From: Croceivirga sp.
Lineage (GTDB): Bacteria > Bacteroidota > Bacteroidia > Flavobacteriales > Flavobacteriaceae
NCBI GenBank assembly: GCA_028284665.1
Contig: JANQRG010000033.1
Coordinates: 124,001 to 188,000, forward strand
Reading direction: 5' to 3'
DNA length: 64,000 nucleotides
Part shown: positions 1-64,000 of the stretch, piece by piece
Layout of the letters: each line of letters starts with the position of its first letter
Position numbering within the stretch: position 1 is the stretch's first letter
Program-made: the position numbers and the translations under genes
The notes under the pieces: generated by a model
The model's input: the letters and a program-made list of their open reading frames with translations, nothing else
What the model was told of the DNA's origin: nothing
Database searches by the model: none

Positions 1-2
1 TG

Positions 3-1724
3 ATTTACAACGACTCGGATAAGGCCAGAGTGTACATTCAAGAAATGCGAAAAATTTCCGACAACCAGAATTATGCCCACGGTATCCTCCAAGGGGATTT
101 TAATCTTGGCTACCATTATTTTAACCTACAACAGATGGATTCTGCCAAATTCTATTTTGATAAGACCTTGGTAAAATCAAAAATTGATAATGATAATTCA
201 TTCGTAAGAAGCACCCTTAAAAATCTCTCGATCTTATATGCCCATGAAGGAAATTATGCGAAAGCTATCCAATTAATGGATAGTGTTGCAAAAATTAGCC
301 TAGCTGACCACGATTATCTTAGGTACGGCTCTGCCTTAAGTGACAACGGCGTCCACTACTATGAAATGGGAAACTATCCAAAGGCCATGGCCTTTTACAA
401 GAAGGCCCTGGAAACTTACGATACCTTGGAGATAACCACTTATCATAAAGCAGACTTGTACCGAAACCTTGGGAAATTGCAAAACGTACAAGGTAACCGT
501 AAAAGTGCTCTTAGTTATTTTGACAAAGCTGTCGAAGTGTACAGGGAACTAGGAGACAATATGTTTTTGGCCAATACGCTTTCGGATATGGGCAATGTTC
601 ATTCCTTTAGAGGGCAGCATAGCACAGCTATTGAAAAATATAAGGAATGTCTCGAAGTGGCTATCGTCAATAACTTCCCATCCGCGGAAATTATAGCATA
701 TGGGAACCTGGGAAGTGAATATTTAACCATGAAACAAGACGAAAAGGCCATTGAGTTTCTTGAAAAAGCCTTAGAAATGGGGCGACAAACTTCTGCGGAT
801 AACAACTTAATATCCGACATGTCCAATTTGGGTTTGGCCTATGCCAACAGTAAAGATTTTGACAAGGGGTTTGAACTCCTGAACCAAGCGGTGAATAAAG
901 CAGATTCCATTGGGGTTACCAACGAATTACAGTCGGCACTTTTTAATAGAGCACTAGCCCACGAGAAAAATGGAATGCCGTTAAAGGCGATAGTGGACTA
1001 CAAGCGATCGAGAATGATCAATGACAGCCTGTTTTCAATCACAAAAACAAAGCAGATCAATGAACTACAGACCATGTATGAAACTGAAAAAAAGGAAGCT
1101 GAAATTGCTTTGCAGCAGGAGGAAATCAATACCCTAAATGAAAAAGTAAAAGTAGATCAATTGACCAAAGGTTTATTTGCAGGTGGTATGTTCACTTTTG
1201 TTGCCATATCAGGATTACTGTTCTTCGGTTTCCGTCAGCGGATAAAAAAGAACCGCATAGCACGGGAAAAGCAAGAAGAAATCTATAAACAAGAAATTGA
1301 ACACAAACGGAAAGAGTTGGCGAGCCAGACCCTTCACCTTGTACAAAAAAACACCTTTATTCAGGAATTGATGCGCAATTTGGAAAAAATCAAAAAATCG
1401 CCAGAAACCTTTAAAATGGAATTTCGCCGCATCGTGATGTTGCTTAAAAAAGAGAATGCCTCAGATAAGGATTGGGAAGTATTCAAAACCTATTTTGCCG
1501 ATGTCCACAATGACTTTGACCAAAAATTAAAGACACTTTACGAGGAAATCTCCGAAAAGGAGATCCGATTAGCAGCTTTTTTGCGTATGAACTTAACTAC
1601 CAAAGAAATTGCAGCGACCTTGAATGTACTTCCAGATAGTATTTTAAAATCCAAATACCGCCTAAAGAAAAAACTAGGATTGGATAAGGAAACCGATTTG
1701 ACCAGTTTTTTGAATGCACTCTAG
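3..1724 (+). CDS. TPR-transmembrane-HTH regulator, 5' truncated
   Basis: The reading frame is already open at the window edge and has no stop before the GTG at 30, so the true start and any signal peptide lie upstream. About 10 tetratricopeptide-like repeats fill the first ~340 residues. They are followed by a coiled coil, one membrane helix (GGMFTFVAISGLLFFGF), a second coiled coil and a C-terminal LuxR/sigma-like helix-turn-helix around TTKEIAATLNVLPDSILKSK. This is the Bacteroidota architecture in which periplasmic TPRs sense something and a cytoplasmic HTH responds; the ligand and targets are unknown. The C-terminal ~240 residues are nearly identical to those of the next gene, while the TPR part is not. 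It is clearly a real gene, and the specific role is inference. Confidence 0.85.
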   Translation: MYNDSDKARVYIQEMRKISDNQNYAHGILQGDFNLGYHYFNLQQMDSAKFYFDKTLVKSKIDNDNSFVRSTLKNLSILYAHEGNYAKAIQLMDSVAKISLADHDYLRYGSALSDNGVHYYEMGNYPKAMAFYKKALETYDTLEITTYHKADLYRNLGKLQNVQGNRKSALSYFDKAVEVYRELGDNMFLANTLSDMGNVHSFRGQHSTAIEKYKECLEVAIVNNFPSAEIIAYGNLGSEYLTMKQDEKAIEFLEKALEMGRQTSADNNLISDMSNLGLAYANSKDFDKGFELLNQAVNKADSIGVTNELQSALFNRALAHEKNGMPLKAIVDYKRSRMINDSLFSITKTKQINELQTMYETEKKEAEIALQQEEINTLNEKVKVDQLTKGLFAGGMFTFVAISGLLFFGFRQRIKKNRIAREKQEEIYKQEIEHKRKELASQTLHLVQKNTFIQELMRNLEKIKKSPETFKMEFRRIVMLLKKENASDKDWEVFKTYFADVHNDFDQKLKTLYEEISEKEIRLAAFLRMNLTTKEIAATLNVLPDSILKSKYRLKKKLGLDKETDLTSFLNAL

Positions 1725-2143
1725 CAAAGACCTATTAAAATGGTAGCGGTCCAGGAGGCTTCTCAATGGGGATTAATTGGTAGTATTAAACAAGATCAGG
1801 AGGCCAAAATCATAAAAGTATACCAAATCCCATTTTCTTTTGTCTCTGGTTATTCATGACCTCTAAATTATCTACTGATCGGTCTCTCACCCAATTTTGT
1901 CCATGGACAAAATATGGACAGGACGTCTGGATATTTTTAATAAGGGGCATGGACAACCCTATAACTACTTTAATCAAAATTACCTCCAAACAACTGAAAA
2001 ACAACTCTTTAAAAATAAGAGAGACATTAATAAAAATTGAAATATATGGACTCGATCTGCCATAAGTTCTTATGGTAATGAAATCACCTGTTTCCTTTAG
2101 GATATTTATTGGTTATCTTAGAAAAAAACCAATCACTCGGAAA
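1725..2143. other. Intergenic spacer between the two paralogous regulators
   Basis: This stretch of about 420 bases contains no convincing gene. The short open frames here (up to about 69 codons) have no family resemblance and overlap the palindrome. It holds a perfect 20-bp palindrome (1894-1913) and three copies of TGGACA. It also carries the leader of the downstream gene, because the ATG at 2072 is probably not the start. Confidence 0.6.
1894..1913. promoter_or_regulatory. Perfect 20-bp palindrome, candidate operator
   Basis: ATTTTGTCCATGGACAAAAT equals its own reverse complement, centred on CCATGG. The half-site TGGACA starts at 1904, recurs in direct orientation at 1915 (11 bp on, about one helical turn) and again at 1950. 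It lies about 230 bp upstream of the second TPR-HTH gene. A dimeric regulator site is inferred; no factor is known. Confidence 0.45.
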
Positions 2144-4030
2144 ATGAGGAGAAGAATTCTAATCTTAGTCCTAGCATTGTTTTATCAAAGTTTTCTCTTT
2201 TGCCAGCTTCAAGGGCAGGACAAAATAGATAGTCTTGAATCAATTGTTAAAGACTTGCCAGATGAGAGTCAAAAAATTGAGGTTTTGGAAGAGCTGTTTT
2301 ATGAAACAGTCTATAGCACTCCAACTCAAGGGCTGGAATATGCTCTTAAAGGGCTTGACCTTTCAAAAAAAACTGAAAACTGGGATGGGGTTGGAATAGC
2401 GTATTACCATATAGGTGTTTACTACAAATTGCTTTTTGAATCGGATTCTGCCAGGTACTATTATGACGAATCCATGAAGGTTTGGGAAAAACACCCTAAT
2501 GAACAATTTAAGGCTATTACTTTAGGGTCTATTGCCGCACTGGAATATGAAAAAGGGAATATTGACAGTGCTATAGTTATTCAGACAAGCGTAAATAGTA
2601 TTTTTAAAGATAAAAAGCTATGGTTAAAATATGCTGTTGGATTGGGATGCCTCGGGGATTTCTACCACAGCAAAGGTAATTTTAAAACCGCCTATGAATT
2701 AACACTTCAAGGGCTTAAGTATTTGGATACAATTCCAGAAGAGCCTTGGCGCAAAGCAGATTTTAAGAAACAGATTGGGATTATCGAACTTTCAAGGGGT
2801 AATTTCAGGCAGTCTCTGGACTATTTTGAAAGCGCTTTAAAATTTTATTCGGACAGCAAGGATAGTATTTATATGGGGCATACTAGAGTGGACATGGGCA
2901 ATGCCTATTCCGGACTGCAAAAATCTGATTCTGCCGTTCGCAATTATACTGAAGGGCTGGAGATTGGAAGAAGAACAAAGGTTTTGGACCTACAAGCCAA
3001 TGCTATGACCAATTTGGGCAGGACCTATTCGTTCATGGGTAAATTAGACTCGGCCCTAGTTTATTTCTCAGAGGCCATAAAGCTTAATACTACCAATAAC
3101 ACGGCTAACAACCTTGCCACTTGCTTAGGAGAAATGGGAAACGTATATAGGCTTTTAGAACAAGACGACAAAGCCCTCCTTTTTCTAAATCAAGGATTAC
3201 ACATTGCAGATTCCATAAGCGCCTTGGATGTTAAAAAGGAAATTCTGAGGTATCGGTCCGCGCTATATCAAGATCAAAAAAGCTATTTGGAGGCACTAGA
3301 GGATTTTCAATATTTTTCCGAACTAAAGGACAGTCTATTTAGCGAAACCAAATCCCAACAAATAGAAGAGCTAAAAACCATTTACGAAACCGAAAAGAAA
3401 GAAGCCGCTTTGGCACTTCAAGAAGAAGAAATCAAAACATTAAACGAAAAATCCAGAGCCGACAACCTACGAAAAGGATTGTACGCTGGCGGCATGACTT
3501 CCGCCCTAGCCCTTTTTGGTCTTTCTGTTTTTGGTTTTCGGCAGCGTATCAAAAAGAACCGCATTGCACGGGAAAAGCAAGAAGAAATTTATAAGCAGGA
3601 AATAGAGTACAAGAAAAAAGAACTTGCGAGCCAAACCCTGCATTTGGTACAGAAAAACACCTTTATCCAAGAACTGAAGGGAAATCTGGTACACCTAAGA
3701 AATTCCCCGGAGAAGTTCAAAGCGGAGTTTCGGCGTATTACGATGTTGCTAAAAAAAGAGAATGCCTCGGATAAGGACTGGGAAGTGTTTAAGACCTATT
3801 TTGCTGAGGTTCATAACGACTTTGATCAGAAGCTGAAAACGCTATATGCGGACATTTCCGAAAAAGAGATCCGTTTGGCCGCTTTTTTGCGAATGAATCT
3901 AACCACTAAGGAGATCGCGGCCACAATGAACGTGTTGCCGGATAGTATCTTGAAATCAAAATATCGATTAAAGAAGAAGTTGGGACTGGATAAAGAGACG
4001 GATTTGACTACTTTTCTAAATACGTTATAG
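2144..4030 (+). CDS. TPR-transmembrane-HTH regulator (paralogue of the preceding gene)
   Basis: The frame is open from an ATG at 2072, but the ATG at 2144 is preferred because it begins a signal peptide (MRRRILILVLALFYQSFLFC) just before the mature chain; this gives 628 residues. TPR-like repeats run to about residue 400. A coiled coil, a membrane helix (GLYAGGMTSALALFGLSVFGF), a basic coiled coil and a C-terminal HTH (TTKEIAATMNVLPDSILKSK) follow. The topology suggests periplasmic TPRs and a cytoplasmic DNA-binding domain. From the membrane segment onward it matches the preceding gene almost residue for residue, so the pair arose by tandem duplication with a diverged sensor half. The target genes cannot be read from the sequence. 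Confidence 0.85.
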   Translation: MRRRILILVLALFYQSFLFCQLQGQDKIDSLESIVKDLPDESQKIEVLEELFYETVYSTPTQGLEYALKGLDLSKKTENWDGVGIAYYHIGVYYKLLFESDSARYYYDESMKVWEKHPNEQFKAITLGSIAALEYEKGNIDSAIVIQTSVNSIFKDKKLWLKYAVGLGCLGDFYHSKGNFKTAYELTLQGLKYLDTIPEEPWRKADFKKQIGIIELSRGNFRQSLDYFESALKFYSDSKDSIYMGHTRVDMGNAYSGLQKSDSAVRNYTEGLEIGRRTKVLDLQANAMTNLGRTYSFMGKLDSALVYFSEAIKLNTTNNTANNLATCLGEMGNVYRLLEQDDKALLFLNQGLHIADSISALDVKKEILRYRSALYQDQKSYLEALEDFQYFSELKDSLFSETKSQQIEELKTIYETEKKEAALALQEEEIKTLNEKSRADNLRKGLYAGGMTSALALFGLSVFGFRQRIKKNRIAREKQEEIYKQEIEYKKKELASQTLHLVQKNTFIQELKGNLVHLRNSPEKFKAEFRRITMLLKKENASDKDWEVFKTYFAEVHNDFDQKLKTLYADISEKEIRLAAFLRMNLTTKEIAATMNVLPDSILKSKYRLKKKLGLDKETDLTTFLNTL

Positions 4031-4078
4031 TTCGTAGTGATAGCTAACTATTATACCTACTTTAATGCTTTCGGAAAT

Positions 4079-5587
4079 TCATTTTGAACCGGTACGTAAA
4101 CTAAAAATTTTTCTACTCGCTTTATAGATTGCAAATCCTAAGAGGAGAATAACCGCAACAATACTCCCTAAGGAAATCTTGGCGATTTTGGGAAAGCCCC
4201 ATTTTGTTTCAAAGCTAAAGTCGTCGTAGACAGTTTGAAAGCTTGCCTCTCCTGAAAGATAGTATCTTTTTATTCCTTTTTTGATGTCCGATTTATAAAG
4301 GAGGTCGGCTACGTGACCCAGCCCTTCAAATACCACTAACTCTCCATTTGAAAGAAAGGGCATCAGTTCTTTTTGCACAATTTCATGGGGAGTGGCCATA
4401 TCCAAGGCACCATTGAGTATGAGTGTCGGAACATTAGATTCCAGTAGTTTGGAAAAATCATTGGGTGGCTGTGTTACTGGCCATATTTGGCCAATGTCCA
4501 TACACAAAGCGGACATTGGAGAGCCTAATTCGAAGGTAGTTGAAGTGAACTCCTCCCAATAATTCCTTGAGCTATCGTAATCTATCATTCCTTTCGCTAA
4601 AAACTCTCCCCAAACCATCATTTCCGGCATAATGTAGTCGTAGGCTAAGGACATTAGTGCTATTCCACTATAATCCCCCTCTTCTGCGGCTAAAAAGGAA
4701 TCTATAACCTTTGCCGCTGAGTCGTTGTGATAGAGCATTCCAAAGGTTACTACTTTGACTTTACCCGGGTCGATAGGAACAAAAAACCAGGTTTTTGGCA
4801 TCTCTTTTAATACCTTATCAATGGTTTCGTACAGGTTCTTTGATTTACTACCACAATACGGATCATTTTGACAAAGCTGGTCATAGTAGTGTATTTTCTT
4901 TGCTATAACTTCGGGCTCCCAAACAAACCTACCCGGCGGATTAGCTCCGATCATTACCGATTTATCAACCTTTTCTTCATAGTATTTTGCGTACAGCTGG
5001 GCAACCCGGGTGCCATAACTTCCACTCAACAGGTTGAGCCTGGCTATCTTTAAATGACCTCTTACGGCGTCAATATCCAATAGTACCTGTTCCATGGTAT
5101 AGCCATTCAAGTCTATGCCGGTATTCAAGAGTCTATCACTACACGCTTTGGCGGCGTATATAATGTTATCAACGGATGCTTTTGACAATACGTCGTTTCC
5201 CATACCTCTTAGGGCCTTCGTCATCTCCGGACAATCCAAACGTACTGACCCATCAATTCCTCGATATCCCACCAGAATTACATCATGGTTCTCAAGAAAT
5301 TCCATAGGGGGATTATAATCCAAATTAGACTGACCCGGTCCTCCGGTCAGCCAGAAAATTGGAGAAGATGGGTTTGGGTTTTTTGTCTTATAGATCTTTA
5401 CCGGTATTGTAAGTTTTTTGTCCGTTTTGTTTTTCCAGTTCTCCGGAAAACGAAAATCCGCACAAATAATACTGTCGGTATCCGGACAAAAGGTGGCCGG
5501 ATAGTCTTGACTCCTTACAGAAAATAGCAATAATAGCAATACCTTGAAAACTATGCTTTTAAGGCTAGATATTTCTGTATTTTTCAT
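4079..5587 (-). CDS. S33-like alpha/beta hydrolase (tripeptidyl/prolyl aminopeptidase type)
   Basis: This is a 502-residue secreted or membrane-anchored serine hydrolase. It has an N-terminal hydrophobic signal (about residues 11-24), an oxyanion GGPGQS at about 82, the nucleophile elbow GSYGTR with Ser190, an Asp in NGALDMATP and a His in GLGHVAD. This fits the tripeptidyl aminopeptidase/proline iminopeptidase clan. A C-terminal membrane helix (IVAVILLLGFAIY) with a basic tail is unusual for a freely secreted enzyme and suggests it stays in the inner membrane facing the periplasm. It is divergent from the Crp-like gene, about 70 bp away. The substrate, probably peptides, is inferred. Confidence 0.8.
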   Translation of the reverse strand: MKNTEISSLKSIVFKVLLLLLFSVRSQDYPATFCPDTDSIICADFRFPENWKNKTDKKLTIPVKIYKTKNPNPSSPIFWLTGGPGQSNLDYNPPMEFLENHDVILVGYRGIDGSVRLDCPEMTKALRGMGNDVLSKASVDNIIYAAKACSDRLLNTGIDLNGYTMEQVLLDIDAVRGHLKIARLNLLSGSYGTRVAQLYAKYYEEKVDKSVMIGANPPGRFVWEPEVIAKKIHYYDQLCQNDPYCGSKSKNLYETIDKVLKEMPKTWFFVPIDPGKVKVVTFGMLYHNDSAAKVIDSFLAAEEGDYSGIALMSLAYDYIMPEMMVWGEFLAKGMIDYDSSRNYWEEFTSTTFELGSPMSALCMDIGQIWPVTQPPNDFSKLLESNVPTLILNGALDMATPHEIVQKELMPFLSNGELVVFEGLGHVADLLYKSDIKKGIKRYYLSGEASFQTVYDDFSFETKWGFPKIAKISLGSIVAVILLLGFAIYKASRKIFSLRTGSK

Positions 5588-5600
5588 AAATCAAATAACG

Positions 5601-5608
5601 TACTTTTG
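5601..5608 (+). promoter_or_regulatory. Candidate -7 element TACTTTTG for the Crp-like gene
   Basis: This is an exact match to the Bacteroidota -7 consensus TAnnTTTG, 48 bp before the ATG at 5657, in the divergent spacer. No clear -33 TTG was found at the usual spacing. Confidence 0.4.
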
Positions 5609-5656
5609 ATCTTTTGATTCGTTAACCGTTGTTAAGAAATGGGATAACGTAAATTT

Positions 5657-6256
5657 ATGAGTGATCCTATTAAAACACAGTTGGATTCAATTTTTCCGCT
5701 AAAGGAAACCACCTGGAACAAGCTTGTAAAGCTTGCTGAAGAGAAGAGTATTGTCAAAAACAAAAATCTGGTAACCAAAGGAAGGTTTTTTAGCTATGAG
5801 ATCTTTGTAATCGAAGGGGTATTACGTTGTTATTATGTCACCGAAGAGGACAAAGAGTATACCACCTCTTTTTATAAGGAGGGAGATTTTGTTTCACCCT
5901 CATTTACCAGACAGTTTCATGGCAGAAGCTTGTTAAACATCCAGGCATTGGAAAATTGTAAAGTACTTTTATTCGAAGAGCATAAGTTTACTGCGCTAAG
6001 GCATAGCTGTAAAGATCTACATGAGTTGGGGAGTAAAGTCTTGGAAAAAGAGCTAAAGCTAAAATCTGTAAAAGAGGTGTTCTTAGCCACGGGCAATTTA
6101 GTTACGTTGTACCAGTTTTTTCAAGACGTATTTTATGGTTTGGAAAAAAGGATCCCTCAACGTTATATAGCTTCCTTTATAGGCGCAGATCCTGTATCCT
6201 TAAGCCGGATAAGGGCTAAAATATTGAGGGAAAGAAAAACTGCAAATAAGGGTTGA
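5657..6256 (+). CDS. Crp/Fnr-family transcriptional regulator
   Basis: The 199-residue protein has an N-terminal cyclic-nucleotide-binding-like beta-barrel (about residues 15-125, with RFFSYEIFVIEGVLRCYY and FYKEGDFVSPSF). A C-terminal helical DNA-binding part follows (PQRYIASFIGADPVSLSRIRAK). The cAMP-contact Arg/Glu pair of true Crp is not evident, so the effector is unknown; many flavobacterial members of this family are orphans. It is divergent from the S33-like hydrolase and could regulate it, which is inference from position only. Confidence 0.85.
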   Translation: MSDPIKTQLDSIFPLKETTWNKLVKLAEEKSIVKNKNLVTKGRFFSYEIFVIEGVLRCYYVTEEDKEYTTSFYKEGDFVSPSFTRQFHGRSLLNIQALENCKVLLFEEHKFTALRHSCKDLHELGSKVLEKELKLKSVKEVFLATGNLVTLYQFFQDVFYGLEKRIPQRYIASFIGADPVSLSRIRAKILRERKTANKG

Positions 6257-6317
6257 AAGTGATAGGGGCAGTTTCTTAAATACCTTATAAAAAATAGGCA
6301 GTCATCTCACCCTATAC

Positions 6318-6325
6318 TATCTTTG
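6318..6325 (+). promoter_or_regulatory. Candidate -7 element TATCTTTG
   Basis: This is an exact TAnnTTTG match 97 bp upstream of the DCC gene. If it is used, the REP-like element that follows would lie in the 5' untranslated leader. Confidence 0.35.
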
Positions 6326-6335
6326 CGAGGTATTA

Positions 6336-6409
6336 GTCATTTCGAGTGAGCGAAGTGACGAGAAATCCAGATTTCTCAATCGACGCTACGCATCTCATTT
6401 CGAAATGAC
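6336..6409. repeat. REP-like nested palindromic element
   Basis: The outer arms GTCATTTCGA (6336-6345) and TCGAAATGAC (6400-6409) are perfectly complementary. The inner arms GAGAAATC (6360-6367) and GATTTCTC (6370-6377) are also complementary, with a 2-base loop. The element sits in the leader of the DCC gene. A partial copy of its right half occurs at 45307-45340, so it is an interspersed repeat of this genome. Related motifs of this type are common in marine Bacteroidota (from memory). Confidence 0.7.
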
Positions 6410-6421
6410 AAATAGTAATCG

Positions 6422-6835
6422 ATGAAAATAGAAGAAGGTAAAAAGATCATCCTCTTCGATGGCGTTTGCAACTTGTGCAATGGCGCCATCCAATTTATCA
6501 TCAAACGGGATAAAAAGGACGTTTTCCGCTATGCGGCTTTGCAAAGCGAACTTGGCGAACGATTGGTAAGCGAACGCGGCATTGACACTTCCAAAGTAGA
6601 TTCTTTTGTCTTGATCGAACCAGGGACCGCCTATTACATTAAATCCAGTGCTGCCCTGGAGATTGCAAATAACTTTAGCGGCCTTTGGAAGCTTACGCAA
6701 ATCTTTAAGTGGATCCCGGAGTCCATACGGAATTCAATATATGATCTGGTGGCCCGCAACCGGTATAAATGGTTTGGCCGCAAAGATCAATGCATGATCC
6801 CTACCCCGGAATTACAGGCGAAGTTTCTGGCTTAA
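6422..6835 (+). CDS. DCC-family thiol-disulfide oxidoreductase-like protein (DUF393)
   Basis: This 137-residue protein opens with the family signature FDGVCNLCNGAIQFIIKRD. The DxxCxxC motif places the paired cysteines at Cys16 and Cys19. The remainder (FRYAALQSELGERLV, WIPESIRNSIYDLVARNRYKWFG) fits DUF393 along its full length. The family is assumed to carry out thiol-disulfide exchange, but the substrate is not established. It has its own putative promoter at 6318 and lies downstream of the REP-like element. Confidence 0.88.
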   Translation: MKIEEGKKIILFDGVCNLCNGAIQFIIKRDKKDVFRYAALQSELGERLVSERGIDTSKVDSFVLIEPGTAYYIKSSAALEIANNFSGLWKLTQIFKWIPESIRNSIYDLVARNRYKWFGRKDQCMIPTPELQAKFLA

Positions 6836-6943
6836 CTCATTGAACTACCCCCTTCCCTCACTCAACTCCCTGGTACAAGTATTTCGGTTTTCAGGCACTC
6901 GTTTTTCATGCGAAATTGGGTAAGAACTCTAAAACCAATCGTT

Positions 6944-9043
6944 ATGAAAAATGTTGTTATTCTTTTTTTACTGATCTCCTACTCCCTGTTTTCCAGTACA
7001 CAGAAAATCCCTTCAAAAATTCAAGAGGTTACGGTGTACCTAAGCGGCGCGCAGGTTACCCGGACCGCCACATGCAGCCTAAAAGAAGGGACCAATACCG
7101 TAGTGTTCACCGGGCTATCCCACAAAATTGATGAAAGCAGTATCCAGGTCTCCGGGCTTAATATAGTCTCTATTTTAGGGATGAGCTATAACCTTAATTA
7201 CCTGGAAAAGACGATGAGTACGCCACAACTAAAAATTTGGGAAGACCAAATCACCGTTTTAGAACAGAAAATAGCCTTTCTAAAACATCATATAGAAGGG
7301 CTCAACGAGGAAGAAAAAGTAATTACCACCAATCGATTGGTAAGCAATGATAACCAGGCATTAAATCTTGAAAAGGTCAAGGAAATCAGTCAATACTATC
7401 GTGAACGGATAACAGCCATAAAGAATGCCGTTTTCACAGCACAACTGGAAATCGAAGCCCTGCAACAGGAATTAAGTGATCTAAGGCAGCAAATTGCCGA
7501 GGTAAATGCCACTCCGGAAAAGGAACAGGGGGAGATTACCATCAAGTTTGATGCTCCCCTGCCAACGGAGCTTACCATTTCGCTGAAATATATGGTAAAC
7601 AATGCCGGTTGGGTACCTAACTACGATATTCGATCTAAGGCGATAAACACCCCCTTAAAGCTTAGCTATAAAGCCAATGTCTATCAAAACACCGGGCAGG
7701 ACTGGAACAATGTGAAAGTGATCTTATCGACAGGAAATCCTGACTACAATATTGCTAAACCCAAACTTGAGACACATTATCTGAATTTCGTAAGTTCTTA
7801 TCAAAAGCGGTACGCTCCCTCTTTGAAAAAAAAGGGATATGCCTACAATCCTGCTGTAAAAAGGGTAGTTGGCGTGGTCACTGATGCTTCAGGTATGCCC
7901 CTGCCCGGTACTAATGTAGTAGTGAAAGGGACCACTATCGGGACCGTAACTGATTTTGATGGTAACTACTCGTTAGCTATCCCTTACGGACAAGAACTGG
8001 TATTCTCCTACATCGGGCAGGTAACACAGGAACTGCCATTGTATTCATCAATCATTAATGTGCAGATGGAGGAAGATGCCACCGCTTTAGAAGAAGTGGT
8101 TGTAGTGGGATATGGAACTTCTTCAAATAAAAGGAACTTAGCCGGTTCCGTCTCCTCCATTAGCGCGGAAAACCTGATTCAAGGGAGAGCTGCCGGAGTC
8201 CGTATCCGTGGTGCATCGGGAATATCGGGGTCAAGTGCAAAAATTTCGTATCGAGAACCTTCTCCACTATATATCATTGACGGTGTTCCGGTGGAAGGTT
8301 TTGAGGAAGGCGATTTGGATGCCGTTGAAATACAGGATATTGAAATTCTCAAAGGCGATAACACAGCCCTATATGGTAGTCGTGGACTCCAGGGTGTGGT
8401 GATCATCACAACGAAAAAAAGCAAGACTAAAGAAGGGGCTACTAAGACAGAATTTGTCATAAAAAAGACCTATACCATCCCTAGCGACGGCGATATTACC
8501 GCAGTGGAGATCAACGCTTTTACCTTACCCGCCACTTACGAGTATTTTGCAGCCCCCATCATTAATGAAAATGTTTTTCTCACTGCTAGTTTTACCGATT
8601 GGGAAAAACACCAACTCTTACCTGGAGAGGCCAATATTTACTTTGAGGGTACCTATGCCGGAAAGACTGTGTTGGATCCCTATACGACAAAAAAGGAAAT
8701 GGCTCTTTCCTTGGGGATAGATCCTAATATCACCGTAACGCGAAAACAAGAGCGCAACTTTAAGAGTAAGTCGTTCACAGGAAGTAACCGTATACTGAAT
8801 AGAACCTACAATTTAGAGATCAAGAACAACAAAGGGGTAGCCATTGACCTAAGGCTTCTGGATCGGATCCCCAAGTCGCAAAATAAAGAGATACGCGTTA
8901 GCGATGTGGTGACCAATGATGCGACATACGAAACCAAAAAAGGTGTATTGACCTGGGCCATGAATTTAAAACCCCAGGAAAGCAAAACCACACATTTTTC
9001 TTTTCAGGTAAAATATCCCAGAGGAAAATATATATCCCTTTAA
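6944..9043 (+). CDS. MuiA/DUF4139 family secreted protein with an inserted SusC-type plug domain
   Basis: The ATG at 6944 is preferred over 6908 because it begins a signal peptide (MKNVVILFLLISYSLFSS); this gives 699 residues. The order is a DUF4140-like N-domain (SKIQEVTVYLSGAQVTR), a coiled coil, and the first part of DUF4139 (ISLKYMVNNAGWVPNYDIR). A carboxypeptidase-regulatory-like beta domain (GVVTDASGMPLPGTNVVVKG, from about 7866) and a TonB-receptor plug (VVVGYG...PLYIIDGVPVEGF...EILKGDNTALYGSRGLQGVVII, to about 8417) follow. The rest of DUF4139 then resumes. The plug is therefore nested inside DUF4139, with no TonB barrel. The function is unknown; MuiA proteins were named for mucoidy inhibition. 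Confidence 0.85.
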   Translation: MKNVVILFLLISYSLFSSTQKIPSKIQEVTVYLSGAQVTRTATCSLKEGTNTVVFTGLSHKIDESSIQVSGLNIVSILGMSYNLNYLEKTMSTPQLKIWEDQITVLEQKIAFLKHHIEGLNEEEKVITTNRLVSNDNQALNLEKVKEISQYYRERITAIKNAVFTAQLEIEALQQELSDLRQQIAEVNATPEKEQGEITIKFDAPLPTELTISLKYMVNNAGWVPNYDIRSKAINTPLKLSYKANVYQNTGQDWNNVKVILSTGNPDYNIAKPKLETHYLNFVSSYQKRYAPSLKKKGYAYNPAVKRVVGVVTDASGMPLPGTNVVVKGTTIGTVTDFDGNYSLAIPYGQELVFSYIGQVTQELPLYSSIINVQMEEDATALEEVVVVGYGTSSNKRNLAGSVSSISAENLIQGRAAGVRIRGASGISGSSAKISYREPSPLYIIDGVPVEGFEEGDLDAVEIQDIEILKGDNTALYGSRGLQGVVIITTKKSKTKEGATKTEFVIKKTYTIPSDGDITAVEINAFTLPATYEYFAAPIINENVFLTASFTDWEKHQLLPGEANIYFEGTYAGKTVLDPYTTKKEMALSLGIDPNITVTRKQERNFKSKSFTGSNRILNRTYNLEIKNNKGVAIDLRLLDRIPKSQNKEIRVSDVVTNDATYETKKGVLTWAMNLKPQESKTTHFSFQVKYPRGKYISL

Positions 9044-9052
9044 GAACATCTC

Positions 9053-9080
9053 GGGGCGATGTTAGTATCGCCCCATTTTG
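9053..9080 (+). terminator. Rho-independent terminator after the MuiA-like gene
   Basis: GGGGCGAT (9053-9060) pairs with ATCGCCCC (9067-9074) around a 6-base loop, followed by ATTTTG. It lies between two convergent genes. Confidence 0.7.
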
Positions 9081-9081
9081 T

Positions 9082-9789
9082 TCAGTCAAATGACACCGGC
9101 GCCGTTAACAATTTAATGACCTCTTCGTCACCTTCAAATTGCTTTTCAAAATTATACTCCACTTGCTTATACGGGTTGTACCCTAATTGGATGAACTTCT
9201 GCTGCACTTTGAGTTCAACAAACCGATAGAGACGAAATGATTGTGTATCCGGGTGATCTTGTAAATACCCCTTTAGTGCATCGGAGATCTCCTCCCGAAC
9301 GGTAAGGGCTTCCAGCATGGCTTCTCTTGTAACTTCGTCATAGCCTGGGGCATCTACTAATTCTTTTGCCTTCTCTTCTGAAAACACCCATCTTACCGTC
9401 AATTCATTCCAAAGGGGTAGTCCCTCTTTGGCATATGTAGCCTCAACAGCTTCAACAGTATCCGATGGATAGTAAATTCCTACGGATTTGATGGCGTCAT
9501 CCATAATTTTAGTATTTGCCATTAACGCAAATGCTTCTTTTCCTCTTGGATTGGCTACCACATATATTGAATCGTTCAGGCGTTTTTCAATATAAACGGT
9601 ATCAATACGGGCTGGGTACGGGCTATCTTCCTCTCTGACTTCTTCATACAAGATGACTTCTTTCAATTCAGTTATTTTCTGTTTATCACCGTATAGGCTA
9701 AACGAATACCAAGTACTATTTTCTTGACTTTGAGCGATGAAAAAAGAAAAAAAGAAGGCAACTATAGTCAGGGAGGTTATGTTTTTCAT
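9082..9789 (-). CDS. Secreted protein of unknown function
   Basis: This is a 235-residue protein with a clear N-terminal signal peptide (SLTIVAFFFSFFIAQSQ, the last residues resembling a signal peptidase site). The mature chain is charged, mixed alpha/beta, with no cysteines or catalytic motif that I recognise (VYIEKRLNDSIYVVANPRGKEAF; LRLYRFVELKVQQKFIQLGYNPY-type segments). It ends convergently against the MuiA-like gene. It is probably a flavobacterial orphan; no function is proposed. Confidence 0.7.
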   Translation of the reverse strand: MKNITSLTIVAFFFSFFIAQSQENSTWYSFSLYGDKQKITELKEVILYEEVREEDSPYPARIDTVYIEKRLNDSIYVVANPRGKEAFALMANTKIMDDAIKSVGIYYPSDTVEAVEATYAKEGLPLWNELTVRWVFSEEKAKELVDAPGYDEVTREAMLEALTVREEISDALKGYLQDHPDTQSFRLYRFVELKVQQKFIQLGYNPYKQVEYNFEKQFEGDEEVIKLLTAPVSFD

Positions 9790-10196
9790 TATCCGGTTTT
9801 AAGCTGTTAAAGATAGTATCAAGGTCGTATTGGCATTCAATTTCTGTGCAGATGTATCGAATTTCTGTGCAAATGGTTCCTTGTTTTTTGCCCAGTAGCA
9901 TTTCATTTTAGCAGTAAAGGGTGAGCATCACACGCAAGAGCTCTCCTAACATCACCAAGGTTGTTGCGTTTGCAGTACCCTGCTATGGGCAGTTTTTCTT
10001 TGAATTGGCTGCCCGATGGGCTTTTTTAACAATAAAAGTGCCCCTCAAACTCATTTTAACAAGGGCTGGCATACAATTTGTGTTACTTTTTTGATGTAGG
10101 TTCGATTTTTGCTTGATGGGTTATGGGGCTTCCCGGGAAATCGCAATCCTAATCATTTGTTAACTGCTATTATTAATTCAAAAAAATAAAGATGCT
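9790..10196. other. 407-bp non-coding spacer with direct repeat and small hairpins
   Basis: No credible gene is visible. The motif ATTTCTGTGCA occurs twice near 9840-9875. Two short hairpins followed by T-runs lie at about 9983-9996 (CTGC/GCAG, then TTTTT) and 10011-10027 (GCCC-GAT-GGGC, then TTTTTT). No plus-strand gene precedes them, so they could end a small RNA, but the stems are short. The remainder is the A/T-rich leader of the next gene. Confidence 0.4.
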
Positions 10197-11030
10197 ATGA
10201 AAAATCTTGTACTCTTTTTGTTTGTGTTGAGTTCCTTTATGGCCATAGGTCAGGGTAGCTCAAAAAATGATATTATCGTTACCAAGAACGGTGAACTTAT
10301 CCAGGCCAAAGTGGTTAAGGTAACGGCTAATGCGATAAGCTTCAATTATCCGGGAGAAACAGTGATCAATGAAGTTGCCACAGATCAGCTGGAAAAAATT
10401 GTATTTTCCAGTGGACGGACCCAAACCTTTGGTGCTGGTAGTACCAATTCCGATACCGGGGTTTCCGTTATTACCGAAAGTCCTAAAAATGATCCTATTC
10501 CAAAGGAAGAAATCTCATTGTTTCCAAGTGTTACTTCCAACAGTATTGCGGTAGTCCCTGCATCGTTTTCAAAAAACAATACTTACAGCAAAGAGCTATC
10601 CAGTGAATTAAGCAGCTTCATTTCCGGTTATTTGGCTACAAACACCTCCGGAAAGGGAGTAACTGTACAGGATATGACACAGACCATACGGAACCTTGTC
10701 GACAATGGCATCGGATACCAGGAACTAAAGACCGCTTCAACTACAGCTTTACGAAATGCATTAGGTGCCGAATTCCTGGTACGGGTAGCGTTAGAAGAGA
10801 ACCAGGGTGGAGGAACCGTTAAAAAAGGATTCTATGGAGATGAGCCGTCCACAACCGCAACCGGCACAACAACAACACTAACGATCACGGTGTTTGGATC
10901 TGCAAGTGAAGCTCCAATATTCTCTTCCCAGGTTTCTCAAGAAGTTAAAGGTCTGGCAAATTCACCAAATGGATGGCACCCCCTTACGGAATATGTTCTG
11001 GACCAGTTTTTGGCTTCCGATAAGATCTAA
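10197..11030 (+). CDS. Secreted protein of unknown function
   Basis: The 277-residue protein has a signal peptide (NLVLFLFVLSSFMAIGQG). It then has a short beta-rich module typical of Bacteroidota envelope proteins (DIIVTKNGELIQAKVVKVTANAISF...DQLEKIVFSSG). A serine/threonine-rich linker and a C-terminal part (GAEFLVRVALEENQ; TTTLTITVFGSA) follow, the latter resembling a lipoprotein assembly-type alpha/beta fold. It is a single gene with a strong terminator directly behind it. The role is unknown; a surface or periplasmic location is inferred from the signal peptide. Confidence 0.72.
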   Translation: MKNLVLFLFVLSSFMAIGQGSSKNDIIVTKNGELIQAKVVKVTANAISFNYPGETVINEVATDQLEKIVFSSGRTQTFGAGSTNSDTGVSVITESPKNDPIPKEEISLFPSVTSNSIAVVPASFSKNNTYSKELSSELSSFISGYLATNTSGKGVTVQDMTQTIRNLVDNGIGYQELKTASTTALRNALGAEFLVRVALEENQGGGTVKKGFYGDEPSTTATGTTTTLTITVFGSASEAPIFSSQVSQEVKGLANSPNGWHPLTEYVLDQFLASDKI

Positions 11031-11037
11031 AGAGGCG

Positions 11038-11080
11038 ATGTAAATACTCCGGACAGGTAGTCCGGATGTCTTACATTTTT
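11038..11080 (+). terminator. Two-tier Rho-independent terminator
   Basis: The outer stem ATGTAA/TTACAT (11038-11043 with 11071-11076) encloses the inner stem TCCGGAC/GTCCGGA (11048-11054 with 11060-11066, loop AGGTA) and is followed by a T-run. Confidence 0.75.
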
Positions 11081-11117
11081 GGTTTTTGGGTTACTACGTA
11101 GCCCCAGAGGGAAGCGT

Positions 11118-12290
11118 TTATCTTAGATTTCGCAAAATGAAGTCTAGCGTACTGTTGGTATTCAGTTTTTGATCAAAGGAAAGGCTTTTGTGAGTTATGG
11201 ACTGCACCAATCCCAGATGATGTAAATATTTGATGTTGGGCTCATCAGACAGTGCTACTTTTCCGGTAAGTAAAACATCCATGGGCTTCTCTTGTTTATA
11301 GCGCTTATAAATCTTACGAAGTCCACTCAAATACAAGTGGTCCTTGGTAAAGCCTCCACCCCGATGGGCACGTAAGGTAATAGCAAAAGCCTCTTTTCGG
11401 TTCAATTTATGTTTGCCGTAAATTAAATCAAAGGTATCCGCAAACGAATACCCTTTGATCAAGCTATCAGAGGCCAAGACGCGATAGGCAAGTTCCTTCA
11501 GTCGTTTTAAGGTTAGGGCCCCACCCATATATTCACTAAAAACGGCCAAACCTTCTTGGGTCTCCACATTCTCCGGCATGCCGTTGGAGAATATCTTTAA
11601 AGGTTGTTGGAGTCCATTGTAGGTGGTCACCAAGTGGATGCCAATTTCATGGTGCGCCAAGGTCAACAATTGGTTTTTACTGAATTTGGTGTTCTTTTTA
11701 ATGATCAATGTCCTTGAACTGTTACTTACCATGGCATCGGCCGCTATATGTGTGGAAAACCGAATGTTCAGCGGAAAATCATATTGTTTGCCAAATGCTT
11801 CAAAATACGCCCTTGCTTCCAAAGGCGTATGGGTTTTATCCATATCACTTCCCAACGGTTCATCCTCATAATGCAGAATAAAATGGGCATTTTGAACATC
11901 CTTTTCCGTTGGCGTTCCATAAACGCTCAAGGAATTGTAGTAAAAGTGCCTGCCCTCCCCGATGGTTTCAATACATTGGATCATATTGGAGTAATAATTG
12001 ATCACCTCCCTGTACATGTTGCGAAGGGTATCATCCTTAATATGCTCCAATCGCTGTGCAAAGAAGAGCCGTTGTAATTTATACGGGTTAAATTTTACCT
12101 TGGGATACTTAAACTCAGGCTCTACGGAGTATTTGGAAGAGAAGAAGCGTTGTTTTTCCTTTTCAATATTTAGAGGATTCACATAGCTCAACAACTCGAT
12201 GCGTTTGATCAAACGATCTAGATTGGAGTCAATATCAAAAAGTACGGGAAATCGCTTTTGAAGCTCAAGTTGTTCTTTCGTTGCTAACAT
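11118..12290 (-). CDS. QEGLA-motif (DUF1704) metallopeptidase-like protein
   Basis: This 390-residue protein carries HEIGIH (His214, Glu215, His219) and the name-giving QEGLA (Glu246). Together these form the HExxxH plus downstream Glu zinc arrangement of the DUF1704 family, which includes the eukaryotic tubulin tyrosine carboxypeptidase MATCAP. Bacterial members are usually annotated 'flavohemoglobin expression-modulating QEGLA motif protein'. It is the last gene of a three-gene operon and its ATG overlaps the preceding stop by 7 bp. With an N-formylglutamate amidohydrolase and an ATP-grasp ligase upstream, a role in removing or trimming an amide-linked residue is plausible. The active site looks intact; the substrate is unknown. 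Confidence 0.85.
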   Translation of the reverse strand: MLATKEQLELQKRFPVLFDIDSNLDRLIKRIELLSYVNPLNIEKEKQRFFSSKYSVEPEFKYPKVKFNPYKLQRLFFAQRLEHIKDDTLRNMYREVINYYSNMIQCIETIGEGRHFYYNSLSVYGTPTEKDVQNAHFILHYEDEPLGSDMDKTHTPLEARAYFEAFGKQYDFPLNIRFSTHIAADAMVSNSSRTLIIKKNTKFSKNQLLTLAHHEIGIHLVTTYNGLQQPLKIFSNGMPENVETQEGLAVFSEYMGGALTLKRLKELAYRVLASDSLIKGYSFADTFDLIYGKHKLNRKEAFAITLRAHRGGGFTKDHLYLSGLRKIYKRYKQEKPMDVLLTGKVALSDEPNIKYLHHLGLVQSITHKSLSFDQKLNTNSTLDFILRNLR

Positions 12291-13108
12291 AAATCTTCTT
12301 CAAATTCTTTGGCCTGCAAAGGTATCAATTCTTTTAACTGCTCTTCTACTGCCCTAACCACCTCAGGAAACACCACTCCGGTGAGTTCATCACAATATAC
12401 CTTCGCAATTTCTGTGGCCAGCACCAGGGTGTTTTCGAAGTTCTTGGTGATAAATCTTAAAAAATATCCATTACCGAAAAATGTATCGTTAATTCGAGAG
12501 GTACTGTCACTATACGGTACATCGATGCTTTCCAGCTTGGCCCTCCAGGATTCAACCACCTCGCCAAAGCGACTGTTATCAATATTTTTAGTACCTAGAT
12601 TCCATGTAGGCACTTCACGATCCCACCGCTTCCAATTGTAGCTATGCATATCAAAAACGATCACTTTCCGGTGGAGGGACTCCAATTTTTGGATTAACGC
12701 GTGCACTACCTTATAAAAATCACTGTGCTTTTTAAGGCTTTTCTCTTTTTCTTCTTTTTTCAACGGGCTTCTCCACAGCTGTTTGCCCCAGGCGGTTTCA
12801 AACACCGCTTCTTCCGGAAAGCGATTGAGATCGTATTCAAATCGGCTGTCTAATCCGGAAATTACGATTGGATGGGATCGAACCATTTCCCAGGTAGCGG
12901 GATCTTCTTCATACCAGCGGTCATAGGCAGTATGCATACAGTTTTCCCACAAGGACTTTCTAAACTGATGCCCGTTATGGACAGCTGCACAAACATAGGG
13001 TACATACTTGTCGATCTTTAGCACGAACGAATACTGCTCCGAAACCGCTTCAAAAGACGCTCCGGCCGATATCTTTTCTATAATTTCCGGTAAGGAGTAC
13101 CTATGCAT
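12284..13108 (-). CDS. N-formylglutamate amidohydrolase family protein
   Basis: This 274-residue protein fits the N-formylglutamate amidohydrolase fold, with VAAVHNGHQFR-like and VIVFDMHSYNW segments and the repeated Asp/His/Arg surroundings of the zinc site. Classical members release glutamate in histidine degradation. No other hut gene is nearby, and the neighbours instead suggest hydrolysis of an amide made by the ATP-grasp partner. It overlaps the upstream ATP-grasp gene by 8 bp and the downstream QEGLA gene by 7 bp, so translation is probably coupled. The family call is firm; the substrate is inferred. Confidence 0.82.
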   Translation of the reverse strand: MHRYSLPEIIEKISAGASFEAVSEQYSFVLKIDKYVPYVCAAVHNGHQFRKSLWENCMHTAYDRWYEEDPATWEMVRSHPIVISGLDSRFEYDLNRFPEEAVFETAWGKQLWRSPLKKEEKEKSLKKHSDFYKVVHALIQKLESLHRKVIVFDMHSYNWKRWDREVPTWNLGTKNIDNSRFGEVVESWRAKLESIDVPYSDSTSRINDTFFGNGYFLRFITKNFENTLVLATEIAKVYCDELTGVVFPEVVRAVEEQLKELIPLQAKEFEEDLC

Positions 13109-14132
13109 CCTCTACCTCTTTTCTAAGCCGTGATCTGCGATCAAATGCCTGCAACTTAGCAGTAACCTTGCTCTCGATAAAATCAATGATCTGACATTGG
13201 ATCTTGGTCTTATATACCTTGTTCATGTAGGTAATCCCTCCGGGAGACATGACATTTACCTCTACCAACTTTCCACCAATCACATCAATGCCCACAAAAA
13301 ACAACCCATCCTTTACCAGTTTAGGGCCAATTTGTTTACAGAGCGCTTTTTCCTCTTTGGTTAAAGTATGTTTGGCCACAGAACCCCCGGCAGAAACGTT
13401 AGATCTGTGATCGTCGCTCCCCGGAATCCTCCGCATGGCACCAATGGGCTCTCCATTTAACAAAAGGACACGAATATCACCCTGATCCGCACCTTCAATA
13501 TATTCTTGAAGTATTACATAGTTAGAAGTTCCATCTGAGTTCGTTACATAAAAGTCTAACAACGATTTGATATTGCTCATCGCCGATTTTTCAATCAAAA
13601 TAACACCAGATCCTCCGAAGCCATTTAATGGCTTTAAGATCATCTTCTCGGCAGGAGACTCTTTGATCTGCTGCACCAGGTATTTTTTGTTTTTGGAAAC
13701 ATGGGTAACCGGAATGATATTGCTATGACTATCGCCAAATGCAGCGGTATATAGTTTATTGTTCGCCTCTCTAAGTCCTTGCAGGGAATTCACAATAAAA
13801 ACATCATCCTTAACGGAATCAAGAAAGTTGAGCATTAAGGGATCGAGAGGAGGATTGGCACGCATAAAGATCACATCAAAGCCGGCTAATGGAAGCATTT
13901 CTTCCCGAATTTTAGCCTGTTTGTAAAATGATTTTAAACCGCTCGGCACTTTTTCCATCCGGCCCACCACAGTACAGAAAGCACTGGTCACACTGTTTCG
14001 GATGGTTAAATTTGCCGGAGTACAAAGCGCTACCCCATAGTTTCGTTTAACACATTCGTGAATTAAAGCAAGACTGGAATCGTTTTCAGGATCGATCTCA
14101 TCCCAGGGATACATTAAAAAGCAGATATTCAT
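13101..14132 (-). CDS. ATP-grasp ligase, glutathione synthetase (GshB)-like
   Basis: The protein is 343 residues, close to GshB length. It has an N-domain (MNICFLMYPWDEIDPENDSS), the ATP-grasp lysines and glycine loop (KMILKPLNGFGGSGVILIEK), an EYIEGADQGDIRVLLLNGEPIGAMRR segment, and the metal site EVNVMSPGGITYM near the C-terminus. That last motif is typical of prokaryotic glutathione synthetases. No gamma-glutamylcysteine synthetase is in the window, so the real acceptor may be something else. It is the first gene of the overlapping operon with the amidohydrolase and QEGLA peptidase, which suggests building and processing of a small amide or peptide. Confidence 0.83.
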   Translation of the reverse strand: MNICFLMYPWDEIDPENDSSLALIHECVKRNYGVALCTPANLTIRNSVTSAFCTVVGRMEKVPSGLKSFYKQAKIREEMLPLAGFDVIFMRANPPLDPLMLNFLDSVKDDVFIVNSLQGLREANNKLYTAAFGDSHSNIIPVTHVSKNKKYLVQQIKESPAEKMILKPLNGFGGSGVILIEKSAMSNIKSLLDFYVTNSDGTSNYVILQEYIEGADQGDIRVLLLNGEPIGAMRRIPGSDDHRSNVSAGGSVAKHTLTKEEKALCKQIGPKLVKDGLFFVGIDVIGGKLVEVNVMSPGGITYMNKVYKTKIQCQIIDFIESKVTAKLQAFDRRSRLRKEVEDA

Positions 14133-14218
14133 TTCCGTTCCGATTAGTTGATTGCCTTAAGTTAAATGATGTTTCTGAACTTTACAAAGAAGTGACGATG
14201 ATCCCGATAATTTAAAAA

Positions 14219-15544
14219 TTACTTTACCTCTTCATAGTGGTCATCCCACTCTTTTATGTTGGGGGTCCCCAATTGTCCTGTAGACTTTGCCACCACCATA
14301 GACACCGTAGCGTCCCCGGTTACATTAACAACGGTCCGACACATATCCAGTGGGCGATCAACCGCAAATATCAACGCTAGTCCGATGGCCAGTTTATCAC
14401 CCGGGAAGCCAATGGATTCCAAAACAATAACCAGCATTACCATACCCGCTCCAGGAACGGCGGCAGACCCAATGGACGCTAAGAGGGCGGTAAGTACAAT
14501 GGTGAGTTGATCCCCAAAGGTTAAATCAAATCCTAAAGCCTGGGAAATGAAGACTGCAGCAACCCCCTGGTACAAACTGGTACCATCCATATTGATGGTT
14601 GCCCCCACGGGTAATACAAAACTGGATACTTCTTTGTCCACACCTATATGCTCTTCCACTCGCTCCATGGTTACCGGCAGGGTTGCGGCACTGGAACTTG
14701 TGGAAAATGCCAGTAATTGTGCAGGGCTTATTTCCTTCAAAAACCAAAAGGGATTTTTCTTGGTAAAAGTACCCACTACGGTAGCATAAAACACGATCAT
14801 GAGCAACAAACCACCAACCACAACTCCGGAGTATTTTAGTAGTGCCAATAGTAAATCGGGATCACTGGAGGAGACCACTACCCCAGCCAATAGCGCAAAC
14901 ACAGCGTATGGCGCTGTTAGCATGATCAAATCCACCATCTTCAACACCACATCATTCAGCGCATCAAAAAAATCCTTTAGTGGTTTTGCTCTATCCTCAC
15001 CAATAAGCAACATGGAAATCCCCAAAAAAATAGTGAAGAAGATCACTTGAAGCATTAATCCGTTATCACTCATTGCTTTAAGCGCATTATCAGGGACCAT
15101 ATCTACTAAAAACTGTAAAGGGCCACTATCTTTTTGGCGGGTAGCTTCCTCAATCTTTGAGGTTACCCCTGCATCACCGGCATAGGTTTGCGTTAATTTG
15201 GCAACTGTATCATCAGAAATTCCATTCCCGGGTTGAAGGACATTAACAAGGACCAAACCAATGGTAATAGCAACCACCGTAGTAACTATATAAATCCCAA
15301 TAGTGCGCACCCCGATATCCCTAAACTTTGAAATATCTTTTAAGTCAGATATTCCTTTGACCAGCGACGCAATAATTAGCGGAATGGCGATCAACTTCAA
15401 CAGTTTAACAAAGATGGTCCCCAAAGGTTGTATCCAGTCCGAAACAAATCCTTGCCCCCAGGAGATTCCAGTCATGATAAATCCGAATACAATCCCCAGC
15501 ACCATCCCAATAAGGATTTGCCAATGAAGTTCCAATTTGCGCAT
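14219..15544 (-). CDS. Dicarboxylate/amino acid:cation symporter (DAACS family)
   Basis: The 441-residue start at 15544 (MRKLELHWQILIGMVLG) is chosen over an upstream ATG because it begins directly with the first membrane helix. It has the family hallmarks: about 8 helices, the serine-rich re-entrant loop (AFSTSSSAATLPVTMERVEE), NMDGTSLYQGVAAVFI, and AVPGAGMVMLVIVLES with DRPLDMCRTVVNVTGD at the sodium/substrate site. It probably takes up glutamate, aspartate or C4-dicarboxylates with Na+ or H+ across the inner membrane. It lies 55 bp behind aroC on the same strand and may be cotranscribed. Confidence 0.92.
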   Translation of the reverse strand: MRKLELHWQILIGMVLGIVFGFIMTGISWGQGFVSDWIQPLGTIFVKLLKLIAIPLIIASLVKGISDLKDISKFRDIGVRTIGIYIVTTVVAITIGLVLVNVLQPGNGISDDTVAKLTQTYAGDAGVTSKIEEATRQKDSGPLQFLVDMVPDNALKAMSDNGLMLQVIFFTIFLGISMLLIGEDRAKPLKDFFDALNDVVLKMVDLIMLTAPYAVFALLAGVVVSSSDPDLLLALLKYSGVVVGGLLLMIVFYATVVGTFTKKNPFWFLKEISPAQLLAFSTSSSAATLPVTMERVEEHIGVDKEVSSFVLPVGATINMDGTSLYQGVAAVFISQALGFDLTFGDQLTIVLTALLASIGSAAVPGAGMVMLVIVLESIGFPGDKLAIGLALIFAVDRPLDMCRTVVNVTGDATVSMVVAKSTGQLGTPNIKEWDDHYEEVK

Positions 15545-15599
15545 AGGTTTACTTTTAACGGACAATATAAGGTTTTGAAGTAAAACCCGCCAAGACCCC

Positions 15600-16664
15600 T
15601 TACATTTTGTTCCCTCGGGCCAAAAGTGCAAAATCTGCCAGGACCAGAGCTGCCATAGCCTCTACAATGGGTACTGCCCTGGGAACAACACAAGGATCAT
15701 GCCTTCCTTTACCCTTGGTCTGCACCATATTCCCATCTTTATCTATGGTTTCGTATCCCTGTAAGACCGTAGCCACGGGTTTAAAGGCAACGTTAAAATA
15801 AACATCCATCCCATTGCTTATTCCGCCTTGCACTCCCCCACTATTGTTGGTTTTAGTGGTTCCATCTGTATTGAAAGCGTCATTATGCTCACTTCCTTTC
15901 AGTTGCACCCCGTTAAAACCACTTCCGTATTCAAAGCCTTTTACCGCATTAATGGAAAGCATGGCTTTTCCCAAGGCCGCATGAAGTTTATCAAAAACAG
16001 GTTCGCCTAAACCTACCGGTACATTCTGGATCACGCCCGTGATCACCCCTCCAATAGTGTCCCCTTCTTTTTTTATCTTTTTGATATAGGCCTCCATAGC
16101 ACTCGCCATTTCGGGATCAGGACAACGTACCGGGTTAGTTTCAATGTTTGAAAAATCCAATTCCTGATAGGGTGTATTTAGCTTCAACTCCCCGACTTGG
16201 GATACGAAAGCTGTAAACGTAACTTCCCCAAGAAATTGTTTAGCTATTGCTCCGGCCACCACACGACTAGCCGTTTCCCGGGCTGAGCTTCTGCCCCCAC
16301 CCCGATAATCACGAAAGCCGTATTTCTGATCATATACATAATCCGCATGAGAAGGGCGATAGGAATCTTTTATATGCGAATAATCCTTGGATTTTTGGTT
16401 CGTGTTATAGATAGCGAACCCTATTGGGGTACCGGTAGTTTTTCCTTCAAAGATTCCAGAGTAAAACACTACGGTGTCCGGTTCTTTTCGTTGCGTAACT
16501 ATGGCAGATTGCCCGGGCCTTCTTCGATCCAGGTCCCCTTGTATGGCTTCCATATCTAAGGGTAATCCGGCCGGACAGCCCTCCAATATTCCACCAATAG
16601 CCTTTCCGTGTGATTCCCCAAAAGTGGTCAGTTTAAAAAGTGTTCCAAAAGTATTGCCTGCCAT
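15600..16664 (-). CDS. aroC: Chorismate synthase
   Basis: This 354-residue protein converts 5-enolpyruvylshikimate-3-phosphate to chorismate, the last step of the shikimate pathway, using reduced FMN. The N-terminus [20 protein letters not shown], the RRPGQS block, the YRPSHADY segment, the [20 protein letters not shown] motif and the C-terminal [24 protein letters not shown] are all canonical. It is full length with an ATG start. No other aromatic biosynthesis gene is adjacent. Confidence 0.97.
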
Positions 16665-16854
16665 CGCGAATTAACATAAAAGGGTAAAGGTAGGGGTTAT
16701 CCCCATTTTACAAAAGGGGCGAGCACCTTAAAGATTTAGAAACATTTGTAGGAGATACTTGATGTTTACTTAACAGTTATCTGACAAACAATTCACCTAC
16801 AATTGATTTTCAGTTTATTCCCACATATTTATTTTGCAGTTAAACTATTTTGTA

Positions 16855-17760
16855 TTGAAGAAACGTAAGATTGAATTAGCCGTAATATCAGATGTTCACC
16901 TGGGAACCTACGGCTGTCATGCGGATGAGCTAATTGCCTACCTCAATAGTATTCAACCTAAAAAACTAATCCTCAACGGCGATATTATTGATATCTGGCA
17001 GTTTAGTAAGCGGTATTTCCCGGCTTCGCACCTAAAAGTACTTAAAAAGGTTATTGGCATGGCCTCTAAGGGTACAGAGGTGCATTATATCACGGGTAAC
17101 CATGATGAAATGCTTCGGAAGTTCGCCCCCACTTCCATGGGAAATTTTAAGATCGCCAATAAACTGGTTTTGAATCTGGATGGTAAAAAGGCCTGGATAT
17201 TTCATGGTGACGTATTCGATATTTCCATTCAAAAAGCAAAATGGCTGGCGAAACTGGGAGGTTATGGCTATGACCTGCTTATTTTGATGAACAGTTTTGT
17301 GAATTGGTGGCTGATGAAGATGGGAAGGGAAAAGTACTCGCTATCCAAAAAAATAAAGAACGGTGTAAAAGGGGCAGTGAAGTACATCAACAATTTTGAA
17401 CGCGTTGCCGCCGAACTTGCCATAGAGAATGACTATGACTATGTTATCTGCGGACATATTCATCAGCCCAAGAAAGAGATTTTTCAAAACCGACACGGAA
17501 AAACAACCTATTTGAATTCCGGCGATTGGGTCGAAAATCTTACCGCTTTGGAATATTCCTTTAAACGCTGGCGCGTATATCACTATAACCACGATAAATT
17601 ATCCCCGTTTTTTGTAGACGAAGATCTAAAGGAGATGGACATGAATGAACTTATTGCTTCAATTACGGATAACACCGAAATTGAGAATATGGAGGTTCAT
17701 GAGGAAAAAGAAGAATCATTGGGCGAGCAGAGCGCCTCTGAGGATAGAGACGGGGTGTAA
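16855..17760 (+). CDS. UDP-2,3-diacylglucosamine diphosphatase-like metallophosphoesterase
   Basis: The start is uncertain: TTG at 16834 or TTG at 16855. The second is preferred because MKKRKIELAVISDVHLG is the usual family N-terminus; it gives 301 residues. Metallophosphoesterase motifs are present: ISDVHLGTYGCH, LNGDIIDIW, YITGNHDE, IFHGDVFD, and ICGHIHQPKK. This matches the LpxH-like group common in Bacteroidota, which would cleave UDP-diacylglucosamine in lipid A synthesis; several such proteins are only assumed to do this. The 3' end overlaps the convergent FAD/Fe-S gene by 45 bp. Confidence 0.85.
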   Translation: MKKRKIELAVISDVHLGTYGCHADELIAYLNSIQPKKLILNGDIIDIWQFSKRYFPASHLKVLKKVIGMASKGTEVHYITGNHDEMLRKFAPTSMGNFKIANKLVLNLDGKKAWIFHGDVFDISIQKAKWLAKLGGYGYDLLILMNSFVNWWLMKMGREKYSLSKKIKNGVKGAVKYINNFERVAAELAIENDYDYVICGHIHQPKKEIFQNRHGKTTYLNSGDWVENLTALEYSFKRWRVYHYNHDKLSPFFVDEDLKEMDMNELIASITDNTEIENMEVHEEKEESLGEQSASEDRDGV

Positions 17761-20646
17761 TGCCTTTTTTCCGGTTCCATCAAAAATCTGATGACGGCAA
17801 CTGGTTCCGTTAGCAGCGATTAGGGTTTCGTTGGATGCTTTGCGAACGGCAGGAAATAGTTTTAATTCTCCAATTTGCATACTTATGTCGTAGTGCTCTT
17901 TTTCGTACCCAAAAGAACCGGCCATACCGCAACAGCCCGATGGAATAATAGTCACCTGATAATTCTTTGGAAGGTTAAGCATATCGAAGGTTACTTTTTG
18001 ATTGGATAATGCCTTCTGATGACAATGCCCATGAATTTTAATTTTTCGGACTTCGGTAGTGAAGTTATCAGAGCCTATAGTTCCGTTTTCAATCTCCGCA
18101 GCAAGGAACTCCTCGATCAAAAAGCTGTTTTCTTCCAGTTTTTTTGCTTTATCTTTTTGTTCAACTAAGCGCTTATACTCATCTCTAAAAGAAAGTATTG
18201 CAGAAGGTTCAAGACCTACTATGGGCAATTCTATTTCCAGAAAAGGCCATAAGTTCTCCAGGTTCGTTTGGGCGAGCTTTTTGGCCTGTTTTAAAAATCC
18301 TTTAGATAGATATGTTCTGCCACTTTCAGCATAAAATAGCGTGATCTTATAGCCTAATCCTGCCAAAAGTGCGATAGCATCTTTTCCCACTTCCACATCC
18401 AAATACCTTGTAAACTCGTCCAAATAGAGCACCACGGGCTTTCCGGAAAGAGTATTGGGTAATTCCGACAAGTATTTATTAAAATTAAAGTGTTTTACTT
18501 TCGGTAAGTCCCGCTGTTGTGCCACCCTGTTAAAACGCTTGATCCAATTGCCTATGGGTGATGCGTAAACTGCATTGGCCAATCCGGGAATCTTACTAGC
18601 AAGGGCATTTGCTCTTGTACTCTTGGCAAACAATTTGTCTCTTAAGGAATACCCATTTGCTTCCTGGTATTGGTATAAAAACTCGGCCTTCAAGCTTGCG
18701 ATGTCCACATTGCTGGGACATTCACTGGAACAGGCCTTACAGGCAAGGCACAGATCAAACACCTCTTTGAGTTCTTTGTGATCAAAGTGATTGATCTTGT
18801 CGGAATGGGTAAGAAATTCTCGAAGTGCGTTGGCTCTTCCGCGGGTCGTATCTTTTTCATCCTTCGTGGCATGATAACTTGGACACATTCCGCCTTTCAT
18901 TGTATGGTCCTTCCGGCAATCCCCGCTTCCATTGCACTTTTCGGCTGCCCGCAAAATACCCTCGTTATCCGAAAAATCCATCAGGGTAGAGATCTCCGGT
19001 TCTTTTCGGTCAATCGCATAGCGCAGGGATTCATCCATAGGATAAGGATCAACGATCTTACCCGGATTAAGGATATTGTTGGGGTCAAACAAGGTTTTTA
19101 TCCGTTTGAGCAACGCATAATTCTTCTCTCCGATCATTATGGGAAGAAACTCGGCCCTTACAATACCGTCACCGTGTTCCCCACTAAAGCTGCCCCGGTA
19201 TTTTTTGGTAAGATGCGCTACTTCTGTAGTTATCTTTCGAAATAATTGGACATCTTCTGCTTTTTTGAGATTCAAAATCGGGCGAAGGTGAAGCTCGCCA
19301 GCGCCGGCATGTGCATAGTACACCGCTTTTTGCCCATAGCCATCCATGATCCTGGTGAACTCGCCAATAAACTCCTTTAGATCTTCCAGGGCTACCGCAG
19401 TATCTTCAATACAAGCCACTGCTTTTTTGTCTCCTACCATATTCCCTAAAAGCCCTAATCCGGCTTTTCTAAGTTCTATGGCTTTGCGGATATCTCCCTC
19501 GTAGAGTACAGGGTGCGCATAGCTTTTCCCGGACGTGTTGATGGTTCCTAATAACCCGGAAACTTCTTTCTCAAGATCGGTTTTAGTGGCCGCTCTAACT
19601 TCCAACATCAATATTCCTGCGGGATCCCCTTCTACAAAAAAACGATTGGTCAACTGTTGCCGGTTATCCTTGGTACAATCCAGGATTACCTTGTCCATCA
19701 TCTCACATAAATAAAGGTGATGTTGCATTACCTCGGCCACATCGGCAAGACAATCTTCCAAAGTTCGGTAATGTGTGCAGACCATGGCAGCATATTCCGG
19801 CGGAAGCGGATCCAACTGAAGGGTAACTTCGGTAGTGAATGCAAGGGTACCTTCACTGCCAGCTAAGAGATGACACATGTTAAATGGCATTTTAGATGCG
19901 CCAAATACTTCGTTCTCCAGTAACTCGTCGACAGCATAGCCCGTATTCCTTCGGTGGATTTCTTTCCTTGGAAATTCAGCCCGTATCTCTTCGACAATCT
20001 CATCCTGTAAAAGTGCTTCCTGCAACCCGCTGTAGATCTGCCCTTCCAGCGTGGCGCTCCTGGTTTTCTTTTCAAATCCCGATGCATCCAGAGGCCCAAA
20101 AATAGCTTGACTACCATCAGAAAGTAGGGTTTTCATACGAACTACCTTATCCCGTGCTACCCCATAACGGATAGAAGTGGTCCCTGAAGAATTATTCCCA
20201 ACCATTCCTCCGATCATACAACGATTGGAAGTGGAGGTGTTCGGACCAAAAAAGAGCCCGAATGGTTTTAAGTACTGATTCAATGCATCCCGAACAACCC
20301 CTGGCTCTACCGTAACCTGTCGTTTTTCCTTATCCAAATGCACGATCCGGGTAAAGTATTTTGAGGTATCCACTACAATGCCATCACCTACGCATTGCCC
20401 TGCAAGAGAAGTGCCTGCTGTACGGGGTATTAGGCCAATTTGATTGGCTCCGGCAAATTGTATCAACTCCTGCAGGTCTTTTTCATGTTTGGGAAAGGCA
20501 ACAGCGATAGGTAATTTTCGGTATACCGAGGCATCCGTAGCATATAGGGATCGCGTTAAGGTATCCCATTGTAATTCCCCCTGAAGGGCCGCAGAAAGTT
20601 CGGAAAGTGAAAATTTATTCAACTTGGAACAATTTTTGGTCAACAA
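17716..20646 (-). CDS. FAD/Fe-S D-lactate dehydrogenase-type oxidoreductase
   Basis: This large fusion of about 976 residues has an FAD-binding PCMH domain (RTAGTSLAGQCVGDGIVVD; PNTSTSNRCMIGGMVGNNSSGTTS). An FAD-oxidase C-terminal domain follows (GEHGDGIVRAEFLP), then a 4Fe-4S region (CNGSGDCRK...MCPSYHATKDEKDTTRGRAN; CLACKACSSECPSNVD). It ends with CCG-type cysteine motifs (GHCHQKAL; SGCCGMAGSFG). This is the layout of bacterial quinone-linked D-lactate or 2-hydroxyacid dehydrogenases at the inner membrane. The start is a TTG at 20646; a TTG at 20610 is possible. The exact substrate is not fixed by sequence. Confidence 0.9.
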   Translation of the reverse strand: MLTKNCSKLNKFSLSELSAALQGELQWDTLTRSLYATDASVYRKLPIAVAFPKHEKDLQELIQFAGANQIGLIPRTAGTSLAGQCVGDGIVVDTSKYFTRIVHLDKEKRQVTVEPGVVRDALNQYLKPFGLFFGPNTSTSNRCMIGGMVGNNSSGTTSIRYGVARDKVVRMKTLLSDGSQAIFGPLDASGFEKKTRSATLEGQIYSGLQEALLQDEIVEEIRAEFPRKEIHRRNTGYAVDELLENEVFGASKMPFNMCHLLAGSEGTLAFTTEVTLQLDPLPPEYAAMVCTHYRTLEDCLADVAEVMQHHLYLCEMMDKVILDCTKDNRQQLTNRFFVEGDPAGILMLEVRAATKTDLEKEVSGLLGTINTSGKSYAHPVLYEGDIRKAIELRKAGLGLLGNMVGDKKAVACIEDTAVALEDLKEFIGEFTRIMDGYGQKAVYYAHAGAGELHLRPILNLKKAEDVQLFRKITTEVAHLTKKYRGSFSGEHGDGIVRAEFLPIMIGEKNYALLKRIKTLFDPNNILNPGKIVDPYPMDESLRYAIDRKEPEISTLMDFSDNEGILRAAEKCNGSGDCRKDHTMKGGMCPSYHATKDEKDTTRGRANALREFLTHSDKINHFDHKELKEVFDLCLACKACSSECPSNVDIASLKAEFLYQYQEANGYSLRDKLFAKSTRANALASKIPGLANAVYASPIGNWIKRFNRVAQQRDLPKVKHFNFNKYLSELPNTLSGKPVVLYLDEFTRYLDVEVGKDAIALLAGLGYKITLFYAESGRTYLSKGFLKQAKKLAQTNLENLWPFLEIELPIVGLEPSAILSFRDEYKRLVEQKDKAKKLEENSFLIEEFLAAEIENGTIGSDNFTTEVRKIKIHGHCHQKALSNQKVTFDMLNLPKNYQVTIIPSGCCGMAGSFGYEKEHYDISMQIGELKLFPAVRKASNETLIAANGTSCRHQIFDGTGKKALHPVSILRGALLAQ

Positions 20647-20713
20647 AATAAGTTTTGTTACCGGAGCAAAGCAGCAAAGCTATTCCATAATTTTCAACTA
20701 AAACGAATTCTAT

Positions 20714-21208
20714 ATGAAGATTACCACACTTTTTATCGGTCTTTTTTTATGTGCCTCCTATTTTTTAAGTGCTCAAAGTCTTTCCGAGCATACGCTTGGA
20801 CTACGTCTGGGCGATAGTGACGGTTTTGGGGCCGAGATTTCCTATCAAAAGTCCATAGGAAGATATAACAGGGCCGAATTTAATTTAGGCTGGCGGGACA
20901 GCCGGGAATTTGATGCTTTTAAACTTACAGGCGTATATCAGTGGGTGCACAATCTGGATGGCGGCTTTAACTGGTATTATGGTGTTGGAGGCGGTGTTGG
21001 CAGCGTTGATTTCGAGCCAAGACCGGATGATAACGATGACGACGGGCTGTTTGTGTTTGCCGCAGGAAATATAGGGGTGGAGTACGATTTTGATATTCCC
21101 CTTTTAATATCCCTGGATTTCAGACCCGAACTTGGTTTAATAGGCTATGATGGTTTTGACGATAATTTTGATTTTGATATCGCTTTAGGACTTCGCTATC
21201 AGTTCTAG
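20714..21208 (+). CDS. Small outer-membrane beta-barrel-like protein
   Basis: The 164-residue protein has a signal peptide (FIGLFLCASYFLSAQS). It then has repeated amphipathic strands ending in an aromatic C-terminus (FDFDIALGLRYQF), typical of small 8-stranded barrels. An Asp-rich loop (RPDDNDDDG, about residue 115) could bind cations. It stands alone with a terminator behind it. The function is unknown; the barrel call is from pattern only. Confidence 0.75.
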   Translation: MKITTLFIGLFLCASYFLSAQSLSEHTLGLRLGDSDGFGAEISYQKSIGRYNRAEFNLGWRDSREFDAFKLTGVYQWVHNLDGGFNWYYGVGGGVGSVDFEPRPDDNDDDGLFVFAAGNIGVEYDFDIPLLISLDFRPELGLIGYDGFDDNFDFDIALGLRYQF

Positions 21209-21232
21209 TCTGTTCTTCAGAACACAATTTAG

Positions 21233-21259
21233 AAAAGTGCCCTGGCGGCACTTTTTTTA
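21233..21259 (+). terminator. Rho-independent terminator
   Basis: AAAAGTGCC (21233-21241) pairs with GGCACTTTT (21247-21255) around the loop CTGGC, followed by a run of T. Confidence 0.85.
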
Positions 21260-21275
21260 TGCCTTGTAATATGTG

Positions 21276-21283
21276 TACCTTTG
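21276..21283 (+). promoter_or_regulatory. Candidate -7 element TACCTTTG
   Basis: This is an exact TAnnTTTG match 18 bp before the ATG at 21302, between the preceding terminator and the gene. It implies a very short leader. Confidence 0.5.
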
Positions 21284-21301
21284 ACCCAAATATAGGAACA
21301 A

Positions 21302-22414
21302 ATGAAAAGAACCGTATTGGCTTTTATACTCATAGGACTTGCTATGGCCTGTACCACTACCCCGGAAGGGTATCTGATTAGTGGTGAACTTACCGGAGAG
21401 ATCGAAAACGGAACCCAGGTATTTCTTAAAACACCAGATTCGTTGCGGCGCAATATGGTTGATAAAGATACGGCCGTTGTGGAAAACGGGGTATTTACCT
21501 TTTCGGGCACCTCGGAAGGACCCCAGCTGTATTACCTGTTTATCGATGGTATTCGTGGCAATTCCCCGATTATCCTGGAAAATGGCGAGATCAGTTTTAG
21601 CGCCCAAATAGACAGCCTTTCCTTTGCAAGGCTTCGCGGTACGCCTCAAAATGACTTGTTCATGAACTATTTGGAAGAAAACCGAACACTAGCTGCCATG
21701 TCGCGTTCGATGAACGATGACTTTAGAAAAGCCAGTGCGGCTAAGGATACAGCGGCTGTAGAGGCTCTGCGTGAGGAATATTTTGAATTGCAGGAAAGAG
21801 CAAAGAATTTTGAAATTGACTATATGAAGGCCAATCCGAATGCGTTGATTTCTGTCCTGATACTTGAAAAAGTAATTGGGGGTAAAGTACTTCCATTAGA
21901 AGAAATAGAAACGCTTTTTGATGCCTTAACCCCTGAGATTAAAGCCACTAAGCCTGGAAAACGGGTTAAAGAGCAATTAGAAAGGGCAAAAAACACCGCT
22001 ATAGGCACTATGGCTCCCGAGTTTTCCGGACCAACGCCACAAGGCGCTCAGTTAGCGTTGAACGACGTAAAAGGAAAAGTAACTCTTATTGATTTCTGGG
22101 CGGCCTGGTGCAAACCTTGCCGTTTGGAAAATCCAAACATTGTTTCGGTATACCAAAAGTATAAGGACAAAGGATTACATGTGGTTGGGGTTTCTTTGGA
22201 TAGAAAGAAAGAAGATTGGCTAACGGCAATTGATTCCGACGGACTGGATTGGAATCATGTCTCCCACCTGCAGTACTTTCAGGACCCAATCGCACAACTT
22301 TATAACGTAAACGCCATCCCTGCCGCCTTTCTCCTCGATGAAAATGGGGTGATTGTCGCCAAAAACCTGCGCGGCCCGGAATTGGAAGCTAAAGTAGCAG
22401 AGCTGTTAAACTAA
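21302..22414 (+). CDS. DUF4369/TlpA-like thioredoxin-fold lipoprotein
   Basis: This 370-residue protein has a lipoprotein signal with the modified Cys after AMA (about residue 17). A DUF4369-type N-domain follows (YLISGELTGEIENGTQVFL). After a helical middle comes a C-terminal AhpC/TSA-Redoxin domain with WAAWCKPCR, the CxxC redox site. Such proteins are periplasmic thiol:disulfide oxidoreductases or reductants of other enzymes. The C-terminal cis-Pro region (VNAIPAAFLLDENG) is intact. It has its own promoter and a strong bidirectional terminator. Confidence 0.88.
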   Translation: MKRTVLAFILIGLAMACTTTPEGYLISGELTGEIENGTQVFLKTPDSLRRNMVDKDTAVVENGVFTFSGTSEGPQLYYLFIDGIRGNSPIILENGEISFSAQIDSLSFARLRGTPQNDLFMNYLEENRTLAAMSRSMNDDFRKASAAKDTAAVEALREEYFELQERAKNFEIDYMKANPNALISVLILEKVIGGKVLPLEEIETLFDALTPEIKATKPGKRVKEQLERAKNTAIGTMAPEFSGPTPQGAQLALNDVKGKVTLIDFWAAWCKPCRLENPNIVSVYQKYKDKGLHVVGVSLDRKKEDWLTAIDSDGLDWNHVSHLQYFQDPIAQLYNVNAIPAAFLLDENGVIVAKNLRGPELEAKVAELLN

Positions 22415-22431
22415 AGGAATACCACAAAAGT

Positions 22432-22468
22432 AAAACGCCCCGAAGAATTTCGGGGCGTTTTGTTTTTT
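22432..22468. terminator. Strong bidirectional Rho-independent terminator
   Basis: AAAACGCCCCGAA (22432-22444) pairs with TTCGGGGCGTTTT (22449-22461) around a short loop, with a T-run after it and an A-run before it. It serves both convergent neighbours. Confidence 0.9.
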
Positions 22469-22480
22469 ATGCTGATTGGA

Positions 22481-24121
22481 TTAAAACTTGTTCTGAACAT
22501 CATCAAATTCCCCGATCACACTGGCGGAATCCTCAATTTCTACATCGCCAAATACATTCACCCGGGAACTGTCACCCAAAAACTCTAAAGTAGCGCCCTC
22601 TTCCAGGATAAGATCTCCATAAATGGTTAAGTCCCCTTCTACTCTAAACACCGCGTTTTCCTCTACGGTAACATCCTCCCTCCTATTGTTTCGTGCTACA
22701 ATCAATGTCCCTCGCATTTCAAACAGTCCGTTTGGACCTATGTTGACCTCTTCACGCACTGTCCACGTGCCACACAATAACAAACTGCCGTTGATCGTCA
22801 GACTTCGAAATCTTCGGGAACCGCTATATGCACTTTCTTCCCCGATCGGGATGGTAGGGCGGGAACTTCCCGAATATCCGGGGGTACCTTCACATTTGGC
22901 CTCAAGGCTTGCATCCGGTTTGTTCATTTTTATGATCTGCAATCCACTACGACCGGAAGCCGCAAAAATATAATCGCCTTTTGAGGCTACATAGTTTATG
23001 GATCCGTTGAGTTCCACCACGCCTACCACATCTAAGGATGCAGCATTGTTCTCCGCAATGGCAAGACCAGCACCGCCATTGGCCATTACCATTACATCTT
23101 CGTTAAAAGCGGCCGCATTCGTTACTACATCGGAGGGGGAAACATTTTCCGGATTTACCAAAATAGGAACGCGTTCCTGTAGCGTTCTGGACGATACATT
23201 GTAAACTCCAGCCCCAGCGGCGCCTTCCGCTACTACCAATAGATCTTCTGAAATATCTAATGTGCGTTTGTCTGCACTTCTGAAATCGGCATTGATCTGG
23301 ATCTGGTTGGTTTCAGAAAGCCCTGCGTTCAAAAACCGGACGCCAAGAGAAGCATCCAACACCACTATTCGATCATCATCTACAGCAATAGAGCGTAAAT
23401 CCTGAAAAGGGGCCTCATTTATAATTTCCAGGTCGTTCTTATTGTACTCGGCAACATATCCATCCTTTCCACTGGTCACTAAAACGTTTGAGGCGGTAAC
23501 CGCAATATCGTTTGCCACAAAACCTTCCTGGAAACCAAAAACCACTCCGGCACTGATATTAAATCTACTTCCATTGGTCACCTGAAGTTTCGCCACAAAG
23601 GAGTTGGCCGTTGCCGTTACCGATTGTTCTGCATCTACTCCTCCAACTGCGTATACAAAGCCATTATCGTATTTTAAAGAACTTATGTCGGCATTAACAA
23701 AGTAGAGCCTTGAAGTGACTCTTGGCCTTGAAGGGTCCCCAACATCTACGATGTCTATTCCCCCGGCATAGACATCATCTACGGTATTATAAGAAACATA
23801 AGCGTAATCTCCTACCAAATCTACGTGAGAGGCCGTAAGATTATTGGCTCCGCTAAACGAAGGGGGATTGACCTGTGCTACCAGGGAAAGCGGGTATTCC
23901 CCGGCTTGTTCGTCCATAAATGCGGATTGTGCTCCGGTATTTTGGTTTTCCTGATAGATATCCAGAACACCACTCTCGGCAAAGTCCAAACTACTTTCCA
24001 GAACCGCGGCACTGGTTTCTTCCTGAACATTGTCAGTACTGTTTTCAAAAACCGTGGTGGTATCGGAACAGGAAAGAAAAATGAAAAGAAATAGAAGCGC
24101 TAATAGTAGGTTTTTAGTCAT
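22481..24121 (-). CDS. LVIVD-repeat lipoprotein with C-terminal beta-solenoid-like region
   Basis: The start at 24121 is chosen because it begins the lipoprotein signal (LLLALLFLFIFLSC, Cys as lipidated residue); this gives 546 residues. The middle carries repeats of the LVIVD type (DYAYVSYN..GGIDIVDVGDPSRPRV; IFAASGRSGLQIIKMNKP), expected to form a beta-propeller. The last ~130 residues have short regular strands (FRVEGDLTIYGDLILEEGATLEFLG is cut here as FRVEGDLTIYG..), resembling a beta-helix. It is probably surface or periplasmic, lipid-anchored. No enzymatic motif was found. Confidence 0.8.
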   Translation of the reverse strand: MTKNLLLALLFLFIFLSCSDTTTVFENSTDNVQEETSAAVLESSLDFAESGVLDIYQENQNTGAQSAFMDEQAGEYPLSLVAQVNPPSFSGANNLTASHVDLVGDYAYVSYNTVDDVYAGGIDIVDVGDPSRPRVTSRLYFVNADISSLKYDNGFVYAVGGVDAEQSVTATANSFVAKLQVTNGSRFNISAGVVFGFQEGFVANDIAVTASNVLVTSGKDGYVAEYNKNDLEIINEAPFQDLRSIAVDDDRIVVLDASLGVRFLNAGLSETNQIQINADFRSADKRTLDISEDLLVVAEGAAGAGVYNVSSRTLQERVPILVNPENVSPSDVVTNAAAFNEDVMVMANGGAGLAIAENNAASLDVVGVVELNGSINYVASKGDYIFAASGRSGLQIIKMNKPDASLEAKCEGTPGYSGSSRPTIPIGEESAYSGSRRFRSLTINGSLLLCGTWTVREEVNIGPNGLFEMRGTLIVARNNRREDVTVEENAVFRVEGDLTIYGDLILEEGATLEFLGDSSRVNVFGDVEIEDSASVIGEFDDVQNKF

Positions 24122-24256
24122 AAGTAAAAGGTTTGGTTCGCGTGGCTTTGTATAACGCACAGCGCACTCCTTTTTTTATACCTTTCCTTATTTTTTCGAT
24201 AAACAGCAGGGTTTTACCCAATTAAGTATCAAAAAAATAAGAATACTCCTACACTT

Positions 24257-24907
24257 CTAAATCTTTCCGGTTTTTTCCAGAATAAACAACAGTACAATAG
24301 GGATAGCTAGTAACAGGACCATTAGTGTATCTGTGACAAGTAGGGAGGGTCGGAACAATAAGGTGGTCAGGTAGCCGCCGATTGCCCCTCCAAAATGTGC
24401 CGTATGTCCAATGTTTCCCAAACGACTTTTCATACCATAAATAGAATACAACAAATAGGCAATTCCCAACACATAAGCCGGTAAAGGAATGGGAATAAAC
24501 ATTATCCCCAGGCGCATATCCGGTTGTAGCAAAATTGCAGCGTAGAGCACGCCGGTTACCGCCCCACTTGCCCCTACTGCACTGTAAAACGGTTCGTCCT
24601 TATGAAAGAACAGTGCAAGCAGACTGCCAGCGATAAGGCTAATAAAGTAGAGTGCCAAAAACTTTGTTGGCCCAAACCAGGTAATGACCACATTGGCAAA
24701 AAAGAAAAGTGTAAACATGTTGAAGAAGAGGTGGGAAAAGTCAACATGTAGAAAACCAGATGTCACCGTACGTTCCCGTTGCCCTCCTTGGATAGCTCCG
24801 ATACTGAACTTGTATCGTTCAAAAAAACGTTGGTCACTAAATCCTCTTAATGACACCAACACATTGGCCGCCATAATGGCAATTGTGGCCATGTGCAAAT
24901 TGTACAT
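24257..24907 (-). CDS. Rhomboid-family intramembrane serine protease
   Basis: The ATG at 24907 is preferred over a TTG at 24928 because an exact -7 promoter element ends just upstream of it. The protein has 216 residues with six hydrophobic segments. The catalytic pair is visible as GASGAVTG (Ser114) and GHTAHFGG (His171), and the HVDFSHLFFNMF segment in helix 2 is typical. Rhomboids cut membrane proteins within the bilayer; the substrate is unknown. It is divergent from the acyltransferase across a palindromic double promoter. Confidence 0.92.
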   Translation of the reverse strand: MYNLHMATIAIMAANVLVSLRGFSDQRFFERYKFSIGAIQGGQRERTVTSGFLHVDFSHLFFNMFTLFFFANVVITWFGPTKFLALYFISLIAGSLLALFFHKDEPFYSAVGASGAVTGVLYAAILLQPDMRLGIMFIPIPLPAYVLGIAYLLYSIYGMKSRLGNIGHTAHFGGAIGGYLTTLLFRPSLLVTDTLMVLLLAIPIVLLFILEKTGKI

Positions 24908-24925
24908 ACTTACCGGGTTTGGCGG

Positions 24926-24943
24926 CAAATATAGCTATATTTG
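24926..24943. promoter_or_regulatory. 18-bp palindrome formed by back-to-back -7 elements
   Basis: CAAATATAGCTATATTTG is a perfect palindrome. Its two halves are exact TAnnTTTG elements on opposite strands, located 18 bp before the rhomboid ATG and 16 bp before the acyltransferase ATG. The two promoters must therefore compete or be regulated together. Confidence 0.65.
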
Positions 24944-24959
24944 ACCAGACGAAATCTAC

Positions 24960-25850
24960 ATGCAATTACTGGTTTATCTCTTGGTTTACCCTATCCTATG
25001 GTTGATCTCCAGGCTACCCTTTTCCATCGTTTATGTACTTTCTTCTGCTGTGTACTATGTAGTGTATTACGGCATTGGGTACCGAAAAAAAGTGGTTCGC
25101 GAAAACCTGGCCCTCGTCCTTACGGAAAAGTCATCAGAAGAACGACTACGTATTGAAAAAAAGTTTTTCCGACATATGTGCGATATGTTTCTGGAGATGA
25201 TCAAAACCATGGGTATTTCCGGGAAAGCTCTTCAACAGCGATTTGTTTTTACCAATTTGGAAGTACTCCATGCCTTGGAAGAAAAAGACAAAAGCATTAT
25301 GTTGCTCTTTCCGCATTATGCCAGTTGGGAGTGGGTAATTGCTTTGGACGCCCATATAAGATCCAAGGGATATGCCATTTACCAGCCGGTACAAAATCGC
25401 TATTTTGATAAGCTTATTCGGGATATCCGGGAAAAATTCGGTACAACCTTAATTTCCACGAAAGCGACGAAAGAGATTGTGGCACAAAACCGTTTAAAAA
25501 GTCAATTAAGCATGTATGGTATCCTTAGTGACCAGTCTCCGATGGTTTCACGCACCAAATACTGGGCGCCATTTATGGGCATCACAGTTCCGGTCCATGT
25601 GGGTGCTGAAATGCTTTGTAAGGCACTGGATTTGCCGGCAGTGTATCTCAAAGTGGAGAAGCTACGACGCGGGCATTATCAGGGAACATTCAAGGTGTTG
25701 AGCGAAACACCCAAAGCAGTTCCCGACTTTGAAATTACAGATGCTTTTTTACGTGAAATTGAGACTGCTATTTTAGAAGCCCCGGAGTATTATTTTTGGA
25801 CCCACAAGCGCTGGAAACACAGAAACAAGTTTCCTCAATCCAAGGGATAA
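24960..25850 (+). CDS. Lipid A/lysophospholipid acyltransferase family protein (LpxL-type)
   Basis: This 296-residue inner-membrane protein begins with hydrophobic segments (LLVYLLVYPILWLISRLPF). It carries the HX4E acyltransferase motif in FPHYASWEW and the downstream ILSDQSPM block and PVHVGAEMLC region seen in LpxL/HtrB proteins. It probably transfers an acyl chain onto lipid A precursors. The neighbouring rhomboid shares its promoter palindrome, and an LpxH-like gene is some 7 kb upstream. Confidence 0.88.
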   Translation: MQLLVYLLVYPILWLISRLPFSIVYVLSSAVYYVVYYGIGYRKKVVRENLALVLTEKSSEERLRIEKKFFRHMCDMFLEMIKTMGISGKALQQRFVFTNLEVLHALEEKDKSIMLLFPHYASWEWVIALDAHIRSKGYAIYQPVQNRYFDKLIRDIREKFGTTLISTKATKEIVAQNRLKSQLSMYGILSDQSPMVSRTKYWAPFMGITVPVHVGAEMLCKALDLPAVYLKVEKLRRGHYQGTFKVLSETPKAVPDFEITDAFLREIETAILEAPEYYFWTHKRWKHRNKFPQSKG

Positions 25851-25953
25851 AACACCCCTACTTACGTTTCCCCATCAAAATTTAGTACCACACATCACTT
25901 TTAGCCTTTTTTGATGTTGTATTGCTTACCTTTAAAAGCATAATCCTTAGACT

Positions 25954-27621
25954 ATGACTGACCTTGAGATCGCCCAAAATGTTATCCTACAACCTATTAA
26001 GAATGTCGCCCAAAAATTGGGTTTGCCGGAAAATGCCATCGAGCCCTATGGAAGAAATAAGGCAAAAATACCCCTGTCCTTAATGGACAAGAAGCGGGCC
26101 GCCGGCTCCAACCTAATCCTTGTTTCCGCAATTTCCCCTACTCCGGCAGGAGAAGGGAAAACGACCATGTCTATTGGACTTACGGAAGGCTTAAACCGTC
26201 TTGGAAAAAAGACAACGGTAGTATTGCGGGAACCTTCATTAGGACCCGTATTTGGAATTAAGGGGGGTGCCACTGGCGGGGGGTATTCCCAGGTGTTGCC
26301 GATGGAAGATATCAACCTTCATTTCACAGGGGATTTCTCGGCCATTGAAAAGGCCCACAATCTCTTATCAGCAATAATCGACAACAATATTCAAAGTAAA
26401 ACTTCATCAATTGGACTGGATCCGAGAACTATTTCATGGAAGCGTGTAGTAGACATGAATGATCGCTCGTTACGAAGCATTATTGTGGGACTTGGGGGAA
26501 CCGCATCCGGTATTCCGCGGGAAACCGGCTTCGACATCACTGCGGCCTCTGAAATTATGGCTATACTTTGCCTTTCGGAAAACCTTGCCGATCTTAAAAA
26601 GCGATTGGGCAATATTTTTGTAGGCTATACTTTTGACAAGACCCCAATCTACGCCAGGGATCTTAAAGCGCAAGGGGCTATGACGGCCTTGTTAAAACAT
26701 GCCATAAAACCCAATTTGGTACAAACCATGGAGGGTAATCCGGCAATTATTCATGGTGGGCCTTTTGCCAATATCGCTCAGGGGACCAACTCTGTAATTG
26801 CTACCAGAATGGGCATGACCTTTTCTGAGTTTACGGTAACCGAGGCGGGTTTTGGATTTGACCTTGGCGCCGAAAAATTCTTTGATATCAAATGCCAAAG
26901 CGCAGGACTTTCACCAAAAGTCGTGGTCCTTACAACCACGATCAGAGCTTTGAAATACCACGGAGGTGCCCCATTGGATCAACTTACCCAACCGGATACC
27001 ACGGCCCTGCAAAAAGGGCTACCCAACCTGGAAAAGCATATTGAAAACATCAAGCGGTTCAACGTCACCCCAATAATTGCAATAAATCAGTTTACGTCGG
27101 ACACCACTGAAGAAATAGAAGTGATCCGTAGCCTTGCCGAAAAGCTGGAGGTGCCCGTGGCACTAGCGGATGTGTGGGGCAAAGGTGGAGCGGGTGCTAT
27201 TGAATTGGCCGAAAAGGTAGTTGCCATTTGCGAGGAGACCAAAGGGCACTATGCACCGCTTTATGATTGGAACAGCTCTGTAAAGGAAAAGATCGAAACC
27301 ATAGCCACAAAGATCTACGGAGCGGAATATGTGGACTATTCCCATCAGGCAAAACGGGATTTGAATAAGATCCGGGCTCTTGGATTGGACAAACTACCGG
27401 TATGCATCGCCAAAACCCAAAAATCACTTTCCGACAATCCAAAGCTTTTAGGGCGACCAAAGGATTTCATAATTACGGTTAGGGAAATAGAGATTGCTGC
27501 GGGAGCGGGTTTTTTAATCCCGATAACTGGAAATATTATGAGGATGCCCGGTCTTCCGGCACATCCGGCATCAGAACGTATTGATATTGATGAAAAGGGC
27601 AATATTAGTGGCCTTTTTTAG
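25954..27621 (+). CDS. fhs: Formate--tetrahydrofolate ligase
   Basis: The 555-residue enzyme makes 10-formyl-tetrahydrofolate from formate, ATP and tetrahydrofolate in one-carbon metabolism. The N-terminal ATP site PTPAGEGKTTMSIGL (about residues 62-76), FGIKGGATGGGYSQVLPM, the TEAGFGFDLGAEKFFDIKC block and C-terminal GAGFLIPITGNIMRMPGLP are canonical. The length is normal and the start is ATG. A near-match -7 element (TACCTTTA, 25927-25934) lies 19 bp upstream. Confidence 0.97.
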   Translation: MTDLEIAQNVILQPIKNVAQKLGLPENAIEPYGRNKAKIPLSLMDKKRAAGSNLILVSAISPTPAGEGKTTMSIGLTEGLNRLGKKTTVVLREPSLGPVFGIKGGATGGGYSQVLPMEDINLHFTGDFSAIEKAHNLLSAIIDNNIQSKTSSIGLDPRTISWKRVVDMNDRSLRSIIVGLGGTASGIPRETGFDITAASEIMAILCLSENLADLKKRLGNIFVGYTFDKTPIYARDLKAQGAMTALLKHAIKPNLVQTMEGNPAIIHGGPFANIAQGTNSVIATRMGMTFSEFTVTEAGFGFDLGAEKFFDIKCQSAGLSPKVVVLTTTIRALKYHGGAPLDQLTQPDTTALQKGLPNLEKHIENIKRFNVTPIIAINQFTSDTTEEIEVIRSLAEKLEVPVALADVWGKGGAGAIELAEKVVAICEETKGHYAPLYDWNSSVKEKIETIATKIYGAEYVDYSHQAKRDLNKIRALGLDKLPVCIAKTQKSLSDNPKLLGRPKDFIITVREIEIAAGAGFLIPITGNIMRMPGLPAHPASERIDIDEKGNISGLF

Positions 27622-27656
27622 TAATAACAGTGGTCGCCTCGCGACATAATTCTCAA

Positions 27657-28547
27657 ATGTCAGCATTGATCACCGGCCAAAAACGTCCAAAAAGGTTTAA
27701 AAAAAGGTATGTACTCCTGCTTTTAGGTCTGAGTTACGTATTTTTTAACTATTCCTGTTTATCAATGCGTAGTTCGGCACGGGAAACTCAGGCATTTTTC
27801 GAATCCCGTAAGGTAATCTATCAGGATTCCACCGTTCAAATAGAAGGACAAAATTTGCATTACCTCCAAACCGGAAAACCGGATGCTCCTACCCTGGTCT
27901 TTGTACATGGCTCACCGGGAAGTTGGGATGCCTGGAAAGCCTATCTTTCCGATGCCACACTTCGAGAGCATTTCAGACTTATTGCCCCGGATAGACCTGG
28001 TTTTGGTTATAGTGATTTCCGAAAAAGTATGGATCTGGCCGACCAAACAAAGCTATTGAATGCATTGCTGAAGCGGTTAAACAATGGCTTTCCGATAACG
28101 CTAATCGGTCATTCCTATGGGGGCCCATTAATTGTAAATATGGCACTTGAGGCGCCGCGGCAATACAATAATCTCGTTATTGTTTCAGGGGCGTTGGATC
28201 CGGAAGCTGAAAAACCCGAAAAATGGAGAAGGTTATTTATGCGCTTCCCCTTAAAGTACCTGGTCCCGGGATCTTTTAAACCTTCAAACGATGAGCTCTG
28301 GTGGCTAAAAGAGGACTTATTAGTTTTGCGATCCCGGCTTGGTGAATTGACCCAAAATGTGACAATTATTCACGGTACGGCGGACAGACTGGTTCCCTAT
28401 ACCAATGTTGCCTTTATGCAGGAAGCTTTTACCGGTGTGGAGAATCTACGCACCTTTCCACTTGAGGAAGAACGCCATTTTATTGTATGGGAGCGTGAGG
28501 AGTTTATTAAAACCACGCTATTGAACTGGCTTCTTGTGGAGCCCTAG
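27657..28547 (+). CDS. Membrane-anchored alpha/beta hydrolase
   Basis: The ATG at 27657 is preferred over a GTG at 27630. The protein has 296 residues with an N-terminal anchor (YVLLLLGLSYVFFNYSC). Alpha/beta hydrolase motifs follow: FVHGSPGSWDAW (oxyanion), ADRPGFGYSD-like (PDRPGFGYSD), LIGHSYGGPLIV (nucleophile Ser), GTADRLVP (Asp), and EERHFIVW (His). The triad is complete. The substrate is unknown. Its stop codon TAG shares CTAG (28544-28547) with the stop of the convergent glmM. Confidence 0.88.
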   Translation: MSALITGQKRPKRFKKRYVLLLLGLSYVFFNYSCLSMRSSARETQAFFESRKVIYQDSTVQIEGQNLHYLQTGKPDAPTLVFVHGSPGSWDAWKAYLSDATLREHFRLIAPDRPGFGYSDFRKSMDLADQTKLLNALLKRLNNGFPITLIGHSYGGPLIVNMALEAPRQYNNLVIVSGALDPEAEKPEKWRRLFMRFPLKYLVPGSFKPSNDELWWLKEDLLVLRSRLGELTQNVTIIHGTADRLVPYTNVAFMQEAFTGVENLRTFPLEEERHFIVWEREEFIKTTLLNWLLVEP

Positions 28548-29932
28548 ATTTCTGCTACTTCTTGAATTTCAGTAATGATCTTGTCGGCTAAACTATCCGC
28601 CTCCTGTTGGCTCCGGGCCTCGGTATAAATTCTGATGATCGGTTCTGTATTTGATTTTCTAAGGTGTACCCAGGAATCCGGAAAGTCTATCTTGACACCA
28701 TCAATTGTAGAAATTTCCTCTTCTTTGTACCGGCCTTCCATTTCCGATAAAATACCGTCTACATCCAACTCCGGGGTTAATGTGATCTTCTTTTTGCTCA
28801 TAAAATACCCGGGGTAACTCCCTCGAAGCGCTGCTACCGTACCTCCGCGTTCCGATAACAACATCAGGAACAAGGCAGTACCCACTAAAGCATCCCGCCC
28901 ATAATGACTTTCCGGATAGATAATTCCTCCATTGCCTTCTCCGCCAATCACTGCATTGGTTGCTTTCATTTTGGCGACTACATTCACTTCACCGACAGCT
29001 GCGGCAGCATAGTTTCCACCATGTTTTTGTGTGATGTCCCGTAGCGCTCGTGAAGACGACAAATTGGAAACCGTATCCCCCTTGACCTTGCTTAAAACAT
29101 AATCCGCACAGGCCACCAAGGTATATTCTTCTCCAAACATTTCCCCGTCATTGCTTATGAAGGCCAAACGGTCTACATCAGGATCTACGACAATACCAAA
29201 ATCGGCCTTTTCTTCTACTACCTTAGCACAGATGTCTCCAAGATGTTCTTTTAGCGGTTCCGGGTTATGTGGAAAGTGTCCCGTAGGCTCACAATACAAT
29301 TCCACCACTTCAACACCCAACTTCCGTAACAGTTTGGGGATAGCGATGCCTCCGGTAGAATTCACCCCATCCACAACTACTTTGAACTTCTTTTTACGAA
29401 TCACCTCAGGATCAACAAGAGAAAGTTGTAACACCTGATCCACGTGAATATCCAGGTAGTTGTCTTTGCCCGTGATCTTTCCGAGAGCATCCACCTCCGC
29501 AAAACAAAAATCTTCTGCTTCGGCTAGTTCCAGTATTCTTGCTCCCTGTTCGGCATCCAGAAATTCCCCACGTTCATTTAATAGCTTTAATGCGTTCCAC
29601 TGTTTTGGGTTATGGCTTGCCGTTAATATCATTCCCCCATCTGCTTCTTCTAACGGGACTGCAATTTCAACAGTTGGCGTGGTAGATAGTCCCAAGTCCA
29701 CAACATCAATACCTAACCCAACCAAAGTGGCCACTACTAAATTCTGGATCATCTCCCCCGATAATCGTGCATCCCGCCCAATCACTATAGTGAGATTGTC
29801 CTTTCCGGCGTATTCTTTTAACCAGCTACCGTAAGCGGCTGCAAATTTAACCGCGTCAACAGGTGTCAAATTTTGAGCGGGTGCTCCCCCAATGGTGCCA
29901 CGGATTCCGGATATGGATTTGATTAGTGTCAT
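28544..29932 (-). CDS. glmM: Phosphoglucosamine mutase
   Basis: This 462-residue protein interconverts glucosamine-6-phosphate and glucosamine-1-phosphate for peptidoglycan and lipid A. The phospho-serine is in TASHNPKQWN (Ser106). The metal-binding loop VVDPDVDRLAF (Asp250, Asp252, Asp254) and the C-terminal phosphate-binding KSNTEPIIRIYTEA are present. It resembles the phosphoglucomutase/phosphomannomutase-like GlmM group of Bacteroidota, so phosphomannomutase activity is an alternative. It has an exact -7 element upstream and is divergent from acpH. Confidence 0.88.
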   Translation of the reverse strand: MTLIKSISGIRGTIGGAPAQNLTPVDAVKFAAAYGSWLKEYAGKDNLTIVIGRDARLSGEMIQNLVVATLVGLGIDVVDLGLSTTPTVEIAVPLEEADGGMILTASHNPKQWNALKLLNERGEFLDAEQGARILELAEAEDFCFAEVDALGKITGKDNYLDIHVDQVLQLSLVDPEVIRKKKFKVVVDGVNSTGGIAIPKLLRKLGVEVVELYCEPTGHFPHNPEPLKEHLGDICAKVVEEKADFGIVVDPDVDRLAFISNDGEMFGEEYTLVACADYVLSKVKGDTVSNLSSSRALRDITQKHGGNYAAAAVGEVNVVAKMKATNAVIGGEGNGGIIYPESHYGRDALVGTALFLMLLSERGGTVAALRGSYPGYFMSKKKITLTPELDVDGILSEMEGRYKEEEISTIDGVKIDFPDSWVHLRKSNTEPIIRIYTEARSQQEADSLADKIITEIQEVAEI

Positions 29933-29948
29933 GCTTCAAAAGTTTTTG

Positions 29949-29956
29949 CAAATATA
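29949..29956 (-). promoter_or_regulatory. Candidate -7 element TATATTTG for glmM
   Basis: This is an exact TAnnTTTG on the minus strand, 16 bp upstream of the glmM ATG. No obvious -33 was found. Confidence 0.45.
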
Positions 29957-29979
29957 GTAGTATGGTTGTGATGGCAGGT

Positions 29980-29999
29980 TTCGAATTTGTAAATTCGAA
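29980..29999. promoter_or_regulatory. 9-bp inverted repeat abutting the acpH start
   Basis: TTCGAATTT (29980-29988) and AAATTCGAA (29991-29999) are perfect complements separated by GT, and end 2 bp before the GTG start at 30002. It could be an operator between the divergent glmM and acpH, or an RNA hairpin covering the ribosome-binding region. Confidence 0.5.
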
Positions 30000-30001
30000 C
30001 G

Positions 30002-30595
30002 GTGAATTTTTTGGCGCATATTTACCTTTCGTTCGAGGATCCTGAGATTAGCTTAGGAAATTTTTTTGCAGATCACATTAAAGGCAAAAAGTATCTGCAT
30101 TTTCCGAAAAGAATACAAAAAGGCATCTTGCTCCACCGGGCTATTGATTCCTTTACAGATGCCCACCCAACGCCTAAACTAAGCAGCAAACGTCTTCATA
30201 AAAATTACCGTCACTACAGCCGGGTTATCGTGGATATTTTCTATGATCATTTCCTTGCCAAAAACTGGAATGACTACTCCGATCGGCCCCTGGCCGATTT
30301 CACAGAGGACTTTTATGCCCTGTTGGAAGCAAATTACGATTTACTCCCCCCGGGGACCCAGCGTATGCTCCCCTATATGATAGCAGACAACTGGTTACTG
30401 AACTATGCCAACCTGGATGGAATAACACAAGTGCTGCAAGGAATGAATCGACGAACGCAAAACAAATCTAAAATGCACAACGCTATTGGGGATCTGCAGG
30501 AACACTATCCGTTGTTTGAAAAAGAATTTCGGCAGTTTTTTCCGGAATTGATTACCTTTTCCAGGCAAAAATTTGATGAACTATGCGAAAGCTAA
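30002..30595 (+). CDS. acpH: Acyl carrier protein phosphodiesterase (AcpH)-like
   Basis: This 197-residue protein begins MNFLAHIYLSF and has GNFFADHIKG, LHRAIDSFTDAHP and HYSRVIVDIFYDHFLAKNW, the metal-binding HD-like pattern of AcpH (DUF479). It would hydrolyse the 4'-phosphopantetheine arm from acyl carrier protein. The GTG start directly follows a 20-bp hairpin. The 3' end overlaps the gamma-glutamyltransferase gene by 13 bp, so the pair is probably translationally coupled. Confidence 0.9.
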   Translation: MNFLAHIYLSFEDPEISLGNFFADHIKGKKYLHFPKRIQKGILLHRAIDSFTDAHPTPKLSSKRLHKNYRHYSRVIVDIFYDHFLAKNWNDYSDRPLADFTEDFYALLEANYDLLPPGTQRMLPYMIADNWLLNYANLDGITQVLQGMNRRTQNKSKMHNAIGDLQEHYPLFEKEFRQFFPELITFSRQKFDELCES

Positions 30596-32265
30596 TTTTT
30601 TGGCTCCCCCTTTTTTTCTGGTTGGGTTGTACAACCAAAACTCCTGAACCAACAGGCCTGGTTACAGATAAAGCTATGGTAGTATCGGCACGTGAAGAGG
30701 CCTCAAAAATAGGTGTGGAAATCCTTCAAAAAGGCGGTAATGCTTTTGATGCCATGGTGGGTACAGAAATGGCCCTCGCTGTAGCCTATCCCTATGCCGG
30801 TAATTTAGGAGGTGGTGGCTTTATGGTGTATCGAAAAGCAAACGGCGATATCGGCGGTTTGGACTACAGGGAAAAAGCACCATTGGCAGCACATAAAGAT
30901 ATGTACCTCGATTCTTTGGGTAATGTTATCCCTAAGATGAGTACCGTAGGAGCAACCGCCGTGGGTGTACCCGGAACCGTAGCAGGAATTTTTGAAGTAC
31001 ATGAAAAATTTGGAACCCTTCCCATCAAAGAGATCTTGGAACCTGTTATCGCCTTGGTGGAAAGAGGAGTTGTGGTTACGGAAAAGCAAGCGAAACGTTT
31101 GGACCGATATTGGGAGAACATCATTGAAGTAAATGGCGACAGCACTTTCTTTTTCAACCAATGTGTTGCCGGGGACACGCTTAACTATCCTACACTGGGG
31201 CGTACCTTACGGCGAATTAGTGAAAACGGCAGGGATGAGTTTTACAAAGGCGAAACTGCCAAAATTCTGGCAGCATTTATCCAAAAAAGAGGGGGTTACG
31301 TAACAGAAGAAGATTTAGCGAAATATGAAGCCAAATGGCGCCAACCCGTTGTTTTTAACTATAAAGACCTTCGTGTTATTTCTATGAGTCCACCCAGCAG
31401 TGGTGGGGTAACGATCAACCAGATCTTTAAGATGATCGAGCCTTACGACATTGGGGATTATGAGCTCCATTCCCCGGAAGCTATTCAATTGTTTACCGAG
31501 GCAGCACGTAGGGCCTACGCGGATAGAAATTACTATCTGGGCGACCCTGATTTTGTGGATATTCCCCTGGACGTGTTGTTGAGTCAATCCTATTTAAAGG
31601 AACGAATGGGGAATTTCACCTTTGAACAGGCAACACCTTCTGCTGAAGTATCGCATGGAACAGTAGAAATACTGGAAAGTACCGAAACCACCCATTATTC
31701 TATTGTTGACCCTCAAGGGAACGCTGTTTCGGTAACCACCACTTTAAACGGAGCCTACGGCTCAAAACTCTTCTGTGATGAACTGGGCTTCTTTCTTAAC
31801 AATGAAATGGACGATTTCAGTGCTAAACCCGGGGTGCCCAATATGTTTGGGCTCATCGGAGCAGAAGCCAATAGCATTGCCCCGGAAAAAAGGATGCTAA
31901 GCAGTATGACCCCTACTATTGTTGAAAAGGACGGCAAATTATGGATGGTGGTGGGCACTCCGGGAGGGTCTACCATTATTACCGCAGTAGCTCAAACCAT
32001 TTTAAATGTATACGAGTTCAATCTAAGTATGCAGGAAGCGGTCAATACACCACGATTTCATCATCAATGGCTACCGGACCTCATTACGTTTGAAGAAGAG
32101 GGCTTTGGAAAAGCCCTCAAGGATGAACTTACCGCCAGGGGCTACGAAATCCTGGAAGGAAGAACTCCAGTCATAGGAAAAGTAGATGCGATTCGGGTGT
32201 TACCGGATGGACGACTAGAGGGTGGAGCAGACCCGCGAGGAGATGATAAAGCAGTAGGATTCTAA
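30583..32265 (+). CDS. ggt: Gamma-glutamyltransferase (lipoprotein)
   Basis: The 560-residue protein has a lipoprotein signal ending FFWLGC (Cys16). The precursor is expected to self-cleave before Thr369 in TETTHYSIVD, where Thr becomes the catalytic N-terminal nucleophile. Glycine-rich NLGGGGFMVY, AVGVPGTVAG, SPPSSGG and the C-terminal VGTPGGSTIITAV are canonical. It would transfer or hydrolyse gamma-glutamyl groups in the periplasm. It overlaps acpH by 13 bp and lies 6 bp before an ATP-grasp gene, an unusual grouping. Confidence 0.93.
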   Translation: MRKLIFWLPLFFWLGCTTKTPEPTGLVTDKAMVVSAREEASKIGVEILQKGGNAFDAMVGTEMALAVAYPYAGNLGGGGFMVYRKANGDIGGLDYREKAPLAAHKDMYLDSLGNVIPKMSTVGATAVGVPGTVAGIFEVHEKFGTLPIKEILEPVIALVERGVVVTEKQAKRLDRYWENIIEVNGDSTFFFNQCVAGDTLNYPTLGRTLRRISENGRDEFYKGETAKILAAFIQKRGGYVTEEDLAKYEAKWRQPVVFNYKDLRVISMSPPSSGGVTINQIFKMIEPYDIGDYELHSPEAIQLFTEAARRAYADRNYYLGDPDFVDIPLDVLLSQSYLKERMGNFTFEQATPSAEVSHGTVEILESTETTHYSIVDPQGNAVSVTTTLNGAYGSKLFCDELGFFLNNEMDDFSAKPGVPNMFGLIGAEANSIAPEKRMLSSMTPTIVEKDGKLWMVVGTPGGSTIITAVAQTILNVYEFNLSMQEAVNTPRFHHQWLPDLITFEEEGFGKALKDELTARGYEILEGRTPVIGKVDAIRVLPDGRLEGGADPRGDDKAVGF

Positions 32266-32271
32266 GCTACT

Positions 32272-33189
32272 ATGAACTACGATATTACCCTGCTTACCGA
32301 AAAACGGTATCTTCAGGCAAAAAAGGGGGATCCTTACACTGCTAACGTGGTATTGGAAGACCAATTGGTCGCCGATGCCCTTGCAGATAAAGGGCTTCGC
32401 GTGAACCGTGTGGCCTGGGATGATCCCCATTTTGATTGGTCTTCCACAGGGTACGCAGTATTCCGTGCTGTCTGGGATTATTTTGACCGGCTGGATGAAT
32501 TTACACAATGGTATCGTAACACAGCAAAGCGTACGCGATTTATCAATTCCAAGGCCCTTATCGATTGGAATATTGATAAGCACTATCTTCAGGAATTAGC
32601 GGCCAAAGGGGTCAACGTCCCCAACACCCTTTTTATTGAAATGGGAACACCCACAGATCTCAGCAGCGCTATTGAAGAAACAAAAGATCGTTTTAGCCTA
32701 CGTTCCGATGAGTTTGTTTTAAAACCTTGTGTTGCTGGTGGTGCCCGTCACACCTACAAATTTCACTATACTGAACGGGGCAATTACGATGCTGTTTTTA
32801 AGCAACTCATTGCTAAAGAAGCCATGATGCTTCAGGAATTTCAAAAAAATGTTGTCCTGGAGGGCGAAGTATCACTGATGCTCTTTAAGGGCAGCTATAC
32901 CCATGCTATTTTGAAACAGGCAAAACCAGGGGATTTCAGGGTCCAGGATGACTATGGGGGTTCGGTGATCCCTTATTCCCCCAATGAGGAAGCGATTGCA
33001 TTTGCCAAGCATGCGATGCTTGCCTGTCCTGAACTTCCACTGTACGGAAGGGCTGATATGTTTAAAGATAACTCGGGAAACTGGGCTTTGGCAGAATTGG
33101 AAATTTTTGAACCGGAGTTGTGGTTTCGGTTTTATCCTGAAGCCGCTGAGGTAATGGCAAAAAAAATTAAAGAGACCTTATTTTCATGA
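32272..33189 (+). CDS. ATP-grasp ligase (D-cycloserine synthetase/glutathione synthetase-like)
   Basis: This 305-residue protein has ATP-grasp features: FVLKPCVAGGARHTYKF (nucleotide-binding), VVLEGEVSLMLFKGSYTHAI, KPGDFRVQDDYGGS (binding Asp/Arg) and the metal site LAELEIFEPELWFRF. These resemble the RimK-related group that includes DcsG and a prokaryotic GshB-like family. It lies 6 bp behind ggt and its stop overlaps the next start (ATGA), so it is in the same transcription unit. It may build a gamma-glutamyl or other amide that Ggt acts on, but this is inference. Confidence 0.85.
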   Translation: MNYDITLLTEKRYLQAKKGDPYTANVVLEDQLVADALADKGLRVNRVAWDDPHFDWSSTGYAVFRAVWDYFDRLDEFTQWYRNTAKRTRFINSKALIDWNIDKHYLQELAAKGVNVPNTLFIEMGTPTDLSSAIEETKDRFSLRSDEFVLKPCVAGGARHTYKFHYTERGNYDAVFKQLIAKEAMMLQEFQKNVVLEGEVSLMLFKGSYTHAILKQAKPGDFRVQDDYGGSVIPYSPNEEAIAFAKHAMLACPELPLYGRADMFKDNSGNWALAELEIFEPELWFRFYPEAAEVMAKKIKETLFS

Positions 33190-33887
33190 AAAGAATACTT
33201 AAAATATCTGGGGTGGCAGTCGGTACGTTGCTGCTAGTTGGCTTGATCTTTGGCTGGATTCTCCATGAGCCCCTTCCGAAGGGAGCCTCCGGGGCAGAAG
33301 CCGATGCTTTGGCCCGTAAAATGCTCGAAGCCTTAAACTATGATGCCTACAAATCAACACGATATTTGGAATGGTCATTTCAGGGGGGACGTAACCATTA
33401 TCAATGGGACAAGGAAATAGGAGTCTGTTCTGTGCAATGGGAAGATTATACGGTACAGCTGAATCTGGTGCATCCGGAACAGAGTACGGTGGCAACCTCT
33501 GAAGGGTCGCTCAGCCCTACGGAATCCAAAAAGATCATTGACAAAACCCTGGCCTACTTTAACAACGACTCGTTTTGGCTGGTGGCGCCCTACAAAGTGT
33601 TTGACAAGGGCACTTCAAGAAGTATTGTTCGGTTGGAGGAGGGTCGTCAAGGCCTACTGGTAAGTTATAGCAGCGGTGGAACCACTCCCGGGGATAGTTA
33701 CCTTTGGCTGTTAAACGAGGATGGCTTTCCCAATGCCTACAAAATGTGGGTAAAGATCATACCTATTGGGGGTATCCAAGCCACATGGGATGATTGGTTG
33801 GTGACCCAAAGCGGTGCTTTTTTACCGAAATCCCATCAATTGGGGCCAATAACGCTACATATGGGGGAGATAAGAGGGTACAACTAA
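33186..33887 (+). CDS. Membrane-anchored protein of unknown function
   Basis: The 233-residue protein starts with one membrane helix (ISGVAVGTLLLVGLIFGWIL), then a mostly beta domain rich in Trp and Tyr (YLEWSFQGGRNHYQWDKE; WDDWLVTQSGAFLPKSHQLGPITLH). The pattern resembles lipoprotein-carrier or DUF-type flavobacterial proteins, but I do not recognise the family. The ATG overlaps the ATP-grasp stop by 4 bp. It ends convergently, sharing 4 bp (CTAA, 33884-33887) with the neighbouring frameshifted gene. Confidence 0.75.
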   Translation: MKRILKISGVAVGTLLLVGLIFGWILHEPLPKGASGAEADALARKMLEALNYDAYKSTRYLEWSFQGGRNHYQWDKEIGVCSVQWEDYTVQLNLVHPEQSTVATSEGSLSPTESKKIIDKTLAYFNNDSFWLVAPYKVFDKGTSRSIVRLEEGRQGLLVSYSSGGTTPGDSYLWLLNEDGFPNAYKMWVKIIPIGGIQATWDDWLVTQSGAFLPKSHQLGPITLHMGEIRGYN

Positions 33888-35412
33888 TTAGTACCAATCT
33901 CATTTAAAATTTTTCTTGCATTTTCATTTTTAGGATTCAATTCCAAAGACCTTTTATACGCCTTGATGCCTTTTTCTTTATTACCCGTCTTTAATAAAAA
34001 CTCCCCATAACTATCGTATAAATTGGCATTATCAGGAAACGCTTTTAATGCTAATTCAATTAATCGTATTGCGCTATTGTAATCATCTCTATTGCAGTAT
34101 TTATAGGCAAAAGCGTAATATAACTGGCGTTGAAGAGCTCTTTGTTTGCGTATTCCGGATTAATACTATGGGCTTGCTCATAGATCTCAATTGCCTCATC
34201 CACTCCATTCACTTCTAACGCGTAACCAAAGTCTTCATAATTTGGAAGTAGTACTTCGGATGCCTCCTTATAATCGTAAGTGTATTGATCTGATTCTTGA
34301 ATATTCAAATTATTATCCTTCTTGTTGTAAAAATCCACAAACTCACCCACATGTTCTAAACAATCGATGTAACCCTTTATCAAATCATTGGCTGTTTTTT
34401 TGTCAATATCTTTGTTTAAAAGATAGTGGTACAGCAGGTAATAGCTAGAAAAAGCGGTATGTCTCATTTCATTGTACGCTACCAAATGAGCATCGGCGTA
34501 AAGAACATTGTCGTAATAATTTTTTCGATCTATGGGAGTTGCTGATTTTGATCTCTTTTTTCCAACCGCCAACAGTATTGGTTTATACACAAACGCCCCA
34601 CCAGGATATGGTGAGTCTTTTAATAACTCAATGGCGTTGTAACTCAACGTTCCATCCAAGCTAGTAATGGAATTTGTTACTTCTTTGTTACGGATGGAAA
34701 AGATCAGGGCGGCAATTGAGCCCCAACTTCTTCCAATTACATTAATGTTGTTTAAATCAGTGTTCTCTAGTTCGGTTGCTTTGGACATCATAAATTCCAT
34801 ATCCCTGGTTTGTGTTTCCACCCCTGACATCAGCGCATTCATTGTTGGGTTTCTGAAACCTCTTGATTTTGAGGAAAGAACGACATAGCCCTTGCTTGCC
34901 AGATATTCGAATAGTAAAAAGTTTTCATAGAAATCAGCAGATGACCCCGGGGCATAAATAATTAAGGGAAATACGTCGTTTACAGGCTCCGCATTGATAA
35001 TTGACTTAAGTTCTTTTTGAACAACTTCTTTTGCCCGCTCTGTGTTGATATGATAAGCGTTGGTAAATGCTTTAGTCTCTATCTCTTCAAGTGATTTATC
35101 TTTAATTAATGATTCCGATCTGGATGCAATTGCAAGGTAATTCGTTAATGCTAACTTATCTCCGGCAGCATCTTTTGCCGGATACCAAATCCCAATTTGC
35201 ATTGGTCTTTTATTGCTGTTCGAAGTCTTATTAAATTGATAAATTCTACTATTATCAAAAGTTTCAATTAGCCTAAACCCCACATCGTATTTACCATAAT
35301 TAATATTAAAGAGTGAGTCAATGTGTTGTGAAAAAGCATTAGTGTAGAAAAACAACAGTGCAAATAGGGCTATTTGAGAAATTTTTAGATCGGAAAAAAA
35401 GGGTTTGGGCAT
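33884..35412 (-). pseudogene. Frameshifted alpha/beta hydrolase with C-terminal TPR repeats
   Basis: The 5' part (from ATG 35412) encodes a signal peptide (SQIALFALLFFYTNAFSQ) and an alpha/beta hydrolase. It has FPLIIYAPGSSADFYENFL, the nucleophile elbow VIGRSWGSIAAL, TSLDGTLSY and a His in MRHTAF. A TPR (GVDEAIEIYEQAHSINPEYANKEL) follows. The frame then stops at 34060. In the shifted frame the TPR continues without a stop (LYYAFAYKYCNRDDYNSAIR, ALKAFPDNANLYDSYGEFLL, KGIKAYKRSLELNPKNENAR) to a TAG at 33884. One missing base near 34130-34140 restores everything. It is either a recent mutation or a sequencing error. Confidence 0.8.
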
Positions 35413-35633
35413 TGCTCTATATTTGGATGATGTTATGTCTAGAATACAGTTAATAGTACAGCGCGTTGCTTCTTTTGAAAGAGACGACTACGATAGCTTC
35501 CTGTTACAAAGAATCGAGAGATTTTTGTCTAATGGATCCGGCTTTAGAATTTCAACCCTTCCAGCCTCTAAAATGTATTAACAGAAAGCTGATTTTTTAA
35601 TCCTTGTGGGTTACGGAAGTCTATGGTGCCAAA

Positions 35634-36707
35634 TCACAGTTCGCTCAATCCAAATTCCGCCAGGATAACCTCCCATTCCTGACTTTCCGTAATTTCAAGA
35701 ATACGTTGTGAGATGGCTTGTTCTAGTTCCACTTTATCTTTTTTGATACCAAAGGCATAGAATTGTACGTCAAATTTTAAGGGAAGTATTTCTAATTTAT
35801 TGAATTCCTCATCTTTACGAATCCGATATTGAAGAATTGGTTCATCATATATAAAAGCATCGATTTGGTGTTTTCGCAAGTCTTTTAATGCCGGAGTTAC
35901 CCCTTCAAATTCCTTGATATCCTTAAAGAAATGTGCTTTGAGATAATCGTTTGCCTCGGAACTTTTAACCGTCCCTACTTTTTTCTCCTTGAATGCACCA
36001 AAACTGTCATTTGCGTTTGCCAACTGATTTACGGTAAGGCTGGAAGCAATACTTGCTGTTAGCCCGGAGACAAACAATAGACCACTTAACATTAAACCCA
36101 TTGCGGCGATCTTCCCCCCTCTTGTCTTTGGAGATTTGTCGCCATAACCTACCGTTGTAAGGGTAACAGCGGACCACCACAGCCCATCCCAAACGCCCTT
36201 ATGGTTTTTCCTGAATTCCGGATTTCCGCGTCGTTCAAATAACCATGCCAGGGTTCCAAAAAACAATAAGATCACTATAAGGATAAGAAAACCACGCAAA
36301 AAGTTCAATCTAAAAAATGATGCGACAAACTCCTTGATTTTCTGCAAGGACGACTTCTGAGCCACTGCAATAGTAGAATGCGAAGCAAAAAAGGAATGCG
36401 TAAACTCCATTTCGCGACTCCGATTACCCGTTATGGTCAATGGATTAATGCTCACATCAATATGCCCTGTTTTTAGGGAATCCAACATCGCACCGAAATT
36501 CAGTTCAACTAACTGATATTCCAAATTCAAATCCTCGGCAACCCGTTCCCATAACCAAACGTTAATTCCTTCCAATAGCCCGTTCTCCTGGATAATGAAC
36601 GGTGGTGCAGGCGTATAGCCTACGATCAGGGTGTCTTTTGGTAACTGCCCGAAAAGGAATTGCGTAGCCAGAAGAAAGAATAACAGAACTTGTTTCACGG
36701 TGTTCAC
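35634..36707 (-). CDS. GluR0-like ligand-gated potassium channel (periplasmic-binding-protein/ion-channel fusion)
   Basis: The 357-residue protein has a signal peptide (VLLFFLLATQFLFGQ), then lobe 1 of a family 3 solute-binding domain (residues ~25-125, GYTPAPPFIIQENGLLEGI). A helix M1 (~136-157), a pore loop WSAVTLTTVGYGD (TVGYGD, residues 185-190) and M2 (~199-220) follow. The binding lobe then resumes (GTVKSSEANDYLKAHFF...). Splitting the binding domain around the pore is the GluR0 arrangement. The K+-type filter predicts potassium selectivity; the ligand is probably an amino acid. The start is GTG at 36707 or 36698. Confidence 0.88.
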   Translation of the reverse strand: MNTVKQVLLFFLLATQFLFGQLPKDTLIVGYTPAPPFIIQENGLLEGINVWLWERVAEDLNLEYQLVELNFGAMLDSLKTGHIDVSINPLTITGNRSREMEFTHSFFASHSTIAVAQKSSLQKIKEFVASFFRLNFLRGFLILIVILLFFGTLAWLFERRGNPEFRKNHKGVWDGLWWSAVTLTTVGYGDKSPKTRGGKIAAMGLMLSGLLFVSGLTASIASSLTVNQLANANDSFGAFKEKKVGTVKSSEANDYLKAHFFKDIKEFEGVTPALKDLRKHQIDAFIYDEPILQYRIRKDEEFNKLEILPLKFDVQFYAFGIKKDKVELEQAISQRILEITESQEWEVILAEFGLSEL

Positions 36708-36769
36708 TCACGAAATTTTTTAAATATAGTTAAACTCCTGTAATGATTTCGCCACTATGACAACTATCA

Positions 36770-36800
36770 TTGTGAGCAATTAAAGCACATCCTAGCTTTG
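36770..36800 (+). promoter_or_regulatory. Promoter with -33 TTG and -7 TAGCTTTG
   Basis: TTG (36770-36772) is separated by 20 bp from the exact TAnnTTTG at 36793-36800, 23 bp before the ATG at 36824. The spacing matches Bacteroidota promoters. Confidence 0.6.
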
Positions 36801-36823
36801 CAATAAATTATAAATAATAGCGT

Positions 36824-37267
36824 ATGGGACGTACACTTAAATCGCTTGCAGTACTTGCCTTTTTGGTCTGCTGTACGGCGTATGCTCAGAAGGGCATTGG
36901 AACACCCGAGGGCACTACACAAAACCCAATTCCAATTGATTTGGTGGAATTCACAGGCGTAGCGCAACACGTGGAAGAAGGGCCATGCCCGTACGTTCTC
37001 GGAAAATCGATGTTAGGGATGCATCTCACCCTGGTTACCGCCGAAGAACAAGAGATAGAGGTGCATTTGGGTCCGGTTTGGGCGGTTTCTATTTGGACAG
37101 AAGGCATTGAAGGCCAGACGGTAAAATTAGTTGCTTTTCGGACTCAGAAATTACCTGAAGATCACTTTATCGCGAAAGAATTGGAATGGGACGGTCAAAA
37201 AGCGGTATTCCGTGATGGATACCTCAAACCGTTCTGGGCAAATCGACATGAACGAGAAATTTGGTAG
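36824..37267 (+). CDS. Secreted protein of unknown function, OB-fold-like
   Basis: This 147-residue protein has a signal peptide (LAVLAFLVCCTAYAQ). The mature chain is a compact beta-rich domain (IDLVEFTGVAQHVEEG; GMHLTLVTAEEQEIEVHLGPVWAV; GQTVKLVAFRTQKLPEDHFIAKELEW). This pattern is reminiscent of OB-fold redox-associated periplasmic proteins, but the resemblance is weak and no function is claimed. It is alone in its transcription unit and convergent with the LexA-like gene. Confidence 0.72.
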   Translation: MGRTLKSLAVLAFLVCCTAYAQKGIGTPEGTTQNPIPIDLVEFTGVAQHVEEGPCPYVLGKSMLGMHLTLVTAEEQEIEVHLGPVWAVSIWTEGIEGQTVKLVAFRTQKLPEDHFIAKELEWDGQKAVFRDGYLKPFWANRHEREIW

Positions 37268-37283
37268 TATACTATAACCTGAT

Positions 37284-37324
37284 GAAGGGCGGAGCAATGC
37301 CTATGAATTAGCTATCCGCCCTTC
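37284..37324 (-). terminator. Inverted repeat across the stop codon of the LexA-like gene
   Basis: GAAGGGCGGA (37284-37293) and TCCGCCCTTC (37315-37324) are perfect 10-bp complements with a 21-base loop. The loop includes the minus-strand stop at 37301. There is no T-run, so termination is only possible, not shown. Confidence 0.4.
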
Positions 37325-38068
37325 CACTTTTTGTTTCAACTCCTCCATAGATTCCTGCAACTGACGAAGTAATCCTTTCTCTGTGGTAGCCTCCACCCCA
37401 AAGGTCAGCTTGCTACTCACCTCCCAAATCTCTTGAATTTGAAACGGTTTAATATGATAAGGAGGATAATTTTCATTGAGAGAGATCAGTGTAATATTAT
37501 TGGAATTGGGGGGGCGTTCTATTTTTTTTACCAATACGGCGTCCTGAAGCACCACCACATACATTTTATTGGGGCTTACATGATCAATGTGCTCAATAGC
37601 GCGCGCCATTACCCAATCTCCGGGGCGTAAATTGGGGAGCATACTATCCCCTTCCACCTGGAAACCCCGATAGGTAGCATTTCGAAACTCGGGAATGGGC
37701 AAGTCAAAGGCCGGTAATTGCCTGTACCAGCTGGTATCCGCTATGTTCTGGGGATATCCCGCTGCAGCTTTGGCATTCACCAATACCATATTCTCATTAT
37801 CCGAATGATCTACTGTCACCACTTTGGGAATTACACTGGTTTTAGCGGTATCTAAGTGCTTTTCCTCACTTTCGCCGAACAACCACAACGGGTTGATGTT
37901 GAACTGCCGCAGCAATTCGGCTACCACTCTACCCGATAATTTGGTTCGGCCTCGTTCAATATCAGCGGTAGTATTGGACACCCCAAGTAATTTGGCAAAC
38001 TCTGCCTGGGTATATCCCAATTCCCGTCGAATCGCTGTAAATCGTTTTAAGGTTACTTCATTTTCCAT
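37301..38068 (-). CDS. LexA-like XRE-S24 transcriptional repressor
   Basis: The 255-residue protein has an N-terminal Cro/CI HTH (RRELGYTQAEFAKLLGVSNTTADIERGRTKLSG). The C-terminal S24 peptidase domain carries Ser142 in VEGDSMLPNLRPGDW and Lys181 in DAVLVKKIER, with an Ala103-Gly104 cleavage site in NAKAAAGYPQ. This is the self-cleaving layout of LexA, UmuD and CI. It is divergent from a DNA-repair gene set, and three inverted repeats lie between them, one inside its own promoter. Damage-induced self-cleavage and autoregulation are inferred. The HTH is XRE-type rather than LexA's winged helix. Confidence 0.87.
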   Translation of the reverse strand: MENEVTLKRFTAIRRELGYTQAEFAKLLGVSNTTADIERGRTKLSGRVVAELLRQFNINPLWLFGESEEKHLDTAKTSVIPKVVTVDHSDNENMVLVNAKAAAGYPQNIADTSWYRQLPAFDLPIPEFRNATYRGFQVEGDSMLPNLRPGDWVMARAIEHIDHVSPNKMYVVVLQDAVLVKKIERPPNSNNITLISLNENYPPYHIKPFQIQEIWEVSSKLTFGVEATTEKGLLRQLQESMEELKQKVEGRIANS

Positions 38069-38116
38069 AACAGCTTTCCTTGTCTTTTTAGGCTACTTAA
38101 ACGTCGCTTTACTCCT

Positions 38117-38145
38117 CAAATATAGTAAAATTGGAATATTTCCAA
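38117..38145 (-). promoter_or_regulatory. Promoter of the LexA-like gene
   Basis: On the minus strand, TTG (38145-38143) is followed after 18 bp by the exact -7 element TATATTTG (38124-38117). The spacer is almost entirely occupied by operator 1 (38130-38146), so occupancy would block its own promoter. Confidence 0.65.
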
Positions 38146-38184
38146 TAATTTATTGGAATATTTCCATATTTTGGAATTAATCCA
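38130..38184. promoter_or_regulatory. Three tandem inverted-repeat operators
   Basis: Site 1, 38130-38146, is ATTGGAA-TAT-TTCCAAT (perfect). Site 2, 38152-38168, shares TGGAA-TAT-TTCCA. Site 3, about 38170-38184, is a degenerate TGGAA-TTA-ATCCA. Sites 1 and 2 are 22 bp apart (about two turns) and sites 2 and 3 are 18 bp apart. They sit between the XRE-S24 repressor and the radical SAM gene, the likely position for its operators. Confidence 0.72.
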
Positions 38185-38210
38185 TATTTTTGGAGAAAAA
38201 CCAAATTGCT

Positions 38211-39473
38211 TTGAACTTTGAACGTATAAAAGAAAAGCTAAATATTTTGGCAGACGCGGCGAAATACGATGTTTCCTGTGCCAGTAGTGGCAGTAATCGC
38301 ACCAATACCAACAAAGGATTGGGGAATAGCACAGGTATGGGGATCTGTCATAGTTATACCGAAGACGGACGCTGTGTTTCCTTGTTAAAAGTCCTATTGA
38401 CCAACTATTGTATTTACGACTGTGCGTATTGTGTATCGCGACGTAGTAATGATATTCAACGCGCCGGATTCAAAATTCAGGAGGTGGTAGATCTGACCAT
38501 CAATTTTTACCGACGGAACTATATCGAGGGCTTGTTTTTGAGTTCAGGCATCTTTAAATCCCCAGACCATACTATGGAACGCTTGGTCCGTGTGGCAAAA
38601 AAACTTCGGGAGGAAGAAAACTTTAATGGCTACATCCATTTAAAATCCATTCCGGGATGCAGTGATGAACTGATGTACCAGGCCGGATTGTATGCGGACC
38701 GCCTATCGGTCAACATAGAGATCCCCACCATTTCCGGCCTAAAACTTTTAGCACCTGAAAAGGACCATAAGGATTTTACCAAACCTATGGCTAAAGTGAA
38801 AAATGAAATCGTGCGCTACAAAAATGAACGGAAAATACTCCGGAATACCCCGAAATATGCTCCTGCAGGCCAGAGTACGCAAATGATCGTCGGGGCCTCC
38901 GGGGAAAGCGACAAAGACATTATGTATTCCGCTACCTATTACTACAAAACCTATAGTATGAAGCGGGTCTACTACTCTGGCTATGTGCCCGTTATGAAGG
39001 ATAGCCGCCTTCCCTCCCTAACAGCCAAGGTGCCTATGCTACGAGAAAACAGGCTATATCAAACCGATTGGTTGTTGCGGTTCTATGGTTTTGCGGTAAA
39101 CGAAATATTGAATGACGACCATCCTAATCTGGATGTGGATATTGACCCGAAGTTATCCTGGGCCTTACGGAATCTACAGCATTTCCCGGTAAATGTGAAT
39201 ATGGCAGACAAACGAATGTTAGCCCGGGTACCAGGATTAGGTATGCAATCGGTCAGTAAGATCTTAAGTGCTCGTCGATTTCGGAAACTGAATTGGGACC
39301 ACCTGAAAAAGATCGGTGTGGCCCTCAACCGTGCAAAATACTTCCTGGTATGCGATTCTCGGGATTGGGAACGCCGGGATTTGGAAGCGGAGAAAATTAA
39401 AGGACTGATTTTACAGAATTCAACCGGTAAGTTTCGGAATCAGTACAATCAGCAATTGTCATTGTTTAATTGA
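38211..39473 (+). CDS. Putative DNA modification/repair radical SAM protein (TIGR03916-type)
   Basis: The start is TTG at 38211 (preferred, since the family begins shortly before EKLNILADAAKYDVSC and a -7 element TATTTTTG lies at 38185-38192) or TTG at 38190. It has 420 residues. The radical SAM cluster motif is CIYDCAYC (Cys67, Cys71, Cys74). The C-terminus has a helix-hairpin-helix (LARVPGLGMQSVSKILSARRF), as in DNA repair proteins. The family is known only as a co-occurring partner of TIGR03915 and UDG-domain proteins. Here it heads a unit with TIGR03915 and AlkD genes. Confidence 0.9.
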   Translation: MNFERIKEKLNILADAAKYDVSCASSGSNRTNTNKGLGNSTGMGICHSYTEDGRCVSLLKVLLTNYCIYDCAYCVSRRSNDIQRAGFKIQEVVDLTINFYRRNYIEGLFLSSGIFKSPDHTMERLVRVAKKLREEENFNGYIHLKSIPGCSDELMYQAGLYADRLSVNIEIPTISGLKLLAPEKDHKDFTKPMAKVKNEIVRYKNERKILRNTPKYAPAGQSTQMIVGASGESDKDIMYSATYYYKTYSMKRVYYSGYVPVMKDSRLPSLTAKVPMLRENRLYQTDWLLRFYGFAVNEILNDDHPNLDVDIDPKLSWALRNLQHFPVNVNMADKRMLARVPGLGMQSVSKILSARRFRKLNWDHLKKIGVALNRAKYFLVCDSRDWERRDLEAEKIKGLILQNSTGKFRNQYNQQLSLFN

Positions 39474-39496
39474 GCACAGCAAAAAACGAAAATACT

Positions 39497-39664
39497 ATGG
39501 ATGCATCTATCAAAAAAACAGGCTATTTAGAGCGAAAACGACAGGCCATTCTGGATCTAGGCTATGACTATATCAAATTCAGAAGCAGGACCAGGAAATC
39601 GTTGACCCAATTGAAAAGAATGATCATAAACAACGCCTGTCATTTTGAAAGTGCCAGCGATTAA
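39497..39664 (+). CDS. Small basic protein of unknown function
   Basis: This 55-residue open frame uses an ATG at 39497 (a TTG at 39470 would extend it to overlap the radical SAM stop by 4 bp). It is Lys/Arg-rich (KKTGYLERKRQAILDLGYDYIKFRSRTRKSLTQLKR) and lies between two genes that normally adjoin. It could be a small nucleic-acid-binding partner, but its coding status rests on position and composition only. Confidence 0.5.
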   Translation: MDASIKKTGYLERKRQAILDLGYDYIKFRSRTRKSLTQLKRMIINNACHFESASD

Positions 39665-39693
39665 GGAAGAAAACTACTAAAGCACACAGCATC

Positions 39694-40467
39694 ATGAAAA
39701 ACACCACCACATTAATTTACGACGGAAGCTTTAATGGCTTTCTCACTTCGGTTTACATCGCTTTTGAGGAAAAATTAAACGTAGCAGACATTCAAAAAAA
39801 CAGCCAGGGACAAAATGGGTTGTTTTCGGAAACTCAAACCATTTTTACCAATGTGGAAAAGGCCAAACGCGTATGGAATGGTATCCGTAACAAAAGCTAC
39901 AATACCATCAGTACCATTTATTTTGCCTTCTTAAGCGAAACCGAAGGGATTGAATACATGCTGTATACCTACATCAAAAAATTCATGGCCCATAAGGGAA
40001 AACAGGCCGACTTTTCCGATGACACCATACTCTACATTGCACAATTGGCACGAAAAGTAGGACGTGAAAAGCATCGGATGGAGGCCTTTGTGCGTTTTCA
40101 GTTGACCAAGGACAATATCTATTTTGCCAATATTGAGCCGGACTTTAATGTGCTGCCGTTGATCTCAAAACATTTCCGGAACCGCTATGCGGATCAACAA
40201 TGGTTGATTTATGACGTAAAGCGGCGTTATGGTATCTATTATAATCTGGAAGGGGTGGAAATCGTTTCACTAAACCTGGATGAAATTCACTTTAATCGTA
40301 CCCGGAGAAGTAAGGCATTTACTGATGGCGAATACGATTACCAAACCTTATGGAACAATTACTTCAAAAGTACCCATATTACATCCCGGATAAATCGAAA
40401 ATTGCACACCCAACATATCCCGAAACGGTATTGGAAGTACCTTAGCGAGAAGAAGGAAGCGGTGTAA
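39694..40467 (+). CDS. TIGR03915-family putative DNA repair protein
   Basis: The 257-residue protein begins with the family pattern LIYDGSFNGFLTSVYIAFEE. It includes VEKAKRVWNGI and the C-terminal DYQTLWNNYFKSTHITSRINRKLHTQHIPKRYWKYL. In many bacteria the corresponding protein is fused or adjacent to a uracil-DNA-glycosylase-like domain (TIGR03914); none is visible here. It sits directly behind the radical SAM partner, 29 bp after the small ORF, and 3 bp before alkD. The biochemical role is unknown. Confidence 0.88.
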   Translation: MKNTTTLIYDGSFNGFLTSVYIAFEEKLNVADIQKNSQGQNGLFSETQTIFTNVEKAKRVWNGIRNKSYNTISTIYFAFLSETEGIEYMLYTYIKKFMAHKGKQADFSDDTILYIAQLARKVGREKHRMEAFVRFQLTKDNIYFANIEPDFNVLPLISKHFRNRYADQQWLIYDVKRRYGIYYNLEGVEIVSLNLDEIHFNRTRRSKAFTDGEYDYQTLWNNYFKSTHITSRINRKLHTQHIPKRYWKYLSEKKEAV

Positions 40468-40470
40468 ATT

Positions 40471-41241
40471 ATGGCCTACAAGCAATTAAAACTTTGGTTT
40501 GACGGCGATCTGGCCGTCCTCTTGGCAGATAAGCTTATTGCTGTTGACGTCAACATAGACAAAGATGCTTTTGTGCATATCGCCACTCAGGAGCTTGAGG
40601 ATCTGGAACTGAAAGCCCGTGTGGAACATATCGCCGAAGCCTTATGGCAGCATTTACCTTTTCCCTACGAAGAAACCGTTTCAAAATTGGTGGCGATCCT
40701 TGGACCCGAAAACGAAAAGGAAACCGGGATGTTCAAGGAATACTATTGGGTAATGCCTATCGCCAAGCTGGTGGAAAAGTATGGGTTGGACTGTTTTGAA
40801 CGCTCAATAAACGCCATTTATGAAATCACCAAGCGAAATACCGGGGAATATACCATTCGTCCCTATTTGGAAAAGTATCCCATAAAAACCCTTGAGGTGA
40901 TGCTCCAATGGTCGAGGGACACCAACAAACATGTGCGCCGTTTATCCAGCGAGGGCGTGCGCCCAAGACTGCCCTGGGCATCAAAATTAGACCAATTTAT
41001 TCAGGACCCTTCCCCTATTCTACCGATTTTAGATAACCTCAAGGATGACCCCAGCAAGTATGTCCAAAAATCAGTGGCGAACTGTATCAACGATATTTTA
41101 AAGGACAATTTGGAAATTGGGAAACGACTTATCGAAGACTGGGTGCCTGATGCCACAAAAGAACGGTGGTGGATCATCAAACACGCCTTGCGGAATTTGG
41201 TCAAGGCCGATGATGGGTGGGCAAAAACAATTTTATCTTAA
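40471..41241 (+). CDS. DNA alkylation repair protein, AlkD-like
   Basis: This 256-residue protein is a HEAT-like repeat (ALK) glycosylase. HVRRLSSEGVRPRLPWASKL is the signature of the AlkD/AlkC family, and the helical repeats continue to VPDATKERWWIIKHALRNLVK. Family members excise cationic N3- and N7-alkylpurines without flipping the base. It is the last gene of the repair module, 3 bp behind the TIGR03915 gene, and may take the glycosylase place filled elsewhere by UDG-domain partners. Confidence 0.88.
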   Translation: MAYKQLKLWFDGDLAVLLADKLIAVDVNIDKDAFVHIATQELEDLELKARVEHIAEALWQHLPFPYEETVSKLVAILGPENEKETGMFKEYYWVMPIAKLVEKYGLDCFERSINAIYEITKRNTGEYTIRPYLEKYPIKTLEVMLQWSRDTNKHVRRLSSEGVRPRLPWASKLDQFIQDPSPILPILDNLKDDPSKYVQKSVANCINDILKDNLEIGKRLIEDWVPDATKERWWIIKHALRNLVKADDGWAKTILS

Positions 41242-41301
41242 AGTAAAAAGACACCTGGGTAGTTGTATCGCACTTTTTTAGGCATTAGCTATTTTAGCAT
41301 T

Positions 41302-41309
41302 TATTTTTG
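41302..41309 (+). promoter_or_regulatory. Candidate -7 element TATTTTTG
   Basis: This is an exact TAnnTTTG 7 bp before the TTG start of the LytTR gene at 41317. It implies a nearly leaderless transcript, or that a later start is used. Confidence 0.4.
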
Positions 41310-41316
41310 AGTACCC

Positions 41317-42057
41317 TTGAAGTCGCTAAACCCATCGCTAAAACATCACACTATTATTGCAGCGCTTATTGCTGTATGGTGTTTTCTATTCACTTTTTTT
41401 TCACGGCCCTTTGAACACGGTACCATGGATTTAGCAAAGTGGGTATGGGTCAGTATCGGCTATAGTATAATCGCTTTCTGCACCTATGGCATAGTAAGCC
41501 TTTATCAGAAGTATATTTTTGTGAAAACAGGAAAGTGGGGTATTCTTCTGGAACTAAGTGTTTATGTCATTTTTTATGCCCTCTACACTGTTTTTTCTTT
41601 TGCCTATTATCGCAGTGAAATTATTGAGGGATATTACGGATTCGCGACATACTTCAAAAAGATCATCCTTAATATTATTCTCATTCTCACCCCTTTGCTC
41701 TTTTTTGTTCGGCACTATGCGCTCAAGCTAATGCCCGCAAAAGAAGACTTCCTAACGTTGCGAGGTGAGAACAAAATGGATGTCTTAAAGATCAAAAAAT
41801 CAGACTTAATTTGTATTTCCAATGCCCAAAACTACGTTGAGATCTTCTTTCTGGATAATGGTACCCTAAAATCCAAACTCCTACGAAGTTCCCTGAAAAG
41901 AATGCGATCGGATTTTGACTTCTTACTACAGGTGCATCGATCCCATCTCATCAATCCGTCGCATTTTAAATCGTGGAAGGATGCCAGCACTATTGCGTTG
42001 ACGCAAATGGAACTTCCTGTTTCCAAAAACTACAAACGCCAGCTGTTAGCCCTTTAA
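41317..42057 (+). CDS. LytTR-family membrane transcriptional regulator
   Basis: This 246-residue protein has four hydrophobic segments in the first ~145 residues (IIAALIAVWCFLFTFF; WVWVSIGYSIIAFCTYGIV; LELSVYVIFYALYTVFSFAYY; IILNIILILTPLLFF). A LytTR DNA-binding domain follows (LKIKKSDLICISNAQNYVEIFF...LLRSSLKRM...FLLQVHRSHLINPSHF). Such proteins are membrane-anchored regulators without a phosphoacceptor domain. The signal and targets are unknown; the following serine hydrolase is a candidate. The start is TTG. Confidence 0.88.
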   Translation: MKSLNPSLKHHTIIAALIAVWCFLFTFFSRPFEHGTMDLAKWVWVSIGYSIIAFCTYGIVSLYQKYIFVKTGKWGILLELSVYVIFYALYTVFSFAYYRSEIIEGYYGFATYFKKIILNIILILTPLLFFVRHYALKLMPAKEDFLTLRGENKMDVLKIKKSDLICISNAQNYVEIFFLDNGTLKSKLLRSSLKRMRSDFDFLLQVHRSHLINPSHFKSWKDASTIALTQMELPVSKNYKRQLLAL

Positions 42058-42201
42058 GTTCATACCAAAAACATCGGGTTTTATCCCTGAGGCACACTAA
42101 ATCCCCCTAAAACGATCACCTTCATACCTTCTTTTAAAGATTCGCAGGTGTTCCTGCTTTCCTGATGCATTTTTGGGAGAATTAATCAAACGAACGCAAT
42201 C

Positions 42202-43299
42202 ATGAACACAACCCAATTAAAAAGGGCAATACGCTATTTTGCTCTTAGTCTAGGAGCTATACTGCTTGTAACACTTATCTACACCCTCGTGCCAAGAGTG
42301 AGTAATCCCAGCCCCGATTTTCAAACGGAATTATCCTATGGCGAACCGATCCCGAAAGCAGTGGCAGAAGTTTTGACACCAAAAGAGGAACCGGCCAGGA
42401 CACGAGCTATATTGGTCCTGGAGAACGAAAAAGTAGTCTATGAATACGGGCCTACAGACAAAATAATGAATACCGCCTCCATACGTAAAGCGGTTATGAG
42501 TGTGCTGTATGGGATAGCTGTGCATCAAGGTCATATTGACGTAAACAAGTCATTGGCAGCACTAGGTATTGAGGAGCATATCCCTTTAACGCAACAGGAA
42601 AAAAGTGCCAAGATCCGGGATCTGCTTATGGCAAAATCAGGGATTTATTTGCCTGCACAAGGAGAGCATGATAGCCAAATCACACAACGACCCAAAAGGG
42701 GAAGCCATCTACCGGGAACCTATTTTTTTGCCAACAATTTTGACGCGAATGTGCTGGGTACCATATTGATCCAGGAAACTGGAATGTCCATCGGGACGTT
42801 TATGGAAGAATATCTTGCCAAGCCTTTGGGAATGCAGGATTTTTCAGAGCATAATGTATTGATGGGCGGGCCGTGGTTTTGGCCGAAGAAGGAATCAATG
42901 CACCAGCAATACTACATTTATATGAGTACGCGAGATCTGGCCAGGATTGGTGCCATGATGGCGAATAACGGCCGTTGGGGTGAGCAACAGATCCTACCCG
43001 AAAGCTGGGTAAAGGAAAGTACCCGTTCCTACAGTGACCTCAAAAAGAGCCATATAAATTATACCCTATATGATGGTTTTGGGTATCAGTGGTGGCTTAC
43101 TTCTGAAACCAATTCCATCTGGGCAGATGGGTATGGGGGAAGATTTTTAATTGTTCTTCCCGACAAAAAACTAACCTTGGTTGAACAAAATTTTACCGGA
43201 AACTCTTTACTCTCCACCGGACTTTGGCTTAAAAACAGAAATAGCGATTCCGGCCTGGAAAATTTGATCAAAGCACATAAGATACTCGCTCAAAACTAA
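42202..43299 (+). CDS. Beta-lactamase-fold serine hydrolase
   Basis: This 365-residue protein has an N-terminal membrane segment (YFALSLGAILLVTLIYTLV). The SxxK nucleophile is Ser93 with Lys96 (TASIRKAVMS), as in class C beta-lactamase/6-aminohexanoate-oligomer hydrolase relatives. MSTRDLARIGAMMANNGRW is a common block in the family. It is probably periplasmic and attached to the inner membrane. The substrate is unknown, possibly an ester or peptide; beta-lactam resistance is not implied. Confidence 0.88.
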   Translation: MNTTQLKRAIRYFALSLGAILLVTLIYTLVPRVSNPSPDFQTELSYGEPIPKAVAEVLTPKEEPARTRAILVLENEKVVYEYGPTDKIMNTASIRKAVMSVLYGIAVHQGHIDVNKSLAALGIEEHIPLTQQEKSAKIRDLLMAKSGIYLPAQGEHDSQITQRPKRGSHLPGTYFFANNFDANVLGTILIQETGMSIGTFMEEYLAKPLGMQDFSEHNVLMGGPWFWPKKESMHQQYYIYMSTRDLARIGAMMANNGRWGEQQILPESWVKESTRSYSDLKKSHINYTLYDGFGYQWWLTSETNSIWADGYGGRFLIVLPDKKLTLVEQNFTGNSLLSTGLWLKNRNSDSGLENLIKAHKILAQN

Positions 43300-43374
43300 G
43301 TTTACACCGCGGAATGAGTAGTTGCCTTCTCCCAGGTGAACCGTTGAACCAACAATGGGTTCTTAAAAACTATG

Positions 43375-44073
43375 TTAGACAATAGCCAGCGCTATTTCCA
43401 TCATTTCCCGAAGAGAAGCTTCGCGCTCTTTTTGGGGTAATGCTTCCTTGGTGACCAGGGAATCAGAAATGGTCAGTAGAGTGAGGGCTTCAATACCGTA
43501 TTTCGCTGCCAACGTATAGATACCCGCTGTCTCCATTTCCGCGCAAAGCACCCCGTAGGCGGCCCATTGTTGATAATACTTGGGATGGTCATCGTAAAAG
43601 ACATCGGTAGAAAGTATGTTTCCTGCCTTAAAAGGAATATCGTGGTCTTTCGCATAACGAATCGCCTTTTCGAACAATTCAAAACTAGCCGTAGGGGCAA
43701 AAGTGGCATTTGGAAAGCGGTTGGCGTTAATATTGGAATCTGTTGACGCGCTCATGGCCAACACAATATCTTGTAGTTGTACGTGAGGCTGATAGGACCC
43801 TGCGGTACCCACTCGTAGTATTCTTTTGACACCATAGGCGGTGATGAGTTCGTGACAGTAGATCAGGTTAGAGGGAATACCCATGCCTCCTCCTTGTACT
43901 GAAACCGGTTTTCCCTTGTATTGTCCGGTATACCCCAACATACCCCGTACCTTATTATAGCAAAAAACATCTTCCAAAAAGGTTTCAGCAATCCATTGAG
44001 CACGTAGTGGATCCCCGGGCAACAATACTGTTGGCGCTATTTCCCCGGGCTTGGCTTCAAGGTGTAATGACAT
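43375..44073 (-). CDS. deoD: Purine-nucleoside phosphorylase (DeoD type)
   Basis: The 232-residue protein starts MSLHLEAKPGEIAPTVLLPGDPLRAQWIAE, followed by the PNP family blocks MGIPSNLIYCHELI, RVGTAGSYQ and EMETAGIYTLAAKYG (the purine/ribose site). It phosphorolyses purine (deoxy)nucleosides to the base and (deoxy)ribose-1-phosphate. It lies 9 bp after deoC on the same strand, so the two form a deoxynucleoside-salvage operon. Confidence 0.95.
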   Translation of the reverse strand: MSLHLEAKPGEIAPTVLLPGDPLRAQWIAETFLEDVFCYNKVRGMLGYTGQYKGKPVSVQGGGMGIPSNLIYCHELITAYGVKRILRVGTAGSYQPHVQLQDIVLAMSASTDSNINANRFPNATFAPTASFELFEKAIRYAKDHDIPFKAGNILSTDVFYDDHPKYYQQWAAYGVLCAEMETAGIYTLAAKYGIEALTLLTISDSLVTKEALPQKEREASLREMMEIALAIV

Positions 44074-44081
44074 AGTAGTGT

Positions 44082-44726
44082 TTAATTTTGAACTAATACC
44101 GGTCCTGAGGAAGTGCCGATTCGTGAAGCCCCTAAGTCAACATACTTCAGGGCCGTATCCCGATCGCGTATTCCTCCCGAGGCTTTTAGTAAAGCGTTAT
44201 CGCCCACAACCGACTTCATTAATTTGACATCTTCAAAAGTAGCTCCCCCCGAGCCAAATCCAGTGGACGTTTTTACAAAGTCAGCCCCCGCAGCTACTGC
44301 CAATTCGCAGGCCTTCACTTTTTCAGCATCGGTCAGATAACAGGTCTCTAAGATAACCTTGAGCACGTGGTTCCCTATCGCTTTCTTGATCTGGGCGATC
44401 TCTTCTTGTACGGCATTGTACTCCCCCGACTTTAGCCAGCCAATATTCACTACCATATCTACTTCGTCGGCCCCGTCTATAATGGCATTTTGAGCCTCGG
44501 CAACCTTTGCTTCCGTACTCATGGCACCCAAGGGAAAACCAACCACTGTAGCCACTTCTACAGTAGATTTCGCAAGTACGGTTGATGCCAGTTTTACCCA
44601 ACAGCCGTTTACACAAACGGCTTTAAATCTATGCGTTATCGCTTCCTGACAAAGGGCTTTGATCTGTGTCTCGGTAGCTGTTGCTTTTAACAACGTATGA
44701 TCTATATAATCTGCCAGATGTATCAC
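44082..44726 (-). CDS. deoC: Deoxyribose-phosphate aldolase
   Basis: This 214-residue TIM-barrel class I aldolase has the Schiff-base lysine region HVLKVILETCYLTD and the second conserved lysine in ADFVKTSTGFG. It converts 2-deoxy-D-ribose-5-phosphate to glyceraldehyde-3-phosphate and acetaldehyde. The start is GTG. It lies directly upstream of deoD and 10 bp behind the unknown gene 44736-45260, which may be the first gene of the operon. Confidence 0.96.
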   Translation of the reverse strand: MIHLADYIDHTLLKATATETQIKALCQEAITHRFKAVCVNGCWVKLASTVLAKSTVEVATVVGFPLGAMSTEAKVAEAQNAIIDGADEVDMVVNIGWLKSGEYNAVQEEIAQIKKAIGNHVLKVILETCYLTDAEKVKACELAVAAGADFVKTSTGFGSGGATFEDVKLMKSVVGDNALLKASGGIRDRDTALKYVDLGASRIGTSSGPVLVQN

Positions 44727-44735
44727 AGCAACCTC

Positions 44736-45260
44736 CTATTTTGATCTTTCCCCTACAAAGCGATCGCTTTCGTTTTTGAACAGTACATTAAAGCTAGTTA
44801 GCGAACCATAAATTCTTGTGATGTATTGCTGCAAGTCCACTTTTTCCTGATCATCCAGGTTTTTGCTGCTATTTACTTTTTGCTCCATGACCCGCAGGCG
44901 GTCCCGTACCATCACGATCTTATGGAAAAAGGTTGCAATCGGCATTTCTTTACTGGCCAGATCGTCCCCTGGTTCCAAAATAAGCTTCCCCCCTTTCCAT
45001 TTGTCTGCAATGGCCACTCTCTCATGGGTATCGCCCCATTTTTTCAGGATGTCCACCAGGGATTTTTCAACATCAAAAAGGCTTACCGTATCCACGTCGT
45101 CCTCCGAACGTTCAATTACTTCAAATTCGGAGTCCAGGTCAATGGTTTCCAAACCTTTTTCCATAAAAGTAACCCAATAGTGTTGGGAAGATACGTTAGT
45201 AACCACCCCTTTTCCGTACTCCGGATGGTCAATGCGTGAGCCTATACCTAGTAGTTTCAT
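44736..45260 (-). CDS. Conserved-looking protein of unknown function
   Basis: The 174-residue protein begins with a short beta module (MKLLGIGSRIDHPEYGKGVVTNVSSQHYWVTFMEKG) that resembles the small nucleic-acid-binding tails seen on some CarD- or UvrD-type proteins. A charged helical part follows (LVDILKKWGDTHERVAIADKWKGGK; RDRLRVMEQKVNSS). It is probably cytoplasmic and precedes deoC by 9 bp. A 137-codon frame on the other strand is less likely to be coding. No function is assigned. Confidence 0.72.
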   Translation of the reverse strand: MKLLGIGSRIDHPEYGKGVVTNVSSQHYWVTFMEKGLETIDLDSEFEVIERSEDDVDTVSLFDVEKSLVDILKKWGDTHERVAIADKWKGGKLILEPGDDLASKEMPIATFFHKIVMVRDRLRVMEQKVNSSKNLDDQEKVDLQQYITRIYGSLTSFNVLFKNESDRFVGERSK

Positions 45261-45306
45261 AAAGTCATATTACCATCATTTCAAACCAAGGCGTTACATC
45301 CCTTTT

Positions 45307-45340
45307 AGATTTCTCAGTCACTAACTCCTTCGAAATGACA
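45307..45340. repeat. Partial second copy of the REP-like element
   Basis: AGATTTCTC followed by a 13-base middle and TTCGAAATGACA matches the right half of the element at 6336-6409. The left half is absent. It lies in the spacer between the nucleoside hydrolase and the unknown gene. Confidence 0.6.
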
Positions 45341-45360
45341 ATTACGTTCTCAAAAATACC

Positions 45361-46260
45361 TTACTCCCGCTCAAAAGCCAATAGCATTTTATAAAAATCC
45401 TGGTACACCGCTTCGGCATCCAGGCTTTTATAAAACATAATGGGCCGGTTACCACTATCCCGGGAAGTGGTAATTACTTCTTTTTCAGCAAAATCAGTAG
45501 TAATAAAGGCGGATACCAACCCCAAATCCCATAAGACACGTTTTTTTCGCGAACCGTCCAAATGCGTATCCCAACGTTGTATAAGGTAAGCGCCAATAGG
45601 ATGTTTACCAATGGCGGCTTTCAATTCGGTATACTCGATTTCCATTGCGGCAGCTACATTGATCGGCATGATATGCATCTCCACTTCGGAATCCAAAAGA
45701 TAATCCAGGGCATAGGGGTCCATTAATGCATTGAAATCATTGCGTTTCAGCACCCCGGTTTCGAAGTTCAAAGTAGTTCCTAACCAATACACTTTCAGAT
45801 GTTTGGCAATTGTTGGTTGAATAAACACTGCAGAGGCTATATTTGTCAATGCACCCAGGGCCAAAATGACAACCTCCTCTTTCGCTGTGGCCTGGTGGAT
45901 GATCTCATACGCCGCTGCCGAGTGTTGTGCCCGATCCCCCCAGTCATACATTCGAGCAGGAGCGCCTCTCAACGTTTTAACTTCCAGTTGCAACTCGCCC
46001 AACAATTGTTGATTTACCCGATGACTGTTTTCCATGGAACGCGGTTCTGTCCAATGGCTGGTTTGCCAGTGTGCAGCATTTAAGGCGGTTACTTCCAGTT
46101 TCGGTTCCAACAGTAATCGTACCAGAGCATACAAATCGTCTACCTCATTCCCACTATCGGCATCTACAATAATCTGCTTGGGTTGTCCCGATACCGGGGC
46201 AACAATGCAAAGAAGGATCGCAACAAAAAGTCTTAAAAAAGTAGGGCTTGTAGAATACAT
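45361..46260 (-). CDS. Secreted nucleoside hydrolase (IunH family)
   Basis: The ATG at 46260 is preferred over a TTG at 46266; this gives 299 residues with a signal peptide (LRLFVAILLCIVAPVSGQ). The calcium/nucleoside site is visible as VDADSGNEVDDLYAL, close to the family DxDxxxDD with a variant spacing. LALGALTNIAS and HIMPINVAAAME follow. It would hydrolyse nucleosides in the periplasm, feeding the DeoC/DeoD salvage operon next door. Confidence 0.85.
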   Translation of the reverse strand: MYSTSPTFLRLFVAILLCIVAPVSGQPKQIIVDADSGNEVDDLYALVRLLLEPKLEVTALNAAHWQTSHWTEPRSMENSHRVNQQLLGELQLEVKTLRGAPARMYDWGDRAQHSAAAYEIIHQATAKEEVVILALGALTNIASAVFIQPTIAKHLKVYWLGTTLNFETGVLKRNDFNALMDPYALDYLLDSEVEMHIMPINVAAAMEIEYTELKAAIGKHPIGAYLIQRWDTHLDGSRKKRVLWDLGLVSAFITTDFAEKEVITTSRDSGNRPIMFYKSLDAEAVYQDFYKMLLAFERE

Positions 46261-46315
46261 GGACAACGATTTCGATCAAGATAGCCATCCTCCTCAATTT
46301 CACAAAATCACAACA

Positions 46316-46341
46316 TGACCTGACTTCTTTTTTACAGGTCA
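46316..46341. promoter_or_regulatory. 7-bp inverted repeat upstream of uvrA
   Basis: TGACCTG (46316-46322) and CAGGTCA (46335-46341) are perfect complements separated by 12 bp, just upstream of the -7 element at 46348. It is a candidate operator for uvrA; it does not match the ATTGGAA operators of the LexA-like gene. Confidence 0.45.
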
Positions 46342-46347
46342 AAAGCG

Positions 46348-46355
46348 TACTTTTG
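46348..46355 (+). promoter_or_regulatory. Candidate -7 element TACTTTTG for uvrA
   Basis: This is an exact TAnnTTTG 18 bp before the preferred ATG at 46374, and it supports that start over the TTG at 46353. Confidence 0.5.
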
Positions 46356-46373
46356 AAGTTTTGCTATGATCGC

Positions 46374-49235
46374 ATGACCAATTATGAGGAAAACATCGAG
46401 GTCCGGGGGGCCAGGGTCCACAACCTAAAGAACATAGACGTTACCATTCCCCGTGAAAAGTTGGTGGTAATCACCGGACTTTCGGGAAGCGGTAAATCTT
46501 CATTGGCCTTTGATACTATCTACGCAGAAGGACAGCGTCGCTATATCGAAACCTTCTCTGCCTACGCGCGACAGTTCCTTGGCGGTTTGGAGCGCCCGGA
46601 TGTAGATAAAATAGACGGTCTTTCTCCGGTGATCGCTATTGAGCAAAAGACCACATCAAAATCTCCCCGTTCCACAGTAGGCACTATTACCGAGGTCTAT
46701 GATTTTCTTCGCCTGCTTTTTGCTCGTGCCGGCGAAGCGTACAGTTACAATACCGGGGAAAAAATGGTAAGCTATAGTGACGAGCAGATCAAGGAATTGA
46801 TCATTAGCGCTTATCAGGGCAAGAAAATCAATGTTTTAGCTCCGGTAATCAAATCGCGTAAAGGGCATTACCGGGAACTTTTTGAACAAATAGGAAAACA
46901 GGGGTTTGTGAAAGTGCGGGTAGACGGCGAGATAGTGGACATTACCCGGGGAATGAAAGTGGACCGCTACAAAACCCACGATATTGAGATCGTGATCGAT
47001 CGATTAATGATCACGGATGAAGAAGACGTGAGTAAACGCCTCAGCGAATCGATCAATACCGCAATGTACAGCGGGAACAACGTATTGATGATCCTGGGAG
47101 AGGACAATGACGAACCGCGCTATTTTAGCCGGGATCTCATGTGCCCCAGTACCGGTATTTCCTACCCCACCCCGGAACCAAATACCTTTTCTTTTAATTC
47201 CCCGAAAGGGATGTGCCCAACCTGCAATGGTTTGGGGCATATCTACGAGGTAAATGTCGATAAGATCTTTCCGAATAAAAAGCTTTCCATAAAGAATGGA
47301 GGCATTGCCCCACTTGGCGAGTACAAGCGTTCCTGGGCGTTTAAACAATTAGAAACCATAGGGCAACGTTATGGTTTTGAAATGACAACCCCTATTGAAA
47401 AGATACCGGAGGAAGCTTTGGACATTATTCTGAATGGGGGTAAAGAAAGTTTTACGGTAGATTCCAAAACCCTCGGGGTACAGCGTAATTACACCATCGA
47501 CTATGAAGGGATTGCCAACTTCATTAAAAGTCAGTTTGAAGAGGCGAATTCCACTTCGATAAAACGGTGGGCCAAGGAATATATGGATAAAGTTACTTGT
47601 CCTACTTGCGAGGGTTCACGATTACGGAAAGCATCGCTTTACTTTAAGATCGATGGTAAGAATATAGCAGAATTGGCTCAGATGGACATTGCTGAATTGT
47701 CGGACTTCTTTAATCAACTCGAACAGCGTTTGGAGGGCAACCAAAAAAAGATTGCCGAGGAGATCATTAAAGAGATTAAAGCGCGTATTGGCTTCTTACT
47801 TGATGTAGGTTTGGATTATCTCTCTTTGAATCGAGGGTCGAAGACCTTGTCCGGCGGTGAAGCGCAACGTATCCGGTTAGCCACACAGATCGGATCCCAA
47901 TTGGTTGGGGTGCTTTACATCCTTGACGAACCCAGTATCGGACTGCATCAAAGGGATAATGAACGCTTGATCCGAAGTTTGGCGGCATTACGGGATATAG
48001 GTAATTCCGTTATTGTAGTGGAACACGATAGGGACATGATAGAAGCTTCAGATCATGTCATTGACATCGGTCCCAGAGCGGGCAAGCACGGTGGAGAGAT
48101 CATTTCGCAAGGCCCACCTTCGGAATTAGCACAATATCATACCCTTACTGCGGACTACATTACAGGTGACAAGGAAATTCCAATACCACAATCCCGCAGG
48201 AAAGGTACCGGAAAAAAGATTGTACTTACCGGTTGCACAGGCAACAACTTAAAAAATCTCACCGTCCAATTCCCACTTGGAAAGATGATTGGAGTTACCG
48301 GAGTTTCGGGTAGCGGTAAATCCACTTTGATCAATGAAACCCTTTACCCCATTATGAATGCCCATTATTTCAATGGGGTTAAAAAGCCCATGCCTTACAA
48401 AAAAATTACGGGCCTGGAACATATTGACAAGGTCATTGATATTAACCAGTCCCCTATCGGGCGAACACCGAGATCCAATCCTGCTACCTATACCGGGGTG
48501 TTTAGCGAGATCCGCTCCTTATTCTCCAAGACAACGGAAGCCACGATCCGCGGCTATAAGCCCGGACGATTTAGTTTCAATGTTGCCGGAGGGCGATGTG
48601 AAACCTGTCAGGGTGGTGGATTAAAGGTAATTGAGATGAATTTCCTTCCGGATGTGTATGTTGAATGCGAAACCTGTAACGGCAAACGCTTTAACCGGGA
48701 AACCCTGGAAATTCGATATAAGGGAAAGTCGATTTCCGATGTCCTGGAAATGACCATTGATGAAGCGGTAGATTTTTTTGAAAACATCCCTAAAATCCAT
48801 AGAAAACTAAAAACGATCCAAGATGTGGGGCTGGGATATATTTCCCTGGGACAGCAGTCCACAACCCTTTCAGGAGGCGAAGCACAACGGGTGAAATTAG
48901 CTACGGAACTGTCAAAGCGCGATACCGGAAACACCTTCTACATTTTGGACGAACCTACAACGGGCCTGCATTTTGAAGATATTCGTGTATTAATGCAGGT
49001 ATTGGACAAACTGGTGGATAAAGGCAACACCGTTCTCGTTATTGAGCACAATATGGACGTGATCAAAATGATGGACCACATCATAGATATAGGATATGAA
49101 GGAGGTCGGGGTGGCGGAATGATCGTAGCTACAGGCACACCCGAAGCGGTTGCTCAAGACAGCAAAAGCTACACCGCCGGATTTCTCAAAAAAGAACTGG
49201 AGCATCCAAAAAAAGCAATTGCCAAAGCGGTATAA
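46374..49235 (+). CDS. uvrA: Excinuclease ABC subunit A
   Basis: The 953-residue damage-recognition ATPase of nucleotide excision repair has two ABC modules. The first has Walker [15 protein letters not shown] and a signature [18 protein letters not shown]. The second has Walker [15 protein letters not shown] and a signature [16 protein letters not shown]. Both zinc-finger regions ([16 protein letters not shown] and CETCNGKR) are intact. It starts an operon with a LOG-family protein and the M1-like protein, and has an inverted repeat in its promoter region. Confidence 0.97.
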
Positions 49236-49244
49236 ATCATCATT

Positions 49245-49931
49245 ATGCGAAAAGAACAACACCACAAAGGATGGAACGAGATCAAGACCAATGATTCCTG
49301 GGCCATTTTTAAGATTATGGGCGAATTCGTAAATGGTTTTGAAAGCATGAGCCGAATAGGACCCTGCGTATCCATTTTTGGTTCAGCGCGTATGCGACCT
49401 GGGGATAAGTATTATGAACTTGGTGTGCTCATCTCCAAAAAAATTGCGGAAGCAGGCTACGGTATCATCACGGGAGGAGGTCCCGGAATTATGGAAGCTG
49501 GCAACAAGGGAGCTAACCTCGCCGGAGGCACGTCTGTGGGACTCAATATCGACTTGCCGTTTGAACAACATGATAATCCATACATTGATGACGACAAGAG
49601 CCTTGATTTTGACTATTTTTTTGTCCGAAAAGTGATGTTTGTCAAATATTCCCAAGGGTTTGTAGTAATGCCCGGGGGCTTCGGAACACTTGACGAATTA
49701 TTTGAAGCTATCACACTAATTCAAACGAACAAAATCCACAAATTCCCTATTATTTTAGTGGGTACCGAATTTTGGAGCGGGCTTTGGGATTGGATCAGTG
49801 GTACGATGGTTGAGGCTGGTACGATTAGTCCCGAGGATATGGATTTGGTTAAATTGGTAGATACTGAGGACGAGGTGGTTCAAATCATAGATGCCTTCTA
49901 CAAAGGAAATATCCTTAGTCCAAATTTTTAA
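49245..49931 (+). CDS. LOG-family Rossmann-fold protein (TIGR00730 type)
   Basis: The 228-residue protein has the family GGGPGIMEAGNKGA and VMPGGFGTLDELFEAI motifs, with a preceding CVSIFGSARMRPGDKYYE. Members hydrolyse nucleoside 5'-monophosphates (the cytokinin-activating LOG activity) or act as nucleotide pyrophosphate-ribose hydrolases. It lies 9 bp behind uvrA on the same strand. The cellular role in a flavobacterium is not established. Confidence 0.92.
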   Translation: MRKEQHHKGWNEIKTNDSWAIFKIMGEFVNGFESMSRIGPCVSIFGSARMRPGDKYYELGVLISKKIAEAGYGIITGGGPGIMEAGNKGANLAGGTSVGLNIDLPFEQHDNPYIDDDKSLDFDYFFVRKVMFVKYSQGFVVMPGGFGTLDELFEAITLIQTNKIHKFPIILVGTEFWSGLWDWISGTMVEAGTISPEDMDLVKLVDTEDEVVQIIDAFYKGNILSPNF

Positions 49932-49942
49932 AGTCGTTCGTA

Positions 49943-52801
49943 TTGTTTTCGTTGCACTTTTCAAAGATATTATTACTTTTTCTCGGACTCTTTCCTTTTA
50001 CTGTGCTTCTTTCGCAGCAGCATCAAAATTCAATCTATGCGATCTTTGATAATACCAACAATCAAATCTTAATAAAGCAGCACTTTACCTATAGAAACAG
50101 CTCGGAGACAACGTTAAAAACACTTTACTTTAACGATTGGAACAATGCCTATTCTTCCAATACTACTCCGCTGTCTAAACATTTTGGTGAAGATTTTGAT
50201 CGGAAATTACACCTGGCTAAAAAAAAAGAACGTGGTCATACGACCATAACGAGCGTGGTAGACAATAACTATCAGGGATTGGAATGGGAACACTTAGCTT
50301 CGAAAGATATCATAAAAATAAGCTTAAATACCCCGCTAGTTCCCAAGGCTACGGTAGAACTATTTTTCACCTACACTATACAATTACCCAGCAGCAAATT
50401 TACCTCCTACGGCTATGATCCGAACGGGGTAGTGTATCTCAAAGATTGGTATCTGACCCCAGCTGTATTTGATGTGGACTGGAAGCTCTATTCCAACAAG
50501 GGATTGGATGACTTATATACCGAAGTTTGCGCAACCAGAATTAGTTTTGAATTCCCAAAAGGCCTCTACCTTGCTACTAACTTTGACACTTCCGATATAG
50601 GCAAATTTCCGCAAGGCCAAAATGTACAGCTTACCGGAGTTAACAGGAAAGGTTGTGAAATCATTATTACACCACAGAAACGATTCACTACCCATATTAC
50701 GACCAGTCTAACGGCTACTACTGATCTGGTTTCGTCCAAATATGGGGAGATCCCTACAGGTCTTTCCATAGAAAAAGTTGCTGCTTTTTTGGTTGAAAAC
50801 CTGGGAGAATATCCCCATGGCAACTTACTGGTAAGTCGGGTTGATTATAACAAAAACCCACTCTATGGGCTTAATCAATTGCCCTCCTTTGTTCGGCCCT
50901 ATGATGAACAATTTCAGTTTGAGATGATGTTTCTTAGGACGGCTTTAAACCAATTTCTAAACGAGACCCTTTTTATGGACCCCCGTAAAGAGCGATGGGT
51001 AAACGACGCCATTGCCAACTATTTAATGATTAAGTACGTAGAAGACTACTACCCGGATCAAAAATTAATAGGTAAACTGGCTAATTTCTGGGGCGTCCGT
51101 AGTTTTCATTTGGCAAAAATGGGATTCAACGAACAGTATAACCTACTACAAATGTTACCTGCGCGGAGTAATATCGATCAAGCACTCACCACTCCTACCG
51201 ATTCATTGACATTGCTTAACGAACGGATTGCCAACCGCTATAAAGCAGGATTGGGACTATCGTATTTGGCCGATTATATTGGAAAGGAAAGGGTAGATAG
51301 CACAATTATCGATTTCTACAATGTGCATCGCCTGGCACCAAAAATTAAGGTAGAGGATTTCAAAAATGTGCTGCGGCTTTGCTCTGATGATGAAATTGAT
51401 TGGTTTTTCGAGGAATACGTCTCCTCACGGGAGAAGATCGACTTTAAGATCAAAAAAATATCCAAAACTGAGGACTCCATTACCTTTACTTTGAAAAACA
51501 AGAGGGGAACCAATGTGCCCATCTCCTTATTCGGGCTTAAAAAGGATACGGTGGTCTCTAAGTACTGGTTTTCCAATATTGACTCTGCTGCAACCTTTAC
51601 CATTCCCAGGAAGGGAGAAGACCGTCTTGTACTGAACTACGATCAAAAAATCCCGGAATTCAATCAGCGCGATAACTGGAAAACCTTAAATGGTTTCTTT
51701 GCTAGTAACAAAAAGCTAAAGTTCACTTTTTTCAAGGATACGGAAGACCCTAACTACAATCAGATCTTTTACGTGCCAAGCGTCAATTTTAATGTATACG
51801 ACGGTGTCACACCTGTAATGCGATTCTATAACCGCCCTTTTTTAGAAAGGCCTTTTTCTTTTGATATTTCTCCCGGCTATTCTTTCCTCGAAAAAACATT
51901 GGTAGGTGGTGCACGCGTCCGATATCGAAAATACCAGGGTAAAGGAGGTCACTATGTAACTAATTTTACGATTGGTGGAAGCACATCACATTTCCAGGTC
52001 AATTCTCGATTTACCACCATTACCCCGGCCATAAGTTTTGGTTGGCGACCAGACGACTTGCGCTCCAATAAACGGCAGTTCTTATTGTTTCGTCATAGGA
52101 ATGTGTTCCGTAGCATTGACGAAAATGTCCTGAACGATAGTGATATTGACCTGGATCTGGAAAACAATCCCGATTACAGCGTTTTTAATGTGCGGTACTC
52201 CAATTTTGATGATAATATTATCAATTTCAAATCTTCATTGGTTGATTTTCAACATTCCAGTGAGTTCACCAAGCTGGCCCTGGAACTGGAATACCGAAGG
52301 TTGTTTGAGAGCAACCGACAGCTGAATCTACGACTATACGCCGGAAAATTTTTACGCAATAAAACCAATTCGGACTTTTTTAGTTTTGCCCTGGATAGAC
52401 CCACAGATTATATGTTTGATCTAAGCTACATCGGTAGGTCGGAAGACACAGGTTTGGTCAGTCAGCAAATCATTATTGCTGAAGGTGGTTTCAAATCGCA
52501 ATTTGAAGACCAATTCGGAAGCGATTGGATTGCTACCACCAATGCGAGTTTTAACCTTTGGCGATGGGTAGAAGTCTATGGGGATATTGGCTTTATAGGA
52601 GATCGTGGAGAAAGTGCCCGATTCGTTTACGATTCCGGGATTCGATTGAATCTGGTAACCGACTATTTTGAGCTGTATTTCCCGGTATATTCTAATCTTG
52701 GGTGGGAAATTGGACAACCGAATTATGATAGGACCATTCGATTTGTGATCACCATAAGCCCCCGAACGCTTACAGGCCTCTTTACAAGAAGGTGGTTCTA
52801 A
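49943..52801 (+). CDS. Degenerate M1 aminopeptidase-like domain fused to an outer-membrane barrel
   Basis: This 952-residue secreted protein starts with a TTG and a signal peptide (ILLLFLGLFPFTVLLSQ). The first ~440 residues have the M1 (gluzincin) layout, but the catalytic HExxH position reads LRTALNQFL (about 329-337) and the following WLNEGFA-like segment is WVNDAIANY. Zinc binding and catalysis are therefore probably lost. The last ~330 residues have alternating aromatic strands ending FTRRWF, typical of an outer-membrane barrel. It is in the uvrA operon. The role is unknown, perhaps structural or protein-binding. Confidence 0.78.
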   Translation: MFSLHFSKILLLFLGLFPFTVLLSQQHQNSIYAIFDNTNNQILIKQHFTYRNSSETTLKTLYFNDWNNAYSSNTTPLSKHFGEDFDRKLHLAKKKERGHTTITSVVDNNYQGLEWEHLASKDIIKISLNTPLVPKATVELFFTYTIQLPSSKFTSYGYDPNGVVYLKDWYLTPAVFDVDWKLYSNKGLDDLYTEVCATRISFEFPKGLYLATNFDTSDIGKFPQGQNVQLTGVNRKGCEIIITPQKRFTTHITTSLTATTDLVSSKYGEIPTGLSIEKVAAFLVENLGEYPHGNLLVSRVDYNKNPLYGLNQLPSFVRPYDEQFQFEMMFLRTALNQFLNETLFMDPRKERWVNDAIANYLMIKYVEDYYPDQKLIGKLANFWGVRSFHLAKMGFNEQYNLLQMLPARSNIDQALTTPTDSLTLLNERIANRYKAGLGLSYLADYIGKERVDSTIIDFYNVHRLAPKIKVEDFKNVLRLCSDDEIDWFFEEYVSSREKIDFKIKKISKTEDSITFTLKNKRGTNVPISLFGLKKDTVVSKYWFSNIDSAATFTIPRKGEDRLVLNYDQKIPEFNQRDNWKTLNGFFASNKKLKFTFFKDTEDPNYNQIFYVPSVNFNVYDGVTPVMRFYNRPFLERPFSFDISPGYSFLEKTLVGGARVRYRKYQGKGGHYVTNFTIGGSTSHFQVNSRFTTITPAISFGWRPDDLRSNKRQFLLFRHRNVFRSIDENVLNDSDIDLDLENNPDYSVFNVRYSNFDDNIINFKSSLVDFQHSSEFTKLALELEYRRLFESNRQLNLRLYAGKFLRNKTNSDFFSFALDRPTDYMFDLSYIGRSEDTGLVSQQIIIAEGGFKSQFEDQFGSDWIATTNASFNLWRWVEVYGDIGFIGDRGESARFVYDSGIRLNLVTDYFELYFPVYSNLGWEIGQPNYDRTIRFVITISPRTLTGLFTRRWF

Positions 52802-52931
52802 TTATGAATTTGACAATTTGAACTTCTCAAAACTACTGTTTTTTTCATATTCCGCTATTAATTAACGGTTTTTTTGTGATTTTAAGAATAAAATAAGGGA
52901 GTTACCGCTAGCAAAAAAGCGCCAATTTTCG

Positions 52932-52939
52932 TAATTTTG
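52932..52939 (+). promoter_or_regulatory. Candidate -7 element TAATTTTG
   Basis: This is an exact TAnnTTTG 19 bp before the GTG start of the E1 gene at 52959. No clear -33 was found. Confidence 0.5.
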
Positions 52940-52958
52940 CAAAAAATCCAAAGGCTCC

Positions 52959-55370
52959 GTGAAAACCCATCCAAAGACCAGCAATGACATTTCCTTTGAA
53001 GATTTCAAATCCCAAATCCTACGCGATTACAGAATAGCAACGGTTAGTCGTGAGTGTAGCCTCTTAGGTCGTCGTGAAGTCCTCACTGGAAAAGCGAAAT
53101 TCGGCATTTTTGGAGATGGCAAAGAACTACCGCAATTGGCAATGGCCAGATCATTTAGGAATGGGGACTTCCGAAGCGGTTATTACAGGGACCAGACATT
53201 TATGATGGCTTTGGGTTTCCTGGGTCCTAAAGAGTTTTTCCACGGGCTTTATGCTACTACAGATATCGAGAAAGAGCCCATGAGCGCCGGGCGGCAAATG
53301 GGAGGACACTTTGTTACCCATAGCCTGCAAGAGGATGGCTCCTGGAAAAACCTTACCCAACAAAAGAACAGCAGCGCAGATATCTCCTGTACGGCAGGTC
53401 AGATGCCGCGATTGCTGGGGTTGGCCCAGGCATCCAAAATTTACAGACATGTTAAGGATATACCGCAAGCCCTTTTTTCCAACAACGGAAATGAAGTGGC
53501 CTGGGGTACCATAGGAAACGCGAGTACCAGTGAGGGGCATTTCTTTGAAACGCTCAACGCTGCCGGAGTAATGCAAGTTCCCATGGTGATCAGCATTTGG
53601 GATGACGCCTACGGAATATCCGTTCCAGCAGAATTTCATACGGTCAAAGCAGATATTTCAGAAGCATTAAAAGGGTTTCAACGCGATGGGGAAAACCAAG
53701 GCTTCGAAATCATAAAAGTGGTGGGTTGGGACTATACCGCACTAATTCACGCTTACGAAAATGCCTCCGATATTGCCAGAGAAGAACACGTTCCAGTGCT
53801 TATCCATATTACCGAGCTTACGCAACCTCAGGGACATTCTACCTCGGGCTCCCATGAACGCTACAAAAGTCCGGAACGCTTGGAATGGGAACGTGAAAAT
53901 GATTGTAATAAGCGATTTAGGGAGTGGATCCTGGAAAACAATATTGCCGACGAAGACACTCTGAAAACTATAGAAAAACAATGCAAGCAGGAGGTACGGA
54001 ATGCTAAAAAGGAAGCCTGGGCTGAATTTCTCGCACCCAATCTTGCTGACAAAAAAGAATTAATTGCCCTGCTGGAGAATTTAGCGGAGCATAGCCCCAA
54101 CAAAACCTTTATCAATAGAGTAAAAAACGATCTCATTGCAATTGACGAACCCATTAAAAAGGATATCGCTTCCCACGCAAGAAAAGCACTACGCTATGTT
54201 ACGGGAGAATCCGGTGGGGCCGTGCAAAAGCTAAAAGGTTGGATTGCTGAATATTTAGAACAAATACAACCTGCTTACAGTTCGCAACTATTCGACGAAT
54301 CGGAGGGAAATGCGGTATCCGTCCAGGAGATCAGGCCAACATATGAGGATACATCTGAAACGGTTGATGGCCGAATTATTCTGCGTGATAATTTTGACAA
54401 GCTCTTCGAAAACTATCCGGAAGCGCTGGTCTTTGGTGAAGATACCGGAACCATTGGAGATGTCAATCAGGGGCTGGAAGGACTTCAAAAAAAATACGGC
54501 GCCTTACGCGTTGCGGACACCGGCATACGGGAAACCACTATTATTGGGCAGGGAATTGGAATGGCTATGCGGGGGTTACGCCCAATAGCAGAAATTCAAT
54601 ATTTGGATTATATTCTGTATGCCTTACAAACGCTAAGTGATGACCTTGCCACATTGCGTTACAGAACAGTAGGGAAGCAAATCGCCCCGCTGATTATCAG
54701 GACACGCGGACACCGATTGGAAGGGATTTGGCATTCAGGATCTCCCATGGGTGGATTAGTACACCTTTTACGAGGGATCTACATTCTTGCTCCCAGGAAT
54801 ATGACCAAGGCGGCGGGATTCTACAATACCCTGATGAAAAGTAACGAACCTGCACTGATCATCGAAAGTCTTAACGGGTATCGCTTGAAAGAACAAAAAC
54901 CTACCAACCTGGGTGAGTTTTGTACCCCCATAGGGGTAGTAGAGGTGGTTAGAGAAGGTGCCGATATTACTTTACTCTCTTACGGATCTACGCTTCGAAT
55001 GGTGCAAAAAGTAGCCCAAGAACTCCAGGAAGTTAGCATAGATGCCGAAGTAATTGACGCCCAGAGCCTGCTGCCCTTTGATATCGATCACAAGGTTGTT
55101 GAAAGTATTAAGAAAACGAACCGACTTCTCATCATTGACGAGGATGTACCCGGAGGATGTTCAGCCTATCTTTTACAGGAGATCTTAGAGAAGCAGGGAG
55201 CCTACCGATACCTGGACAGTGCACCACAAACACTTACGGCAAAAGCGCATCGCCCTGCCTATGCCACAGATGGAGATTACTTTTCAAAACCCAATAAAGA
55301 AGACATCTTTGAGAAGGTGTATGAAATCATGCATGAGTCGGATCCCCTGAGCTATCCAGCGCTACGATAA
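52959..55370 (+). CDS. Fused 2-oxoacid dehydrogenase E1 (alpha-beta), probably branched-chain
   Basis: This 803-residue single chain carries an E1-alpha half, with a thiamine-diphosphate region GNASTSEGHFFETLNAAGVMQVPMV(variant) ISIWDDAYGIS and HITELTQPQGHSTSGSHERYKSPERL. The E1-beta half has FGEDTGTIGDVNQGLEGL, DTGIRETTIIGQGIGMAMRGLRPIAEIQYLDYI and DEDVPGGCSAYL. Such fusions in Bacteroidota are annotated as 2-oxoisovalerate dehydrogenase or branched-chain E1. It decarboxylates a 2-oxoacid and loads the acyl group onto an E2. The start is GTG. No E2 or E3 is adjacent. Confidence 0.9.
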   Translation: MKTHPKTSNDISFEDFKSQILRDYRIATVSRECSLLGRREVLTGKAKFGIFGDGKELPQLAMARSFRNGDFRSGYYRDQTFMMALGFLGPKEFFHGLYATTDIEKEPMSAGRQMGGHFVTHSLQEDGSWKNLTQQKNSSADISCTAGQMPRLLGLAQASKIYRHVKDIPQALFSNNGNEVAWGTIGNASTSEGHFFETLNAAGVMQVPMVISIWDDAYGISVPAEFHTVKADISEALKGFQRDGENQGFEIIKVVGWDYTALIHAYENASDIAREEHVPVLIHITELTQPQGHSTSGSHERYKSPERLEWERENDCNKRFREWILENNIADEDTLKTIEKQCKQEVRNAKKEAWAEFLAPNLADKKELIALLENLAEHSPNKTFINRVKNDLIAIDEPIKKDIASHARKALRYVTGESGGAVQKLKGWIAEYLEQIQPAYSSQLFDESEGNAVSVQEIRPTYEDTSETVDGRIILRDNFDKLFENYPEALVFGEDTGTIGDVNQGLEGLQKKYGALRVADTGIRETTIIGQGIGMAMRGLRPIAEIQYLDYILYALQTLSDDLATLRYRTVGKQIAPLIIRTRGHRLEGIWHSGSPMGGLVHLLRGIYILAPRNMTKAAGFYNTLMKSNEPALIIESLNGYRLKEQKPTNLGEFCTPIGVVEVVREGADITLLSYGSTLRMVQKVAQELQEVSIDAEVIDAQSLLPFDIDHKVVESIKKTNRLLIIDEDVPGGCSAYLLQEILEKQGAYRYLDSAPQTLTAKAHRPAYATDGDYFSKPNKEDIFEKVYEIMHESDPLSYPALR

Positions 55371-55491
55371 CTAAAGAACCTCAGAAATCAGAGATTTTTC
55401 GTTTTTTAGTTTTTGACAACTGTGTTTGGTTCGCTCTTTATCCTCCCCTAAGAAGTCAGGTGAAATAATTATTTTAGTCCAAAAGGATTAT

Positions 55492-56667
55492 ATGTTTTTA
55501 TCCTTCCCGGATTTCAATATTTGGAGTACCCCTTTGCTGATTCTTACACTTCAAGGATTGATCTTTGCCGGTCTTTTGCTGTCCAGGTACCTGAAAAACA
55601 GGAATACATCCGATCTGTTCCTCTTCCTTATCCTCATTATTACGTGTTACCATCAGACGTGTTATACAGTGGGGTTCATGGGCTGGTACGATACCTACAG
55701 GAATACAAAGATCAACTATGCGCTCATTTCTCTATCCATTGCGATTTTACCGTTGATCTATTTTTACGTGAAATCCGTTACCATGTCCTCTTTCTCCTTT
55801 AAAAAAAGAGACTGGCTCCATTTTTTACCCGCTTTCCTGGTCATTCTCTACAGGATGGCCATTTACACTTTTGATGCTTTTCAACCAGGGTTTACTAATA
55901 CTCAAAATGGTTACTTAAAACTGAGTTTGGACGAACCCTACTTTCAACCGCTGTACACGGTATTCGGATTCCTACAGAATTTGCTTTATCTGGCTTTTAC
56001 GTTTCAGTTGTTTTATAGCTATAGAAAAAGGATCAAAGCCTATTTTTCCAATACCTATCGGCTGGAGCTAAACTGGATCTTATCTTTTCTAATTCTCTAC
56101 ACTACCTTGTACCTCTATGACCTTGCTCAAACAATAATTGGGGAGTACATCCTGGAGTTGAGTTATACACAGCGTTGGTGGTTAACACTGTTAACCGGTT
56201 TGGTGATCATTTATGTGGGGATTAAAGGGTATTTCACAGATACCTCACAGCTAAAGCGATTAAATTTTAGCTTCACCCCTCACCCATCGGGCATTCCGGA
56301 AGAATCTGTTCATCTGAAAAAGCGCGTGCCACCAGAAGCCCTGGAAGCATTAAAGCGGTTAATGGAAACACGCAAACCCTATTTAGATCCTGAACTAAAT
56401 CTGGAGGATTTAGCAAAAATCTCAAATATGAACAGAGCCCAACTTTCGGAAACCATCAATAGCGGATTTGGCAAGAATTTTAACGACTTCATCAATCAAT
56501 ATCGGGTAAATGCATTTAAGACTATGCTAAAGGCAAACAAACAGGACAAGTTGTCCTTGTTAGGCATTGCTTTTGAATGTGGCTTTAACAGCAAGGCTAC
56601 CTTTAACAGGGTGTTTCGCAAACTTACCGATCAGTCCCCCACAGAATATCTAAAAGTTCTTTCCTAG
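55492..56667 (+). CDS. Seven-helix membrane AraC-family regulator
   Basis: The ATG at 55492 is preferred over a GTG at 55426; this gives 391 residues. Seven hydrophobic segments span about residues 10-250 (PLLILTLQGLIFAGLLL ... WWLTLLTGLVIIYVGIKGYF). A C-terminal AraC double HTH follows (LNLEDLAKISNMNRAQLSETINSGFGKNFNDFINQYR...GIAFECGFNSKATFNRVF). This type is common in flavobacteria and senses an unknown signal in the membrane. It faces the same direction as the DoxX gene behind it, and a palindromic region lies between them. Confidence 0.88.
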   Translation: MFLSFPDFNIWSTPLLILTLQGLIFAGLLLSRYLKNRNTSDLFLFLILIITCYHQTCYTVGFMGWYDTYRNTKINYALISLSIAILPLIYFYVKSVTMSSFSFKKRDWLHFLPAFLVILYRMAIYTFDAFQPGFTNTQNGYLKLSLDEPYFQPLYTVFGFLQNLLYLAFTFQLFYSYRKRIKAYFSNTYRLELNWILSFLILYTTLYLYDLAQTIIGEYILELSYTQRWWLTLLTGLVIIYVGIKGYFTDTSQLKRLNFSFTPHPSGIPEESVHLKKRVPPEALEALKRLMETRKPYLDPELNLEDLAKISNMNRAQLSETINSGFGKNFNDFINQYRVNAFKTMLKANKQDKLSLLGIAFECGFNSKATFNRVFRKLTDQSPTEYLKVLS

Positions 56668-56686
56668 CGCCCTCAATAATTTCAAA

Positions 56687-56731
56687 TTTGAGACGTCTCA
56701 AATCGTATTTGATACGTGGTACTACGATTTG
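56687..56731. promoter_or_regulatory. Overlapping palindromes upstream of the DoxX gene
   Basis: TTTGAGACGTCTCAAA (56687-56702) is a perfect 16-bp palindrome. Overlapping it, CAAATCGTA (56699-56707) and TACGATTTG (56723-56731) are 9-bp complements with a 15-bp spacer. The region lies between the AraC-type gene and the DoxX gene and is a likely regulatory site. Confidence 0.55.
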
Positions 56732-56786
56732 AAGCGCAAGACGTTAAGGTGTTTTTCAATTTTGATCCAACAAAAAATTCAACCTT

Positions 56787-57284
56787 ATGAAAAACATTTT
56801 AAGCGTCTTAATAGCACCCATACCACAACACTGGATAGCTGATTTATTCTTTGCTATCGCCCGATTTGTATGTGGGATGTTATTAGCACTAGACTTTGGG
56901 GCCTCAAAATTTGGGATGCCCTGGACCGATGCGGGTCAAAACCTCAAGTTGTTTGAGGTTGCTGCCTGGTTTCCAAAGGATGTGGCAGCGTATGGAGGTA
57001 TCTTTGCCTCCATGCCCATCTTTTTTGCCTGGATAGGCGCCTTTAGTGAGGCGGTGGGTGGCCTCTTCTTGGCTTTCGGTTTAAAGACCCGGGTAGCGGC
57101 CTTTCTAATCGCCTGTACGATGTTGGTGGCCATTTTCTTCCAAAAATGGGGTCAGGGCACCTGGGGCATGCTCCCCGCCATGGGTTTTCTCTGGATCGCT
57201 ATGTATCATCTTTACCTGGGTTCCGGAAGATTTGGAATAGACCACCTGATTTCAACATTCATCTTAAAAAAACAAACCGTATGA
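56787..57284 (+). CDS. DoxX-family membrane protein
   Basis: This 165-residue protein has four hydrophobic helices (LFFAIARFVCGMLLALDFGASKFGMPW; AYGGIFASMPIFFAWIGAFSEAVGGLFLAFGLKTRVAAFLIACTMLVAIFF is cut as AYGGIFASMPIFFAWIGAFS..). The GLKTRVAAFLIA pattern of DoxX/DUF417-like proteins is visible. Its function is not well defined; some members are linked to thiosulfate-quinone oxidoreductase or redox membrane complexes. Its stop overlaps the start of the next gene (ATGA), so the two are translationally coupled. Confidence 0.82.
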   Translation: MKNILSVLIAPIPQHWIADLFFAIARFVCGMLLALDFGASKFGMPWTDAGQNLKLFEVAAWFPKDVAAYGGIFASMPIFFAWIGAFSEAVGGLFLAFGLKTRVAAFLIACTMLVAIFFQKWGQGTWGMLPAMGFLWIAMYHLYLGSGRFGIDHLISTFILKKQTV

Positions 57285-57670
57285 AAAACTTTATTACCAT
57301 CGGACTGATCAGTATACTATTGGCTACGGTTTCCAGCTGCGTGCAAGCGGAACATGTGAAAAAAGTAACTTTTAGGGTAGATTTGAATAACTATGATTCT
57401 TTTACCGAGGTAGGAATTCGAGGGCAGTTTACCTCCCCTCCCTGGCAAGTTACCGTCCCCATGTCAGATCCGGATAATGATGGTTTCTTTGAGGTGATCA
57501 TAGAACAGGAGACAGCGCAATCCAGTGCTGAATTTAAATTTGTGATCGATAATGATCAGTTTGAACTGGAGTGTCAGCCCAATCGAAGTATCCGATATAC
57601 CTACCAACCCGAGATCATCCTGTATTCCGCGGTTTTTGATAACCCAAACGGAACACAAGAAAGCCATTAG
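57281..57670 (+). CDS. Lipoprotein with carbohydrate-binding-like beta domain
   Basis: The ATG at 57281, overlapping the DoxX stop by 4 bp, is chosen because it opens a lipoprotein signal (SILLATVSSC). It has 129 residues. The mature chain (VTFRVDLNNYDSFTEVGIRGQF...PMSDPDNDGFFEVII...AEFKFVIDNDQFELE) resembles the AMPK glycogen-binding/CBM48-like beta sandwich. It is probably surface or periplasmic. Its neighbour gives no substrate clue. Confidence 0.8.
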   Translation: MKNFITIGLISILLATVSSCVQAEHVKKVTFRVDLNNYDSFTEVGIRGQFTSPPWQVTVPMSDPDNDGFFEVIIEQETAQSSAEFKFVIDNDQFELECQPNRSIRYTYQPEIILYSAVFDNPNGTQESH

Positions 57671-57764
57671 AAGACAACACCTAACCTATATGTTTTTGTA
57701 TCGGTAGCCTTATCTGCATGCGAACATGGTGGTTCTGCGGATACTACTACCATATGGTGCTACC

Positions 57765-57797
57765 AAAAAACCCTTTTCCGTGACATGGAAAAGGGTT
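57765..57797 (-). terminator. Hairpin with minus-strand T-run
   Basis: AACCCTTTTCC (57769-57779) and GGAAAAGGGTT (57787-57797) are perfect 11-bp complements. On the minus strand the stem is followed by a T-run, so it could end a transcript coming from the holA side and running antisense through the second DoxX gene. Confidence 0.55.
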
Positions 57798-57820
57798 CGT
57801 TGCTACCTTTAGCATAATAA

Positions 57821-57853
57821 TTGACAAAAGATAATGATGAAATTATACTTTTG
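57821..57853 (+). promoter_or_regulatory. Promoter with -33 TTG and -7 TACTTTTG
   Basis: TTG (57821-57823) is separated by 22 bp from the exact -7 element TACTTTTG (57846-57853). The gene's ATG at 57878 follows 24 bp later. Confidence 0.6.
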
Positions 57854-57877
57854 CACAGATTACAATTCCCCCGAAAA

Positions 57878-58255
57878 ATGAAAAATAGTCTTCTGGCATC
57901 TGTTGGTTTGGCGATTTTGCGTATTGGCGCTTCCGCAATGATGCTTACCCACGGTTTTCCGAAATTTCAAAAACTGATTTCCGGTGATTTCCAATTTGCC
58001 AATCCCATAGGTATTGGTGAGAGTCCGTCATTGTTCCTGACGGTAATAGGCGAATTTATTGCTCCCATCATGATCATAGTGGGGTACAAGACCCGGATTG
58101 CCGCTATCCCTACCATACTTACCATGTTTGTGGCTGCTTTTATCGTGCACCGCGAAGATGCGTTTGGTCAAAAAGAACTGGCATTGCTATATGCCCTTGT
58201 TTTTATTGCTGTATTTCTGCTCGGTCCTGGAAAATACAGCGTGGACAAACGTTAA
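57878..58255 (+). CDS. DoxX-family membrane protein (second copy)
   Basis: The ATG at 57878 is preferred over a TTG at 57821, which lies inside the promoter. It has 125 residues with four helices and the DoxX patterns MLTHGFPKFQKL and VGYKTRIAAIPTILTMFVAAF. It is distinct in sequence from the copy at 56787, with an independent promoter. The function is not established. It ends directly against the convergent holA gene. Confidence 0.87.
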   Translation: MKNSLLASVGLAILRIGASAMMLTHGFPKFQKLISGDFQFANPIGIGESPSLFLTVIGEFIAPIMIIVGYKTRIAAIPTILTMFVAAFIVHREDAFGQKELALLYALVFIAVFLLGPGKYSVDKR

Positions 58256-59257
58256 TCAAAATACCAAGGCCAAAAGTTCCTTGAGTAAATCGGTTTGGCT
58301 GGCATTTTGTGTACCCAGACCTTTCCCCTTCATATCAAGTTCCCGAAGCCCGGAGATGATGCGGCTCACTTGCTTCATGCTATAGTGTTTTGCTGCGGAC
58401 CGGTATTCTCCAACGAAATAGGGATTCACTCTTAGAGCTTGGGCCACAGCCCTCGGAGAATGGTCATTTAAACCGTGATACTGCAATAACTGCGCGAAAA
58501 AATTATGTAAAAGTGTAATGGTTACTACAAACGGATTTTCTTTAGGGTTTTGGGAGAAGTAACGAACAATATTACTCGCTTTTTTGATATCACCTTCGGC
58601 TATTGCTTTTTTCAACTCAAAATTGTTGTAGTCCTTGCTAACTCCAATATGTTTTTCAATTAATTCCTCGGTGATGCTTGAGTTTTTCGGGACAACCAAA
58701 AAGAGTTTCTGTAAATCATTATCTATTTTGCTCAGATCCGTTCCCAAATATTCTACCAACAATGCCGCTGCTTTTGGTGTTATCGTATACCCTTTTCCGG
58801 AAAGCACCCTTCTAATCCAGTCGACCACTTGATTTTCGTATAACTTCTTGCTTTCAAAAAGTAATCCGGAGTTCAGAACGGCGCCGTAGAGTTTTTTTCG
58901 TTTGTCCAGCTTCTTATACTTATAACAAATCACCAAGACGGTAGTGGGTTGCAAGTTGACAGCGTAATGGGCCAGTTGTTCAATGGTCCTGGAGAGATGT
59001 TGTGCCTCTTTAATAATGACCACCTGCCGTTCGGCCATCATGGGGTATCGCTTGGCCTGAGCAATTATCTCATCTATGGAAGTTTCTTTTCCATAGAGCG
59101 TTACCTGATTGAAACCCTTTTCTTCCTCGGTTAGTACAGTGTTACCAATGAATTCTGCTATTTTGTCAATATAATAGGGTTCTTCCCCCATTAGGAAATA
59201 CAAGGGTTTGACCAGACCGGATTTTATTTCCTCCACAATTTTACGGGCTTCCTCCAT
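58256..59257 (-). CDS. holA: DNA polymerase III subunit delta
   Basis: The ATG at 59257 gives 333 residues (a start at 59293 would add 12). The N-terminal AAA-like domain (LYFLMGEEPYYIDKIAEFI) and LITKEAQHLSR-like VVIIKEAQHLS region are visible. The HolA helical C-domain (GLGTQNASQTDLLKELLALVF) ends it. HolA is the clamp-loader subunit that opens the sliding clamp. The gene is divergent from the HSDR_N gene, with a spacer of only about 26 bp. Confidence 0.88.
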   Translation of the reverse strand: MEEARKIVEEIKSGLVKPLYFLMGEEPYYIDKIAEFIGNTVLTEEEKGFNQVTLYGKETSIDEIIAQAKRYPMMAERQVVIIKEAQHLSRTIEQLAHYAVNLQPTTVLVICYKYKKLDKRKKLYGAVLNSGLLFESKKLYENQVVDWIRRVLSGKGYTITPKAAALLVEYLGTDLSKIDNDLQKLFLVVPKNSSITEELIEKHIGVSKDYNNFELKKAIAEGDIKKASNIVRYFSQNPKENPFVVTITLLHNFFAQLLQYHGLNDHSPRAVAQALRVNPYFVGEYRSAAKHYSMKQVSRIISGLRELDMKGKGLGTQNASQTDLLKELLALVF

Positions 59258-59283
59258 CTCAAAAAAATACAGACTTTTGTGAC

Positions 59284-59730
59284 ATGCAGCCACTCAATTT
59301 TCCAAAATTCGAATTCCGATTTAAAAGTACCGAAAATCAACTCCATATATTTGACATCATTCGTAAAAAATTTGTGAGGCTACATCCGGAAGAATGGGTG
59401 AGACAGCATGTCATCCACTATCTTATTCACATAAAAAAATATCCCAAACAGTATATCAACGTTGAAAAACAGCTAATCGTAAACGGGTTGCGAAAACGAT
59501 ATGATGTGATTGTTTTTACCGCAACCGGGAAAATTCAGGTTTTAGTGGAATGCAAAGCCCCATTTATTACTATTGATCAGGCAACCTTTGATCAAATTGC
59601 GATCTACAATCGCAAAGCCGGTGCTAATTATATGATGGTAACGAACGGCTTGCATCATTTTTTCTGTCAAATGGATCAAGTTGGGGAAAAATATATATTT
59701 CTGCCTGAAATTCCTGATTTTAGCCGTTAA
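59284..59730 (+). CDS. HSDR_N-type (PD-(D/E)xK-like) protein
   Basis: This 148-residue protein matches the N-terminal nuclease domain of type I restriction subunits (HSDR_N_2 type). It has RYDVIVFTATGKIQVLVECKAP, giving the Asp and Glu-x-Lys of a PD-(D/E)xK site. No helicase or methylase is adjacent, so it is a stand-alone domain. It is compact and conserved in many flavobacteria (from memory). Whether it cuts DNA is not known. Confidence 0.82.
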   Translation: MQPLNFPKFEFRFKSTENQLHIFDIIRKKFVRLHPEEWVRQHVIHYLIHIKKYPKQYINVEKQLIVNGLRKRYDVIVFTATGKIQVLVECKAPFITIDQATFDQIAIYNRKAGANYMMVTNGLHHFFCQMDQVGEKYIFLPEIPDFSR

Positions 59731-59742
59731 TTTGCATCCGTT

Positions 59743-60744
59743 TTGAAGGTTGCTATTGTCATATTAAACTGGAACGGTGCTCCATTGCTTAAACAGTTTC
59801 TCCCTACTGTTTTACAATACTCCTCGGATCACGCCATCTATGTTATTGACAATGCCTCCACAGATGACTCGGTAGCTTTGCTACAGCAGGAATTTCCCGA
59901 AGTACAGCTTATTCGAAATAAGGAAAATCTCGGTTTTGCCGGAGGATATAACGAGGGGCTACGTGAGGTGGAGGCTGATGTATATTGTTTGTTAAATTCG
60001 GATGTAGCCGTCACAAAGAATTGGATCCCTCCGATTTTGAAACTTTTTGAGGAAGACCGCAACATCGGGATTGTGCAACCTAAAATCCTTGATCTGAAAC
60101 GGCCGGAATACTTTGAATATGCGGGGGCAGCCGGAGGGTTTATTGATCGCTTGGGATACCCTTTTTGTCGGGGCCGCATATTTCAGGCACTAGAAAAAGA
60201 TAAAGGACAATACGATGATGAAACCGAGATATTCTGGGCTACGGGGGCGTGCATGTTTATTAGAAGTGGACTATACTGGGAGCTGAATGGCTTTGACAAT
60301 GACTACTTTGCACATCAGGAAGAAATAGACCTGTGTTGGCGTGCAAAGAATTCAGGTCATAAGATATGGTTTACCGGCCATAGTAAAGTGTATCATTTAG
60401 GGGGGTCTACGCTGGAAAATTCGGATCCTAAAAAAACCTTCCTCAATTTTAGAAATTCCCTCTTTTCAATCATTAAGAACCTCCCGGATAAGGTTGCAAT
60501 CCCCATTATAATTGCCCGATTAATCCTTGATGGGATCGCGGCTGGTCGATTTTTATTACAATTCCGCGGCAGGCATGCAGCCGGTATAATTAAAGCACAC
60601 TTAAGCTTTTACAGCAAATTTAGAAGGGTACGGAACAAGCGAAAAAAGCAAAGGAAAGCTTTAAAATATCACACTGTGACATCCATTGTATGGCTACACT
60701 TCGTACATCAAGAGAAGAATTTTAACAATTTAGTAAAAGATTAA
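59743..60744 (+). CDS. Family 2 glycosyltransferase
   Basis: This 333-residue protein starts with TTG. The GT-A fold is shown by VAIVILNWNGAPLLKQFLP, the VIDNASTDDSVALLQQ loop, the NSDVAVTKNW (DxD-like) metal site and LNGFDNDYFAHQEEIDLCWRA. It resembles rhamnosyl- and other sugar transferases that build surface polysaccharides. A C-terminal hydrophobic helix may anchor it. It lies 13 bp behind the HSDR_N gene. Confidence 0.9.
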   Translation: MKVAIVILNWNGAPLLKQFLPTVLQYSSDHAIYVIDNASTDDSVALLQQEFPEVQLIRNKENLGFAGGYNEGLREVEADVYCLLNSDVAVTKNWIPPILKLFEEDRNIGIVQPKILDLKRPEYFEYAGAAGGFIDRLGYPFCRGRIFQALEKDKGQYDDETEIFWATGACMFIRSGLYWELNGFDNDYFAHQEEIDLCWRAKNSGHKIWFTGHSKVYHLGGSTLENSDPKKTFLNFRNSLFSIIKNLPDKVAIPIIIARLILDGIAAGRFLLQFRGRHAAGIIKAHLSFYSKFRRVRNKRKKQRKALKYHTVTSIVWLHFVHQEKNFNNLVKD

Positions 60745-60757
60745 CGACAGACTGCTA

Positions 60758-60785
60758 TTGATGCCTTTGTTTTTATCTAATTTTG
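60758..60785 (+). promoter_or_regulatory. Promoter with -33 TTG and -7 TAATTTTG
   Basis: TTG (60758-60760) is followed after 17 bp by the exact -7 element TAATTTTG (60778-60785), 51 bp before the OmpA gene start. Confidence 0.6.
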
Positions 60786-60836
60786 GCGGAGCATTAGGAA
60801 AAGTCGTATCTATTTAACCATTAAAATATGCACATT

Positions 60837-61709
60837 ATGAGAAAAGTTTTTTTGGGTGTTTTTAGCTTAGCCATCCTTCTTACCTCCTGTGTTTCGCAAA
60901 AAAAATATGCTGATTTGGAAGCCAAACAGCAGGAAACCCAGGACTTGTTGAATTCTGCCACGGTAAAACTCAACGAATGTTTGGAAGAAAAAGCCACCGC
61001 GATGTCCCAAATGGAAGCTTTGGAAGAACAGAACTCCTTTTTGAAAGCCAATAATCAAGAGTTGATCAACAACATGGGGAATTTAACCACCCTTACCGCT
61101 AAGGGAGCGGAAAATCTTGAAAAATCATTGGAAAGTCTTAGGGAAAAAGATTTAACCATCCGGAAATTACAGGATGCTGTTACGCGAAGAGATTCTGTTA
61201 ACCTTGCTTTAGTACAAAGCTTAAAAGGAGTATTGGGTAATTTGGATGATGAGGATATTGAAGTTACGGTAGAAAAAGGCGTAGTTTTCGTATCTATTTC
61301 CGATAAATTGCTCTTTAGCAGTGGTAGCTACAATGTAACCCGCGCAGCGAAAGAAGTACTTGGAAAAGTAGCGAAAGTAGTAAACAACAAACCGGATTTT
61401 GAGTTCATGGTAGAAGGTCATACTGACAATGTTCCTTATGCCAGCGGAGTATTGTTAGATAACTGGGATTTAAGTGCCAAGAGAGCCACTTCCATTGTTA
61501 GGATACTTCAAAATGATTTTGGAGTAGACCCAGCAAGGATGACCGCTGCAGGACGAAGCTATTATGTTCCTTTAGCTGCCAACACTACCTCCGCAGACCG
61601 TGCTAAAAACCGAAGGACACGAATTGTTGTGTTGCCGAAATTGGATCAGTTTTACAGTATGATCGAGGAAGGAATGAAAGATCCAGCAATAGGCGGTAGC
61701 GGCGAATAA
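60837..61709 (+). CDS. OmpA-family lipoprotein
   Basis: The ATG at 60837 is chosen over 60828 because it begins the lipoprotein signal (VFLGVFSLAILLTSC). It has 290 residues. A coiled coil follows (KYADLEAKQQETQDLLN...), then a C-terminal OmpA domain with FMVEGHTDNVPYASG and the peptidoglycan-binding Asp/Arg pattern (NWDLSAKRATSIVRIL; RAKNRRTRIVVLP). It would tether the outer membrane to the peptidoglycan. It has its own promoter and terminator. Confidence 0.92.
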   Translation: MRKVFLGVFSLAILLTSCVSQKKYADLEAKQQETQDLLNSATVKLNECLEEKATAMSQMEALEEQNSFLKANNQELINNMGNLTTLTAKGAENLEKSLESLREKDLTIRKLQDAVTRRDSVNLALVQSLKGVLGNLDDEDIEVTVEKGVVFVSISDKLLFSSGSYNVTRAAKEVLGKVAKVVNNKPDFEFMVEGHTDNVPYASGVLLDNWDLSAKRATSIVRILQNDFGVDPARMTAAGRSYYVPLAANTTSADRAKNRRTRIVVLPKLDQFYSMIEEGMKDPAIGGSGE

Positions 61710-61730
61710 AAATGATGTTATTATAGAGCG

Positions 61731-61757
61731 AAAAGCGGCCAGAAGGTCGCTTTTTGT
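61731..61757 (+). terminator. Strong Rho-independent terminator
   Basis: AAAAGCGGCC (61731-61740) pairs with GGTCGCTTTT (61745-61754, one G-U pair) around the tetraloop AGAA, followed by a T-run. It lies between two convergent genes. Confidence 0.88.
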
Positions 61758-61760
61758 TTT

Positions 61761-62384
61761 TTACGTCAACACCTCCAGGGTTCCCAATCCCTCTCGTATC
61801 ACTTTTGGTGTTACTTCCGATAAATCAATCACGGTCGAAGCGATATTTCCGCCATATCCACCATCAATCACAAGATCCACCTTATTCTGCCATTTTTCGA
61901 AAATCAATTCGGGATCTGTGGTGTATTCCAGAACGTCGTCCTCATCGTGTATTGAGGTGGACACAATGGGGTTTCCTAAACTCTTCACTATTGTTCTTGC
62001 GATTGTGTTATCTGGTATTCGTATTCCCACGGTCTTCTTTTTTTTGAAATCTCTGGGAAGGTTAGTACTCCCTGGTAAAATAAATGTATACGGCCCGGGA
62101 AATGCTCTTTTTAGAATTTTAAAAGTAGCCGTATCGATCTGCTTTACATAGTCGGATAAGTTGCTCAAATCTGCACAAATAAAAGACCAGTTGGCCTTGG
62201 CCAGCTTCACTCCTTTTATTCTTGCAATTTTTTCCAACGCCCTGGAGTTGGTAATATCACATCCTAAACCATACACCGTATCCGTAGGATAAATGATCAA
62301 TCCTCCTTGCTGCAATACACGAACAACCTCCTGGATTCTTCTCTCATCCGGGTTCTGTTCATAGATTTTAATAAACTTGGCCAT
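61761..62384 (-). CDS. Threonylcarbamoyl-AMP synthase-like (Sua5/YciO/YrdC family)
   Basis: The 207-residue protein has the family blocks IIYPTDTVYGLGCDITNSRALEKIARIKG and FILPGSTNLP, and VGIRIPDN. Sua5/YrdC members make threonylcarbamoyl-AMP for the t6A tRNA modification. The short form without the extra Sua5 domain fits the YciO or YrdC branch. The start is ATG. It is divergent from the histidine kinase gene. Confidence 0.92.
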   Translation of the reverse strand: MAKFIKIYEQNPDERRIQEVVRVLQQGGLIIYPTDTVYGLGCDITNSRALEKIARIKGVKLAKANWSFICADLSNLSDYVKQIDTATFKILKRAFPGPYTFILPGSTNLPRDFKKKKTVGIRIPDNTIARTIVKSLGNPIVSTSIHDEDDVLEYTTDPELIFEKWQNKVDLVIDGGYGGNIASTVIDLSEVTPKVIREGLGTLEVLT

Positions 62385-62470
62385 AGTCTCTTCTGTATGT
62401 AGGCTTTTTACTACTGTTGGTGCAATTTAAAGTACTTCTCCCCGTTTTAAAGCTGTCCCATATTACTCAA

Positions 62471-64000
62471 ATGAAAAGCATTAAAGGGAGAATCCTACTC
62501 GCGTTTCTAGCATTTTGTGTACTCATCACACCTTTTGTTTTATTTTCCATTATCGCCGTAAAAAAAATAAATAATGGTAGGATACTTAAAGAACAGGTAG
62601 CCGTATTTAATATTAATCGCCTTAAGGCCTACAACCGCTTTTCCGTGCTTGTTGATGCCGATACCAAGTTAGATTCCTTTTATCGTTACGGATCAACAGA
62701 AACTCAAAAAGAATATGAAAAACTGGTTGCTTCCGCCGCCTTTGCGTTGCGTACGATAGCCGTTTCTAATAGTCATAAAGATAAAATAATCGAAAGACGA
62801 TTACAAAAGATCAACTCACGGCTCTCCCACCTTCAAAAGAAGGTGGATACCGTCTTACAACTGCAAAGGGAAAGAGGCTTTAAGGATTATGGTCTAGAGG
62901 GTAAAATGCGCAGTAACATACATCGTCTTGAACAAGAAGCTACTGGAATATCGTTGGCTGAAAATTTAATGCTTAGACGCAGGGAAAAAGACTTTTTCTT
63001 ACGAAATGATCCCTACTACGCCGAACTTCTGAACAAGGAAGCCGATTCCCTTATTAAAAGAATGTCTGCCCAGGAAGCGGCGGATATTGAATCAATAGCA
63101 ATTTTAGAAGAGTATAAAAACAGTTTTAACCGCATAGTAACCCTGGAGCATAAGATCAGGAACCAAAAGTCCGGATTACTACAGGAAATAAAATCCCTGA
63201 ATTACGAATTGGACCATGAGATAAATAAGCTATACGAAACTGTAGATATTAATTTACAATTGCTGATCAATCGTCTGAAGTCTTACGTTGTACTCTTTTT
63301 CTGTATCACCGTGCTATTTGCAGTTTTCTTTATCATTTCCTTCTCCAGCCATCTATCCAACCCTATTAAGCGGTTAATTAATGATATGGATGATGCTGCC
63401 GAAAACAATTTCAAAAGCAACTTCAAGATCAAAACGAGTGTTAATGTCAATGAGATCAATCAACTTGCCAATACCTACAATACTTTAGCACAGAAGATCA
63501 GACATCAAATCTCCGACCTGAATACGAAAAACAAGGAACTGAACCTCCTCAACGAAAAACTACGGGAATCGGAGAACGAACTGCAGGAGGCTTCCGGAAT
63601 TAAGGACAAGTTCTTTTCCATAATTTCGCATGATCTGAGGGGACATACCGGGAATGTAATTTCATTGGCTCAGATACTGAACGAAGACTCCGCATTAAGC
63701 GAAAAGGAGAAATCTGTATTCACCAAATACCTCCTGGATGCCTCACAAAACCTACAACTCCTGTTAGACAATCTACTCAATTGGGCAAAAACTCAAATGA
63801 ACGATCATACGATTTCGAAAAAAGCATTCAATGTAGTAACCCTTATTGAAAACAATATTGATCTGGTAGCCGATACCGCCTTGCGAAAAGGAGTGACAGT
63901 AGAATTCTCAATGGCAGAGGTACCCAATGCGTATGCTGATAAGGACATGGTAGATTTTATCATTAGAAACCTTATTTCAAATGCGTTGAAGTTCACAAGA
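62471..64000 (+). CDS. Sensor histidine kinase, 3' truncated by the window
   Basis: An ATG at 62471 opens a frame with no stop for 510 codons to the window end. It starts with a membrane segment (ILLAFLAFCVLITPFVLFSII). A helical periplasmic part of about 240 residues follows, then a second membrane segment near residue 270 (YVVLFFCITVLFAVFFII), a HAMP-like linker and a coiled coil. The H-box FFSIISHDLRGH has His387. The HATPase N-box NLISNALKFTR is at the very edge. It is an inner-membrane two-component sensor, and its response regulator is probably beyond the window. Confidence 0.9.
   Translation, partial: MKSIKGRILLAFLAFCVLITPFVLFSIIAVKKINNGRILKEQVAVFNINRLKAYNRFSVLVDADTKLDSFYRYGSTETQKEYEKLVASAAFALRTIAVSNSHKDKIIERRLQKINSRLSHLQKKVDTVLQLQRERGFKDYGLEGKMRSNIHRLEQEATGISLAENLMLRRREKDFFLRNDPYYAELLNKEADSLIKRMSAQEAADIESIAILEEYKNSFNRIVTLEHKIRNQKSGLLQEIKSLNYELDHEINKLYETVDINLQLLINRLKSYVVLFFCITVLFAVFFIISFSSHLSNPIKRLINDMDDAAENNFKSNFKIKTSVNVNEINQLANTYNTLAQKIRHQISDLNTKNKELNLLNEKLRESENELQEASGIKDKFFSIISHDLRGHTGNVISLAQILNEDSALSEKEKSVFTKYLLDASQNLQLLLDNLLNWAKTQMNDHTISKKAFNVVTLIENNIDLVADTALRKGVTVEFSMAEVPNAYADKDMVDFIIRNLISNALKFTR

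Follow-up and report, generated by a model that had tools for sequence, protein, structure and literature searches.

The window, by which we mean the whole 64-kb stretch of DNA analysed here, holds a repressor gene divergent from an operon in the order radical SAM, microprotein, DUF4130 and AlkC. All members of the divergent unit in the original prediction (a TIGR03916 radical SAM protein, a small ORF, a TIGR03915/DUF4130 protein and a DNA_alkylation-family protein) were found, and the following features were assigned:

37301–38068, minus strand: non-canonical LexA-type repressor with an XRE/CI-type HTH and an S24 peptidase domain, from its Ala-Gly site and Ser-Lys dyad (family in PMC8565304)
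38117–38124, minus strand: probable -7 promoter box of the repressor gene, TATATTTG as read on the minus strand, from its conserved position
38133–38143, no strand: operator 1, GGAATATTTCC, from pattern scan and locus comparison
38155–38165, no strand: operator 2, GGAATATTTCC, on the same basis
38173–38183, no strand: operator 3, GGAATTAATCC, on the same basis
38185–38192, plus strand: probable -7 promoter box of the radical SAM operon, TATTTTTG, from its conserved position
38211–39473, plus strand: TIGR03916 radical SAM protein with a C-terminal HhH region, from profile matches; longest ORF from 38190
39453–39467, plus strand: C-terminal QLSLF, the beta-sliding-clamp-binding consensus, as a sequence motif
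39497–39664, plus strand: member of an unnamed basic microprotein family, 55 aa, core LERKRQAILDLGYDYIKFRSRTRKSL, from locus comparison; longest ORF from 39470
39694–40467, plus strand: DUF4130/TIGR03915 protein, unfused and without a UDG domain, from profile matches and locus comparison
40471–41241, plus strand: AlkC-type HEAT-like-repeat glycosylase without the C-terminal extension of solved AlkC chains, from PDB-chain comparison and Pfam

The predicted XRE-S24 protein with an Ala-Gly cleavage site and a Ser-Lys dyad was borne out. Both HTH_3 (PF01381) and Peptidase_S24 were matched in its ORF (Pfam), and the Ala-Gly pair (in AAAGYP), the serine (in EGDSM) and the lysine (in VKK or IKK) were invariant in all 19 aligned S24-XRE sequences, that is, the window protein plus 18 others. 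The tandem inverted repeats noted earlier between the divergent genes were likewise present, as GGA-N5-TCC sites with an all-A/T core: the window contains 24 GGA-N5-TCC sites, of which only three (at 38133, 38155 and 38173) have such a core, and all three lie inside the repressor/radical SAM spacer, compared with 0.67 expected per window from base composition. Operator spacing was 22/23-18(-23) in 51/55 loci, and CAAANNTA was found 16–17 bp left of operator 1 in 54/55. All 55 loci had TANNTTTG on the right-hand side of operator 1; wherever there were three or four sites (51 loci), one copy of TANNTTTG began 12 bp past the operator 3 start. Both box assignments draw on what we take to be the -7 promoter motif. 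Operators and promoter boxes are held at fixed spacing across loci, which we note as a new point. Judged by domains, key residues and operator pattern, the S24-XRE protein and its three operators match the published non-canonical Flavobacteriaceae LexA, a family tested with the S. agarivorans protein.

The radical SAM protein matched TIGR03916, which we take to be COG4277, at 670 bits (cut-off 343.5). Besides its other cysteines it has extra conserved ones at 30, 53, 62 and 388. Its start is probably the TTG at 38211 and not 38190, because the latter falls within the conserved -7 box and the genes of relatives begin where 38211 does. Scans for sigma-70 promoters (12 vs. 9.4, sd 3.3) and terminators (7 vs. 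5.0, sd 2.2) gave counts near the shuffle level. A separate motif, CTAA-N5-TTAG, occurred upstream of the radical SAM gene in at least three loci of one class (L083, L089 and L095), a count from a scan that covered reverse-orientation loci poorly, and was absent from the repressor/radical SAM spacer of the window.

For the non-canonical LexA of Flavobacteriaceae, PMC8565304 gives a predicted regulon with dinB-dnaE, splB and the COG4277 radical SAM operon, and reports EMSA and mitomycin RT-qPCR in other species for regulator, motif and regulon. The system was originally called undescribed; its regulator family, motif and COG4277 operon are already in that text. By analogy, the S24 repressor is expected to be cleaved upon DNA damage and to control the radical SAM operon. 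Across the genome, the tandem-site pattern matched seven places, namely the module spacer, the dinB-dnaE promoter, the promoter of a PA0069/SplB-type radical SAM gene and four intra-ORF positions; boxed promoters by this pattern thus number only three, with the PA0069-type gene and dinB-dnaE preceded by the same boxes as the module. The promoter box was absent at the other Y-polymerase locus and both UDG loci in the genome scan, and the recA promoter was not located in the genome. A wider regulon was considered and rejected: under the strict pattern there were 10 matches, distributed over 9 places; three fell in the module spacer. Outside the module, one place was the PA0069 promoter and the others, C50 aside, lay within ORFs as called. 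Place C50 falls in the final part of one ORF, with the next ORF starting 16 bases further on.

At least two sites lay within 400 bp in 38/42 loci with a divergent S24 gene and in 4/35 loci without one, locus counts that are not fully independent because the genome-contig and whole-genome sets overlap. S24 control of the module is not universal: upstream sequence was long enough for this comparison at 77 genome-contig loci, and at 35 of these the radical SAM/DUF4130 pair stands with no divergent S24 gene beside it.

The core activity of the module probably lies with DUF4130, because its control persists in relatives that have no radical SAM gene: in 11/13 of these, DUF4130 by itself stands opposite the same regulator and operators, an arrangement we count as a new point. 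The window protein matched TIGR03915/DUF4130 at 262 bits, and a domain search found no UDG domain in it. DUF4130 was unfused in 90/91 loci, with 250–269 codons from match start to stop, the remaining locus being truncated. By annotation Thioclava has a UdgX-type fusion, and the Caballeronia ORF matches it in length. The first nine PDB matches of a fold search comprised a PAP phosphatase (two chains), which we presume to be DHH-type, a DHH-domain protein, CDC45 and five RecJ/RecJ2 chains; only the first had E < 1e-3 (9.1e-4), TM was 0.25–0.42, and a sequence comparison gave no match. The full-text literature search found DUF4130 named in one paper (PMC3765255) and COG4277 in one, and no known chemistry for the pair. 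One figure legend in PMC3765255 presents DUF4130 as an enzyme with a predicted part in mutagenesis, linked to UDGs and SplB-like radical SAM proteins.

The small ORF between the radical SAM gene and DUF4130 is real, and the ATG at 39497 is probably its start. Two unnamed microprotein families occur in these operons, also counted as a new point, one of them with a QLxLF C-terminus; in relatives, the genes for the QLxLF microproteins have SOS boxes and adjoin DUF4130. An origin of the latter by internal deletion of the radical SAM gene was rejected, as the N-terminal similarity was non-significant (L294, 7.1 bits, E 0.47; best shuffle 6.4) and L096/L210 and L097 carry both such a microprotein and the radical SAM gene.

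We favour, at a rough probability of 0.8, the reading that this is a known SOS module extended by AlkC and holding a radical SAM/DUF4130 pair that is probably clamp-tethered through the radical SAM tail. The predicted structure of the radical SAM protein was too poor (pLDDT 60) to place the tail at the surface. QLxLF, the beta-clamp-binding consensus according to PMC4549789, ended TIGR03916 radical SAM proteins in 33/33 genera, compared with 0/336 other long ORFs, and in 76 of the 77 scorable genome-contig loci (80 in total); all eight distant homologues carried it or a variant. We count the tail as a new point and infer clamp binding from it. That it serves instead a structural or other contact is improbable, though a real contender: one Clostridia homologue has the motif 15 residues short of its C-terminus, and the variants QLSLL, QISLL and QLTLW occur among homologues. 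Otherwise it stands at the end or a few residues off, in homologues from Bacteroidota, Bacillota, Fusobacteriota and Pseudomonadota, and the same ending recurs on a different SOS radical SAM family (the PA0069-type, ending in QLRLF) and on an SOS microprotein, which argues for clamp binding. Least probable of all is that the S24 protein is a local regulator sensing a non-DNA-damage signal, or a phage-repressor remnant, as its CI-type N-terminal HTH might suggest. Against this, its boxes are shared with dinB-dnaE and PA0069, its orthologues occur in 54/149 family genomes, of which 30 lack the radical SAM gene (cut-off E 1e-69), and the genome has only one other S24-domain ORF; DNA-damage control is also published for its family (PMC8565304). 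A defence system was considered separately and rejected: PADLOC left four of the five proteins unmatched, and what it matched to the regulator was at HTH level only (HTH_VI 2.3e-5, capH 0.0011).

The last gene bears on another alternative. It was originally called AlkD and thought to replace UDG, but the protein matched AlkC (5vi0/5vhv, E 5e-39, residues 7–254) far better than the best AlkD-type chain (AlkD2, E 1.5e-8, residues 139–227), and AlkD was rejected as the module glycosylase. A dedicated alkylation-damage operon, with an alkylpurine glycosylase in place of UDG, would fit an AlkC that begins 3 bases past the DUF4130 stop codon, is in line with the module in 7/11 genomes of the genus and 7/80 genome-contig loci, and co-diverges with DUF4130 (r 0.84, 14 loci). 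We nevertheless regard it as unlikely, and AlkC was rejected as a UDG substitute: DUF4130 lacks UDG with or without AlkC, the genome has two UDG-family genes at other loci, AlkC was in 0/32 other loci of the one-genome-per-genus survey, and AlkC-like genes are not tied to the module (3/33 family genomes with the radical SAM gene vs. 13/116 without). AlkC is downstream of DUF4130 in only a few genera, and its co-transcription is only assumed because the gap before it reaches 108–132 bp in three congeners. The operon AlkCs begin QLKLWF, a candidate N-terminal clamp motif, and a similar stretch is present in a non-operon AlkC.

Under the SOS-module reading, RecA filaments would trigger cleavage of the S24 repressor at Ala-Gly, upon which both divergent promoters would open. 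The C-terminal QLSLF, on the beta clamp, would recruit the radical SAM protein to stalled or gapped forks, where it and DUF4130 would process a lesion, with AlkC as a lineage-specific addition predicted from its sequence to excise alkylated bases. More tentatively, and at somewhat less than even odds, flavobacterial SOS may field a clamp-tethered lesion-processing complex, in which TIGR03916 (across phyla) and PA0069-type radical SAM proteins are delivered to the fork by their C-terminal QLxLF, and DUF4130, their partner, provides the core activity. In relatives lacking the radical SAM gene, its place would often be taken by an SOS microprotein that is basic in the middle and bears the same tag, serving as DUF4130 adaptor or replication brake. 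The radical SAM/DUF4130 pair occurs in several phyla with a predicted role in DNA repair or modification, and the clamp tag, rigid SOS control, partnerless DUF4130 and SOS microproteins open the question to direct tests, at the fork and with DUF4130 first.

Compared with known systems, the window AlkC retains, at 126 and 161, the glutamates E121 and E156 of known AlkC, which we take to be catalytic. The N-terminal domain of AlkC (PDB 5vi0, 5vhv) is matched at full length, whereas the window protein has 256 aa vs. 361–369 aa in the solved chains, the alignment ends at residue 252/369, and the gene lies, unlike known AlkC, within an SOS operon. The COG1573-COG4277 'UDG base excision repair' SOS operon (PMC8565304) likewise has a radical SAM gene followed by a TIGR03915-containing gene under LexA-type control, but the second gene of the window is without a UDG domain, a microprotein fills the gap and AlkC is appended. 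This suggests that the published 'UDG' label fits the flavobacterial gene poorly. SocB-type proteins (PMC9690074) are also small and bear the usual clamp-binding motif, whereas the QLxLF microproteins of relatives are distinguished by their SOS boxes and position beside DUF4130. Closest to the window repressor is the GGA-N5-TCC-group Bacteroidetes LexA, which, according to PMC8565304, shares the CI-type HTH and S24 domains, the Ala-Gly and Ser-Lys residues, GGA-N5-TCC in its own promoter, its occurrence in Flavobacteriaceae and boxes at dinB-dnaE, splB and the COG4277 operon. Unlike the published form, as far as that text goes, the window repressor is divergent from the radical SAM operon across three fixed-spacing sites, faces DUF4130 alone in some relatives and has only three boxed promoters in its genome by the tandem pattern.

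All five open reading frames of the original prediction were present in the window, with a repressor gene divergent from a four-gene unit:

37301..38068, minus strand: repressor, with profile matches to S24 and HTH_3
38211..39473, plus strand: radical SAM protein, TIGR03916 (670 bits against a cut-off of 343.5), with an HhH match under its cut-off
39497..39664, plus strand: small ORF, no family assigned by profiles
39694..40467, plus strand: DUF4130 protein, TIGR03915/DUF4130 (262 bits)
40471..41241, plus strand: AlkC, with a profile match to the DNA_alkylation family

TIGR03916 presumably corresponds to COG4277. The last gene, predicted to be AlkD, was reassigned to AlkC, as it aligned with two solved AlkC chains over residues 7-254 and 10-254 (E = 5e-39), compared to residues 139-227 only with the best AlkD-type chain (E = 1.5e-8).

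The tandem inverted repeats noted previously were confirmed as three GGA-W5-TCC palindromes at 38133, 38155 and 38173. These are the only GGA-N5-TCC sites with an all-A/T core in the 64-kb window (0.67 expected from base composition), which holds 24 sites of any core. We pooled 91 loci (the window, 10 congeners and 80 loci from genome contigs, with at least three genomes common to the sets) and found a divergent S24 gene with at least two sites in 55. Sites were spaced by 22/23, 18 and sometimes 23 bp in 51 of these, the rest being four Aquimarina loci with one 42-bp step. In 54 of the 55 loci the first site has, 16-17 bp to its left, a CAAANNTA box, which we take to be the TAnnTTTG -7 element read on the opposite strand. 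A TANNTTTG box lies on the right side in all 55, one beginning 12 bp past the third-site start in each of the 51 regularly spaced loci. Such a geometry is that expected of a repressor closing two divergent promoters. We compared the 77 genome-contig loci that had a radical SAM match and sufficient sequence upstream of it: at least two sites within 400 bp occurred in 38/42 with a divergent S24 gene vs. 4/35 without, though one of the four (L170) does have an S24 gene, scored by the script as non-adjacent. Two loci, L051 and L053, have GGA-N5-TCC-like sites upstream of the radical SAM gene though no S24 gene is adjacent; the S24 orthologues of their genomes (G100 and G087) are located elsewhere.

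The radical SAM protein ends in ...QQLSLFN. Scored as QLxLF in the last 16 residues, this motif was found in 33/33 genera and in 76 of the 77 scored genome-contig loci (3 of 80 gave no complete ORF), and no other long ORF of these loci carried it (0/336). It was present in 140 of 148 sequences of a pooled, redundant set, the other eight reading QMNLF, QLSLL (twice), QISLL, QLTLL, QMLLF, QLTLW and QLQLTF. Eight distant homologues, picked from 15 records listed, had the strict motif in four cases (QLSLF in Spirosoma, Pusillibacter and Thioclava; QLKLF in Fusobacterium) and otherwise variants: QLSIF 15 residues before the end (Acetoanaerobium), QLSLI (Caballeronia), QLSLGF (Acinetobacter) and QLLLDF (Bacteroides). 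A C-terminal QLxLF is the beta-clamp-binding consensus (PMC4549789). Among the matches listed for TIGR03915, TIGR03916, COG4277, PF13566 and radical SAM-sliding clamp literature, no paper addressed a clamp link. The structural model of the radical SAM protein was poor (pLDDT 60), with confident residues at ~290-400, which hold the HhH match, but not in the last 15. Besides CxxxCxxC, cysteines 30, 53, 62 and 388 were invariant in 37/37 sequences and may bind a second iron-sulphur cluster. A PA0069-family radical SAM gene elsewhere in the window's genome (L008:1484-2592, contig C37) carries two SOS boxes, and its product ends in QLRLF; it probably encodes a second clamp-tagged SOS radical SAM enzyme. 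The operon AlkC (window 40471-40510 for this part) begins with KQLKLWF or KQLKLYF in 13/13 rows read, two being the same contig and L200 not among them; this start fits a hexapeptide clamp motif but may be structural.

Distribution was surveyed in 149 Flavobacteriaceae genomes, one per genus, the family being placed by named relatives. TIGR03916 occurred in 33. Of the 32 loci other than the window's, 31 had DUF4130 next, 18 had an S24 orthologue and none had AlkC. Within the window's genus, the radical SAM gene, divergent S24 gene and sites occurred in 11/11 genomes and AlkC was in line in 7/11. Among the 80 genome-contig loci, AlkC was in line in 7 (two Allomuricauda, two Flagellimonas, two Ulvibacterium and one further MAG). 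AlkC identity correlated with DUF4130 identity (r = 0.84, 14 loci, L149 and L169 being the same contig), which suggests that AlkC is an old, often missing operon component in these genera. At the edge of a locus from another family of the order (L078) lay part of an AlkC-like ORF, in opposite orientation.

S24 orthologues (E ≤ 1e-69) were found in 54 of the 149 genomes, comprising 24/33 with and 30/116 without the radical SAM gene. Loci were fetched from all 13 radical-SAM-less genomes with an S24 at least 72% identical, and DUF4130 was the gene divergent from S24 in 11, with no radical SAM match seen at the locus; DUF4130 was absent beside S24 in all three examined among the remaining 17 genomes. 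A named example of DUF4130 without the radical SAM gene, within its 10-kb locus, is Muricauda sp. CP2A (L175). The DUF4130 model (pLDDT 79.9, weak C-terminus) best matched PAP phosphatase 8a8k in the PDB (E = 9.1e-4), which we take to be DHH-type, followed by a DHH-domain protein, CDC45, RecJ2 and RecJ (TM 0.25-0.42, E > 1e-3), while a sequence search of the PDB gave no match. We consider a DHH/RecJ-like fold a lead only.

The small ORF is, by sequence similarity, a member of a basic microprotein family without a name. A profile of 11 sequences from one group of genomes, run on 17,749 ORFs, placed its best 18 matches all in the radical SAM-DUF4130 gap; eight were training sequences or copies, and the ten that were not include Maribacter members (E = 2e-7 to 2e-4) and one at 0.001. 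The ORF of L203, likewise in this gap, reached only 0.051. dN/dS could be computed for 4 of 15 pairs and was 0.07-0.17, dS being saturated in the other 11. Searching the 149 genomes returned three strong matches, all in the radical SAM operon and all rows of the alignment used, and three weak ones elsewhere (E = 3.5e-4 to 0.0099); Pfam, PHROGs and NCBIfam gave nothing convincing (best 0.0017, one member).

Seven of the 11 radical-SAM-less loci had another microprotein, absent from the window, between the operators and DUF4130, with 53-62 aa, in most cases a basic middle, and a C-terminal QLxLF. This unnamed family (L287-L289, L291, L292, L294, L296, L210, L096 and L097) is the first gene past the operators. 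A screen of all distinct 45-75-aa ORFs from loci of at least 5 kb (3,168 in total; L291 fell outside the length filter) found a QLxLF C-terminus in only seven, all at the operator-proximal place, one of which (Zeaxanthinibacter, L210) was upstream of a radical SAM gene. The profile, built without the congener copy L097, detected it at E = 2.4e-10, and 5/8 members exceeded all 200 shuffles in leave-one-out searches without the tail, the other three being matched by 4, 3 and 14 shuffles. L096 and L097 shared 15/18 N-terminal, 5/28 middle and 5/7 last residues (dN 0.43, dS saturated).

The system had been proposed as possibly undescribed, yet its regulator family is already known: PMC8565304 reports CI-like S24 repressors controlling SOS in Bacteroidetes, with one group, mainly in Flavobacteriaceae, binding GGA-N5-TCC and tested in S. 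agarivorans by EMSA and mitomycin RT-qPCR. The predicted regulon of this group includes dinB, often accompanied by a gene for DNA polymerase III alpha, as well as splB (COG1533) and a COG1573-COG4277 operon (PMC8565304). What is new here is the predicted clamp tag, the lone DUF4130, the added AlkC and the microproteins. Scanning the window's genome for pairs of sites separated by 6-14 bp yielded 12 matches in seven distinct places, three being AT-cored and before genes (the module spacer, a DinB-DnaE operon on contig C26 and the PA0069-family gene) and four within ORFs. No promoter box was found at the second Y-polymerase or either UDG-family locus of this genome, in which recA was not located. 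The genome fits the published regulon. Only two S24-domain ORFs were found in it, the module repressor and an ATPase-looking long ORF with a C-terminal S24 domain (L012:1-1932, contig C43), which has a GGA-N5-TCC-like site within the gene.

Profile searches detected no UDG domain in the window's DUF4130 protein. From match start to stop, the DUF4130 ORF spans 250-269 codons in 90/91 loci, nearly all Flavobacteriaceae, and thus leaves no space for a C-terminal UDG; the remaining ORF is cut off by a contig end. These 90 include four Salegentibacter, which we understand to be the genus of the species tested in the LexA paper. Corresponding ORFs are 526 aa in Thioclava, annotated UdgX, and 536 aa in Caballeronia. 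Neither the published 'UDG' description nor the proposal that AlkD replaces UDG thus applies to the flavobacterial gene. Compared to the published systems, the module repressor resembles the GGA-N5-TCC LexA group in every testable sequence feature, such that likeness of function and identity agree, while the module differs from the COG1573-COG4277 operon in lacking UDG and is thus classed, on sequence, as a UDG-less variant of it.
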